Origin: Apostichopus japonicus
Taxonomy: Eukaryota; Echinodermata; Holothuroidea; Aspidochirotida; Stichopodidae
NCBI RefSeq assembly: GCF_037975245.1
Contig: NC_092568.1
Location: 42,087,631-42,151,630, forward strand
Direction of reading: 5' to 3'
DNA length: 64,000 bases
Shown: in pieces, positions 1 through 64,000 of the stretch
How the letters are laid out: each line of letters starts with the position of its first letter
How positions within the stretch are numbered: position 1 is the first letter of the stretch
Notes under the pieces: model-generated
The model's input: the letters and a program-made list of their open reading frames with translations, nothing else
Database searches by the model: none
Told to the model about the DNA's origin: nothing
Position numbers and translations under genes: made by a program

Positions 1-294
1 AATTGTCACGTTACTTTCCTCTTCTACGCTCCATTCCATGTCTTCCATTTTGAGCGTGACGTCACCGGGCAATGACATAAACATCATCATGCTATTGCGC
101 AATATACAACCAGAGGGAAATCCATGGAGTTGCATATATCTCATCGCCATCAAAAAAATAAAATTATATACATTTGGCCCTAAACCAGGGGTTAGGAGGC
201 GTCCAAAAAGTGGGGGCACAACATCAGAGGGGCACTTTCTCATTCCACAAACACCACCCGTTATGCTATAAACCGATACACACCGGCCATATGT
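1..294. other. Left edge, no gene recognised
   Basis: No coding exon can be supported here. The stretch around 175-245 (a G-rich run next to GGGGCAC) resembles the G-rich ends of the transposons further right, so it may be a transposon remnant cut off by the window edge. This is a weak resemblance only. Confidence 0.3.
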
Positions 295-302
295 ATGATG
301 TG

Positions 303-1068
303 CAGGGGCGTAGCGAGCGGGGGGTGTGGGGGGGGGTGTCACACCCCCCCAATAATTTGGTCGCTGTCGGCAAATTTTGGGTCTGTCGGCAAAAGGAGAA
401 AAGGTGAAGAGAGCGGAAGGGGAAGAAAGAAGGAAAGCTGAATAGAAAAAGGAGAACGGGAGCTTCTTCCGTGCCAAATTTGACTTAAAATATGCACCAG
501 ATTGCATCTAAGGACGTTCAAACTAATTTTTCCAAAGGGGAGGGGTAGACCCCCTACCCTTAGACCCCTCCCCCATTTCAGTCACCACTTCCAGATCCGT
601 CGGCAAATCAAATTTGACTTAAAATATGCACCAGATTGCATCTAAGGACGTTTCAAAACTAAAAATTTTCCAAAGGGGAGGGGGACACCCCCTCCCCTTA
701 GACCCCTCCCCCATTTCAGTCACCACTTCCAGATCCGTCGGCAAATCAAATTTGACTTAAAATATGCACCAGATTGCATCTAAGGACGTTTCAAAACTAA
801 AAATTTTCCAAAGGGGAGGGGTAGACCCCCTCCCCTTAGACCCCTCCCCCATTTCAGTCACCACTTCCAGATCCGTCGGCAAATCAAATTTGACTTAAAA
901 TATGCACCAGATTGCATCTAAGGACGTTTCAAAACTAAAAAATTGCCAAAGGGGAGGGGGACACCCCCTCCCCTTAGACCCCTCCCCCATTTCAGTCACC
1001 ACTTCCAGATCCGTCGGCAAATCAAATTCTCCACACCCCCCAACAAAAACCCCTTTGCTACGCCCCTG
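303..1068 (+). mobile_element. hAT-like MITE, copy 1, with four internal tandem units
   Basis: A non-autonomous DNA transposon of 766 bp. It begins CAGGGGCGTAGCGAGCGG and ends with the inverted form (CAGGGGCGTAGCAAAGGG read on the minus strand). It is flanked on both sides by the 8-bp duplication ATGATGTG (295-302 and 1069-1076); terminal CA..TG ends with 8-bp duplications are the hAT superfamily signature. From about 478 to 1025 the interior is four tandem copies of a ~134-141 bp unit. Each carries a G-run/C-run hairpin (AAGGGGAGGGGG facing its complement) and a CCGTCGGCAAATC motif. There is no open frame for a transposase, so it must have been moved in trans. A second copy of the same family lies at 5161-5662 in opposite orientation with only two internal units. 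Confidence 0.9.
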
Positions 1069-1283
1069 ATGATGTGTTAGAATGCTATCAATACTATTAT
1101 GGTGCACGTGAATAATTAAATAAAATATTAAATTAACAAAGGCTGAAGATATCTAAAAGATACTTCTTCATCAAAGGGGCACATTTTATTTTTTGCCAGT
1201 TGGGCACATTTGCTATTTTGGGGGGAAATGAGGGACACGCACCCCAGTGCCCCCCCCCCGGCTACTACCCCCTGTCCTAAACC

Positions 1284-1625
1284 ATGTGACTTTTGACCTC
1301 GGGTCCCATGGAAACCACATATTCTGATAGTACTTGACATCTCCATTAATCCTGTGAATGTCCTATGACAATTCAATGTTTCCGGACCTTGGAGTAATAG
1401 CAACAAAAAAATAGTTTCACTACTTTCACTTCTGACTTTTGACCTTTGGTGCCGGGATTCTGCGAGACACAAAGGTTCATCCTGAGTACATTCCACCAAG
1501 TTTGAAGAAAATCGTCCTAGTCGTTTAGGAGGAGTGTTTGCAACAAAATTGGATACATACAAACACATTGACACACACACATCCACCCAAAGCACACCCC
1601 CACACACGGACACGTTTTACCCCTC
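1284..1625. repeat. Dispersed TTTGACCT-type repeat ending in a CA tract
   Basis: Contains TTTTGACCTCGGG, TTTTGACCTTTGGTG and a CACCAAGTTTGAAGAAAATC-type segment, followed by an imperfect CA repeat. The same ordered motifs (TTTGACC, then ACCAAGTTTGAA, then CA repeats) recur at 1855-2410 and at 37290-39150, so this is a dispersed non-coding repeat. Its exact ends cannot be fixed by eye. Confidence 0.55.
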
Positions 1626-1877
1626 CTTTAGTCATGGAATTCCTGTCACCCTGGGGTAATCCACCATGGATGACGCCCCGAGAGTAGCTACTCCTGGAAA
1701 TTAACCATTACCATAGCAACTGTTGCTAGGGCAACTGACATAACTGTATATATGGCATTACTGACAAAGGTACTATACTATATCTCATCCAGGCTCATTA
1801 TGAGAGCGATGAGATAACATGAGAGCAATCCATGGAGTTGCAGACCTCATCTGATCTATGACGAAAGTGATCTACAC

Positions 1878-1890
1878 TGACCTTTGACCT
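1878..1890 (-). promoter_or_regulatory. Perfect DR1 motif inside a repeat
   Basis: TGACCTTTGACCT reads AGGTCAAAGGTCA on the minus strand. This is a perfect direct repeat of AGGTCA with 1-bp spacing, the consensus bound by RXR heterodimers and HNF4-type nuclear receptors. It sits in a dispersed repeat; use as a binding site is inference only. Confidence 0.4.
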
Positions 1891-2148
1891 CGACCATTGA
1901 CGACCACATCAGTACTATTCTGAAATTTGTCCCAGTATTCTCTACAATATCTTGCGGTTTCATGACTTTTTCCAACATACAGACAAACTGGTAATGGCTA
2001 AAATACAGTTTTGTGGTATTTGGCCTCTGACCTTTCACGACCCCAACCACGCAGGTACGAGTTTTCATGGTCAGTCAAGTCTGAACGTGATCGGACGTAC
2101 AGGCTAGGTGGAGTTCGCGACACACTTGTTCACACAATCTAGGTCATT

Positions 2149-2161
2149 TGACCTTTGACCT
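2149..2161 (-). promoter_or_regulatory. Perfect DR1 motif inside a repeat
   Basis: Second TGACCTTTGACCT, again in the TTTGACCT-type repeat. An extra AGGTCA in opposite orientation lies directly upstream (2141-2146). Motif seen directly; function not shown. Confidence 0.4.
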
Positions 2162-2479
2162 CAATTAACCTATCATACCGACCCCAAACATCTAAATCTG
2201 TCCTATTGTAAAATTCTCTACAAATTGTGTAGCTCCATGCCTTTTTTTTCAACATGTCGACAAGCAGAAAATGGCTGAAGACTGTCCAATCACGCAGGTA
2301 CGAGTTTACATTGTCAGGCACCTATACACCAAGTTTGAACTTACGGTCTATGAGGAATTCGCGACACATATTTTGCTCAAGCACGCACACGCACACGTAC
2401 ACACACATCTACACACTTCCTCGAATTTCTGATGTGGGATAAATTACAATATCTCATCTCCCTATATACAACACATGTA

Positions 2480-4019
2480 GGGAGATTAGACAAAAATGAC
2501 AATATGCAATATGTATAGAGCCTAGTGTCTATACTTGAGATAGTTCAACAACTGCAATGTTTTGGGCATGTCTATATATGTATTTTATAGTTCCTATATA
2601 GTAAAGTACTTCTGATAATTTGTCTGCTACATACATCCATGCATTTCGATGGACTCAGCCTCCGCCCACTCGCCCGCCCGCCGACATCCTTACTTGTTGT
2701 CTAGCCCACGGATTAGATTATTTCAATGTGACTTACAACATCAATATTGTGCGCATCATTGTTAACATATATTCTGTTAATTAGAAATTATACATTGGTG
2801 CAATTTATAGAAGCACATACAGTGATTCTGTTGCATAGAGAGAGATGTGGGGGGGTATATAAAAAACGTTCTCGTGCAAGGAATGTTGGATCATCTGAGG
2901 CTGTATTGTTTATTATAGAATCGATCAACAAATCGATATTTAGATATTCTGTGCACCGATTCAGTTCAGTAAACAACATCATAAATACTTTTCAGTATTT
3001 GGGCCGGGTGCAGGCCCCACCTCCGATCATCAGTCCAGGGGAAATAATTCAGTCGGGGATTTTGCATTCTGCCGGGGATGTACATAGGATCACGAGCCTA
3101 CTGGTTTACCCAACCCCCCCCCCCCCCCTTTTTCTGTTCAACCTTACACAAAGTATCGTTGAGCAAAACCTTGCGTTTCGGGTTACTTCTTTAACCGTAA
3201 TTCATAGTATAAATATATATGCCTCGAATGCACCACTGGACGTCTATATGTTGACGTTTTCCGAGGGAGGTTACCCACCCCCCCCCCGATTCTCCTACAT
3301 AGAGGATGGCTTCAAAGATCCAAGGGCAGTACCCCTCCGTTATAAAATCCTTCATTCGGTGCCTCTGGCCCTGAAATAGCTTGACGTTCAGCCCTCTACC
3401 TTATTAGTCGGGAAAATGTTGAATTTCTTATTATTTAATACACAACCTTCCGTTTAGCTACTTATACAAACTTACATTATAGTATAAATATGCCCAATAT
3501 TCTGGGGGGGGGGGGTAGCGCGCCCACACCCACATACATGAAAGTTGGCTATAATGACCCACCGTACGGCAACAGTACCCCTACTTTTTGAAATACGTCA
3601 TTCTTCATCTGGCCCTCCCATAATTATGGAGATTACTATACATAACTCGATCAGGGGGGTGAGGGAGGTTTTAGTCTATTATTATTTATATGCAAAACCT
3701 TTATAATCCTTTCGTTGCCTCTGTTCCGTGACACAAAAGTCCAGTCCCAAACCCTAATCAGTCGGGGGGGGGGGTTGCCCCACCTCCGTTTTAAAATCCT
3801 GTGAACTCTACTATAGTTAATTGGAACAAAAGATTCTCCTTTTCAAATTGAGGAGTACCCCTTTTTCAGAAAAGTGCCTTCTACTGAAGTGCTTTTTTAA
3901 TTAAGCCATGCAGTGGCCTTTGCTGAAAAACATTGGGAATTCAGCATAGAATGCTTTTCAGTGTTCAAGTTTTCCTGTAATTTTGTAGCATACCCCCCTT
4001 CAATCAAAGTCAAATGTCC
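2480..4019. other. Gene-free stretch with degenerate G/C-run repeats
   Basis: Several poly-G or poly-C runs of 8-14 bases (3112-3128, 3506-3517, 3763-3774) alternate with recurring phrases such as CAGTCGGGG and ACCTCCG-TTTAAAATCCT. This suggests an old, decayed repeat family. The longest open frame (2747-3379, 210 codons) runs through these runs, has no recognisable domain and is not accepted as a gene. Confidence 0.45.
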
Positions 4020-4027
4020 ACCGCTGC

Positions 4028-5081
4028 CAAGGGCGGCGGAAGCACTTTTAATCGGGGGGGGGGGGCACCAACGTCGAAGGGCACTTTGCAGAAATTCGAT
4101 TGGACTGATGCAGCCTGATATACCCTTTATAACTTTTATTGTATTATCTTATTTGCGTATACACATCACTCCATCAACGCCCCCCCCCCCCCTTCAAGGA
4201 AACAATGCATACTAGCACTGCAATATCCAATGTGCAAATTGGGAAACAAGGAAAAAGTTTTCTTTCGATACAAAATGAGGTGAAATCATTATAAAGTCCT
4301 GCACCCGCGGTCGATACATGCATGAAAGCAAATGAAATATGTCAAAATACGAAAGGATGGGGGTATGTTATGGGATATTAAAACTATACTCATAGAAGGC
4401 TATACATGGCTTCTGCTTATTACAAAGTCACAATGTAATAAAACAATGCTTTTTGGAAATGCATTAGGATTTTTTTGGTAAATTGAATATGCATAATGGC
4501 ACTCACCAGAATGTTAGAAGCCTTGTGGTAGTAAATATAGGCGTAGGAGGCGGTGGGGGGAGGGGGCTGCAGCCCCAACCAAAAGTTTCTGTGAAAATTC
4601 GGGGAATATGCTGAGAATTTTTCGGGCACCTACTGAAAGAAAAATAATTTGCTATGTGTTTTTCAATTTTTAAACTGATATTATTATAATCATGATTATT
4701 GTAACGACTTTCCCAATAATTATAACCAATATGGAAGGGTTATAACACGGCGAATTATTGTATGTTATTGGCATGCGATTTAATAACCGACGCATGTCTA
4801 TATGATATGCACATTAACATGTTGACCGAGCGCGGAGCGCGCGAAAAAACATTTAGGATATTTTCCGGGCAAGTCGTTACAGCCCCCTAAATCAAATCGG
4901 ACTCCTATGCCTATGGTAGTAAACATATAACACTTCCCGAAATAATTCAATCGACGTGGGTTTCGCTTTGTAAACTCTTTTTCATTTAGAATTATTTTTG
5001 TAGAAAAAGGGCACATTTTTAACCTGAGGAAAAAAAGTGGGGGGGCACGTGCCCCCTGTGCCCCCGGTTCCGTCGCCCTTG
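4028..5081. mobile_element. hAT-like element with a second element nested in it
   Basis: The terminal inverted repeats read CAAGGGCGGCGGAAGC on the left and CAAGGGCGACGGAACC on the minus strand at the right. An identical 8-bp target duplication ACCGCTGC flanks the element (4020-4027 and 5082-5089), which is diagnostic for hAT-type insertion. Poly-G and poly-C runs lie just inside both ends. No transposase frame is visible. A separate ~376-bp element (4538-4913) is inserted inside, so the ancestral element was roughly 670 bp and the outer insertion is the older one. Confidence 0.82.
4538..4913. mobile_element. Short TIR element nested in the 4028-5081 hAT
   Basis: Terminal inverted repeat TAGGCGTAGGAG on the left and CTCCTATGCCTA on the right (one mismatch). 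It is flanked by TGGTAGTAAA on both sides (4526-4535 and 4914-4923), a 10-bp duplication with TA or CA following. Duplications of 9-11 bp are typical of Mutator-like elements, but the superfamily is not certain. Non-coding. Confidence 0.65.
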
Positions 5082-5160
5082 ACCGCTGCAAACCTACAGC
5101 CGAATCTCTTGCTTCTTAGTCAAATATGCTACATGAAATAATAAGATTATTTAGTCCTTG

Positions 5161-5662
5161 CAGGGGCGTAGCGAAGGGTTTTTTGTTGGGGGGGTGTGGA
5201 GAATTTGATTTGCCGACGGATCTGGAAGTGGTGACTGAAATGGGGGAGGGGTCTAAGGGGAGGGGGTGTCCCCCTCCCCTTTGGAAAATTTTTAGTTTTG
5301 AAACGTCCTTAGATGCAATCTGGTGCATATTTTAAGTCAAATTTGATTTGCCGACGGATCTGGAAGTGGTGACTGAAATGGGGGAGGGGTCTAAGGGTAG
5401 GGGGTCTACCCCTCCCCTTTGGAAAAATTTTAGTTTTCAAACGTCCTTAGATGCAATCTGGTGCATATTTTAAGTCAAATTTGGCACGGAAGAAGCTCCC
5501 GTTCTCCTTTTCTCTATTCAGCTTTCCTTCTTTCTTCCCTTTCCGCTCTCTTCACCTTTTCTCCTTTTGCCGACAGACCCAAAATTTGCCGACAGCGACC
5601 AAATTATTGGGGGGGGTGTGACACCCCCCCCCCCCCACAACCCCCCGCTCGCTACGCCCCTG
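5161..5662 (-). mobile_element. hAT-like MITE, copy 2, with two internal tandem units
   Basis: Same family as 303-1068 but inverted. Ends are CAGGGGCGTAGCGAAGGG and, on the minus strand, CAGGGGCGTAGCGAGCGG; the 8-bp duplication is AGTCCTTG (5153-5160 and 5663-5670). It carries two copies of the ~140-bp internal unit against four in copy 1, which explains most of the length difference (502 against 766 bp). The match between the copies is close enough to suggest recent activity. Confidence 0.9.
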
Positions 5663-5670
5663 AGTCCTTG

Positions 5671-6087
5671 TGATAAGCTTCGTGAATTAAATGTTGAATT
5701 TTGCTATTATATTAGTAATTCCACAAGTTAGTGCAAACTTTCAATAATGTGCTTAAGTAATAGTATGTTTCTTTAACATAAGTTGGAGATATAAAATGAC
5801 AATATTTTAATTGAACACTTAGAAAAAGAAGGGATTGAAACATGACACTGGAAACTGTTCAAGTGCACAGCTGTTGCAACGTAAACATGTCAGTTGTAAT
5901 ATGAAACGGCTGGCATTTTGAGCCTACGAGCGCGTTTTTCAAACACGTGATTTAAATATGGAGGTAAATATGTAAATTAAAGCGGCAATTTTCGTAGTGA
6001 CTGATTTGTGTATAATCGGTATCAGCTCTTTCGCAACACAGAGAGATAACTGATCATCAGTCTTAATGCTACTCTTCGTTTAGCAGA
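5671..6087 (+). other. Upstream region of the RING-finger gene
   Basis: AT-rich sequence between the MITE and the proposed start codon at 6088. No clear TATA box or initiator can be singled out. The transcription start is presumably here, but I cannot place it. Confidence 0.3.
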
Positions 6088-6158
6088 ATGGATTCTCGCA
6101 AAACAACAGTCCAAACATTGTTTCTCGATCCACGCCGTCAAAGTTCGTTCGAAAGAAG
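6088..6158 (+). CDS. RING gene exon 1
   Basis: Starts at ATG and ends in GAAAGAAG before GTAGGG. It encodes 23 residues (beginning MDSRKTTVQTL) plus two bases. The two leftover bases join the single leading base of exon 2 to give Arg24. Least certain exon of the gene, because it carries no domain. Confidence 0.62.
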
Positions 6159-9100
6159 GTAGGGTAGGATAGGCCCCAACTTTCAAGTTAGGCCTTAACT
6201 TTGCTGACCTAATTGAATACTGGTGCAGCCTAGGCCTGTAATGACTATAGGCTAGCGTAGTCTACAGTAGTTTAGTTTAGTAGAAGAAATTAATCAGGAG
6301 GGACACTCAAGTCCCCATCAAGGACCGTGTAGGAGAGAAAAAACTGAATACAAAAAAATCGACCCAATAACAATGCTTAAAGTGCTTGTCCAAGACTTTC
6401 CATTCACACTACTTGCAAGTACAACTTTCTCAGGCAAACCGATCCACAATTCACAACTAGCCTAGTATTAATTATAATATAAGCCTAAGTATTATTAGAA
6501 AAAAAGGAAGCATCCTAAAATACATAATTAGCCTAATATTGTGTCTATGTTTGTCACTGAGTCAAAGGAGGTATTTTATTTAGGCTGGCCTATGTCATGA
6601 ATAATGTTTGGGAAAATAAGACCGGCCTACTTGCTAGGCCTACTTGTTTCACATTAGGGCCTAGCCTTAGTCTGCCTATGCTCTACAGCCAAGTTTTCTA
6701 GTTACACATAATTAAATTATTCTGTACCTACAATATCATGGATCAACTCAGCTCAAATAAGTTGAAATAACCCTTGTCCCGAAAATGAAAGACATGGTTT
6801 TATACATTTTTATTTAATATGGCCAGGCAGATGGAGTTTAGTTAATCACTGATAACCCTACCTTAGGAAACATGATTAGTATTCAAACACTTAGATTATG
6901 ATATGCATAATCTGCGCTTCATCTGTACAGCTGCAATAAGTTCACAGAGTCTTTTTCCAAAAAACTGTAGTTTCCTTAAAGCAGCATTTTGCGTCCTCGA
7001 CTATGATATTTCTCAACCTCACTGACTTCACTATGCCATAACGACATACATAACTAGCTTATCTATTTATATTTTACTTCAAATGGTGGCATTAAAGTCG
7101 AAAAATTTGCAACTTTCAACTGTGTTGTTCTCCAAGATATTTTCCGTTGGGAACCCAATAAACCTCGCCCATAATATGAATATTTAAACACTACGAACGT
7201 CATTGACAGATACGTAATATAACACCACGCTTGATTTGTGTACAGTCTATATGGCAGTTGTACCAGGGAGTTGTACCAACGCAAAGTCTTGAATCTATTT
7301 TTAGCAACGGCTCATAACTAAACCTGCATCTCTGATTGGTTGAATTCAAACTAGTGGGTTTGGGAACTGAATGCGATTTAATTTTGTATATATGTGGAAT
7401 ACTCGCCAATTAACGTTTTTGGCAGGGAAAAACGTGGCTAATATCTTAATTTGCTGTTTTGTGATTTGATGTATGTAAAAAACTCGATGGACATGTCAAA
7501 AAAGTAGAAAACGGCGACCAAACGCAAAATGCTCATGAATAAACATACTATTCACTGATTGGTAGAATTCAAACTAGTGGATTTGGAGATATGAAAACTT
7601 TGTCAAGGACACTTTTACTCGTTATCGATATAAATCGTTAATTACTCGCTAATTAACGCTCTTGGCAGGATGAAACTTGGATGGTATCTTAGTTTGCTGT
7701 TTTATGATTGATACATGTAAAAAAATCGATGCACATGTTAAAAAGGTGGAAAAAAGCGACCCAACGCAAAATGCTGCTTTAAATTGTCATTACCATATAT
7801 CAAGACAACAGCAGGAATTGTGCAAAACTCTTGGCAAACTTTGAATACTACAGGTTTGCCAAGCTCAAGAAGGTACAGTAGGGTATTATTCTCACACCCT
7901 TATTTTATCATTCATTAGATTCAGAATTCAATCTACTATAGCATAGCAAAGTGCTATGCAAATACCTGTATGGGCAAATTGTTATAGTAATTTCTTGCCA
8001 TGATACATAGTGTTTGTAAATTACTGTACAGAACCATATCATCTCAATATTTATAAATGAGAAACAAGTCTGCTGAATGGAGTGAGAAGACTAAATGATC
8101 CCCTGATTAGTAATGTCTTCATATACAGTAATTTAAGGTTTGCACTATCTATATTATGATTGTATCATTTAACTCTATATATTTACTCATTGCAGGGTAG
8201 AATGCCCGGTGTGAATAGAGTGAGAAGACTCATTCATTCCCTGAGTAGTAATGTCTTCCTATACTTTAATGTTAACACTATCTGTGACTGAAGCATTTTT
8301 CTATATTTTTTACTCATTGCAGGGTAGTATGCCTGTTGTATTGTCTTCCTGCACTTATAATTTTTGCACTATCTATATTATGACTGTAGCATTTTTCTAC
8401 ATTTTTTACTCATTGCAGGGTAGTATGCCCGGTGTGTTTGAGTCCCCGTCTTCAGATGGTGACTGGAATATGTCAGCACCGATTTTGTACATCTTGTGTT
8501 TACACAGAAAGCGGAATAAGAAGAGTGGGACTCTCTCGGTGTCCGACATGTCAAATGGAAGATTCACTTCCATCAAGAAGGTGAGATCTTTATTCCTGGA
8601 ACATGTACAGTACCGACAAATTTAGGATTTTCGATGGACTTATTAAATTTGATTGATTTATTTATTAAATATCAGCATTTACAAATACAAGGAGGAGGAG
8701 CTGCTATAATCATCAAACATGCTTTTAACAGTCTTAAAATAGAATATTGTGAGACTAAAGAGAGATAAAAAATACACTCTCAGATCTGTCAATAGCAGTG
8801 GAATTAATTTGTGATGATGTCAGATACAGGGTCAGCTAATAAATGATAAATTATGTTGCTTTCCCATCTCATCATTCCAGTCATATGATACTGGTGGGCT
8901 TATGCCAATTGATTAGTTATGAATTCAACCAAGTTCCGACAAATTGTACCGCAACTCCCCATACTACAATTATATATGATTTACTTTTGATGTGATTGAG
9001 AGACCTGTGCTTTTAGAATAGAATATTTAGATATGGATTATGTAATAGACATCTGTATTGTAAGTCAGTTCAGAGACTTGTATAATGATTTGGTGAAGGT

Positions 9101-10519
9101 GGCTTCCTACAGCACCCCCAATATCACACTTGGCATACTGTATTATGATGTTTTGTTCCTGTTGTTTACAGACCTATTCTAATATCACACTTGGCATACT
9201 GTATCATGATGTTTTGTTCCTGTTGTTTACAGACCTATTATAATATCACACTTGGCATACTGTTTCATGATGTTGTGTTTCCTGTTGTTTACAGACCTAT
9301 TATAATATCACACTTGGCACACTGTATCATGATGTGTTGTTCCTGTTGTTTACAGACCTATTATATTATCACACTTGGCAAACTGTATCATGATGTTTTG
9401 TTCCTGTTGTTTACAGACCTATCATACCAGAAGATGCTATAGAGATGCAGAAAACTCTTGGAATTACTACATGTCCAAATGAAAACTGTAACGAAAATAT
9501 GTGGGCATGGGAGGTTGTAGCACATTTAGAGTAAGTAAGATCATTTTAAGCAGCTGGAAGTTTATTTTATGTTTTTCTCAAATTATGCCTGTACAGGCTA
9601 TGTCAGCTCTGGGAAGGCAATTTCCTCCTTGCAAATTGTGTACCTCATTTCTCATGTGAGGGACAATGTAACAAATGAGATCTCCCAAAATTACAAGAGC
9701 AGGTGTTTAGAAGAATTTTATATTTATGCTTTTACTGAATAAACAGTGTTTCTTGTGCGCTGTGAGAATCCAGTAATATATCAAGTAATAATAATAATAA
9801 TTATAATAATAATAAGACTTATAATGCGCACACACCACTCAAAGAATGTTCATTGCACAATTGACAATGAGAAATGATGTTGCAGTAAAGATGTTGCAAT
9901 GTCCTTCTTGTGATAATGTGTTTATAATGTACCCATACTTTGACCTAATATTGATCTTTCACCGCCATCAAGTTCTGTACTCTTTGTCCCTTAAATATAG
10001 TACTTAGCCAAATCCTTTCACAGCATGCAAACACACTGATGCTTAGGCCTGTGGTATCAAAGATGTACTGCATTTTGGCAACTTCAGATATATTAGGTTT
10101 TTGCTGCCTGGATTGCCTTACCTCATGTCCCTAGGCCAAGTGAAAATCTTGTTTGTGTTCATTCATTGTTTACTCTCTACTTTAGTTGGTTACCAGAACC
10201 ATAGAGAATTTAGTTTGACGATTCAGAATTTTGTATTATTGACTCTCTGTGCAGGAATTGTCATCCTAGTCCATGTCTAGATGAAGAAAACATTTCCAAA
10301 TCTAATCAGAAGAGAGGCAAGCTGTCTTCTAAAACCACACCCTCCACAGACGCTAGACCACCGGGGACCAATCGAGTCCGAGGATGTGAAGTTAGGGAAT
10401 TGCTGGATGCTGCCACTCTTCGTCCGACTCACCAGCGGAGACAGCAACATAAGAAACGATTGGGCAGTTTGCCAATTGTCTTCAACATGAGATACCCGCT
10501 GCGTAACTGCAATCGATGA
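6088..10519 (+). CDS. RING-finger protein with C2HC (TRAF/SIAH-like) zinc finger, 4 exons, 203 aa
   Basis: Exons 6088-6158, 8419-8580, 9417-9530 and 10255-10519 join with consistent phases (71+162+114+265 = 612 bp, 203 codons plus TGA). The RING-HC domain is at residues 27-68: C27-x2-C30, C42-x-H44, C47-x2-C50 and C65-x2-C68, with the core CQHRFCTSC. A second zinc-binding pattern, C97-x4-C102-x11-H114-x3-C118, resembles TRAF/SIAH-type fingers. The C-terminal ~80 residues are basic and low-complexity (QRRQQHKKR near the end). RING proteins of this layout act as E3 ubiquitin ligases, so E3 activity is inferred from the family. The start is chosen for its context (CAGAATGG), the good donor that follows, and the exact phase match to exon 2. 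I do not recognise an orthologue. All splice sites are GT-AG. Confidence 0.78.
6980..7778. mobile_element. TTAA-target DNA transposon (non-autonomous) in RING gene intron 1
   Basis: A perfect 15-bp terminal inverted repeat, AGCAGCATTTTGCGT, is flanked by TTAA on both sides (6976-6979 and 7779-7782). TTAA duplications are made by piggyBac and Kolobok transposases; the AG.. end differs from the usual piggyBac CCC.. end, so Kolobok-like is the better guess. The interior holds two ~220-240 bp direct repeats (about 7320-7540 and 7550-7770), each containing TTCAAACTAGTG and TTAACG-TTGGCAGG segments. No coding capacity. A diverged relative, in reverse orientation, lies at 53624-54331. Confidence 0.85.
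8185..8445 (+). repeat. Triplicated splice-acceptor segment before RING exon 2
   Basis: The segment TTACTCATTGCAGGGTAG followed by (A/T)ATGCC appears three times, with AG dinucleotides ending at 8195, 8322 and 8418 (spacings 127 and 96 bp). Only the third is followed by the RING coding sequence. The first copy meets a TGA within six codons in the RING frame. This is a tandem duplication that copied the acceptor and the first bases of the exon. Confidence 0.75.
8419..8580 (+). CDS. RING gene exon 2 (RING domain)
   Basis: One leading base, 53 codons and two trailing bases. It carries the whole C3HC4 RING (C27 to C68) and ends before GTGAGATC. The acceptor is the third of three tandem copies. 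Confidence 0.85.
9117..9420 (+). repeat. 61-bp tandem repeat carrying five copies of the exon 3 acceptor
   Basis: A 61-62 bp unit containing CACACTTGGCA, GATGTTTTGTTCC and TTGTTTACAGACCTAT is repeated about five times. Candidate acceptor AGs end at 9171, 9232, 9294, 9355 and 9416. The unit includes the first bases of exon 3 (ACCTAT). The upstream acceptors would add 245, 184, 122 or 61 bases, none a multiple of three, so only the last one keeps the reading frame. Confidence 0.85.
9417..9530 (+). CDS. RING gene exon 3 (first part of the C2HC finger)
   Basis: Leading base A completes Arg78; 37 codons follow and two bases remain for Glu116. It contains C97, C102 and H114. The donor is GTAAGT, a perfect consensus. 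Confidence 0.82.
9786..9870. repeat. AAT microsatellite with a dispersed-repeat tail
   Basis: Imperfect (AAT)n followed by AGACTTATAATGCGCACAC. The same order, (AAT)n then GAGACTTATATAGCGCC, occurs at 60690-60775, so this is a decayed copy of one dispersed family. Lies in intron 3 of the RING gene. Confidence 0.55.
10255..10519 (+). CDS. RING gene exon 4 (terminal, with stop)
   Basis: One leading base, 87 codons and TGA at 10517-10519. It completes the C2HC finger (C118), then a Ser/Thr/Lys-rich stretch and a basic segment, and ends in NMRYPLRNCNR. Acceptor is CTCTCTGTGCAG. Confidence 0.82.
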
Positions 10520-10567
10520 GAGGATAAGTTAAACAATGATGGAATGGTTGTAAACTGAGAACCTTAA

Positions 10568-10781
10568 AGGAATAATAAAGGCAGGAATCAAAGACAATTT
10601 ATATTATTCAGTAACCTCAAAACTATCTAATATGCAATTTTTAAAGTGAACCACTTTCTGTTGGACTGAATACACTCGCTTTTAAAATTGGCTCCTAAGG
10701 CTTAACTTAAAAATTGAATTAGATAGTTTTGAGGTTACTAAACAATATAAATTGTCTTTGATCCCTGCCTTCGTTAATTCT
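10568..10781. mobile_element. Palindromic MITE in the 3' end of the RING gene
   Basis: Two long arms (about 10568-10650 and 10700-10781) are near-perfect inverted copies; GACAATTTATATT and GTAACCTCAAAACTATCTAA are found in both. The left flank is TTAA (10564-10567) and the right flank CTAA (10782-10785), consistent with a mutated TTAA target duplication. Total 214 bp, non-coding. Transcribed through, it would fold into one hairpin. Confidence 0.75.
10574..10579 (+). terminator. Candidate poly(A) signal of the RING gene
   Basis: AATAAA lies 55 bp after the stop codon, just inside the left arm of the palindromic MITE. Position and sequence fit a cleavage/polyadenylation signal. If used, the 3' end of this gene is defined by a transposon. 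Confidence 0.45.
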
Positions 10782-10785
10782 CTAA

Positions 10786-13154
10786 AGAACTGATGAGAGC
10801 ATAAGCTTTAACATGTCATCCATATCGCTGGCATACCATCAGGGTATGTCAAAGCACCAAAACAACCTGCTTATTAGTACCTCAGTTTGAATGGACATTC
10901 ATTGTTAATTAGAAATGTACATTACAAGGGTTATTGCAGAGAGTATATAGCATAAATATTGTACAAAGATTAGGCTTATTTTTTACAGATTTGTAAATTT
11001 TCATGGTATTAGTAGACCCCTTAGAGAATGAACACAGATTTGGTGATTAACTAATACCACTTGGAAAATTTATTGTCAACATTTGGTAGGCAGTTGCCTT
11101 GTAGGATGTAGTATTGTGAAATTTTGGTTCTTTCAAATATTTGCAGCAACTTATGTTGGCAGAAGTCATATAACTGTTATATGATTACTCTACTTTCAGG
11201 GTGAAAAATATAGTTATCGAAAATGATGTCTTGACATTTACAATCACAGATTTAGGAAGTACTGCAATTTGTGAAGTATTTTCATAGCCGTTGGGGCATA
11301 TAATCTCCAACATATTCAAACACATTGAATTCAGGATAATCTCGACAGTGTCAAGTTTTAGGATTGTTGCACTTCTCAGAGTATGATGACCTACTACAAT
11401 TGCTTCACACTAAGAAATTATACCTATTCCTAAATTATTCCTAAAGAAGTACACCCTTAAAGTATTACATTATTAATAGCTTAATCTTGACTGCAGATCT
11501 TCTGCTCTGCTCTCTCTATTACTAATTATGTATTTCATTGATTGGCTAACTTAGCAAACAGAAGTACATCTCAATAGGTTTCAAAACTTGCTAATTTTGT
11601 CCCAGTCTTTCCCTAGCATCAAATCTTAATAATCTGAAATAGAAGAAATTCAATAAAGCCGAGAGAAGTTTTGATTTTAAGTATCTACAATTTAATGACA
11701 GATTATAAATTATATAGAGGAGCATATTGACAAAGACTGGAAAGAAGAACTCTATTATTCCACAGAACAAAGAGAAGTTTTTTTGTCTTCTCAGAACACA
11801 CATCAGGGAGCTGCATGGTACCAGCCACTCATAGTCATATGGAATATTGCTTTCATGATTAATTCATTAGGAAGAAATATAAACTGAGAGGGAACTATCA
11901 ATTAAGATTTCTCACACAGTAATCTTAATCGTCTTAACTTGGTCTGTAAGTTTTGCCTCCAAACAGTAGTTCACCTACTTGCATCCCATGATATGTGCCA
12001 AGGTCAAAACATATATAGACTTCAAAAAAAAAATGAAAATGTTATTGAATGGACAACAACAAAAATTTACAAAATAAAATTTTGAATTTAATTTAGAATT
12101 TCAAATTAAATTTTGACTTTGACATTAAAATTTTCATGACGTTTTGTTCCTTTTTTTTTTGAGGGTGGGTATAGGGAATGTGAAGGGAAAGGTTGGTCTA
12201 TAAAGGTTTCTGTTTCACTGTGCATTGTGTATTATATGTCGTATGTTTTCTTATTATTATACAGTTTGTATCATTGTAAATATATTGTAAACAACAAAAT
12301 GACACCTTGTATATTTCCATTTATTTTATTCTTTGTTTTAGATAGAGCTTCATTATACTTTCTAAACACGACCAAACCGTTCCCAAACTCTGCAACGGCA
12401 CCATTGTGTAGTAAATAATCACAGAATTATGATGAACTATTTTACCCAATCTTTTTGCCCATTCAAAGGGAATGAAAAGTTCAGACAAAACATCTCATTT
12501 CACGCTTTTTATTATCTAAAACATTACTTGGTTGCATGTCAGGCAGGTTTCATCCCTTCTCAGTTCATACCTGTACATTAGGTTGTATGCCTGGCTACTT
12601 TATTTTTTATGAAATAACTTTGCCATGCAGCATTAAATAATGACTGTCTCAGAAATTATATCTTGTATTTCAAGAGATCATTTTACTAAAATGGTACAAG
12701 AATTTTGTTTGCACAATCTCTGTGAATGAGCAATCATTTTGGCCAAATGGTACATTGTCATCTACAAAACAGATTGTTTAGATCATCGTGCTTTCAGAGA
12801 AGCTTCCCCCATCCCTCCCCCTTCTTAAATTCCACACAAAATGAGTAGTTTAATGGCACAACTTTTCATGTACACATATTTAAGACCTAATATATATATC
12901 TGTACCTAAGAACGTGTCATATCACTTCTACATTTCCTGTCTTGAGGACCCCAGACCATGCTACACTTCAATAACCACGTAGCATTGTGCATGGGAAAGA
13001 TACACAACTTTCCAGATTGGTGATATTTTGTGAATGCATCTGATTACAACAGAGTGAATGACATGATCATAGCAATTCAGCTGAAAATATTTTTGTTTTT
13101 ATTAGACATTTTGCACAGAGCAAAACAATATTTCTATAAACAAATTGCATCTCC
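10786..13154. other. AT-rich intergenic stretch, no gene recognised
   Basis: I see no exon with domain support on either strand. Poly-A and poly-T runs at 12028-12036 and 12151-12160 flank an AATTTAA-rich self-complementary stretch (12050-12145). Short open frames here look random. Confidence 0.35.
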
Positions 13155-13155
13155 T

Positions 13156-16100
13156 CAGTATGTGGCATGCACATACCAAATATGACCAGCATGTGGCATG
13201 CACATACCAAATATGACCAGCATGTGGCATGCACATGCCAAATATGACCAGCATGTGGCATGCACATGCCAAATATGACCAGCATGTGGCATGCACAAAC
13301 CAAATATGACCAGCATGTGGCATGCACATACCAAATATGACCAGCATGTGGCATGCACATACCAAAATGACCAGCATGTGGCATGCACATACCAAATATG
13401 ACCAGCATGTGGCATGCACAAACCAAATATGACCAGCATGTGGCATGCACATACCAAATATGACCAGCATGTGGCATGCACATACCAAATATGACCAGCA
13501 TGTGGCATGCACATACCAAATATGACCAGCATGTGGCATGCACATACCAAATATGACCAGTATCTGGCATGCACATACCAAATATGACCAGCATGTGGCA
13601 TGCACATACCAAATATGACCAGCATGTGGCATGCACATACCAAAATGACCAGCATGTGGCATGCACATACCAAATATGACCAGCATGTGGCATGCACATG
13701 CCAAATATGACCAGCATGTGGCATGCACATACCAAATATGACCAGCATGTGGCATGCACATGCCAAATATGACCAGCATGTGGCATGCACATGCCAAATA
13801 TGACCAGCATGTGGCATGCACATACCAAATATGACCAGCATGTGGCATGCACATGCCAAATATGACCAGCATGTGGCATGCACATACCAAATATGACCAG
13901 CATGTGGCATGCACATGCCAAATATGACCAGCATGTGGCATGCACAAACCAAATATGACCAGCATGTGGCATGCACATACCAAATATGACCAGCATGTGG
14001 CATGCACATGCCAAATATGACGAGCATGTGGCATGCACATACCAAATATGACCAGCATGTGGCATGCACATACCAAATATGACCAGTATCTGGCATGCAC
14101 ATACCAAATATGACCAGCATGTGGCATGCACATACCAAATATGACCAGCATGTGGCATGCACATACCAATATGACCAGCATGTGGCATGCACATGCCAAA
14201 TATGACCAGCATGTGGCATGCACATGCCAAATATGACCAGCATGTGGCATGCACATACCAAATATGACCAGTATGTGGCATGCACATACCAAATATGACC
14301 AGCATGTGGCATGCACATACCAAATATGACCAGCATGTGGCATGCACATGCCAAATATGACCAGCATGTGGCATGCACATGCCAAATATGACCAGTATGT
14401 GGCATGCACATACCAAATATGACCAGTATATGGCATGCACATACCAAATATGACCAGTATGTGGCATGCACATACCAAATATGACCAGCATGTGGCATGC
14501 ACATACCAAAATGACCAGCATGTGGCATGCACATACCAAATATGACCAGCATGTGGCATGCACATGCCAAATATGACCAGCATGTGGCATGCACATACCA
14601 AATATGACCAGCATGTGGCATGCACATGCCAAATATGACCAGCATGTGGCATGCACATGCCAAATATGACCAGCATGTGGCATGCACATGCCAAATATGA
14701 CCAGCATGTGGCATGCACATGCCAAATATGACCAGCATGTGGCATGCACATACCAAATATGACCAGCATGTGGCATGCACATGCCAAATATGACCAGCAT
14801 GTGGCATGCACAAACCAAATATGACCAGCATGTGGCATGCACATACCAAATATGACCAGCATGTGGCATGCACATGCCAAATATGACGAGCATGTGGCAT
14901 GCACATACCAAATATGACCAGCATGTGGCATGCACATACCAAATATGACCAGTATCTGGCATGCACATACCAAATATGACCAGCATGTGGCATGCACATA
15001 CCAAATATGACCAGCATGTGGCATGCACATACCAATATGACCAGCATGTGGCATGCACATGCCAAATATGACCAGCATGTGGCATGCACATGCCAAATAT
15101 GACCAGCATGTGGCATGCACATACCAAATATGACCAGTATGTGGCATGCACATACCAAATATGACCAGCATGTGGCATGCACATACCAAATATGACCAGC
15201 ATGTGGCATGCACATGCCAAATATGACCAGCATGTGGCATGCACATACCAAATATGACCAGTATATGGCATGCACATACCAAATATGACCAGTATGTGGC
15301 ATGCACATACCAAATATGACCATAAAGTGTTATGCACATACCAAATATAACCAGTATATGGCATGCACATACCAAATATGACCAGCATATGGCATGCACA
15401 TACCAAATATGACCAGCATGTGGCATGCACATACCAAAATGACCAGCATGTGGCATGCACATACCAAATAACGTGGCATGCACATGCCAAATATGACCAG
15501 CATGTGGCATGCACATGCCAAATATGACCAGCATGTGGCATGCACATACCAAATATGACCAGCATGTGGCATGCACATACCAAATATGACCAGCATGTGG
15601 CATGCACATACCAAATATGACCAGCATGTGGCATGCACATACCAAATATGACCAGCATGTGGCATGCACATACCAAATATGACCAGTATATGGCATGCAC
15701 ATACCAAATATGACCATAAAGTGTCATGCACATACCAAATATAACCAGTGTGTGGCATGTACATACCACACATGACCAGTGTGTGGCATGCACATAACAA
15801 ATATGACCAGTGTGTGGCATGCACATACCAAATATGAACACTATGTGGCATGCAAATACCAAATATGACCAGCATGTGGCATGCACATACCAAATATGAC
15901 CAGCATGTGGCATGCACATACCAAATATGACCAGTATATGGCATGCACATACCAAATATGACCAGTATGTGGCATGCACATACCAAATATGACCATAAAA
16001 AGTCATGCACATACCAAATATAACCAGTGTGTGGCATGTACATACCACACATGACCAGTGTGTGGCATGCACATAACAAATATGACCAGTGTGTGGCATG

Positions 16101-16490
16101 CGCATACCAAATATGACCACTATGTGGCATGCACATACCAAATATAACCAGTGTGTGGCATGCACATACCACACATGACCAGTGTATGGCATGCACATAC
16201 CAAATATGACCAGTGTGTGGCATGCACATACCAAATATGACCAGTATGTGGCATGCACATACCAAATATGACCAGTGTGTGGCATGCACATACCAAATAT
16301 GACCAGTGTATGGCATGCACATACCAAATATGACCAGTGTGTGGCATGCACATACCAGATATGACCAGTGTGGCATGCACATACCAAATATGATCAGTTT
16401 GTGGCATGCACATACCAGATATGACCAATGTGTGGCATGCACATACCAAATATGACCAGTGTGTGGCATGCACATACCAAATATGACCAC
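13156..16490. repeat. 31-bp minisatellite, about 108 units
   Basis: The unit contains CAGCATGTGGCATGCACATA then CCAAATATGAC (31 bp). Units vary mainly at CATACC/CATGCC/AAACC, CAGCATG/CAGTATG/CAGTGTG, and by 1-2 bp deletions (for example ACCAAAATGACC). Older, more diverged units lie at the right end (15700-16490). The core of the array is homogenised, with higher-order duplications: GACGAGC at 14018 and 14886, CAGTATCTGG at 14083 and 14951, and ACCAATATG at 14164 and 15032 are all 868 bp (28 units) apart. Because 31 is not a multiple of three and the minus strand of the unit lacks stops in every frame, all three minus frames stay open for 700-1100 codons. This is not evidence of a protein. Confidence 0.95.
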
Positions 16491-19400
16491 TGATCTCAAC
16501 TATTCATTTAAACCAAGAAAGTAAGCTTATTGTACTTCGCATGGGGCATTTCGCTTATCAAGTATGAGATTAGTCTCATAGTCTGGTTACCATTCTTGAG
16601 ATATCATGTTTACAAGGATTGTGCATTTTGACCCCTACTGACACTTCTACTTAAACACATGGCATCCACTTATCAGCTACAGTATGAAGCATGTCCTTCT
16701 TGAGATGTTTACAATAAGCTTTGTTACCTAATATACACCACAGCATAGGCACTCCATAAAGATGGTTTAGACACTGAAGTCACCATTTGAATAAACAGCC
16801 CAAGGCCTCTGGAAGGGACGGGGGTGGGGTTGTCAAGGAGATAAGCGCAGAGGGAGGTGTCATTGCATGTTACTTTACAGAGCTGAGCCAGTAGTTCCAG
16901 AATATTGACGTCAGTTTTCCTCAGTTGTGCTTATCCTGCAGTAGTTCATCAATGCATTACAAATATGTAAACAACAACAAATAAAGGAAAAACCATATTT
17001 ACTGATATATATTTATATATATTTCTTGATTCATTGACGTAATTAAATCTCTTGTCAGTACTTTTTTTTTTACTCTAGACTACCTAAACATGATGTCCAT
17101 TCTCAAATGAACAACAACAAGGTTGATAACTTGCAGCAATTTGGAGTCAACTTGGGAAGAACACATGAAGCAAAAAACAAACATGAAAAAGCATTGAGAT
17201 CCAACATTTGGTAACAAAATTCTGTCTTTTTACATCACATTTTTGAGCTTATCCAAAGGATGTTCATACAGGAAGTGAAAACATAAGGGTAAACACATAA
17301 ACACTACATTCACATAGACTAAGCATTTAGCTGAGGTTGTTAAGGAATTTGAGAATCCATGGAAGTTGTTGGCATTGTTAGTAAGATATCAATTATACAG
17401 TTGTATTTTAAGTCATCCATTACCTTGTTATATGTGTTTACTTTCAATGTTAAACCTGCTCATCATTTACTCAGTACAAAGCCAATTATATTAACTTGTG
17501 TTTAAATGAGTCATAACTCGCGTTCTTTATCTTTCAAGAGTGAAGGGACTCCATCAACTCAGTCAACTCTTCCACACAGAGATAATACAGTGATTGTAAG
17601 TTAGTTGACTCACTGGTAGTGACTCAGCTTGACCTTAAAAAGAAGTGACTTATTACAACTCTGGTTTCAACCACTTAATTGTGGCAAGTTAAATGATTGA
17701 TGTGATGATATCAGGTATTTCTGAAGCTCATGGATTCAAAATGAAACCAACACACTCACAAACTAATTCTACATTTTCTGGCAAGTTACAATTAAAGGCA
17801 GGAATCACATGAGGAGGCTGAAGCCCTTTAATGGCAGAAAAAAAAACATCCCAACTCCACAGCTTACACAAAGAGTCCTGCATTTTGCCTATATTGGATA
17901 AAGGCCTAGTTTGCTATTAGGTAATTAAAAATTAACTGACAATTTATCAAAGTAAACTTTGGTCCACAAGACCTACTAGACTACATGCAAAGAAATTAAA
18001 AACAGAAAACTTGAAAAGAGTACAAAGGGTTTAATAAGAAGTTGAAATGTCACATCAAATATGGATCATGATTAAATCAAAGGGAGTAGTAACAGAGACT
18101 GGAAGATACATTGGAGTAGGAGTTCAGAACTACTGCTCAATGATTACCTTTAACCAGGAACACAACAAAGTAATAAGGAAGAAGTAAATTAACGACCACA
18201 AAAAAGATTTTAGCAGAGACAATATAAAGAGAGTCATAAAAGTAAACTGTTTTCTGTCTTCTATAGATGTTGGTAGAGAATCCTAAATGGTATGACTGTT
18301 ACCAATGCTGCTATAGATGTTGGTAGAGAATCCTAAATTGTATGGCTGGATAGCATGTATTTTACTAAAGTTTTGTTTGGTAAAATTAAGATGCAGGTTT
18401 TGTTTATATCCAAGCCAGACAGATAAGACAAAGGTCAGTTTAGTACCACATAGCAAATAAAGTTTGACATACATACATACACGCAAACATACATACATAC
18501 AACAGCCATTAAAGTGAATACCTTAAACATCTTTGGCTATACCTGTCATAGAGTACTGTGGTAGTAGTTATAACACACATGATAGTACTTCATAGATACC
18601 ACATGCAAAATATATCTTTATTTTAAGCTAACTTAAGACTTGTCAGACATAAAATTTATCACTGAATATTCATCTAAGATAAAATCTGTTATTTTTACTT
18701 CTTTGTAACGCATTCTCTTTCACCATGCTTTAAATAATTTGATTTAGAAACACACACGAATCACTTCATTTGATACACTAAGATACTTAAAAAATGATTT
18801 AAAACAATTTTCTAAAGTTGAGTCATAAATTTGCCTGACTTGCATCATAACTTCTTCTGGCAAGTTTGTTTGTTCAACAACAAAAAAACAAAAAAACTGG
18901 TAAGATCTCAATCAATATAAAATTCTAAAACATATCTAAGTTTTCAAAGAGCTATATTCATTTTGGAATGTGTGGTTACACATAAGCTCATCTGCTTAAT
19001 TAAGTTGTCTCTACTAGAAGTAAATTAATTATTCATTGTACAGTGCTACCACATAGTTTACATAAACATAATTATATTTCTAACAAAAACCAAAATTAAG
19101 AAAATGCATCATTTCCCGAGAAGCCATCAAGCGTTTTGTGTTCTATCAGTAATAAAAGGACGCAACAAATTGCCTTGCAAACAGACTGGGGGTTTGTATC
19201 AAACTTGAATGTAACTTTCGCAAGCTACAACCAATGTGAATTGTGTGAAGAAGTATAGAACAGAAAGTTTAATAACTTAAAACAGAGTTTCAAACCACTG
19301 AATGTGAGCAAAATAACTGAGCCAAGAATCACTAGCATTTATACTAGTATAATAACAGTATTAGTGATGGAAGCCTTAGCAACCAAAGTATTAATAAAAC

Positions 19401-19724
19401 AGACAAATATGTTAGAAGATCAACAAATAAGGGATTGATTAATCACAAGGACAAACAATGGGGCTTCTACTACAGAATCTGTACAGATGTGATGAACAGC
19501 CACAACATTATTGATTTAATCACAAGGGTACAATGAAAACATGTCACGACTGCAGATTAATATTGAAACCAGTTGTAAATTAAATAATTCAAATGTTCAC
19601 AGCAAGCAAGTGTTTGAGGTTAGAAGGTTGGTCCATCTCCAGGGAATGATGAATCAGCAAAAGACAAGACCACTTCAGTAAATCCAGAAAGAAAGACCAC
19701 ACTCATAGAATGGTTTGTCGTCAC
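16491..19724. other. AT-rich intergenic stretch with small repeats only
   Basis: A single copy of the TTGAGATATCATGTTTACAAG motif seen in the 38-kb array occurs near 16594. A 50-bp tandem duplication (CTATAGATGTTGGTAGAGAA) is at 18261-18350. TTAA followed by AGGCAGGAATCAC at 17793-17809 resembles one end of the palindromic MITE at 10568. No gene recognised. Confidence 0.4.
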
Positions 19725-20035
19725 CAACCATAAGTGAGAAAGGAGTTAACCATCAAAACAAAGGCAGACAATAACATTAAGTCTATACAACCAAACAAAA
19801 CCATAAGTGTGAAGGGAGTTAACCATCAAAACATAGGCAGACAATAACATTAAGTCTATACAATGAATGGTTCATCACCAGACAAAACCATAAGTGTGAA
19901 AGGAGTTAACCATCAAAACAAAGGCAGACATTAACATTAAGTCTATACAATGAATGGTTCATCACCAGACAAAACCATAAGTGAGAAAGGAGTTAACCAT
20001 CAAAACAATGGCAGACAATAACATTAAGTCTATAC
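19725..20035. repeat. Tandem repeat, ~85-90 bp unit, four copies
   Basis: The unit contains CATAAGTGTGAAAGGAGTTA, ACCATCAAAACAAAGGCAG and ACATTAAGTCTATACAATG. Four imperfect copies. Non-coding, in the 3' flank of BPNT1. Confidence 0.8.
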
Positions 20036-22000
20036 ATCCTACACTATTTACCTACTAATCCAAGAATTCTTATTGTTGCTTCACAAAAATAAACTTAATC
20101 TCTTTTGCATACAAATTTCTTACTTTTTTTTTATCATAGCACCCTATATCTGCCTTCTCTAAAGACAGCAAATAACATCTTATTCTTCACATCATTAGAA
20201 TTTTATAATTTTCTCTCCTTATGTATTAACTTTTTTATTTCTGCTGGTCATACATTGAATCAAGCATCATTTTAACAGCTTCGAGTTGCTGATAAGCAAA
20301 CTGCCTCATCATACCAAATGCTCCATCCAATAATTCATATCTTGTCCAAGCTTTTAACCAATAATTGATATCAAATTCACCCATACATCTCTTTTTTTGT
20401 CCTTTTTAATGTCAATTTAATTACACAACTTTAGACTTTAAACTAAAGTTTGCAGTACAGCAAAACTGTGTGTCTCATTTGAGGACACATTTAAAAACCA
20501 GCAAAAAGAGGTAATTGGTATAAGAAGACCCAGGACAACCCAAGATTAAATTCTAGAATAGAGGGATTTCTGTCATATCTCAACATAAATCCAGAAATGA
20601 TGCACTACAAACCAATTGGTTTTCATCCTTGGAACACCATTATCAAATCGCCACAACAATGTCAAACCTATGTATTTCAACCATGGCTTATTCTTCCTCT
20701 TATTGTCTCAAAGACAAATACCCAATCACATTTTCAATTGCTGCTTGAAATCTAAATTTACACTATTTTCCAATTGGAAATGTGTCAGCTGGAGACAAAT
20801 GCCTCCCCCTCCCTTCATCCCCCCTTCATGGCTCTAGTTTATCTTCTTCAACTGAAAGATTTATTTCTATACCTTTGATTCTTCCTAATGTGCAAAATGG
20901 AGCTTGAAAAAAGTAATCAGTGTTAACATGCTAGCAAAATGACAAGTTGACCTTTCTTCTTTCTAACCTGACCATTTTACATAAACCAATATAACCTAAC
21001 TGGCTGATTAATATTCACTATAACCACAATACAATTTCTGTATATCTCTAGTTATTTACTCCTAATCACCACAAAATTCTTTGTTTCTAAGCTTTTTGCT
21101 ACAAATCCCAGCAGGTGTTCAGATATGGCTGTAACTTCTATGTCTGTGAAGTATTACTTTGTTAGCTCAAAGAAGTTAAACATCTTGTCTGGACCATTAC
21201 AATCTGCTCACTCCTTAGTCCACAAAAAAAATTCTCTTTTGAGGCTGTTTTGCGACTCACATCCACAATATAGCCATGATAGTATAATACATTTATGCAT
21301 TATGCAATATGATACTGAAAGGTAGCAGCTAGGCATGGTTTACTATCTGTGGATGTGATAACTAAATGTGTGTGGTAACTGTGATAACAATATCAATATG
21401 GGTAATGGTTGATGGTAACTCTATACAATGCAACTTTCAAATGTCCTTATAAATAGCAACTCCAATTATATGAACATGTCTTTTCATACAAAGATTTCAA
21501 TCATTATGAACATAAGAAGGGTGATCACAATATGTTTGTTTTATATTTCATCAATTTCTAATTGTAGATCTTTTGTTTCTAGTTTTCTTAGAGTCCAAGC
21601 TTCTGTATCATGAGACTGCTTATTGCAGCAACTTGAAAGTCCTACTGATCAAATACTGACACAATGTTGTAACTTAACAGGAATCTAGTCTTGAAAAAGA
21701 AGAAGCAAAAGAGAGAGTTTAAAAAAAAGATAGGAACATATTTCCACTTTTGTGTAACCTCAATTCAACAACCAAAATAAATGAATGTGAGAGTGTAAAA
21801 ATAAACCTGTATATTTCACAGTGCATTGAAATGTTAATTGGAAAAAACCAGTACTTTTAGCCAAACCAGACTTCCAAAATGTTATTCCAAAATGATGACA
21901 GTCCCCCAAAACTAAATTATCTAGTAGTCTATCACTGAAGAATGCAATCTTCAATCTTTCCACCAAATACCCAAACTTTGCAACAACATTCTCAACTTGT
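20036..22000. other. Intergenic, 3' flank of BPNT1
   Basis: AT-rich. Short open frames on both strands show no domain or splice-site support. If BPNT1 has a long 3' untranslated region it would extend into this stretch, which cannot be decided from sequence alone. Confidence 0.3.
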
Positions 22001-22006
22001 TTTATT
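22001..22006 (-). terminator. Candidate BPNT1 poly(A) signal
   Basis: TTTATT on the plus strand reads AATAAA on the gene strand, about 180 bp past the stop codon. It is the nearest perfect hexamer downstream of the stop that I can find; usage is inferred. Confidence 0.35.
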
Positions 22007-22184
22007 TAAACCCTTTTTTTTTTGCATCAATTTCTTCCAAAATCGTCAAGGAATATTCCTTGAAAATTAAGCCACCTTTTTCACATTTGCCTCAGTCATA
22101 TGCTAAGGAAAAGAAGCATTTAACAGATCATTCTTCCTTCCTCTCCATGTAAATTTTGGTTTATACTCCTCTATGTGCTGAACA

Positions 22185-22336
22185 TCACGCTGCGGGCAGC
22201 TGGTCTTTGATAGACTGTGGTACCCGTGATACGTAGAACTCATGGTTCCTGGCAGCAGCTATTACTCCACCCATGTTGCGGTGTTTAACCTCCTTATGGT
22301 ACTCATACAGGTTCCCATGGACGTCTGTCAGTTTAC
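22185..22336 (-). CDS. BPNT1: BPNT1 exon 7 (terminal)
   Basis: Two leading bases complete a Gly; then 49 codons and TGA at 22185-22187. Contains KLTDVHGN and [12 protein letters not shown], the conserved C-terminal end of the family. The acceptor is TTTTTTTACTCAG. Confidence 0.95.
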
Positions 22337-25300
22337 CTGAGTAAAAAAATCAAAGCACAAACTCATGAAAAGAGGTATGCTCTCAGTCATGCCTCATAAA
22401 AAAGGAATGGTTTCATTCGTGGTAAATTAAAAGAGGTATGATAACAGTATCCTCATAACCAGAGGCAACTACTGTTATGACTCATGAAAAGAGGTATGCT
22501 CAGTCATGCCTCATTAAAAGAGGAATGGTTTCATCCGTGGTTTATTAAAAGAGGTACGATAACAGTATCCTCATGACTAGAGGTAGCTACTGTTATGACT
22601 CATGAAAAGAGGTATGCTCACAGTCATGCCTCATAAAAAGATTAATGGTACCGTCCATGGTTTATTAGAAGAGGTATGATTACAGTATCCTCATAACTAG
22701 AGGTAGCTACTGTTATGACTCATGAAAAGAGGTATGCTCACAGTCATGCCTCATAAAAAGATTAATGGTACCGTCCATGGTTTATTAGAAGAGGTATGAT
22801 AACACTATCCTCATAACTAGAAGTAGCTACTGTTATGACTCATGAAAAGAGGTATGCCCTCAGTCATGCCTCATTAAAAGAGGAATGATTTCATCTGTGG
22901 TTTATTAGAAGAGGTACGATAACAGTATCCTCATAACTAGAGGTAGCTACTGTTATGACTCATGAAAAGAGGTATGCTCACAGTCATGCCTCATAGAAAG
23001 ATTAATGGTACCGTCCATGGTTTGTTAGAAGAGGTATGATAACACTATCCTCATAACTAGAGGTAGCTACTGTTATGACTCATGAAAAGAGGTATGCCCT
23101 CAGTCATGCCTCATAAAAAGAGGAATGGTTTTATCCGTGGTTTATTAGAAGAGGTATGATAACAGTATCCTCATAACTAGAGGTAGCTACTGTTATGACT
23201 CATGAAAAGAGGTATGCCCTCAGTCATGCCTCATAAAAAGAGGAATGGTTTTATCCGTGGTTTATTAGAAGAGGTATGATAACACTATCCTCATAACTAG
23301 AGGTAGCTACTGTTATGACTCATGAAAAGAGGTATGCTCAGTCATGCCTCATTAAAAGAGGAATGGTTTCATCCGTGGTTTATTAGAAGAGGTACGATAA
23401 CAGTATCCTCATAACTAGAGGTAGCTACTGTTATGACTCATGAAAAGGGGTATACTCACAGTCATGCCTCATAAAAAGAGGAATGGTTTCATCCATGGTT
23501 AATAAGCAGAGCTATGATAACAGTATCCTCATAACTAGAGGTAGCTACTGTTATGACTCATGAAAAGAGGAATGTACCGTCCATGGTTTATTAGAAGAGG
23601 TATGATAACAATATCCTCATTACTAGCGGTAGGTACAGTTACGACTCATGAAAAGAGGTATGCCATGAGTACTGGATTGTGAATTGTAATTATACACATA
23701 GTCTAATGCTCACAGTATATATGTATCATTCAAATCATGTCTTAGTCTGTGCGAAGGGGGAGGGGGTGAAAGTAGGCTCTACTGAATGCTCATATCAAAT
23801 ATTAAGCCAATTGAAATAATTGTAAATAGATGAATATGACAACAATTTGAATATCAACAATTTAAAAACAAATTGCTAGATCTCTTTATGTCAGAGGTAA
23901 ACTTCCATCAAGTATTCATGACAAATCACTCTGAAGCACTTCAAAAACTTGTGAGATTATGTTTACTTGGACAACTGACAACCTTTACTTATGTACTATA
24001 GTAGCTATGAAGCATTGTCTTACCTCCCATGGAATTGAGTAGGGCCTGTGGAGCACATGTGTCCCACTTCTTACAGCCAGGGCTAGCGAATATGTAGGCA
24101 CTGGCACGACCTTCTAATAAAAGTAAAACCTACAAGGAATAGAAAGATGACAAGCTGTAAAACTAGCTGCTGGACACACAGAGAAGATTTCAATGTCAAA
24201 CAAAGTTTGCTTCCTAAGCTTTTTGTTGTCTTCCTAAGCTGGCATGGAGTACATCATTCGATTCCACTTTGTGTCATGATTCACAGGTTTCTATGTCATA
24301 CATTCTGTGGTAGAGGCAAGGAGGGTGGGGAGGGTGGGGGAAGGTTTGGGGCAGGGGGGGATTATTGATTGAACAAGGCATCTCAGTGTCCTATGCATTG
24401 CCCTGCATTGCCCTATGCATTGTCCTATGCATATCCCTTCTTTGCTGTAATTATAATCTATGTTGATATTACGATTAAGACAGAAGCCACATGCTTAAAA
24501 AAGTAATATATGAAGAATAAGAGGTGTGTGATCAACAATTACATATAATAATAGCACAAAATGATTGATTTAATTAATAATCACATTAATATAGCAGCAG
24601 TGATTAATTTAATTAACAATCAGATGAATCATAGCAAACTGTTTAATTTTTCAATTAGAATAATTTAGAAATCAACAGCACAGTGAATCAAATTAGAGGT
24701 AATCGTATGCAATAAGTGAGACTAATTGAATTATTTGTTTATCACATAGGACTCATTCAATTGTAACTCTTGTAGATATCAACAAAATACCACTGTACTG
24801 GTCAAACTGCAAGAAACTCTTCTTACCATATATGTCCAGCTCTGTCTACTCTTGTATACAAACTAAGGTAAATCTGTAAGGTACCCCTGTTCTTATCTAG
24901 TGTGCAGCCACCCTTACCCTGGTGTCCCTGTTATGTGCTACTGTATTAAGGTTACCCTGCAAGGTACCCCTCTCTTTATCTGGTGTGCAGCCACCCTTAC
25001 CCTGGTATCCCTGTTATGTGCTACTGTATTAAGGTTACCCTACAAGGTACCCCTCTTCTTATCTGGTGTGCAGCCACCCTTATCCTGGTATCCTTTATAT
25101 GTGCTACTGTATTAAAGAAGAACGATAGTGACAGAAAAAAAATCTCTCATTTTCATATATAATGTAGTTTATATGTTACCAAGCAACATATTTTTTTAAT
25201 TTTCCAAATAGCACACCGGAAAGTCATAAAAAAAGGGAATTTAAACATCGTTTTTCGCCTCCGTAATTTAGGAATTTTCAAACACTGCAACGACCTTGAA

Positions 25301-28300
25301 CAGCCCTCAGGTCAGTGAATGACGTCACTGTGATGATCTTTTCTGTGGTGAACTGTTCAGTACGGAGCTGTGCGTGCATTTCGTGTCAGCATAACTGTTA
25401 TTTTCCGGCGTAATGTTCAAGACATAAATAGATAATGAATATCATAGTGTTTCTTGATTTCTTCACCACGTGTTTACAAGTTTTTTTTACGAAATTTGAG
25501 GTGATTTCGCAATGATTTCCCAATATCTGAAGAGGTAACTCGCAAGCTGACCCAAAGTAACGTAGATCTCAAGATCACGTTTTTGGCGGGTTTTATACAG
25601 AGTGATGTATGAATGTGCTCACTTACCAGTCAAACTGGCACAATAACAATAGTGATGATAGTCTCAAACGTAGATTAGTATAACATCCGAAAGAAAATCC
25701 AAAGTTCTAAACAAAGTAGATTCGCTTGTATGCACTGGGCCTACTGTAAAACATAAACGTTCCTTGTTCCGTGCGTCATTAAATCCAACAGAAAGGTTTC
25801 ATTGAGCTTGAAATACAACCGCATTTGAACTCAATCGAGTTGTTAGTCTAGATCGAACAATTTTCTCACTACATGCAATGCCTATTGCGTTTATTCACAT
25901 GCATGCCTCGTGGTTTGGGCTTCAGGAGGAATCGTATTCTAGCCCAACTTCACGTAGGTCCGCAAACGGTACGTTCACACTGTGCAAACATAAGTGACAG
26001 TGTGCGCTACCGTAAGTAATACTTACACGATGTTTTGTTTCGCTCAAGCATACACACATTTCCTATTCGTATTACAGTTAAAGTGGTTTGGAGGGTATGA
26101 ACACATCTCTGCCCCAAAAAACTCTGCCTTAGCGACGTCCATGCCCCAATTGAAATTTGCACGTGGATTCTCTCCTCACATAGTCATTAGGTTGTTCACG
26201 TCTGACATGTCTTCCAGTTCCAACACTTACTGTTGCATTTATCTGGATATATATAAATAATGCGGCATAAAATCATCAATCTTTCAAACTTTTATTACTT
26301 TAGTGACCTTGCCACACGCAAATTTCAATTGGGCCCGAGAATCATCTTCTGTGAAGTGGGCAGAACAAACTTTCACATTCTTGCCATGAGAAACTCCTGG
26401 TGCGATGAAATCTTTCCTGGTTCTCCTCACAAATCGTATCCAGAGTTTCCGATATCTCTCACTACTTTTTCCGCTTGGAAAATTGAAAAAAAAACTTATT
26501 GTAGAGTCCACATTCGTTCTGTTGCATCCCCCTAAAATGCAATTTCTTGGATTTTGCTAGTGGTTTACGTTGTTTGTAGAGTCCAATATAGAGTAGGTTG
26601 CAACTAAACTTACACACTAAGTGCACACTGCTGAAGTACACTCACGTTGTTATCATCATAATGACGTCACATGTCACTGTAGATCACGTGATCATCATAT
26701 CGCTGTTCGCGAAAAGCCCAATTTTTGTTTAAAAAATCAACGAGTTTAGGAATTTTTTTTAAGCCTTTCCCAACATCGGATTGACTTTTTTTTTCACATG
26801 TGTAAAATGGAAACCAACTAGAATACTCTTGAATAAAATCGTATTTTTTCGACAATGGTGAAAAATCACTATCGTTCATCTTTAAGGTTACCCTGCAAGG
26901 TACCCCTGTTCTTATCTGGTGTGCAGCCACCCTTACCCTGATATACCTGGTATGTGCTACTGTCTTAAGGTTACCCTGCAAGGTCCCCCGGTTCTTATCT
27001 GGTGTGCAGCCACCCTTACCCTGGTATCTCTGATATGTGCTACTGTCTTAAGGATACCCTGCAAGGTACCCCTCTCCTGCTCTGGTGTTCAGCCACCCTT
27101 ACCTTGGTATCCCTGTTTTGTGCTACTGTCTTAAGGTTACCCTACAATGTACCCTCTTCGTACCTTATGTCCAGCCCCACCTACTCTGAGCACCTCATCC
27201 GGCTGCATGGCATCTATTGTCTCCTGGACTGCCTCTGTTCCATGAGACCGTGTGGTAGTGATTACTCTCTTGCCACCAAGCGAGTCCTTATTTTCACAGC
27301 CGAAACACCCAACACCGACGATACCCCACATGGTTCTCCCCATTGGTGCCCCAGGACCAGCCTGGTAGTTGTAATATGGTTGGTGTATCACACCACCAAC
27401 TGCTTTACCATTTACAGCTACACCAATTAAAACTGTCACATGATCCAGGAAGCCTGCCACATAAACAAATATGGAGTCACATTGTAATGATCTGTTTCAG
27501 ATTGATTCCACTGAAACAAACTTGAGATTGGAACATGGTCTCCATGACAACATATATGTCCGTCTTGCAAGGACTAAGCAACAAGACTATATGACGTAGA
27601 AGTGACCACAAATCAAAACAAAAACAACAACAACAATCTAAGAAACCTTTACTGAGGCCCATGATACTCATCTTGTCCTCAATTATGTACATTGCAACTG
27701 CTAAGTGTAACTGCATCGGCTATTTTTAGAACAGTTGTATATTTAGCAGAAGTTGACAATAAGAAAACAATCATCGTAAAAAAAAAAAGAGTTTGTGTAA
27801 TGGGCAGTTACTACTACACTGGAAGCATAATAGGGCAGTTACTACACTATTATCATTATTGGGCAGTTACTACACTGTTATCATTATTGGGCAGTTACTA
27901 CACTGGTATTATCATAGCAAGCAAACCGCTACTTGAGGTTGAAACAGCAATGTTTAGCAAGAGGTTGTGTAATGGGCAGTTACTACTACACTGGAATCAT
28001 AATAGGGCATTTACTACACTGGTATTATTATAGCTAATGCAAAAGGCTCCTTGAGGCTGAAACACAGCAATGTTAAAATCATTATAGTAAAAGGTTGTGT
28101 AATGGGCAGTTACTACTACACTGGAATCATAATAGGGCATTTACTACACTGGTATTATTATAGCTAATGCAAAAGGCTCCTCGAGGCTGAAACACAGCAA
28201 TGTTAAAAACATTTTAGCAAGAGGTTGTGTAATGGGCAGTTACTACTACACTGGAATCATAATAGGGCATTTACTACACTGGTATTATTATAGCTAATGC

Positions 28301-31300
28301 AAAAGGCTCCTTGAGGCTGAAACACAGCAATGTTAAAATCATTATAGTAAGAGGTGGTGTATTGGGCAGTTACTACTACACTGGAATCATAATAGGGCAT
28401 TTACTACACTGGTATTATTATAGCTAATGCAAAAGGCTCCTTGAGGCTGAAACACAGCAATGTTAAAATCATTATAGTAAGAGGTTGTGTATTGGGCAGT
28501 TACTACACTGGTATCATTATAGGGCAGTTACTACACTGGTATTATAATATTGCAAAAGGCTCCTTGAGGCTGAAACACAGCAATGTTAAAATCATTATAG
28601 TAAGAGGTTGTGTAATGGGCAGTTACTACTACACTGGAATCATAATAGGGCATTTACTACACTGGTATTATTATAGCTAATGCAAAAGGCTCCTTGAGGC
28701 TGAAACACAGCAATGTTAAAAACATTTTAGCAAGAGGTTGTGTAATGGGCAGTTACTACTACACTGGAATCATAATAGGGCATTTACTACACTGGTATTA
28801 TTATAGCTAATGCAAAAGGCTCCTTGAGGCTGAAACACAGCAATGTTAAAATCATTATAGTAAGAGGTGGTGTATTGGGCAGTTACTACTACACTGGAAT
28901 CATAATAGGGCATTTACTACACTGGTATTATTATAGCTAATGCAAAAGGCTCCTTGAGGCTGAAACACAGCAATGTTAAAATCATTATAGTAAGAGGTTG
29001 TGTATTGGGCAGTTACTACACTGGTATCATTATAGGGCAGTTACTACACTGGTATTATAATATTGCAAAAGGCTCCTTGAGGCTGAAACACAGCAATGTT
29101 AAAATCATTATAGTAAAAGGTGGTGTATTGGGCAGTTACTACACTGGTATTATTATAGGGCAGTTCCTAAAATGGTATTATTATAGCTAATGCAAAAGGC
29201 TCCTTGAGGCTGAAACACAGCAGTGTTAAAATCATTATAGTAAGAGGTTGTGTATTGGGCAGTTACTACACTGGTATTATTATAGGGCAGTTCCTACACT
29301 GGTATTATTATAGCTAATGCAAAAGGCTCCTTGAGGCTGAAACACAGCAGTGTTAAAATCATTATAGTAAGAGGTGGTGTATTGGGCAGTTACTACACTG
29401 GTATTATTATAGGGCAGTTCCTACACTGGTATTATTATAGCTAATGCAAAAGGCTCCTTGAGGCTAAAACACAGCAATGTTAAAATCATTATAGTAAGAG
29501 GCTGTGTATTGGGCAGTTACTACACTGGTATCAATATAGGGCAGTTACTACACTGGTATCATTCTAGCAAGCAAAAGGCTACTTGAGGCTGAAACGCAGC
29601 AATGTTCATATCATTTTAGCAAAGTTTTAACAATCTGAAGCTTACATATAATTATACAGCAAGTAAAAGGAAACGTGTGGGTCCAACTCTAGTATTTACG
29701 GCCTGCTTGTTCTCTTGATGAGGAACATGTTTGATATATCAAATTATTGAGCAATGCACTCACCCCAACAAAATGAATTCATTTGGAAATTTTATACCTA
29801 ACAGAATAAGCTATGAAATTGGTAATTGTACCAATATGCTTTGTTCCACCAGCTCTATATATATATATTTGTTTCAAATCTCAGATTTTGCATATGTCTA
29901 ATCACAAATTCACAAAGTATTAGAAATTTACACTACCTGAGTAACCTGACACAATATTGATCTAAATAAATCACCAACCGAGTATCCCAAACACACATAC
30001 GTTATTGAAAACCATCCATAAAATTGCAAATGCAGCAAAACATCTTTTATATTTGATATTAAAAACGAGATAGAAAAATTATTATTAATCCAGAGAAAGG
30101 GAATTGTAGCCAAAGGATAAACAGGAAACTGAGGAGGCACCTGTAAAGACATTTTCATTTTAGAATGAACTGCTTGAATACAAGTCCTCTGTGGCAGTCA
30201 AAATTGTTAGACATTGCAAACAAACATAATGCAAGGGTTTATTACTGCAAGAAAATCTAATAAAGAATCCACTTCTTGGATTGCTTCATAAGATTGTGCA
30301 TAATTCTAACCAAGGTTGAATATTTGCAGCAATTTGCATGGCATAATTCTGGAAAGTTTTACAGCTCAGAAACAAACGTTTTTTCAACATTTTTTAACAT
30401 AAGGTTACAATTCAGTGGAAATTAATCAAGAAGGTTTTGACAAACATTACAGGAATAATTGGACAAACTTAAAGACTGGTGGACAGCTGTCAGTAAACAC
30501 AACACTGGAACAACCTAATGAGATTACAAGTGATGTAAGTGGAGTGTTGTGAGCCACCCATGCTAGTGGACATTTAAACAGTCTAATTGCTAGATGTATG
30601 TAATTTTAATTTACCTTGAGTGTACTCTGTGGTGCCATCAACAGGGTCCACCCATATACAAACCTGAAAGAAATAAATCAAGAAAATATGATATATTTTA
30701 TAAATATTAGTGTCACTCAACCAAGTTAGTAATCAAACAGCAGCACCAAGGATGCAACATGACTGAGGTCAAAAACAACAACAACAACAGCATACAGTAC
30801 ATCTTCTTCATCTCTAGCCTGGACAAGATAGGCAGTTTAAGGGTTTAACAATGTTCCATTGAATTCTGTTTAGTTTCTTGTGTATCTCTTACTGACATCT
30901 ACCATTCCCTACTGTACCTTCTATTCACCAATCCCTCTGCCTCACCATGTTACTACCACTGTTCCCTTCCCTCTATTGTCACCAAATTCCATTCCATCCC
31001 AGTCCCCTCCCATAACCTCTACCCACCACATGGCAGGTTAATACCATGCCTTCAATAATGCCATGTTAAGCAATCAAACAAAACAATTAACTTTAAACTT
31101 ATGAAACTTAAGGAGTGGAATAAAGAAGGTCTACAGTTTTCCAGAATGTCAGCCATCAATGAGAGTGGCATTTCCTTAGAAAACATCTTGAAGTGAATCT
31201 ATGGATAGACCATTCAATTGATAAATCGATCTAGTGATGGATATTAATTATTCAAATTAGATCTTGAAATCTACATCAATTGTTCTAATCAATGAGTGGT

Positions 31301-34300
31301 GATAGTACTAGCATTTCAGATGTTTATAGGAATCTATCAATAAATCAATATCTGGTTCTGTAAGTTACCTCTCCTGGTTTTACATCCTTGAGGTCATCAG
31401 GGCATTTGACCTTAAGAACCTCCTCTGAATCTTTCATCTCAATCAGACTGTCATCCTGAGACAAATCCTGAGTAAAGAGAGAAAGATATATATGAGTTAT
31501 AAATAGTATACTACAAACGTTATAACTGTACAACACTAATGTAAGCAATATGTACCATAAGAGGTCAGACCTATACAGGAAAATAGACTTTGTAACATGC
31601 GTAATAATGTAACTTTGTACAAATACGTAATTAATGGAAATCAAAATATGAAAACAGCTACAGCATCAGCTGGTAAACTGAACTCTTTTGTGTTAACTTA
31701 ACAGTATATAAATGGGAAAATCCTCCAGTTCTGTGCAATGTCACTTTAATACCTCTTTCATACAGTAGTAGAAGAAGTACTTTATCCAAGTTCCACGGCC
31801 ATCTTCCACTCAAAGACCTACATGGAGATTTATCCAATTGTCTCTTCTTGATATCATTTGTTTAAAAGGAAGACACCACACACACACACACACACATGTA
31901 TGCCATTATCATCTCATACAGTAGGATGATGATTGTCATCAAAACAAGGTAGATTAAGTACTCAATGGCAGTCTAAAAGTAACTTGTCTATGAATGCAGC
32001 TGTGGGTTAAATTTTCAGCTGGTATGTAAAATACAGAATTAACATTAACATCTTGACTGATTTTTTAAAGAAAATTGCTGTTTGTCCCTAGGACAGCATC
32101 AATGATAGCCTCGATTCCCATTCCCCCCCTCCCCCCCCCCCAACAAAGAACAAGTAAAAAGAAAATGTCCTTCTCAGGAAAAAAATCAGTCCTTTTACAG
32201 AGCAACACGTTAATGTTTGACGACGACTTCCTTATCTAAAGGCATGTACTGTACTAAAAGTTAATCTTTCCTTTCCTAACATTGATATGAAAAGCCATTG
32301 TTTTAATTTAGCTTTTGTTATCAGATAGGCTCATCTCATTGACTTTACTGATATATGTTTGTCTAGTGGTTTTCCCTCTGATTATAGTACAACAGCTAAA
32401 CAGCTTATCATTCTGTTTTCATTTCATGTACTTTGGCATAAAATGGATATTCACAGCTAGACTTAACCAAAACAGTTAAAAAGTGTATACAAACTGTATG
32501 AAGGTCAGGATTGCTTTATCTCCAGATTTAAGTACTATCAGGCTACTTGTGTCTACATACCATGAATGACTGACAACCTTTACTGCACAACTTCAAATAC
32601 TTGATCATATCATAGATCTACAGTTTACAACCGAGGTGGGCAACCTTTTTGACTGAATGGGCCAGATATAGTGAAAAATTGACTGGGGCACACCTACTGT
32701 AACCAACGACCTGCTGTTGATTTCAAACCTTTGATTCCGAGGACTTCTAAGCAATAGGTGTGTGTACTTAATCTGTATTCACAAAAATATAATGTCAATA
32801 CAGTACAGTTCATAATTATTGGGGATAATAGGCCTACCTTACAGCATCATTAGTGCAGATAAATTCTAAGCAGCTAGCTCGTTTTTCTTGTGATGATGTA
32901 AATTAGTTTGATTTTCTTTCATTTTCTTAAGAAATCTCACAGGCCGAAAAAAAAATGGCCGCATGTGGCCCGCTGGCCGTAGGTTGCCCACCCCTGGTCT
33001 ACAAGGTGTTGCATGCCACACTACTACTCTACTAACACTGGGCTAACATGGTTTATTCATATTCCTACATTTGTGTTGCTATGGACACCTCCTACAGTAT
33101 CTATTACTAGTCAGTATCAATGTACTGGGCTAACATGATTTATTCATATTCCTACATTTGTGTTGCTATGGACACCTCCTATCTATTACTAGTCAGTATC
33201 AATGTACTGGGCTAACATGTACTCATATTCCTACATTTGTGTTGCTATGGACACCTATCTATTACTAGTCAGTATCAAAGTACTGGGCTAACATGATTTA
33301 TTCATATTCCTACATTTGTGTTGCTATGGACACCTCCAATCTATTACTAGTCAGTATCAATGTACTGGGCTAACATGATTTATTCATATTCCTACATTTG
33401 TGTTGCTATGGACACCTCCATTCTATTACTAGTCAGTATCATGGTACTGGGCTAACATGTATTCATATTCCTACATTTGTGTTGCTATGGACACCTATCT
33501 ATTACTAGTCAGTATCATTGTACTTGGCTTATATGTATTCATATTCCTACATTTGTGTTGCTATGGATACCTATCTATTACTAGCAGTATCAATGTACTG
33601 GGCTAACATGTATTCATATTCCTACATTTGTGTTGCTATGGACACCTACAGTATCTATTACTAGTCAGTATAATTGTACTGGGCTTACATGCATGTATTC
33701 ATATTCCTACATTTGTGTTGCTATGGACACCTTTCTATTACTAGTCAGTATCAATGTACTGCCAGGCTAACATGTACTCATATTCCCACATTTGTGTTGC
33801 TATGGACACCTATCTATTACTAGTCAGTATAAATGTACTGGGCTAACATGTATTCATATTCCTACATTTGTGTTGCTATGGACACCTCCATTCTATTACT
33901 AGTCAGTATCATTGTACTGGGCTTACATGTACAGTATTCATATTCCTACATATGTGTTGCTATGGACACCTCCAATCTATTACTAGTCAGTATCAATGTA
34001 CTGGGCTAACATGTATTCATATTCCTACATTTGTGTTGCTATGGACACCTATCTATTACTAGTCAGTATAAATGTACTGGGCTAACATGTATTCATATTC
34101 CTACATTTGTGTTCTATGGACATTTGTGTCGCTATGGATAACTAGAACTGCACTGCCTGAAAATATGCAGTATTGTAGTGCGCGTTAAGTGCTTGCAGGA
34201 TAAGGAAGAACTTTTCGGTTGTTCATGGTGTTATTTTTTGGGCGGACAACACACCAGGGAGTACTTACAAAGTGAGGGCGCTTGTGAGCTCAGAATAAGT

Positions 34301-37300
34301 TGACTAGCCTCTGAAACTGCAAATGTACAGAGACTACATAAAGGAAAACACTTTTCTTCTTTCTAAAAATATCATTCCAACTGCTTAGTAATTTTGCCTC
34401 TGTGCACTGCTGGTGGTATGTGATAACTTACTTAATTATTCCAGGCTGTAGAAACACTGTCATTGAGGACCATATCTGTGATATCAGCAGACCAATAAGA
34501 TCAATGCACGGCAACCATTGATAAACTGTTATATGATTAGATAAAGTAATCATAAATCTGAAAATGTCAATCACTTCATTGACTTTAACAACATCTACGC
34601 CAGTACCACGATAAGTAATAATTGTTAACATTCTTATTAATGTAAACAAGTATCTATGTACAAAGTTGAAGGGTTACTAGTTAGTGCTCAGTCATGTGAA
34701 CTACATGCTCATAGCTATTGCTCAAGTGGCAGTGTTGAAAAGATTTTGTTCTTTACCACTAAAATTCCTAGGATATGGATAGGCTTACTCACTTCCTCCT
34801 ACTCCCATCCCCCCCCAAAAAAACCCCCCAAAAGATCACCTTGCCGTGGAAATGCAGTGCTGTAGACCTCTCTCTAGGCTATTAATAATATAGGGTCTTT
34901 ACAATTAGCTCAGATACAGTACTATACTGTGGTAAAAATGAACGTGAACAGCTACTGTAACATTGTAATGCAGTAGAGAAAACTGCTGTACTATAGCTTC
35001 TGGGTCCCTGCAGTAACCCTTTAGTAACCCACTGTAGGATTCAGTAACCCTGCAGTAAACCTACTGTAGGATTCTGTAACCCTGCAGTAACCTACGGTAC
35101 AGTATGCTGCAGTAACCATGTGGTCAGATGCAGGATGCAGTAACCGTGCAGAAACCTACAGCATGATGCAGTTACCCTGCAGTAACCTACAGTAGGATGA
35201 GTAACCCTACAGTAAAATACAGTAGGCTGCAGGAACCCTGTGATCGGATGCAGGATGCAGTAGCCGTGCAGAAATCTACAGTCGGATGCAGTAACCGTGC
35301 AGAAACCTACAGTAGGATGCAGTAATCTACAGTAGGCTACAGTAACCTACAGCAGGCTGCAGCAACCCTGTGATTGGATGCAGGATGCAGTAACCGTGCA
35401 GTAACCTTCAGTAGGCCAGTAACCTACAGTAGGATGCAGTATCCTACAGTAGGATGCACTGACCCTGTGGTCGGATGCAGTAACCTACAGTACAGTAGGC
35501 TGCAGTAACCCTGCAGTTACCTACAGTAGGATGCAGTAACCTACAGTAGGCTGCAGGAAACCCTGTTGTGGGATGCAGTAACCCAGTAGTAACCTTCAGT
35601 TGGATCCACTAACCCTGGGGTAAGATACAGTAACCCTGTAGTAACCTTGGCTGCATTAATTCATCCAACCTTTGTGGAATGAAAAGGGGGTGTTGTAGAT
35701 CGCAGTGGGCTGGTCACCAAGAGTAGAGCCAGAGTGCAGTTGTCATGAGAAGACAGGTAAGTGGAGAGTGCAGTAATTTAATTGCTACCATCATACTGCA
35801 GTAAAGCAAACTACCATGTAGCTACATGGGTCCCTGCAGTAACCTTGGCATAAAAGTAAATAGCTACCACAGTAGTGCTTTTAAAGTACACTACTATACT
35901 ATCAGTGTTCCTGTAGCTATCTGGGTCCCTGCATTAACCTTGGCATGAAAGTAAATAGCTACCACAGTAGTGCTGTTAAAGTACACTACTATACTGTAGC
36001 TATCAGCGCAGTGGCAGGAAATGATGAACCCAGGTGAGTCTAAAGTTGTTCTGCAATCAGATCATCAGAAGAGTGATTAATGTGTTTATTAGAAGAACAA
36101 AACTGAAAGAACTGCACAATCGATCTGGCATGCCATCTCATCTTAAGTGCACCGGCAGCTTCCCAGGAATTCCAAGAAATGGATGCATCCCCTGGCAACA
36201 GTGCAGAAGAATTGATGAAGATGCAAGGACATTCAGCAACACTACCTTCTTCTAATGAAACACCAGTACTATTTCAGGTTATCTACCAGACAAGTCTTCG
36301 GCATGCTTATTGATCAATCTCTTGAACAGGAAACATCTCTCTTACTGTAGCTATATCATGAGAGCATATCAAGCTCTTCAGGCTAATTGAACATACAGTG
36401 GGCATAGCTTTGTAGATCAAATTTTAAGTTTTATTAGTTGTCTGCTCATAATTTGAAGATGTTAAAGGTCACCAGTATTGGCCCAGAATTTCAACACAAA
36501 TAATTTTGTGGAGATGATGACTGTCCAGATTCCTTTCAAGACTGAGGAGGATAACCAATTAGCTGATTCAATTTTCTATGGTCAGGAGAATGATTTTGAG
36601 GCTGACAGTAAAAGGTTTGTTGAAGGTTCTGCATATATTTGACCATTATTATGACTCTCTAGCTAAATTGGGGGAAATCATGGTTGCCCGAAGTCAAAGG
36701 TTAAATATATAGCAGTGGTTTGATCTGGGCTTTCCTGCAGTAGTTCAACAAAGGAAACTATGTGTACCTGAAAAGAGCCAAACCCATGACTAATCACAGG
36801 TAAGTTTACTGTACACTGTGTACAATAATAGCAAAAACCAACATACACAATGAATGACTGACAGGTCCAGGGGGAGCATTGCAGCATGTACATACTGTAT
36901 ATACCAAGTTGAACTTAAGCAGTTGTGTTTTTTGGATGATTTTTACATGTATGCAATCCAGTTTCCACACTCACCAATGAAAATCTACTGTACACAGGAA
37001 CTTGACATGCAGATGGCATTTACTTTAGACCTGAAGTGCATTAATCAAGCTTTCAGATTTGCCCACTGTTTTTATGACCTTTAACATCTACCATCCAGAA
37101 AGTCAAATGACTTAGTGATTTGAGAAGAAACTTTAGATACAATATTTTCTACCGATCTGAATTGCTTGGCAGAAATGTCAAGTCTTGCAGAATTGATTAA
37201 TGCGTACCTATGCAAAGAGGGTTGAAGGTCAAACAAAATTCACTTCTGCATAATCAGACTTATTCTGACTGTAACCAGAAACTGACCTTAAACGAACTTT

Positions 37301-40300
37301 GACCTCCATGAAAAAAGGGTAGAGAACATCTTATCACTCAGGGCTACCAACATACCAAGTTCAAAGTTCAAGCAACTTTTACTTAGAACCAGGCTTGGGG
37401 TAATCGATTACAATCGATTACATTTTTTGAAGTAATCGTAATCGATTACTTTTGTGAAAATTACAAAGTAATCGTAATCGTAATCGATTACAAGGGCAAA
37501 GTAATCGTAATCGTATTACATTTATGATTACAGTGAAATTTGAATGAGAAGGGCAAACTTAGTAGAAAAGATTAAAACTAATTCTTACTATTGGCTTTTA
37601 GTGTGACCAAAGAAGTGTTCCTGCCTCTAGAATTCTCTAGCACAATAAACTTATACTAAGAAGTACTGGGGATTTGATCGCCATATTCAAGGATTTTTTA
37701 TCACCTGAATTATTCTGTTCAATGCTGCCTCTCAGCGTTCACAATCCTTTTGCATACACAACTGGTTGTCTGTTTAATTGTCTGTTCATTCATACTTAGT
37801 AAAGATTCCTAAATCCTATTGGTCCATTCAGGTCAGCTGACCGTGGTTAATCCTGTGAGTAACGCACGGTAAAATTACGGGGCATCAAATTAATAAATCT
37901 TTGGTTATATGTAACCAAAAATGTTTTGTTTTATGATATTTCCCCCACACAAATGGTAGTGTATGAATGAACAGGGTTAATCAACAGTCTAGCGTGCGTT
38001 ACTCACATGATTAATGCATTCCGGGTGTTAATGCTATCGCTGGATGCACTCGGGCTCCGCTACGCTCCGCCCTCGTGCATCGCTTGCATTATCCCCCGAT
38101 CGTGCATTAATCCTGTGAGTAACGCACGCTAGACCGTTGATTAACCCCTTATTTAAATTGTATTTTTTACTGGACTTATGGGTTACACATCTTAAACGTG
38201 TTAAGGCATAAATGTGTAATGCCTGGTAGGAATTGTAGATATACTTCCACAATTTTGTCCATATATACTGTAAATGCCCTTCCTTTGCCCTGTTTCATTG
38301 CCCTATTTCCTGGCAGAGAGTTATATTAAACAGATATGCAGAGGATTGTGCAAGTAACCACAATGTAATCGTGATTGTAATCACGATTACATTACAATGT
38401 AATCGTAATCGATTACTTCAACTTTAGGCTGTAATCATAATCGTAATCGTAATCATACATTCTCAAGTAATCGTAATCGTAATCGACTACATTCAGATGT
38501 AATCGCCCCAAGCCTGCTTAGAACTTGAGATAGCGTGTTTACAAGGTTTTCAGCCTTTGACCTCTGGTGACCTCAAACGACATTAGACTTCCATGAAAAA
38601 CGATAGGAATCATCTGCTCACCAAGAGCTATCCAAAGTACTTAAGTTTAAAGTTCAAGCAACTTTTCTTCTTCAGATATCCTGTTTACAAGGTTTTCAGC
38701 CTTTGACCTTTGGTGACCCACAATGACCTTTGACCTCTATGAAAAAAATAGACAACATCTAATCACACAGGGCTACCAACGCACCAAGTTTAAAGTTCAA
38801 GCAACTTTTATTTCTTGAGATATCATGTTTACAAGGTTTTCAGCCTTTGACCTCTGGTGACCTCAAATGACCTTTGACCTCCATGAAAAACAATACGTAT
38901 CATTTTCTTACCAAGTGCTACCTACATTCCAACTTTCAAATTCAGGCAACTTTTGGTTCATGAGATATCGTGTTTACAAGCCAAGGCATCACATACACAC
39001 ACACACACACACACACGGCCTTCGGCAAGGAATAAAAAATGCTACAGTTTTGCACTCACCAAAGGATACACATACTAGTCTGCAGGTTTAATATTAATTT
39101 TTTACAAGCCAATGCATGTTTACTTCAAACACACACACACACAGGCCATTATGATCACATACAGTAGATTCCTCTTCTATTACCATGTCAATAATCCTTT
39201 AAATTAAGCCATCAGGGACCGCACTTCTAAGAATTAATGAGCTTCTTCTTCCCCCAGAGTCATCAATTTTAAGTCTATTTCATTCAATGTCAATTTGAGT
39301 CATTACAAGTTATTTTTCTGACTCAATTTGACACAGTGATGATAATGTAGTCTGTGTGCTGTCTGTAAGGGAAACCTGCACAAGTTCATTGATGAGTTAA
39401 ACCTTCACTAAATCAATGACATCAGTCAAATCAATATTACCAAAGAAAAATAGGCAACACTGGTCTGAAATACATAGCTTGTTCAAATAATTGCTTGTAC
39501 ATAATAGGTTGAATTGAATTGTGCATATGCATTATTCACACCCTTAATACGGATAGGAAAAGGTCAAACTTAATACTGAAGCCAAGACACTAAATAAGTT
39601 TTTATAAATGCAATCTTCAAACAGAATCCATTGTAATTATACCCTTTGTTCTCTCCTATATGCCTTCGACTCTCCTTTATAGACCTACCATTACCTGAAA
39701 TTGTAATTTGAAGAGGGGGTCATTTTCAATTTTCTTAACTCAAAGTTCCTTTCCCACTTCCCTGCTGTGTCACTTTAAGTGTGTCACTGATCACCGCAAG
39801 CTATATAATAACCATATGATCAAGAGAAGACCAAATAGTCACTAGGATCCTTACTAACCTCCTCCCCTATCACAGTGACTCCTGGGAATCGCTTCGCTAA
39901 CGATGCCACGATACATCTCTGAGCTTTACGGTCAGCTTCCGTCTGTGGGTCTGTCTTGTCCTAATGAAGAGAAAAAGAAAAAAGAAAGTTAAAACTGTAA
40001 TAAATGAAGAATATGACAAAGTCTACTTAAACGATGAGCAAAATATTTACAACATAATTAACAAAGTTTGTGGAAATTTCAAAGCTGTAGTTGGTTTTCA
40101 ATGTCTAGTGGCATTTACTCTACTGTTAATTAGAGAAACAATCAGTTACTTTAGACAACCTTAATCACACCAGAGAACAAGAAAATAAGGCAAAAAGCAT
40201 CAATGATTTTTGACATGACAATAAAACATTATAAAATTTTGGGACACAACAGTTTGTGTATTAATAATCAGTGTATAGTTGCCTATTAATGATTATTCAG

Positions 40301-43300
40301 ATAGTTTTTACCACACAAATACTGAAGTCAGAATGAGAGATATTTCACAAAGTGTGAATGTAGGGAGAGCAGGGAGTCTGTTTCAACTGCCTGCTCAGAT
40401 ACTCAATACAATACAATTTAATGGAGTTGTATAACATTGTTTGCTATGTCAGTTAATACAGTAAATCACACTAATATTTTAGTATGACCTGATCACCATT
40501 CAGCTTTTCACCCGTTTAAAAAAAAAAAAATTAAACTCCTTTTGTACAACTCTCTTTTAGTTTATTTAACATGTAATTTATTGAAAATTATTGTCTCTTA
40601 ATAAAAAATTTCCTCTAGAAATGTGTTAACGTCCTAATAATTAGAAGAAACCGGATGTAACAAAGCACCAATGATACTGTTTAATGTTTATCATACTAGT
40701 GATGCATCACTGTGCAATAACAGAAATATTGACAGGAAAATTCTGAAGTAATTGTGTTTACTTGAAACATTAGAGATTCTAATCAAATATAGACTTGTTG
40801 CAGGTTGATCAAGCAAGTCGATTTCCCCTCAGCCCCCTCAGAGCAGCGACAACGTGAGATGACACTTCTCTGTTTTAATTACACAAGATTCTGAAAAGGA
40901 CAAATGCCAACGTAACAGCTTCTGAATGCATACTGTCCTAAAAATAAAACCTCTGCGCCAAATCGGGTTAAATTTAGAAAACAGAGAAAAAATCAAAATC
41001 TACACACGGTACCAAAATAACTCGGCGTGATGCTAAATATAGCCGCAAGTAAATACGTTGAGCAGGGCAACTCATACAAGCACGATCTCTCTCAATGAAA
41101 TGTGTGGGCCTAAAAATAGCCACGTAATTAGTTTCATTGACGTAACATGCTATTACTATACTGCGGCTAAGTCTGGCTTGTGTGCGTCCATAATAACCGC
41201 TGAGTCACAGGGATAAAAATAATGTCATGTAGTAGAGAGAGAGACGTGAGAGGAACAAAATTGTACATGAAATAAAACCACAGGAGTAAATTCATATGCT
41301 AACAAGTATATATTTATATGGGTGACCTACCTAGGAGGTATTACGACAAAAGGAAATATGTGGGTATTGTGACGAAAGAGGCTGGGAATAAGTACTCAGT
41401 GATGACACTCTCGATGTTACTAGATACGTCAGAGGATTACTACCTGAATTGACAATGGTGATATTACACAGACTGATGATGTCATTGATTTGTTGATATG
41501 AGCAGTATAAGAACAGCGAAAACAATCAGGATCCATGTGAGATGCTATTGATAAATAAATACACAGTTTAGATCATGAGAACTGACTAAATCAATTTCAG
41601 GTACCAATATTTTTTTATGAGCATTTTTTTTTTTTTTGTGGCGAGTGAGTGTAGTCAGATATGTTCTAAGTACGTCCTGAGTAAGAGGCTATTAGATACC
41701 TAATTTAATAGGCCACAGATTGTCATTTCGTAGGTGTGACTGGCTAGAACTCTCAGAACAGCTGTCAGAAGTCACAACAGTTGGGCTGATATTTGGAAAT
41801 TTAAGTCAGATCAGTGAGTGTAGTCAGCTATGTTCTAAGTACAGTACCTCCTGAGTAAGAGGCCATGATTATACCTAATTTAATAGGTCACATATTTTAA
41901 TTTCTGTAGGTGTGACTGGCTAGAACTCCCAGAACAGCTGTCAAAACAGTTGAGTTGATGTTTGGTAATTTAGGTCAGATAATTTATGGCAAGTTTCATT
42001 TGCATATATCAAAAGGCAAAGACTTGCTATATGAAATGCTCAAGAATGAACTTTGTAATAGCAATTCCTGTGGTTAATTTATCCATCACATCAACCCACC
42101 CTTCCCAACAACAGAAACAGTATAAAGTATGCAAGTTTAACATTGTACTCACTTTAACCTGTAGCCACATTGTTGTTGAAGGTACAACTGAAACAACAAA
42201 CTCATATTTTTGGGAGGTAAAAACCACTTTGAGAGATGAAATACAGAAGAAGTGTTGAAGGTATCACTGCTCTGTGTAACAAACCTATAACCTATACAAT
42301 ACTGCAAAGCAAAGCATTGATTTATAATTGCTATCAGAAACACGGCTTAGATGAAGCGATTGATTAACTGCATCAAAAACGTTTGAAAAAGTTGCTTTGA
42401 TTAATTACATACTGTAAGTTGGAAAGAGGGATGGAATTATCCAACCAAATGTAAAGGAGCTATCACATTAAAAGCACAGTTTATCATCACATTCAGCAGC
42501 TAGAAAATATTGTGGTCATGAAAATTGAAAGAATTTTAGCAAAATAACAAAGTTTTACAGGTAGGATTAAGTTTATATTACTGTAAAGGATACTAATAGC
42601 CTATGGAACTGCTTCTGTTAATTCATGTTTAAACTGTCAATAGACACCTTTTGACTTTATCAATAAGAACAATTTGAACTGAAGATAATGAAGTAAAAGT
42701 AGAGTAATAGTATTCCTACTTCCAGCAAATATCAAACAAGGATCTTAGGAAACCATTCCTTTCAAATTAAGAAGATATTAAACCATGGGCATACAAGAAA
42801 TGAACGATGTAGACACTTTGGGTGGTAGAATGAGAAGGGCATTGACTGGAGAGGTCTGGGCATAGAGGGCGTAGTGTTAAAAGGTTGCCAGTTCATTTTA
42901 GACACGGTAGAGCAAGAGTGCTGAGGTTGTGGGGAGACAGGTAAGTGAGGAGCGAAGTAAATACTCTTTCAATTTCATAATTTATCTGTTAGCAACTGCA
43001 CACATTTTACTAAAATACATAACCTCATTTAACCATTCAAATTTCTTTAAGCACTGTACACTAATTTCACTACAGTATGAAAAGTCAATATCTGACTGCA
43101 TCCAAAAGACTCTAGTTTGTAACAGTTTCCATTCTGTCATTTTTGCATCAAACGTCAGTCACTAAAGACATTATATTACTACAGTAGATTATCACCCTTT
43201 GTTATCATAGAACAATAAATAATTATTATGTTGTGCAGCATCCCAAATCTTTGATCAAAGAAGGTTCACTTTCCATAGAGAGAACACATGCTAAAAACAT

Positions 43301-46300
43301 TACTGAACATAATTAATGTGCATATAATAAATAATAAATGTACATTTCAAAAAATGTAGGTTGAGAAGCAAGCTGTAGGTGGCGATATTTGATTAGGTTC
43401 ATTACTTGGGCAAGAAGAAGTGAAGTACTCTTTAAAAGATCCGTAGAAATTTGTCTCTGGCCACGAACTAGAGATCTCTAAATAGCAACAAACTTATGCA
43501 AAACCACAGTCGTTTGAGTGCCAGTCGTGATACAAACTATTATACACATGATAGGATATAACTGTACTGTAAGTGAAAGGATAGTTGAACTTTATCTCAC
43601 CCTCTTACACTTTAGAAGGTAGATTGCATACTGTGTATTAATGCAGTTTGATGTACGTATAGCTCAGGGATTTCACTCCTCCATTTCTTCATACCAAGCT
43701 TTTGAATAGTTAGAATAGTTGACTAGTTAGAATGAAAATTTCCACCCAACCCCATATCTTTGCTTTCTCAACATTTGATGAGGTTTGTTTTCTTTCATTT
43801 AGCTACAGAAGATTATTCCTTTCTTGTCACATAAAACTGATACATTAATACTTCACTTTCAAATGATTCAAGACTTGTCCCAAATATGCTGCTTGTTACA
43901 AGCCTCTATAACTTGCTGGCAATTTAAAGTGGCGGGGGGTGTTTGTGGGGGGGGGGTGAGAGTGAAGAGAGTGAATTATCCCAATACCCCAAGATCCGAA
44001 CTAGGCTAACTATGTTTCTAGCTTGGATTATAAATATGGAGGTAGTGAGGAACTTAAAAGCAGGCTGTTTTTGCTTTTTTTTAAACTGGAAATTTTGAAA
44101 GAGATTTGTTCAGGTTGCATTCCATGACATTGTCAGGATTTTGCTATGTAAGGTGTTTTCGTACCCAATTGGACACAAATCAGCACATACTAGTGATATT
44201 AATTTACAGAGGGCTTGCATAAATGTTAATCGGTTTAATTATGTGCTCTTTCTGCATCAGGATTCATATCATTTAAATAGTAGAAGATAATCTCCCAACT
44301 GTAACCACAAGTCCTGCAGCCATCAAAATGTATGTGCTCCAAACACCCACAATACCTGGGAGAGAACTAAATCTAAACTTTATATCTATGAATCTAAACA
44401 CAAATAAACAGAAACTAATGTTACCACTCCGTCCTGTATACTGTACCCTTCAGATGAACCCACTGATTTCTTAATGAATGACCTGGTCAGGTACTGTAAC
44501 TGACACCCACAGTACTGTACCTGTACAGATCAGAACTGATAAATATTACTAAACGACAAAAACCAAGAAATGCTCAGACTCCCACCTACCTACCACTCTG
44601 GTAAACATACTGATGTCATATCAAAGAAACAGACCTGGTTAAGTAACTGACACCCAAATAGTACTTCACCATCAAATTAGAATAGAAAAATAATAATACC
44701 AAACCTCTATTAAGAATACTGTTAATGACACTGCACACTAACAGAAACCAGTGTTTTCAGTTCTGATCCTGCACAACGACCCTTCATTCACAGATCATCT
44801 CTCAAAGCCGCTATTCAACTTGAGGGTTTGACCAATTTAGAATGCCATTCCTGGCCACGATATGCTATTCCAAATATTTTACTATATGGCTTACAATTCA
44901 TACGCATTTGCCGCACAAAGCCAGCTCAGCCTCAGCTGATGATATCACAAGTTGCCACGACAACTACTACAGTGACGTCAATTGCTCCCAAAATAATATC
45001 GCCTCTTAGGTGGAGAAGGCTCGCTTTTTCGATCTATCTCCTCGCAAAAGAAGACCCGGATGGCTAAAAATGAAGACAAGATTAAAACCTGTTGGGAATG
45101 AATCTGTTGCCAAAAATACACTGATACAAGACAATGATACTGCACTGACGAAGACAACGACATGCATAGCTTTAAGAAGCTAGAATGACAAAGAAAGAGA
45201 AAAATGCTCTGAAGGAGTGCTCAGTAATGAATTGAGGAGCATAATTACAAGAAAGAAACCTTTTAGAGATTAAAACTAGAGATACTGCAAAAGCTGAGAC
45301 TGAAGAAGGCAACCATTACATTTAGTAAGAGTGTGCCTATATATACGTAGTAGTATTGTAGTGACACGGCTGTAGACATGTGAAACCTTTAGTACAAAGT
45401 ATATTTAGAATTTAGCAATATAGGTGACATCGTCATCACTATGTAGCAGTGAGGAGCTTGCAAGGAGCTGCTGAATGATACATCATATTGTCTACTGTTA
45501 CAACATGAACAAAATGAATATTTAACAACAGCAACGAGGTTCTTTGCTAGTACAGTTATTACGGAGTATTATAAGTGTAGCTGCAATGGTATGCTTTCAG
45601 GACACACACATATATAGGACTAATGTATTTACAGTTAAGTTAAACAACATAAACTTAAAATTAGTGAAAGAAATATGTAGGAATCTCAATTTTTCCACCT
45701 GCCTCCTTCTATCATCCTCCCCCCTCCTCAACCAAACTTAATTATCGCACCCTTACCTTCCCCACCCCCACCTTCTCCCACCCTCACCTTCCCCCACCCT
45801 TACCTGCCCCCACCCTGACCTTCACACACATGACACCACAAACCCCATATATTCAGTGTTAACAAATGTAAATTAATGTTTAGATGCAACTTGCAAGGCC
45901 TGGGAAGTGCCATTTCCAGTGATCTGGGAAGCATTTTCTGCCAAAATTTTCGTGCCCGCTACGTGCCAACCTATGGTGGCGCTCCGCTTAGATAGTGGGC
46001 CTGATCATGAAAGGGCCCCCAAACTATTCTGGCCTCGGCCCCTCACAAGCTTAACCCCCCTGGTAATATTAGTCTTAGTGGTAGAAGTAACTACAGTGGA
46101 AGTAGTAGTAGTAGTAGTAGAAGTAACAGTAGTCTTAGCACTAGTATTAGTACTAATTATTATTATTATTATTAGTAGTAACAGTACTAGTTGTAGTATT
46201 AGTAGTTTAAGTAATAGTAGTAGTAGTAGTTGTACTAGTAGTAGTATTTAGTAGAAGTAGTAGTAGTAAAAGTTGATTTAGCATTACTTATTATTATTAG

Positions 46301-49300
46301 TAGCAGTATAGTAACCGTACTATTAGTTTTTGAAGTAATAGTACAGTAGTAGTTGTCGTAGGAATAGTTGTAGAAGTAGTAGAAGTATTTAGTAACATCA
46401 GTAATAGTACTAATAATAGTACTGTGGCAAGAGTAGTAGTAGTAGTTACAGTAGTTGTAAAAGAAGTAGTAGCAGCAGTAGCACAGTAGTAGTAGCAGAG
46501 GTACCTTATAGCAGTAATAGTAGTACAGTAGTACCTTTTGAAGTAGTAGTTGTACAAGTAGTAGAAGAAGTAGTAGTCCCAGAAGTAGTAGTAGTAGTTG
46601 AAGTAATAGTAGTAGTAGTAGTAGCAGTAGTTCGTAGTAGCAGCAGCAGTAGAAGTATTAGTAGTACTAGCAGTAGTAGTAGCCACTTGTACCATGGAGG
46701 GATGAATTAAGGTTTTCTTTAAAGCATTTGAACTACAGTAGCCATTTTACTGGCTGTCAGAAAAACTCTTCAGATTATTACATATCTAAACTTTGGAATG
46801 TGTTACTTATACATGATGTACATCATATTTATTTGACTTGCTAGTTAACTTTTTGATTTGTGTTTTTGTTCCTCCCTTCTATTTCAGCTTGAAAGTTGGT
46901 TGATTTAAGTAATATTTGTATAACATATTTCTTTAGCTGTAATAGACACTCATAGAAACTCCCAGTTTATATTATAAATGGTTGGAATTAATCTCCAATT
47001 TGTGTGACTGAGCCTGCCATTGCAACAGAGAATTACACATACTGTCCTTTATAGATACTGAATTATACAACAATTTAAAATGATATCTCTTGATATCACT
47101 TTGATTTGGACCTAGGTTCAAATGAAATATCACCTCTTTATTCATATCACTTTTGGATGTATACTGAAAGTTCCCACGCTTTTACACTAATGAAATTCCA
47201 GACCTTTTCAAGATAAAAAATGTGTTACGGATCACAATGAGGCCTATACTTAAGCCTAACAGTTCCTTTGGTTAATTTATTCATGGGAACAAGGATATTG
47301 AAAGCGCTATAAACCTCACACATGACATGATATTGCCATAACTTTTCACCAGGGCTTGATTTATGCTGTTTATCTCACATTTCTGAAGGAAAAAAAACAT
47401 TGCTAGCCTACAGTAAGTCATATCATATTTAAGAAGAGGTGTTCAAATGAGGAATCTTCCAGACCATAAGTGCAAAATTCAAGGACTTTCAAGACCTAGA
47501 AATGTAGTTTTCTTTCCCTTCTTTTCCTGTCTCCAGACCTTGTGGGAACCATACATACTTTCGAGGTCCTAAGATTATGCTATGCACATATATATGAGAC
47601 AATCCTAATAGGACAAGTACAACATGGGTGGATCATATAAATGTTAAGTAGTACAGATAAACTATTACACTATATATGCAAAACTGCACACTGTAGATCC
47701 ATGGGTGCAGGATAGGTGTATGGATAGTACATAACATGTGTACACTATACGGGTGGATCTTTACAATATAGTATGCACAGTAGCCTACATGCTCTGATTG
47801 GTACTGTATACAGTAGTACACTGATCTGTACACTACTGTACATGAGAGGATCTCAATTTTATTGTTGAGCTATATGCATTATAATGTATCATGTAGAGTT
47901 GTAGACATTAACATCCTGGGTGGATCATCTATCAACTGCTGTATATGGATGAATCTGCATGATATGTACACAAATGAATCCTTTACTATATAATACCTGC
48001 TGTATAGAATGTGAGTGCAACATCCTATGTTTGTGCAATAATTGGGTGAAACATTATGCCCAATGTACACATACCTGTAGCCTACAGTAATGATTTGGAT
48101 CCCTGTACAGTATATATATATACCCTGATATACCAGTCAATTACAAGATTCTCATTACCTTTGGTACTGTACAATGTGTGTATACATGTATACTGTTAAA
48201 TATGCATCGCTGAGTGCATACTGCACACAATGTTAATGAAACATTTATGTCATTCATACGTTCCAACAATATCACAACATAACATGTTTTCATTTCTTTG
48301 CATATATGTTTCTACATGAAGTACATTTATAACTTATATAATATCATTGTATCCTGCTAAGGTAAAAAAAAAAAAAATATGACATCAATGGTTTCAGTAA
48401 TTTATCACACCTTCTTTTACTGGATTGAAAGAAATTCACAGCATATGGAAGGGAAAAAGGAGTACTTAAATGAACTTTGATTTCATATCTACAACCCTTA
48501 TCATCATGTTCATAACAACAAAGAGAAATGTTTTTACACATGAGCTAACTAATTCATGCATCTTCCATTCCATATAGAATATGCAACTGCTCGCAAAGTA
48601 TAATAGAGCTCAGTGTCATTAATTACTAGAATCTGCAGGTACTGTAATTTGCATATTTCTCAGAGAACCATAATACCTCAATTATCCAAGATGACAACTT
48701 AAATATTCAGTTCCTCCCAAGTAATACAATAATAATGTAAATCATTTACAACTATTATATCAAAGTCAATTTAGTGTGTCCCGGTTTTGTTCAATGTTGA
48801 CAATCAAGACACCTTCTTCAAGAATGTTTATATTCCAGTTCAGGAAATGACATCTCCTTCATAGGTATAAATTATTTGCTAAGGATGCATTTATCCAAGA
48901 GGTTGCAGCAGCAGCCATTACTCCGAGCATTGCGAGCATTGCGTGGGTGGGCGACAGGGTGAAAAACAATCTAACGGTACTAGGAAAGATTGGCAAGAAA
49001 CTGGAAAGCTTTTTGTCCCTCTTCCATTTCCTTAAAATGTCAGCTGCAAGATACAAATAGACTGGCCTCATTTCTATCATTCAGAAACAAGTTGGTCTCA
49101 CAGCTAAACGTGGGAAAGAATAGGAACATTAAAAGATATTTGGAAGCAATCAAAAAAAAACTTCAAAAACAAAAACATAAACAGACTGTACATAGGCTAT
49201 GCAATGATTTTCTGATGGTTTGCAAAATAAATCTATTCTTAGATATATGTTGACACAAACAGTTCAATTTAATTCTATTTAATGCAGGTTAATTTGAAAT

Positions 49301-52300
49301 ATAATAAAGAATATATTCATCATCATCATCATCATCATCAGCAGCAGCAGATGCACAGTTGCATTAGATTTAATGGCTTAAATTCAACTGCCGGAATTGA
49401 TACAGTACAGGCAAAATTTCCAACATTTAAATGTTGAAATCGTCACAGTCAGATCATTCAGGATATGATGAGGGCCATGCACCTATGGAAGGAGTCAAAT
49501 GGAAGTTATTCTGAGGAATCAAGCACCACTATTATACTCATTTCCAATTTCCTATACTGACTGGCTAACCCCTCAATTTTTCCAGGGAGTGGTCTACAGT
49601 ATGGAGTCTGTGATGTCATCTTCACAGATGTTGTTCACAAGCTCTACTTCCCGTTTATTATGTGCTTGTTACTTTAACCTTGAAATCTTTGGTATGTTTG
49701 TTTAGCTGTCAATGTTATCTATCTTTAGAACATCATCAAAATGAAGCTTTTTTTTTGTAAAAATATTGTTTTCCTCTCTGAGTAAGTAAGTTACATTTTA
49801 GAAAGAAAAACCAAAAAACATTTTTGTGTGGATTTACAATGATGCTATCATCAGTCATGCATTTGCAAGATGCATATTTTACAGAATATTACCAAATTTG
49901 AAAAATCTTTGCCATGCAAAGTGCTATGAGGATGTTGGTTGGACCTTACGATTTATTCTTTTAAAGAACTTTCCAGCAGTTTTGGTCAGTAATCAACATT
50001 AACTAACCAACACAAGTAATATTGTTGGCTATATCCAGCTAGCTTCATTTCTAAACTAAAAAAAATTCTGGTGCTGTGGCTGAGTGGATAAAGGTGGTGG
50101 CATTTGAAGCAATGAGGCTTAGCAATTGGGAGGTTCAGAGTTGGATACCGGGCCGGATCATAGACAGGTGGGTTTTTCATCCAGGAGCAATCTACCATTT
50201 TCCCATCTGAAATGACATTCTAAATTGAAACAGATTCCAAATTTGAGTTAAAATGTTGAATTGAAAGCCACCCTTGCAGTTGCTTAAGCATTGTAAAAAT
50301 AACTGCTGATTATTATTTTTATAAACTGCATAGGAATAGTATTTGAAACCTGATCAGGCTAAACTTGACAAGGAGACCCACTGACCATGTCCGGTCATGT
50401 CTGTCATTATTCTGAAGGCACAAACCTACAATTTCAATGTTTCAGGATAATCTGACATGGATCTCTTACTGGTTATTACCAGCAATTGGCTAGGTAGATG
50501 GGAAGGTGCAATAGCAGAGTCCAGACATGTGAGAGAGGATTGCAGTAAATCCTTTAATTTACTTTATCAAGCATGTTCTCCTACAATTCAGCAGCCTTTG
50601 CAGAGGCAAACATTAAAACATTTAACATCTCAACCAAGCACAGTACTGTATCATTGCTGGTTTTACACTGTTGCAGTAAAAGTACATTTATTAATTATTA
50701 TATTGTATTATCAGTAAACTTGTACAAACATGACCGTACATAAGGCACAGATGGTGCGCTTGTAAAACATTTCAGTCATTTCTTCTGGACTAAATTTTTA
50801 TTTCCTCTAGATATCTGCTGGTAATATTGATCAATGCAAATGGCCTTTCACACTTATGTGCATGTATGTACAGTAATGCATATTGAGAGACACACCCTTA
50901 CTTATCATTCGACTGATTGTCTGTGAAAGAAGTGATGAACAATTTAACAACCTGATATTAACTACTATACTAATCATCAATGGCTATATCTCATGAAGAA
51001 GTAACATGCATAATTACACACTAACAATTATGCAAATATGTTGCCATTTGACATGTACATGTGCAGTTAATTGTTACATTTTTAATCTTTAAGTACTAAG
51101 GTACAGTATCTATAGTAACATACTGCACTTAAGATACTGTAGGTGTGAAGGAGTTTTAAAGGAAGTAAGCAAATCCAAAGTATCTTTGTGATTATGAAAC
51201 CAATAGGATATGGGGAGTAGAGGTGTGGGGAGGGGGGTAGGGAACCAGAAGGAAAAAATGAAGCATAAGTTGAAAAAGCTGGATCCCTGTGAGAGCAATG
51301 GAGGCCTACTGCACCACACGCATTGTCTTTGAACTTTATGTCTGTTTCTTGTAACTCTGGTGACAAAAAATTATTTATCCATATTTTATAGGTGTTACTT
51401 ATACAACATTTGGGACAAAATACATCATATCTACAAAGTTTGAAGTTGTTACACTTTAAAGAAGTGAACTTTCACAGAGCTAAACTTTGGCCAAATGACA
51501 TTTTGCGAGATTAAGTGACATAGCAAAAACTGAAATAGCAGCTGGTTACACATAAAGTATTTGACATAAACTCATAAAAACATTTATACATATTCACCTT
51601 TGTACGGCTTACAATGTTTAGACTAAAATCTCCAGTTTATCTTCAATCCTGTCAGACAATGTCAAATCTGAAACCTCCTGATAAAACAGTTAACTTGCTC
51701 AAGGTTACCTAATTTATGAGTGTGAAGGTCATTGGTAGGTACCTGTTGCTGTTTGTCGTCCTAGACTTTGCTGTATATAACAATCAACAGGGATTAAAAA
51801 AACTACTTCCCATGGTAATAAACTTACAGTGCTGTCTACTGTAACTGAGTGCTACAGCTTACCACCCTCACAGGGTACTGCATGAAGAATCTTTGAAAGG
51901 GCTATTGTCATATATATATGCAAAAGAAAAAATTACTGCCAACCATCATGCCACATCTCAAAATAATGTATGAAAGATATTGAATATATGTGCTCATGGG
52001 CAGCGATCATGGGGGGGACATGTCCTCCCAATATTTCAGGCGGGGGGATATAGTATCTAATATCCCCTCCAATATTTGGTGGCATAGATTTTTTGTATGG
52101 CTATAAATAGAAAATAATGCGTGAGATTATTTATCCAAATCATATTTGGCGGTGGCTAAAACTTCATCCAACACATACTGCATGAGGTGGTCATTTCTGT
52201 GACCTGTGACCGTATAGCATGTTGTCACTCATGATTATTATCATAATGTCTGTACATCTCTTGTGTATGAGTGTAAGTACGTGCAATCATGTATATTATC

Positions 52301-55300
52301 CACATCGATATGGGTTCACTGGGTTTCCATTTGGCCTGTTTCCTACAAGATTTCTGACCACAGGCGCATAGCCAAGGGAGGGGGGGAAGGCGAAGGGGGA
52401 GACAGCCCCCTCCTCGAGCAAATATTTTGTATTTTTTTTATGATATCGAAGTTTTATCGTAGCCGTTATAAGAGGTTTTAATATATGTACACTAATAAAT
52501 TAACTGTCTGAATTTTCAAAAATTCCCTGACCAACATTCTTCAACATACTTCCCTTTACTAGTACAATTTTGACCGGTCTGTTAGGGTTTGAAGGTTTTT
52601 TTTCTATATTGGTTGTCCACAGATGAAATTTTGTGCTACATTATGGGTTTGTTTTGAAGTGAATTTATTATTCAAATTCTGAACAAATAATGGGCTTAAA
52701 ACCTTGAAAAGTGGGGCTGACGGGTATTGTGGGCCGTTACGCAGAATTGCCTACAAAAGCAATGATCCACAGGAGATGCGATGAGGTCGAACATGATGTG
52801 TGACTGGTGACAATTTGGAAAAGGTTATGATTGGTAAAAAACTATTGGGAAAAACTTGGTTGTCAGGCAAAAGTGTACATATGGTTGGTCATTTTCAAGC
52901 CCAAGAAGTGCCATTTCAGGTGATCTGGGGGGCTATCAAAACCAGAAATTTTCTTGTACGTTGCGCGCCAACCAATGGTGGCGCTCCGCTTTGATAGTAA
53001 TACCTGCCCCCCCCCGGGTAAGAAAATCCTGGATCATTCCTGCACCCAAGCAAATGTCTCCCCCAATATTTGAAATAAATCGCTGCCCCTGTATGTGTTG
53101 AGAACTACAGTAGTCATGTTTAAAAACACTTAATATGTTAGCTAAAGTGTGTTCGAGACCCAATGGAATGGATTTACAACTCTAAGAGCTTTGAGGGAGT
53201 TACCATATTTTAGTACTATCTGTACAGCAGATAGTATCATCATATTTTAAAATGGAGAGCAAATATAATGAAGTAATATTAGTACTAGACACAAAAATGC
53301 TTAGAGTGGTTATATTAACATTTGGGTTACTGCATAGCAATATTTCAAGTTAACATGCAAAATGGTAAATGGTCCATTAAACCTGTTGGAGATCCACTAA
53401 AGATGAAATTTACATCTTGCTCATTGAGCATAAGAAATGTTACCATTCTTTGTTCAAGTATTATAATCAATTTTGTAATTGGCCCAGATATGTGAGGCCA
53501 CGTATTTTTGACTAGTACTACTGTACAGTATAGGCCAATACAGATTGTATATAAAAGCTTGTAAGTTATACACTATGCTATGTTCAACCATGATGTATCT
53601 ATATACTGTACAGTAGGTCAAAAAGCAGCCGTTTGCGTTTTGTCTCCATTTTCCCACACTCTTGACATGTCCATCGAGTTTTTACATGTATTCATCACAC
53701 AACAGCAAACTATGATATTAGTCAAGTTTTTTCCCTGTCAAGAGCATTAATTAGCGAGTAATTAAGGAATTCTGCAGAAAGGTAATGAGTAAAGTATCTT
53801 CCGACAAATTCCTAATTAAAATTAATCGCCTTCAGTCCTCAAATCCACTAGTTTGAATTCAACCATTCAGTGAATAGCTAACATATTCATTTATGAGCCG
53901 TTGCTCAAAATAGATCATTTGAAAATGGTAAAACTGCCGTTCATTTATCGCCACTTCTTCCCTTTCAAGGTTATTAGTCTGGAATGTTAGCCTGTGTGTT
54001 ACGTTATCAATTCGCCAAGCCTACGTACCAAAGGAAATCAGTGTGGAAAAGTCACTTGCACAGCTCAAGTTTCCCGCGATCTACAGTGAGAGCCTATTAA
54101 AATGTCATTCATAGAAATTACATTATCATATCCTGGGCAATGTTTATTGCAATCTTAACAGAAAACATCTTCAATAAAAAAACGTTCAAAGTTGTAAATT
54201 TTTCGACTTTTATTCCACCATTGAAGTTAGATTTGAATAGATAAGCTGGTTGTGTACATGTATGTCATTATGGCATCGTGGGGTCAATTAGGTTGAGAAA
54301 TATAGTATAGAGTATAGAAAAGGGGGCTGCTTTTAACCAACAAATTTAAGATTTGTACAACTGTAGATATACATACTGGGTTTTTATGCACCAGAGGGTC
54401 ATAAGAGGCTAAGAGTAAACAAGATAATTATTCACTTTTCTTTAAATTATGGCAATCCCAATTTACAGTGTCCATGCTGCATGATAACAATTAGGACTAA
54501 TCTATAAACTAGTAAAACTACATGATAAAGTATCTGAACATTGTGTTCTGATATCATTTTGCCTTGCCTTGTGTCCTTGTTTCTTTCTGGCCAAAGGCAT
54601 TAACTACACAATCTATAAACTTAATATGTAAGGATTTGAAACAGTGATATTAAAAACTATCTGCAGTGTTGGTGTTTTCATCAATCTTGAGATGAATTAA
54701 AATTTCTCAGCTTTCTCATTCTTCTCAGCATTTAACACTGTAGATAGTGAGGACATTTCTTTTATTGTAGACATACTAGAGTGGATCACATAGAAATAGC
54801 AAAATCACCCAAGCTAAAAGCAATCTGATCCTTTAAGTTGAATACCCACCCACCAAGGTGTCTGTGTAGGTGTTTACAAATGTCTGTACATGATAGATTC
54901 AAAAAGGAAAAAGTGGGTGGAAAGTGGGTTAATTGGGGCATGGTTCTTAACGACATCATTTTGTTGTTGGTTTATAAGAAGATGAAACTGATTGTTTGGA
55001 TAGGAAACTTGCAAGCAAGGAATGAAATAAATTATATTTAAGTCTCATAGAAAGTTTTAAACCAAACACAAATTATGCAGTCGTATATATATTGCAATGA
55101 CTAGTCCTTTATTATCCTTGTATAGCAAAGAATTGTCACGCAATCTCTACCAATTTGCTACGTGGCACGAGTTCATAATTACACAGATGAATACTCATAA
55201 CACCAGATATATACATTTAAGTAAGAATACACATTATATTGGATTTATCTTGATTGCTCGATAAGGAGAAAACCAAGATAAAGGTATGCAGTTATCTATC

Positions 55301-58300
55301 CACAATCGTCATTAATGAGAGCTCATTTATCATGATGGTATCAATGTCACTAAATCATTAGATAAAACCCACAAGCAATGTAAAGTCTATGACTGTTTTA
55401 CTAGTCTGTTAAAATAATTGCACTGAGAACCTCAACAGCTATTTATATCCACCAGACTGCTGATAAGATGATGCCTCAAAGTTCAATTCCTATCACTCCA
55501 AAATCTGAGACTAATAGCACCTTTGAATAGATTCAAGTAGTGTGAATATGTGAATGTAGCAATAACCGAGAGACCAGTATTGTCTTTCTAAAGTGTCTTG
55601 CATTTTTAAATTAAAACGTTTTTAATTAGTAAGTGTAATGGTCACTACTTGCTTTCAATGTGGGAATCTGGAAGATGGGCCCTATTCTTCTAGTCTTACG
55701 TATGTACTGTATGGATTTACTGTAATGTCATCAAGACTTGTACAATTTTAAAGCAACTTATACAGCAATACCCTGATGTACACTTCGATGTCAGTTAACA
55801 AGAATAACGACTGCAACTACAGTACACTAAACTTCAAAAAGAAAAAGAAAAACAATCATAAATCCAAATAGCACTACATGAGATGATATTCAGCAGGCAG
55901 TAGCAGCCTACTATGGGCTTGTGTGCATTATGTATGCAAAATGGTACTTTTTATCTGTTGTATTTGTCATGAACAGTATTCATGAAGTGCAAACGAGAAC
56001 TCCTGCTGGCTTTTAGTAGTACTACAGTAGACGTTACAACTTAGAAGAGGCTATGAACTTACAACGACACAAGATTATATATTGCACATGAAGAATAATA
56101 TCATGCTGTTTACTTCATAAAACTATACTGTCAGTCAGTGTTTCATATTTATTGGGAATGATGTCAGCTACATTTCCATGTTTAAAATTTGCATATTAGC
56201 TTGATGAAGTGACATTATAAATTTGGTCAAAGTAAGAACAAACAACCGAATTCTCTCTCCTATCATTAAAAATTTCACTAGCTCTCCAATATTTACCGAT
56301 GAAATTGGATCAATTTCGATGATTAAGTGTGGATACATTTGACTGTAAACTGGCTAATTGTTTGGATGTTTTATATGTTTTTCAAAACTTCGTCTGACCT
56401 CTGGATTTTATTCCGGAAGGAGTCAAGTCATGGGGAACATGGTAGCATTGTTCTGACTTTGACTGAATATGTTAAGCACTATAAAGGAATCTAGTAAGAT
56501 CCCAAAACTTTTTTCTTGGACATCAGATGCATTTTAACCAAATGTTGCATATCTATTATCTTTCACATTTCTTCTATACACTTCAGCAGGAAATTTCACA
56601 GTAGGGAAGTTAGAATCCAAAAAGAGTATCAGTGAAGGTCACCTTTAAAGCAAGCAATCCAGAACAAATAACAACATAGCTGAATTGTTGGCCTTTTCAA
56701 ATTTTCTGACAATGAACTTATTGGCATTACGACCCACGAGGTAACTTCTAAACACTGAGACCTTGTTTAAAAGGGTAAATATTTACAGCTTAGCCATCTC
56801 TTTTTGCCAATAAGTTATATAGGGTATGACAGGTTTTCCTACACAAGTGTAGGAAACATCCAATATCTTCTCCTTAGTTGTACAAACCTTGAATCGAAGA
56901 TTGGCCTAGGTCTAGTTATAGGCCTAGATTGTTAATAGCAATCATCATGTACCAAATCCTGTTACTAAGTTAGGCGAGGGGCTTATGACTCGTCCAACAA
57001 AAAAATCAAAATTTGGCCTAATTTTAAAGGCATTGAAGCCTTGCCCCAAACCGTGTGCCGCCTCTAAAAAAAAGTTAACTTTCCGTTGCTTGCAAGTGAA
57101 GTTTTTTCTTGTTGCTACAAAATGCAGACAGTAATGAAACGTGATACCTTGTTATCTTTTATCTGGACCTGAGATACATGTCCATCGCTGTTATGTACAC
57201 TATGTTGTGGGTATTGACCGTAGCTGTGTGTATTGACTGTACACTAGTGTCTATTTACCGATGGTAGCAAGCTGTGTGTATTTTCTGGGATCCATGGTGG
57301 TGTCTTACACTTGTTACACCCCATTCAAAGCTTGGTCAGATTACCATAGCATCAGACGTTTCTTTGTGCGCGTAACCTTCACTCCTTTTAACAGTTACAC
57401 TATAAACATTTACCCTAGTCTTTCAAATTGTTCTCTGGCAACACCAAATTATCTACATCTTCGCTCACAAATATACATATGAAATTGTCTTTTTTTTTAA
57501 GGAATAAATGTCTGAAGGAAATTCATATTTGTTCTGATTTTTCGTTGTATATAGCCTACACCGAATCTTTATGCCCGACCATGTTGATAGTCTACGGTGT
57601 GTCTCCATACCTCGTAATACTAGTAGCATGGTGGGCTCATAATTGACGCACTTAAGGATTTGATCAACGATCTCTATCAAGAAAAAGTCCAAATTGCTCA
57701 AGTGAATGTGTTTTTCATATGTGTAGTTCCTCAGAAATGTTATGATCTCAAAATATTTAAGGTTCTGTGCTTACGCACCGTACAATTGAGCAGAATTTGA
57801 CCACAAAATGTCTGGCGTGACAAGTTCTTTCATACCCCTTAATTGACACATTCGTCGATAAGCTAACTGTAGTGTAAGCCTTAGTAATTAACATCCATTG
57901 ACTTTAGGCCTAGATGCTGTTTGCTATGCTTAAAGCCTCTAAGCTCAGACAGGTCAGATCCCAGAGAGTAGTGTTATCATATTGAGGTAATGTTGGTTAT
58001 TTTTAGGGTGTAAGATTTCCAAATGCCAAAAAAACATGGAAAACTTGGGGGAGGGTGTTAAAAGCTTAAAAAATACCACAATTTTGTCAGCAAATAGCTG
58101 AAATGGATTCAAACTCATGAAATATGTAATTCTGCTTGACTGCAAAAACTTTAGGAGGCCTGCTGTATCGTTGCTAGTAATAATTGAAGGAGCGTCAATT
58201 ACGGGGTTGCGTCAATTATGAAGCCTTTACTACTAATACTAGTCAGTATTGCGAAGTTCGGAATACTGCAAAGTTTGGACACCCCTAAGAAATACACAAT

Positions 58301-58817
58301 TTCACCATGACAACCTACAGCAAGAGCCAATTTCACAAAAATTTATGAAGCTACAGTTATTTTCTCTCAAAAATGACCCCACCAAATCAAGCATATTTTC
58401 AGGTGATTTATACCATAAGATATAGTTTTGGGGTGTTTTAAGGCTTAGGTGTCCAAACTTCACAGTGTCCATGCTAGTACTAGGCCTAGGCCTACTAGTG
58501 ATATTTAATACCTTCGCGGACTTGTATCTGTCCGGTGGTTAATCGCAGCCGAATGAAGAATGAAGAATAGACTACTTGGAAAAGGTAGATATAATTCTGT
58601 TGATAAGAGGGTCATAACAAAAGGAGCAGTGAACTTAAGGGTGAAAGGCCTATGCCTATCCTAAAAATAAAATATTTTGAATCCACCTTACCTTGTCCTT
58701 ATGCACAACTCCCAAATCCCCGGCTTTCATTATTTCACGAATAATACTGCCAGCTCGATTTGAGATGGCCACAGAAGCAGAAACAAGACGCACAACTAAA
58801 GATGGATTAGTTGCCAT
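22185..58817 (-). CDS. BPNT1: 3'(2'),5'-bisphosphate nucleotidase 1, 7 exons, 307 aa
   Basis: Hydrolyses 3'-phosphoadenosine 5'-phosphate (PAP) to AMP, clearing the inhibitory by-product of sulfotransferases; a cytosolic, Mg-dependent, Li-sensitive member of the inositol-monophosphatase superfamily. Exons on the minus strand in order: 58692-58817, 39859-39960, 31369-31467, 30615-30663, 27164-27453, 24024-24129 and 22185-22336. They total 924 bp, or 307 codons plus TGA, almost exactly the family length (human 308). Intron phases agree at all six junctions and every intron is GT-AG. Metal and catalytic motifs are intact: IGEE (E75), [11 protein letters not shown] (D115, D118, T120) and WDTCAPQ (D245). 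Other family blocks visible are [31 protein letters not shown] and [14 protein letters not shown]. No frameshift or stop. Intron 1 is 18.7 kb and intron 2 is 8.4 kb; introns 2, 4, 5 and 6 hold long tandem arrays. Confidence 0.96.
22350..23662. repeat. ~120-bp minisatellite in BPNT1 intron 6
   Basis: About eleven copies of a unit containing ACTCATGAAAAGAGGTATGC, CAGTCATGCCTCATAAAAAG, TTTATTAGAAGAGGTA and ACTAGAGGTAGCTACTG. The array begins only about 15 bp from the exon 7 acceptor, so the branch-point region of this intron probably lies within or beside a repeat unit. Two alternating unit types (GGAATGGTTTCATCCGTGG and TTAATGGTACCGTCCATGG) suggest duplication of unit blocks. Confidence 0.92.
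24024..24129 (-). CDS. BPNT1: BPNT1 exon 6 (WDTCAP metal motif)
   Basis: 35 codons plus one base. Encodes [17 protein letters not shown] followed by DTCAPQ; D245 is the metal-binding aspartate of the family. Acceptor ATTCCTTGTAG, donor GTAAGA. Confidence 0.95.
24885..25111. repeat. ~83-bp minisatellite, left part (BPNT1 intron 5)
   Basis: The unit contains GTGCAGCCACCCTTACCCTG, TGTGCTACTGTATTAAGG and TTACCCTGCAAGGTACCCC. About 2.7 copies, then interrupted by the 25116-26881 transposon; the array resumes at 26886. The TTAA of the unit served as the insertion target. Confidence 0.9.
25116..26881 (-). mobile_element. Kolobok-like DNA transposon with decayed THAP domain
   Basis: 1766 bp. Terminal inverted repeats are AGAAGAACGATAGTGA on the left and, on the minus strand, AGATGAACGATAGTGA at the right (one mismatch). 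Both sides are flanked by TTAA (25112-25115 and 26882-26885). Neighbouring minisatellite units show the empty site as TATTAAGG, so the insertion is exact. The subterminal 200 bp are loosely inverted too (a TTTTTCGC/GCGAAAA pair and a TGACGTCA at each side). A minus-strand THAP zinc-finger remnant is inside. TTAA targets plus a THAP domain are the combination described for the Kolobok superfamily; piggyBac is the alternative for TTAA alone. No intact transposase, so non-autonomous or decayed. Confidence 0.85.
26284..26511 (-). pseudogene. THAP zinc-finger fragment of the transposon
   Basis: A 75-codon minus-strand frame holds the central and C-terminal part of a THAP domain: FFFNFPSG, then [13 protein letters not shown], then the hallmark [12 protein letters not shown] with the C-x2-H pair. 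The N-terminal C-x-C half is missing from this frame. In another frame just upstream, GCNRMW (about 26505-26530) looks like the expected GC-NR motif, which points to a frameshift or a missing exon junction. THAP domains bind DNA and in transposases recognise the element's ends. The frame ends in TGA soon after the motif. A decayed copy is the simplest reading. Confidence 0.72.
26886..27150. repeat. ~83-bp minisatellite, right part (BPNT1 intron 5)
   Basis: Continuation of the 24885-25111 array with three more units. The last unit merges into the exon 5 donor at 27163. The exon end (TTATGTCCAGCCCCACCTAC on the plus strand) resembles the unit's TTATCTGGTGTGCAGCCACC, so the array may have grown out of the exon-intron junction. 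Confidence 0.88.
27164..27453 (-). CDS. BPNT1: BPNT1 exon 5
   Basis: Two bases completing a Gly, then 96 codons ending VGGAGHK. Contains [27 protein letters not shown] and TTTRSH. The donor is GTACGA, weaker than the others in this gene. Confidence 0.95.
27796..29625. repeat. ~130-bp minisatellite in BPNT1 intron 4
   Basis: About fourteen units. The unit holds CTTGAGGCTGAAACACAGCA, ATCATTATAGTAAGAGGTTG, GGGCAGTTACTACTACACTG and GGTATTATTATAGCTAATGC. A block of four units is itself duplicated: a short variant with TATAATATTGCAAAAGG ends at about 28560 and again at about 29070 (514 bp apart). Short open frames inside are by-products of the repeat. Confidence 0.93.
30615..30663 (-). CDS. BPNT1: BPNT1 exon 4 (DPVDGT active-site motif)
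   Basis: A 49-bp micro-exon: 16 codons plus one base, [16 protein letters not shown]. It carries D115, D118 and T120, the core of the superfamily's metal/phosphate site. Acceptor CTTTCAG, donor GTAAAT. Confidence 0.95.
31369..31467 (-). CDS. BPNT1: BPNT1 exon 3
   Basis: 33 codons, phase 0 at both ends. Encodes [19 protein letters not shown] and a short acidic linker, the family's variable loop between the GEE and DPVDGT motifs. Acceptor TTTACTCAG, donor GTAACT. Confidence 0.93.
32631..32996. mobile_element. hAT-like MITE (GGTGGGCAACCT type) in BPNT1 intron 2
   Basis: 366 bp. Left end CCGAGGTGGGCAACCTTTTT; right end, on the minus strand, CAGGGGTGGGCAACCTACGG. Flanking 8-bp duplication is GTTTACAA (32623-32630) and GTCTACAA (32997-33004), one mismatch. 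The CAGGGGTGGGCAACC end is a known hAT/Charlie-type terminus. Non-coding; the end mismatches suggest an old insertion. Confidence 0.82.
33030..34125. repeat. ~80-bp minisatellite in BPNT1 intron 2
   Basis: About fourteen copies of a unit containing ACTGGGCTAACATG, CATATTCCTACATTTGTGTT, GCTATGGACACCT and CTATTACTAGTCAGTATCA. Unit length varies between about 73 and 90 bp, mainly through small indels next to the TTTATTC and CACCT segments. Confidence 0.92.
34995..35655. repeat. Short-period CAGTAACC/CTACAGTAGG repeat
   Basis: Irregular array of CAGTAACCCTG, CTACAGTAGGATG and CTACAGTAGGCTG phrases, roughly 20-bp period, with a longer ~120-bp block recurring around GGATGCAGGATGCAGTA. Two further tandem copies of a ~110-bp segment follow at 35815-36005 (GGGTCCCTGCAGTAACCTTG). 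Non-coding. Confidence 0.8.
36006..37290. other. Intron 2 sequence, nothing recognised
   Basis: Short plus-strand frames at 36034-36255 and 36854-37084 have no domain similarity that I can see and lack plausible splice partners. Treated as plain intron. Confidence 0.3.
37390..38516. mobile_element. hAT-like element with AATCGATTAC subterminal repeats
   Basis: 1127 bp. Ends CAGGCTTGGGG on the left and CCCCAAGCCTG on the right, with identical 8-bp duplications CTTAGAAC (37382-37389 and 38517-38524), diagnostic of hAT insertion. The first ~120 and last ~170 bp are packed with TAATCGATTAC and TAATCGTAATCG motifs, probably transposase-binding repeats. No transposase frame survives. A separate palindromic element (37974-38147) is nested inside. 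Confidence 0.88.
37974..38147. mobile_element. Nested palindromic element with CpG-rich loop
   Basis: Arms 37974-38018 and 38103-38147 are inverted copies about 45 bp long, sharing GGTTAATCAAC and TCTAGCGTGCGTTACTCACA with few mismatches. The 84-bp loop is CpG-rich, unlike the AT-rich surroundings, and has its own inner palindrome (GATGCACTCGGG and CCCTCGTGCATC). A single extra copy of ATCCTGTGAGTAACGCACGG is at about 37848-37870. No clear target duplication was found. Confidence 0.65.
38724..38736 (-). promoter_or_regulatory. Perfect DR1 motif in tandem repeat
   Basis: TGACCTTTGACCT (AGGTCAAAGGTCA on the minus strand), inside BPNT1 intron 2. Nuclear-receptor DR1 consensus; function is inference. 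Confidence 0.4.
38868..38880 (-). promoter_or_regulatory. Perfect DR1 motif in tandem repeat
   Basis: Second DR1 of this array, 144 bp from the previous one, so the motif is repeated once per unit. Function is inference. Confidence 0.4.
38993..39016. repeat. CA dinucleotide microsatellite
   Basis: ACACAC run at the edge of the DR1 array; a second CA run is at 39129-39143. Such runs also end the related repeats near 1580 and 2390, so they appear to be part of the repeat. Confidence 0.8.
39859..39960 (-). CDS. BPNT1: BPNT1 exon 2 (GEE motif)
   Basis: 34 codons, phase 0 at both ends: [11 protein letters not shown] through VTVIGEE. D52 and E75 correspond to active-site residues of the family. 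Acceptor CTTCATTAG, donor GTTAGT. Confidence 0.95.
39961..45900. other. BPNT1 intron 1, proximal part
   Basis: No additional exon found. Contains a two-copy ~169-bp tandem duplication (41644-41982, with TGTAGTCAG and TATGTTCTAAGTAC in each copy), a loose three-copy repeat around ACTGACACCCA (44430-44720) and poly-A/T runs. A CRE-like TGACGTCA sits at about 44973. Short open frames look random. Confidence 0.4.
45905..46040. repeat. Dispersed repeat, copy 1
   Basis: Shares GAAGTGCCATTTC, GTGATCTGGG and GGTGGCGCTCCGCTT in the same order with 52905-53000. The copies differ by scattered substitutions. The shared part gives a short open frame in both places, so it may derive from a once-coding transposon, but no domain is recognisable. 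Confidence 0.7.
46080..46685. repeat. GTA/TAG trinucleotide repeat region
   Basis: About 600 bp of interrupted (GTA)n with GTT, GCA and GAA variants. It keeps frames open on both strands (Tyr/Thr-rich on minus, Val/Ser-rich on plus), which is a composition effect. Confidence 0.92.
46690..50065. other. BPNT1 intron 1, middle part
   Basis: No exon recognised. 47600-48200 is rich in GTACA/TGTAC words. A CAT-then-CAG microsatellite is at 49318-49350. Confidence 0.35.
50070..50335 (+). mobile_element. tRNA-derived SINE
   Basis: The head resembles a Ser/Leu-type tRNA: box A TGGCTGAGTGG (50077-50087) and a degraded box B GGTTCAGAGTT (50132-50142), 45 bp apart, as in a tRNA with a long variable arm. 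It is followed by a ~180-bp unrelated body and an AT-rich tail (TTATTATTTTTATAAA). The head lacks a convincing acceptor-stem pair, so it is a SINE rather than a functional tRNA. BPNT1 intron 1. Confidence 0.7.
50340..51985. other. BPNT1 intron 1, nothing recognised
   Basis: AT-rich intron sequence; no exon, transposon end or tandem array could be supported. Confidence 0.3.
51995..53091. mobile_element. hAT-like element in BPNT1 intron 1
   Basis: 1097 bp. Left end CATGGGCAGCGATCATGGGG, right end on the minus strand CAGGGGCAGCGATTTATTTC; both are followed inward by CCCAATATTT/AAATATTGGG. Flanking duplication TATGTGCT (51987-51994) and TATGTGTT (53092-53099), one mismatch. Inside, CAGGCGCATAGCCAAGGG (52362-52379) looks like one end of another hAT-type insertion, and 52905-53000 matches the dispersed repeat at 45905. 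No transposase. Confidence 0.78.
52905..53000. repeat. Dispersed repeat, copy 2
   Basis: Contains AAGAAGTGCCATTTCAGGTG, ATCTGGGGGG, GCGCCAACCAATGGTGGCGC and TCCGCTTTGATAGT, matching 45905-46005 in order. GGTGGCGCTCCGCTT is identical in both. It lies within the 51995-53091 element. Confidence 0.7.
53624..54331 (-). mobile_element. Diverged relative of the 6980-7778 TTAA element
   Basis: Reads in reverse orientation relative to 6980-7778. The ends AGCAGCCGTTTGCG and GGGGGCTGCT match its AGCAGC.. termini, and the interior shares TTTCTCAACCT, ATGCCATAA-GACATACAT, AGCTTATCTA and AAAGTCGAAAAATTT (on the minus strand). Flanks are not a clean TTAA pair, so this copy is older. Non-coding. Confidence 0.72.
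54340..57630. other. BPNT1 intron 1, nothing recognised
   Basis: AT-rich intron; no exon with domain or splice-site support on either strand. Short overlapping frames around 57261-57701 on both strands show no family resemblance. Confidence 0.3.
57634..58224. repeat. Inverted-repeat-flanked segment (TCATAATTGACGCA)
   Basis: TCATAATTGACGCA at the left (57637) and its complement TGCGTCAATTATGA at the right (58208-58221), with further GTCAATTA copies near both ends and one inside (57838). It looks like a small inverted-repeat transposon, but no target duplication is evident. Confidence 0.45.
58692..58817 (-). CDS. BPNT1: BPNT1 exon 1 (start codon)
   Basis: 42 codons from ATG at 58817, [20 protein letters not shown] then RAGSII and GDLGVVHK, ending at donor GTAAGG. 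It aligns over its full length to the family's N-terminal helix, which fixes the start. There is no signal peptide, consistent with a cytosolic enzyme. Confidence 0.95.
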
Positions 58818-60689
58818 TATAGAAATTTCCTCAACCTCTCAAACTGTTCTGAAAAAAAATCACAGATCAGGAAGAAAGACCAGGCTTAAACTTCAAGCTG
58901 TTCAGAGTTAGACTAGCTAGGACCAGTACCACATGCACGACAGAATGACTGTGAGGGAATGTCGTGTGCATGTGCATGTTTAGTATTATACGATAGAGTG
59001 CAGCGCCTACGTAAGTTGAACAGCTGACCTGGCGGGGAAGGAAAATGACCTTTGACTGTTACTATGGAAATAAAGTAAGTAGCGTTTGCGTCATTCATCA
59101 ATTACGAGCCTGCTTATACGGGAAATTCCCACGTTATAGCCAGCTCCATTTTTCGGAGTGAGAATATCATGTAATCAGCCACAGTACCTGATGTGGTCTC
59201 TAGGAACTCATTGTTCCCATCTTATGATACCAGTTGATGAGAATAGTACACATTGAAGTGTGTTCGACAAACCGCAATTATGAAACTTATGAAACAGCAA
59301 ATCATGCACCACTAGTTCATGTAGTTGTAGTTTGGCAACGTAGAGATCAATTCGCTTGACAACATTTGTTTACAAAATGGCCGCGTTGGTTGCTCTGCTC
59401 AAGTGTAGTAACTAACATTGACCATTAGAATGTCTATGACTGTGAGTAATGCCATGAAAGTGACGATTGCAATTCACACGTAAGCTGATCATTTGCTGTT
59501 AGCCTAAAAGTATTTTTGATACAATTTTCTGTACAATAGAATGTCACGAAGTAATTAAATTATTATATAATCTAGGCCTGCCTTGTCGGAAACATAACGT
59601 TAGCCGTTCGTCTATTCTACCAACCTCCCTGCAGTGGCCATATGGGTTTCATACTAGACTACCAACGTTAGTCTAGCCTTGGCTTGAATCTAACGTTATT
59701 TGTGCGAACTTGAAGGAAAATGCCGTTAAGTGTGGATCAAGATAAAATAATGTGAGAAAACTCCAACATTGAATCAAGTAAGTATTATTTTATTGAGGGT
59801 TCAAAATTGACCAAAGCAAACAGATGGTAAGACTAAGAGTAAGACATGCCATGGTGGGTAGAGTTATGGCACTTGAGACTCTGAACTGGCAATGTTAAAT
59901 AAATTTCTGTAATTTCTACACATAGGCCTAGGTTATGTCTTTGTGAAATGTTACCAACATGCATATCTACATTTTTCATATTTTGATGAAACTCTGGGGA
60001 CTTTTTATAGCAGTATCTTTACAACAAATGTTTCAATATCGGGACTTACTGTGACGCACTCAACATAAAAAAGAGCAGAATACGTCCAGAAATCACATAC
60101 ATGATCTTAAATGAGTGAATATATTTCCCCCCTTTTTTTATTGCAAATATAAATAGTACAATAATAAAGTTCAAGGGAAAAGTATTTGGGGATATTTCTT
60201 CCATTCTTTACTTTGGACACAAACAAATAACAGTAGCAGATAAAAGCTACATATATGCAAACACAAAAGCAGTTATTATTTACCTGTATTTACCTGTATC
60301 CTCCACCTCAAATGACGGAGCAGGGAGCCAGTATGGCTCATATGAGCTCCCAAACTGTTTCTCAAAAATTGGTCGATATGTGCCTTGAACTGATTGATGG
60401 ATTTTGATAACACAGCTCTTTCTGGAAGAATATTCCACATATCGATAACTCTTTGTGAGAAGAAGTTCTTTCTTTATGATACCTGATGATTTGGATATCA
60501 TCGTTTGTCTTCGGTTTTGTGAAAAAACACATTTGGTAGCTTGCTAGCTCACTTCAAGTTGGCTTTCTTTCCATTGCTATGTTAAAATCTATGGTGAAAT
60601 TTGCAAAAGTGTGTACACAGTAGATAATACATCTTTATAGGTCCCTTGACCAGTAAACTCAGAGAATCATCCATTTTACAATTAAATTA
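58818..60689. other. Divergent intergenic region between BPNT1 and the ARM-TIR gene
   Basis: Should contain both promoters. No TATA box stands out. A YY1-like CAAAATGGCCGC occurs at 59376-59387 and could mark a transcription start or 5' exon of the ARM-TIR gene; the 13-codon frame it opens is not convincing as a gene. Confidence 0.35.
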
Positions 60690-60775
60690 AAATAATAATA
60701 ATAAATGAGACTTATATAGCGCCAAATCAGTAAACAAAAGTCACTGCTCAAGGCGCTTTACAAAGAAAGTAAATT
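60690..60775. repeat. AAT microsatellite with GCGC tail, dispersed repeat
   Basis: (AAT)n then GAGACTTATATAGCGCCAAA and CTCAAGGCGCTTTACAAAG; the GCGCC..GGCGC pair forms a small inverted repeat. Same family as 9786-9870. Confidence 0.65.
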
Positions 60776-61042
60776 AATTTACAAAAGAACTAGTGAAAAA
60801 ATGGGCCTTGAGTTGACTTTTGAAAGTAGAAAGTTTATAGCATGGTCGAATGTGATCTGGTAAATAAGGATGCAAGCATTGCCAAAGCAGGTTGTGATTT
60901 GTTACTTCTTTTATACAGTTTTAACAAAATGGTGTGATAGAGATTACTGAACATGTTTCGATTTATTCTTTCCTTTGTAGCCTTTTTCAGTAATGACAAG
61001 GTAGGAACATCATAGGAACTAACTGTGAAATAAGACAGTAAC

Positions 61043-62078
61043 ATGGGAAGCAGTTCAAGTGTACAGAAAAAGAAATTGAAGGAAGGTGATGAAGGGAGTA
61101 AAGCAGATAAGACCAAGAAAGATAAACAAAAGACACTAGAAGACCATCTGGAGGCTCTGAGAGCAGCGATTGATTACTTGAGTATCTGTTCCAACTTCAA
61201 AACCAAAGATTGCTATTCATACTTTGTTACTATACGTTCAGCTTCAAATCCTCCAGGGATGCCAATTGAGGAAAGGGTCCACATTGCTGACCTTGTCATT
61301 GAGTTAGACTATACATCTCTGTTCCCTTTGATCTGGTCAGATCTACATTCTGTTGATCTATCTCAAGGTCACGGCAAAAATAAACAGCCAGAGGAGTCCG
61401 TGCCGCATCAAGCTATGAGTAACTTGAAGGCTTTTAAAGCAGCTTGGTGGAATTTTACAGATTGGTCTACACCACTGGTGGTAGAATTAGGTACTACCAC
61501 TGCTCTAAGATCACTAGTCAGTGACCTGGAAGACCCAGACTTGGCTGTTGATAAGATGAGCAGCGAGAGCAGGAGATTCTTGATCAAGGGATCGCTAGGG
61601 ACCATACATAACATGGTTAGACGAGATGCAAAACTCAGGATGCATATAAGGAAAATCGAGAACTGTGTTAATCTTTTCACTGCATACTCTCGGAGCACTT
61701 TTCTCATCATTCAGGCCAAGAGCTTCTTGATCTTGTCATATATTCTCTGTGAGAATGAATATGCTGCTATGGAGGCCACTGATAATTCTATTGGTTTCCT
61801 TGTTGGAATGCTGAGGGAATCTTTAAATTATAAAAACCACAAGGCAAAGAAATATGGATTCAGTTCAGCAGAAATCCTGCAAGGTTTAAACCAGATAGCC
61901 CTAAATGATCCCAACAAAGTTAAAGTCATGGATAACGGAGCCGTCCCCCTCATGGTACGAATGCTTGGGGACAACTGTTCCATTGAAGAACAGACATTAG
62001 CATCAGAGGGACTTTGGAAGTTAGCTTTTGCTGAGGATAACAAACAGAGAATGAGGGAAAACACTGCCCTTATGGAAG
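61043..62078 (+). CDS. ARM-TIR gene exon with start codon
   Basis: 345 codons plus one base. Start chosen because MGSSSS is a myristoylation consensus and no in-frame upstream ATG extends it. Donor GTTAGT at 62079; reading through it hits a stop almost at once, supporting the splice. Confidence 0.9.
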
Positions 62079-63728
62079 GTTAGTGTTCAATATTACATAT
62101 CCAGACAATTTGCATGTGGGGTGGAACTATGCACTTGCTTTGTTGCATTGGCATTAATTATCTAAATTATATGCAATGCTTCCTAAAGACAAGTGTTTGT
62201 GGCTGATTGACCAATCTAGCAGACAACCTGTCCTTAGTTTCTCTTGATATGATTCTCACCATATAATGGATTCCATAATTCTCTAAAAGGAAAAAAAGAC
62301 AGATTTGTGATATGAATAACATGCTGACCAACTTTCTTTTTAAGCATATAATATATTTAAAACAAATTTAAAGTTTGAAGCAACTCAATTGTGCGGAATT
62401 TTCATTTCCTTATTTAATTTTTTACTTTCATTATTCTGCACAGGCCTCCTAAAACTTAAGGATTCAGATAACCCTACATTAAAATCACAATGCCATGGGG
62501 CATTATGGGAAATAATGGGAGGGGGTATTAATATTCATATGAAACATATGACAGCTGAGGATCTGAAGAAACCAGGACAGAAACGACATACTAGGGTGCT
62601 CCCAAATAAGAGTCATGTGATGATCAGCTACCAATGGGATGTACAGCAGAGTATGCTCTCTCTTAGGGATGCATTGAAGAATGATGGCTATAATGTGTGG
62701 ATGGACATAGACAAACTGGGTAAGTTGTATACAATGCCCTTTAAATTTCAACAGAACTTGTGTTTGGTTGAAAATTTTCAATGTTATTCAATTGCATCCA
62801 ACTACTGTATCTTACAGCATTGCTTTGACTATTCAAATTTCTTTCTCAGTCAAATTGCTCTACTAAATTGATTGACTAATTTTGTATGTAATAAATGCAA
62901 AATATGCAGCTTACTTTCTTAATGACCAATGTTTTAGAAGTGATGAAGTCATTAGTTTAGTCACTAAATTAGTATTTATTTGGTGAACACATCTTGCAGT
63001 GTGCCTTGGTTTGAACAGACTTTGCATCTTGATTGTGAGCAATTGTTCATCTAGGTTTACTAAAATTAGCATAATTGAATAACCAAAGATAAACAAACAG
63101 CTCCACCGTCTCTTCGCTTTACTCCACGAAACAGGAAAGTATTAGAGTCGGTTCTGCATTTGGTCTTTTACCAAACCTACAGAGGAGTACTCATAATAGA
63201 AATGCACTTGATCAAGCTATATTAAGATGACATTTTTAGATTTCTTTTTCACCAAATGAAGTTTAATCAGCAAGGAATTAATAGATCTATACATTTCATT
63301 GCCAAGATACTTTTCGAATCAGCATTTATCACTTTTAAAAATCAACCTGAAAATGACCAAACTTTTCTTACTTTCACTTCAAAGATTTAAAATAAAACTT
63401 GACAAGTCAAGCTAATGTCCTTCTTTGCCATCAAAATCAATTCTACAAATCTGCTTTAAGTGGACAACTTTAAAATGAAGAATACTTGATCAAGTCTAAA
63501 CATGACACATGCCACTTGAAAATCAGTTCTCAATGTTTTACTTTTAATAGTTTAATTTGCTTTAATAGAGGTGGGCTTTGCAAACATATGAGTATGCTTT
63601 GTGTAACATAATACATCTTCCCACAGATGGTGACATCTTAGGTGGAATGGCAGATGCTGTTGAACAGGCTGCTGTTGTGCTAGTTTGCTTCTCACAGAGG
63701 TACAAAGATAGCCAGAGTTGTAGAACAG
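61043..63728 (+). CDS. N-myristoylated ARM-repeat/TIR-domain protein, 5' part (gene continues past the window)
   Basis: Exons 61043-62078, 62444-62719 and 63627-63728 join in phase to give 471 residues so far. The N-terminus, MGSSSSVQKKK, is a strong N-myristoylation signal (Gly2, Ser6) followed by lysines, predicting membrane anchoring. Residues ~35-375 are helical, ARM-like repeats; the clearest are around NGAVPLMVRMLG and ASEGLWKLAFAE, and in exon 2 KSQCHGALWEIM. A TIR domain starts at residue 403: HVMISYQWD, then GYNVWMDIDKLDG, VEQAAVVLVCFSQRYKDS and CRT at the cut. This is the TIR_2-like family, whose members resemble the SARM1 TIR NADase. Only ~30 residues separate ARM and TIR, so there is no SAM domain, unlike SARM1. 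NAD hydrolysis or immune signalling is inference. An in-frame acceptor just upstream (TTTTTCAG, ending 60990) suggests 5' untranslated exons. Confidence 0.88.
62444..62719 (+). CDS. ARM-TIR gene, second coding exon
   Basis: Two bases, 91 codons, one base. Last ARM-like helix pair, a basic linker (KKPGQKRHTR) and the first half of the TIR domain. Acceptor TATTCTGCACAG, donor GTAAGT. Confidence 0.92.
63627..63728 (+). CDS. ARM-TIR gene, third coding exon
   Basis: Two bases, 33 codons, one base (G). Second part of the TIR domain, ending in CRT. The dangling G is the first base of the codon where TIR NADase relatives carry the catalytic glutamate (CRTE pattern). Acceptor CTTCCCACAG, donor GTAACC. 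Confidence 0.88.
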
Positions 63729-64000
63729 GTAACCAATCATTCATTTTGTGTTGTGCCTTTGTATTGAAGAGGAAGTATAATCATCTCACTAACATGATGC
63801 GGTATGAACCTCTACACAATTAAATATTGTAGTTATGATTTCTAAAATTGATCAAGTTTCAACTATGTTAATTACTATTTATGAATTACATAATTATGAT
63901 ACTAGCAGGCAGCTGATTAAATTACTGAATGCTTGCACTAAAATATCAACCATGAATATGTTTAACCCTTAATATTGTTTTATGATTGCTTCACTGTTGA
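63729..64000 (+). other. Intron of the ARM-TIR gene, cut by the window edge
   Basis: AT-rich, begins with the GTAACC donor. The remaining TIR exon(s) must lie beyond the window. Confidence 0.6.

Follow-up and report, generated by a model that had tools for sequence, protein, structure and literature searches.

Gene structure

The window, by which the whole analysed stretch of 64,000 bp of Apostichopus japonicus DNA is meant (GC 0.373, CpG observed/expected 0.354), contains at its 3' end the 5' part of a gene encoding an immune-type ARM-TIR protein that may be tethered to a membrane. The coding span, 61043-63728 on the plus strand, consists of three exons that join into one continuous frame of 1414 bases, or 471 whole codons, with the following features:

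61043..62078, plus strand: exon 1, from the start codon to residue 345 and the first base of codon 346
61043..61129, plus strand: N-terminal 29 residues, Gly2/Ser6 myristoylation pattern and then a basic cluster (prediction only)
61130..61870, plus strand: residues 30-276, predicted helical; no ARM match for residues 30-248
61871..62078, plus strand: ARM repeats (phmmer), residues 277-345, extending into exon 2 to about residue 370
62079..62443, plus strand: intron 1, GT..AG, with the junctions AAG/GTTAGT and TTCTGCACAG/GCC
62444..62719, plus strand: exon 2, remainder of the ARM part, a short linker (residues 372-403, about 30) and start of the TIR domain from residue 404
62720..63626, plus strand: intron 2, GT..AG, with the junctions TGG/GTAAGT and TCTTCCCACAG/ATG
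63627..63728, plus strand: exon 3, TIR domain from the BB-loop region to SQRYKDSQSCRT and the first base, G, of codon 472
63729..64000, plus strand: start of intron 3, donor CAG/GTAACC; the window stops 272 bases into this intron

Exon 1 has an open frame of 345 codons up to the donor of intron 1 and encodes the myristoylation-type N-terminus, a Lys-rich tail, a helical region and ARM repeats. An in-frame stop codon (TAA) ends 9 bases 5' of the ATG, and the start context is AACATGG. A further coding exon 5' of the ATG seems unlikely, since no strong acceptor was seen by eye directly before it. A chance reading frame was ruled out by the probability of a 345-codon open run, which is about 5e-10 at the stop frequency of the window (0.060 per codon). 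Prokaryotic contamination as the source of the gene was ruled out by the introns and by the absence of relatives in the collections described below. All eight AG sites within 63729-64000 were read in the needed phase and inspected by eye; none was TIR-like or offered a convincing continuation exon, and after two of them (63833 and 63857) the frame runs for 46 and 38 residues to its first stop.

The rest of the window contains many long tandem arrays and split genes. A 31-bp satellite occupies 13156-16489 (108 copies, 94% matches); on the minus strand the repeat mechanically produces open frames as long as 1108 aa, which were not taken as a gene. Other long arrays lie at 27955-29619, 22361-23574 and 33037-34122; their units measure about 130, 120 and 79/240 bp, respectively. 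The Pfam scan of the window covered 10 of the 100 listed open stretches of at least 75 aa. It revealed, on the minus strand, a THAP-domain coding stretch (26287-26556, PF05485, 4.9e-10), possibly transposon-derived, and an exon of the inositol-monophosphatase family (27140-27496, PF00459, 4.3e-9), which we take to be BPNT1-like. The open stretch 31348-31665, also on the minus strand and with no Pfam match, may be another exon of the latter gene.

N-terminus and ARM repeats

The N-terminus of the protein, MGSSSSVQKKKLKEGDEGSKADKTKKDKQK, is Lys-rich and matches the myristoylation pattern at Gly2/Ser6. The protein starts with MGSSSSVQKKK, the MGSSSSV pattern at Gly2 being followed by QKKKLK, and there are 10 Lys and 0 Cys among the first 35 residues. 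The pattern used, PROSITE PS00008, would be matched at Gly2 by chance in about 1.1% of Met-initiated proteins of the same composition, and the myristoylation signal named in the sequence-only reading is upheld as a prediction from this pattern. The predicted lipid-anchor signal is an unusual feature of this ARM-TIR protein.

ARM-like repeats had been proposed for the N-terminal part, and this proposal was confirmed for a portion of it. A phmmer search of PDB sequences with residues 249-372 gave Vac8 as the best match (9.2e-11), followed by ARMC4/ODAD2 (2.9e-8 to 6.6e-7), an engineered protein (6.2e-6) and Rap1 GDS1 (7.3e-5). Nine of the 29 rows had E values of at most 0.001, their matched stretches lying at about residues 277-370, while the reversed query gave five rows, the best at 0.49 and none an ARM protein. 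Residues 30-248, however, returned only three rows from PDB sequences, with a best E of 0.75 and none of them ARM. Five guessed repeats were also compared with one another: for two of the ten pairs, fewer than 10% of the shuffles scored as high (35 and 25 of 500, uncorrected for ten tests), and the other eight were no better than shuffles. Altogether, the presence of about two ARM repeats, best placed at residues 277-370, is well supported by sequence comparison, and a longer ARM solenoid over the N-terminal part is plausible.

In the Pfam profile search suggested in the same reading, TIR_2 scored over its cutoff, and the ARM families remained below theirs (Arm 0.24, ARM_PUB 0.048). For the structure prediction, AlphaFold models were built from the single sequence for stretches of 345 and 196 aa. 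Their best mean pLDDT values were 47.0 and 60.8, the remaining four models per stretch reaching 30.1-36.2 and 35.4-42.3, respectively. The models consist of helices with no strands; pLDDT was below 50 for residues 1-218, and block means did not exceed 70 before about residue 240. Foldseek searches with both models gave no match at E of at most 0.001 among 737 and 647 rows (E up to 10). The word armadillo occurred in 25 titles of the best 50 of 737 and in 33 of the best 50 of 647, but these matches have low TM-scores and lend weak support to an ARM fold.

Linker and TIR domain

Pfam assigned residues 404-470 to TIR_2 (PF13676) with an E value of 4.1e-12 and a score of 47.1 against a cutoff of 28 bits. 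The match covers profile positions 1-69 of 122, so the presence of a TIR domain in the same protein, claimed earlier, holds for the first half of the domain, which is what was read. When used alone, this TIR half (69 aa) matched TIR_2 at 1.5e-13, whereas PF01582 TIR (0.11) and SEFIR (0.12) were both below the cutoff. Against PDB sequences it gave three rows, of which two were chains of plant RPS4 (0.28 and 0.29) and the third belonged to a thermosome (1.3).

SAM domains are about 65 residues in size, and the approximately 30 residues (372-403) between the ARM part and the TIR domain are therefore too few to accommodate one. Pfam gave no SAM row at E up to 10, in a search whose filters drop most matches above 0.1, and no SAM domain was found up to residue 471, the readable part of the protein. 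The earlier statement that the linker is too short for SAM is thus correct, and within the window the architecture of a predicted lipid-anchor signal, ARM, a short linker and TIR is upheld.

According to a TIR survey, positions Ser/Thr63 and Tyr/Phe66 are conserved and Glu75, which is E642 in SARM1, is critical for NADase activity (PMC7075850). In the protein studied here Ser460-Gln-Arg-Tyr463 fits positions 63-66, and position 75 therefore corresponds to residue 472. This residue lies directly after the part that was read, and only the first base of its codon, G at 63728, is seen, so residue 472 is Glu, Asp, Gly, Ala or Val. Glu is likely, because Glu75 is present in more than 70% of TIRs overall (PMC7075850). 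Intron 3 cuts the codon of this catalytic position after its first base (63728-63729), and its placement may be a useful marker for comparing relatives.

Box 1 (SHVMISY) and the BB loop (DKLDGD, residues 435-440) are partly, not exactly, like the motifs of the SARM1 TIR group, PDVFISY and E(R/K)LEAG (PMC7075850). The first, second and sixth positions of the latter are important for SARM1 catalysis (PMC7075850); in an ungapped comparison they are D, K and D here, with one of the three kept; if a gap of one residue is allowed, the glycine is conserved.

Searches for relatives outside animals

Relatives were sought in prokaryotic, viral, plasmid and phage collections, which contain no animals and of which the contig scans reach close relatives only. 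Neither the TIR half (592 and 44 pattern stretches in genome and viral contigs) nor residues 150-345 (17 and 1 stretches) had a confirmed relative there, and the phage collection gave no match. Four plasmid records with E values of 7-9, under a helicase gene, were taken as chance. PHROGs gave two rows only (0.051 and 0.21) and NCBIfam none. Three rows were obtained with PADLOC: bSEFIR (4.6e-5), a SAVED-TIR model (0.015) and PDC-S66 (0.025). They were read as general TIR/SEFIR likeness and not as a sign that the protein belongs to these systems.

Possible function

The best explanation as a whole, which we put forward tentatively and at somewhat less than an even chance, is a membrane-held ARM-TIR protein whose TIR domains, crowded by a partner, signal and perhaps consume NAD. 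The N-terminal myristate and the Lys-rich tail would hold the protein on the inner face of the membrane, and the ARM solenoid would bind a protein partner, as in Vac8, rather than NMN/NAD. Binding of the partner would crowd the TIR domains, in place of a SAM ring, and the crowded TIR domains might then signal. When dimerisation of the SARM1 TIR is forced, NAD+ is hydrolysed (PMC7688312), and a different way of crowding could therefore suffice too. Signalling that includes an NAD-consuming activity is slightly favoured, because all Glu codons start with G and so does codon 472. Evidence against this explanation is that the ungapped BB loop keeps only one of the three positions involved in SARM1 catalysis, that the first 35 residues lack cysteines like those at the N-terminus of Vac8, and that the non-animal collections searched gave no relative. 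Furthermore, the survey of 2020 warns that Glu75 is not necessarily a tracker of activity, and it gives the TIR of SARM1 as the only animal TIR with known NADase activity (PMC7075850).

Another explanation could be that the protein is a membrane-tethered non-enzymatic adaptor, which recruits Toll-like receptors or MyD88 by TIR-TIR contacts while its ARM part serves for docking. This is a serious possibility, only slightly less likely than the first explanation. The ARM-TIR proteins of Aplysia are listed in a table as putative adapters in immune signalling (PMC9334734), and the abstract of the survey describes complex formation as a common role of TIR domains and NAD degradation as a less common one (PMC7075850). 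Glu75, moreover, is present in more than 90% of TLR subgroup 3.2, which is absent from the groups named for NADase activity in the same passage (PMC7075850). The preference of the TIR half for TIR_2 (1.5e-13) over PF01582 (0.11) speaks against an adaptor, although a half-domain query lowers both scores. A non-SARM1 animal TIR NADase, gated by a partner on the membrane, in which the lipid anchor and the ARM partners replace SAM crowding, seems unlikely.

The sequence-only reading had suggested a SARM1-like lock, and a metabolite-gated NADase without SAM, the ARM part of which binds NAD/NMN and locks the TIR domain, can be imagined. The order of ARM and TIR is the same as in SARM1, and the Box 1 and BB-loop motifs are partly similar. 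Having no SAM is not in itself a reason to place a protein outside the SARM1 TIR group, because the proteins of this group carry SAM, Arm repeats or both (PMC7075850). However, single-sequence phmmer searches with the whole protein, the TIR half and two ARM-side pieces found no SARM1 chain at E up to 10 (searches run without a positive control), and SARM1 was not named among the Foldseek matches listed (best 50 of 737 and best 50 of 647). The residues of the SARM1 ARM pocket, namely W103, R110, L152, R157, H190 and R322 (PMC7688312), were unplaceable, because no alignment was obtained. With no SARM1 match in these searches, the ARM part was not assigned to the SARM1 type, although a distant relation may exist; its closest matches are ARM proteins of the scaffold type. 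The lock over an NADase found no support from homology and is quite improbable. The animal ARM-TIR protein described here is probably not a SARM1 orthologue.

Two further explanations carry little weight. A decayed or truncated gene copy, conceivable for a gene known here from genomic sequence alone and with its 3' rest beyond the window, is very improbable, because the three exons share one frame, contain no stop and have good splice sites. Hardly credible, too, is a SARM-family protein whose SAM domains follow the TIR in the part of the gene beyond the window, since the two SAM domains of SARM1 sit between ARM and TIR, where the linker here has about 30 residues.

As found, the protein is one further ARM-TIR member, incompletely read. 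If it is tethered to the membrane, as in the partner-crowding explanation preferred above, it would allow two questions to be tested cleanly, namely whether animal TIRs other than that of SARM1 are enzymes and whether crowding at the membrane can take the place of a SAM ring.

Comparison with known systems

SARM1 and TIR-1 share with this protein the order of an N-terminal ARM part and a C-terminal TIR domain. SARM1 differs in the tandem SAM domains between these parts, of which none was found here, and the myristoylation-type N-terminus predicted here is a further difference. No paper joining TIR domain, myristoylation, armadillo and SARM1, with all four required, was found among the open-access papers searched.

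The yeast protein Vac8, an N-myristoylated ARM scaffold, is the best sequence match of the ARM part. Vac8 is not known to contain a TIR domain. It has 12 ARM repeats, which form a platform for protein binding, and is anchored by N-terminal myristoylation and palmitoylation (PMC6899017); no cysteine that could correspond to its palmitoylated N-terminal ones is present among the first 35 residues of the protein described here.

Similar proteins probably occur in many marine invertebrates. TIR proteins of bivalves and Metazoa are the subject of a comparative paper by Gerdol (2017; DOI 10.1016/j.dci.2017.01.014). Placozoa are described, after that paper, as having conserved TIR proteins that are apparently absent from vertebrates (PMC6321704), and invertebrate genomes, that of Aplysia for example, contain many TIR proteins whose function is unknown (PMC9334734). 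Group 18 of the TIR survey brings together TIRs of diverse architecture from cnidarians, molluscs, echinoderms, early chordates, fish and protozoa (PMC7075850), and the present protein could be a member of it.

ARM-TIR is a named class in the oyster Crassostrea gigas, according to a figure legend (PMC4346834), and in Aplysia californica 11 ARM-TIR proteins are given in a table and 10 with armadillo folds in the text (PMC9334734). These mollusc proteins, compared here by their descriptions only, are named apart from SARM and combine an armadillo-type fold with a TIR domain, as does the present protein with the first half of its TIR. The descriptions consulted do not mention a lipid anchor, which is predicted here. 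The earlier characterisation of such proteins as poorly characterised is a fair one, although their domain make-up itself was already known from the oyster and Aplysia, and the protein thus adds one member to a known kind whose function is uncharacterised.
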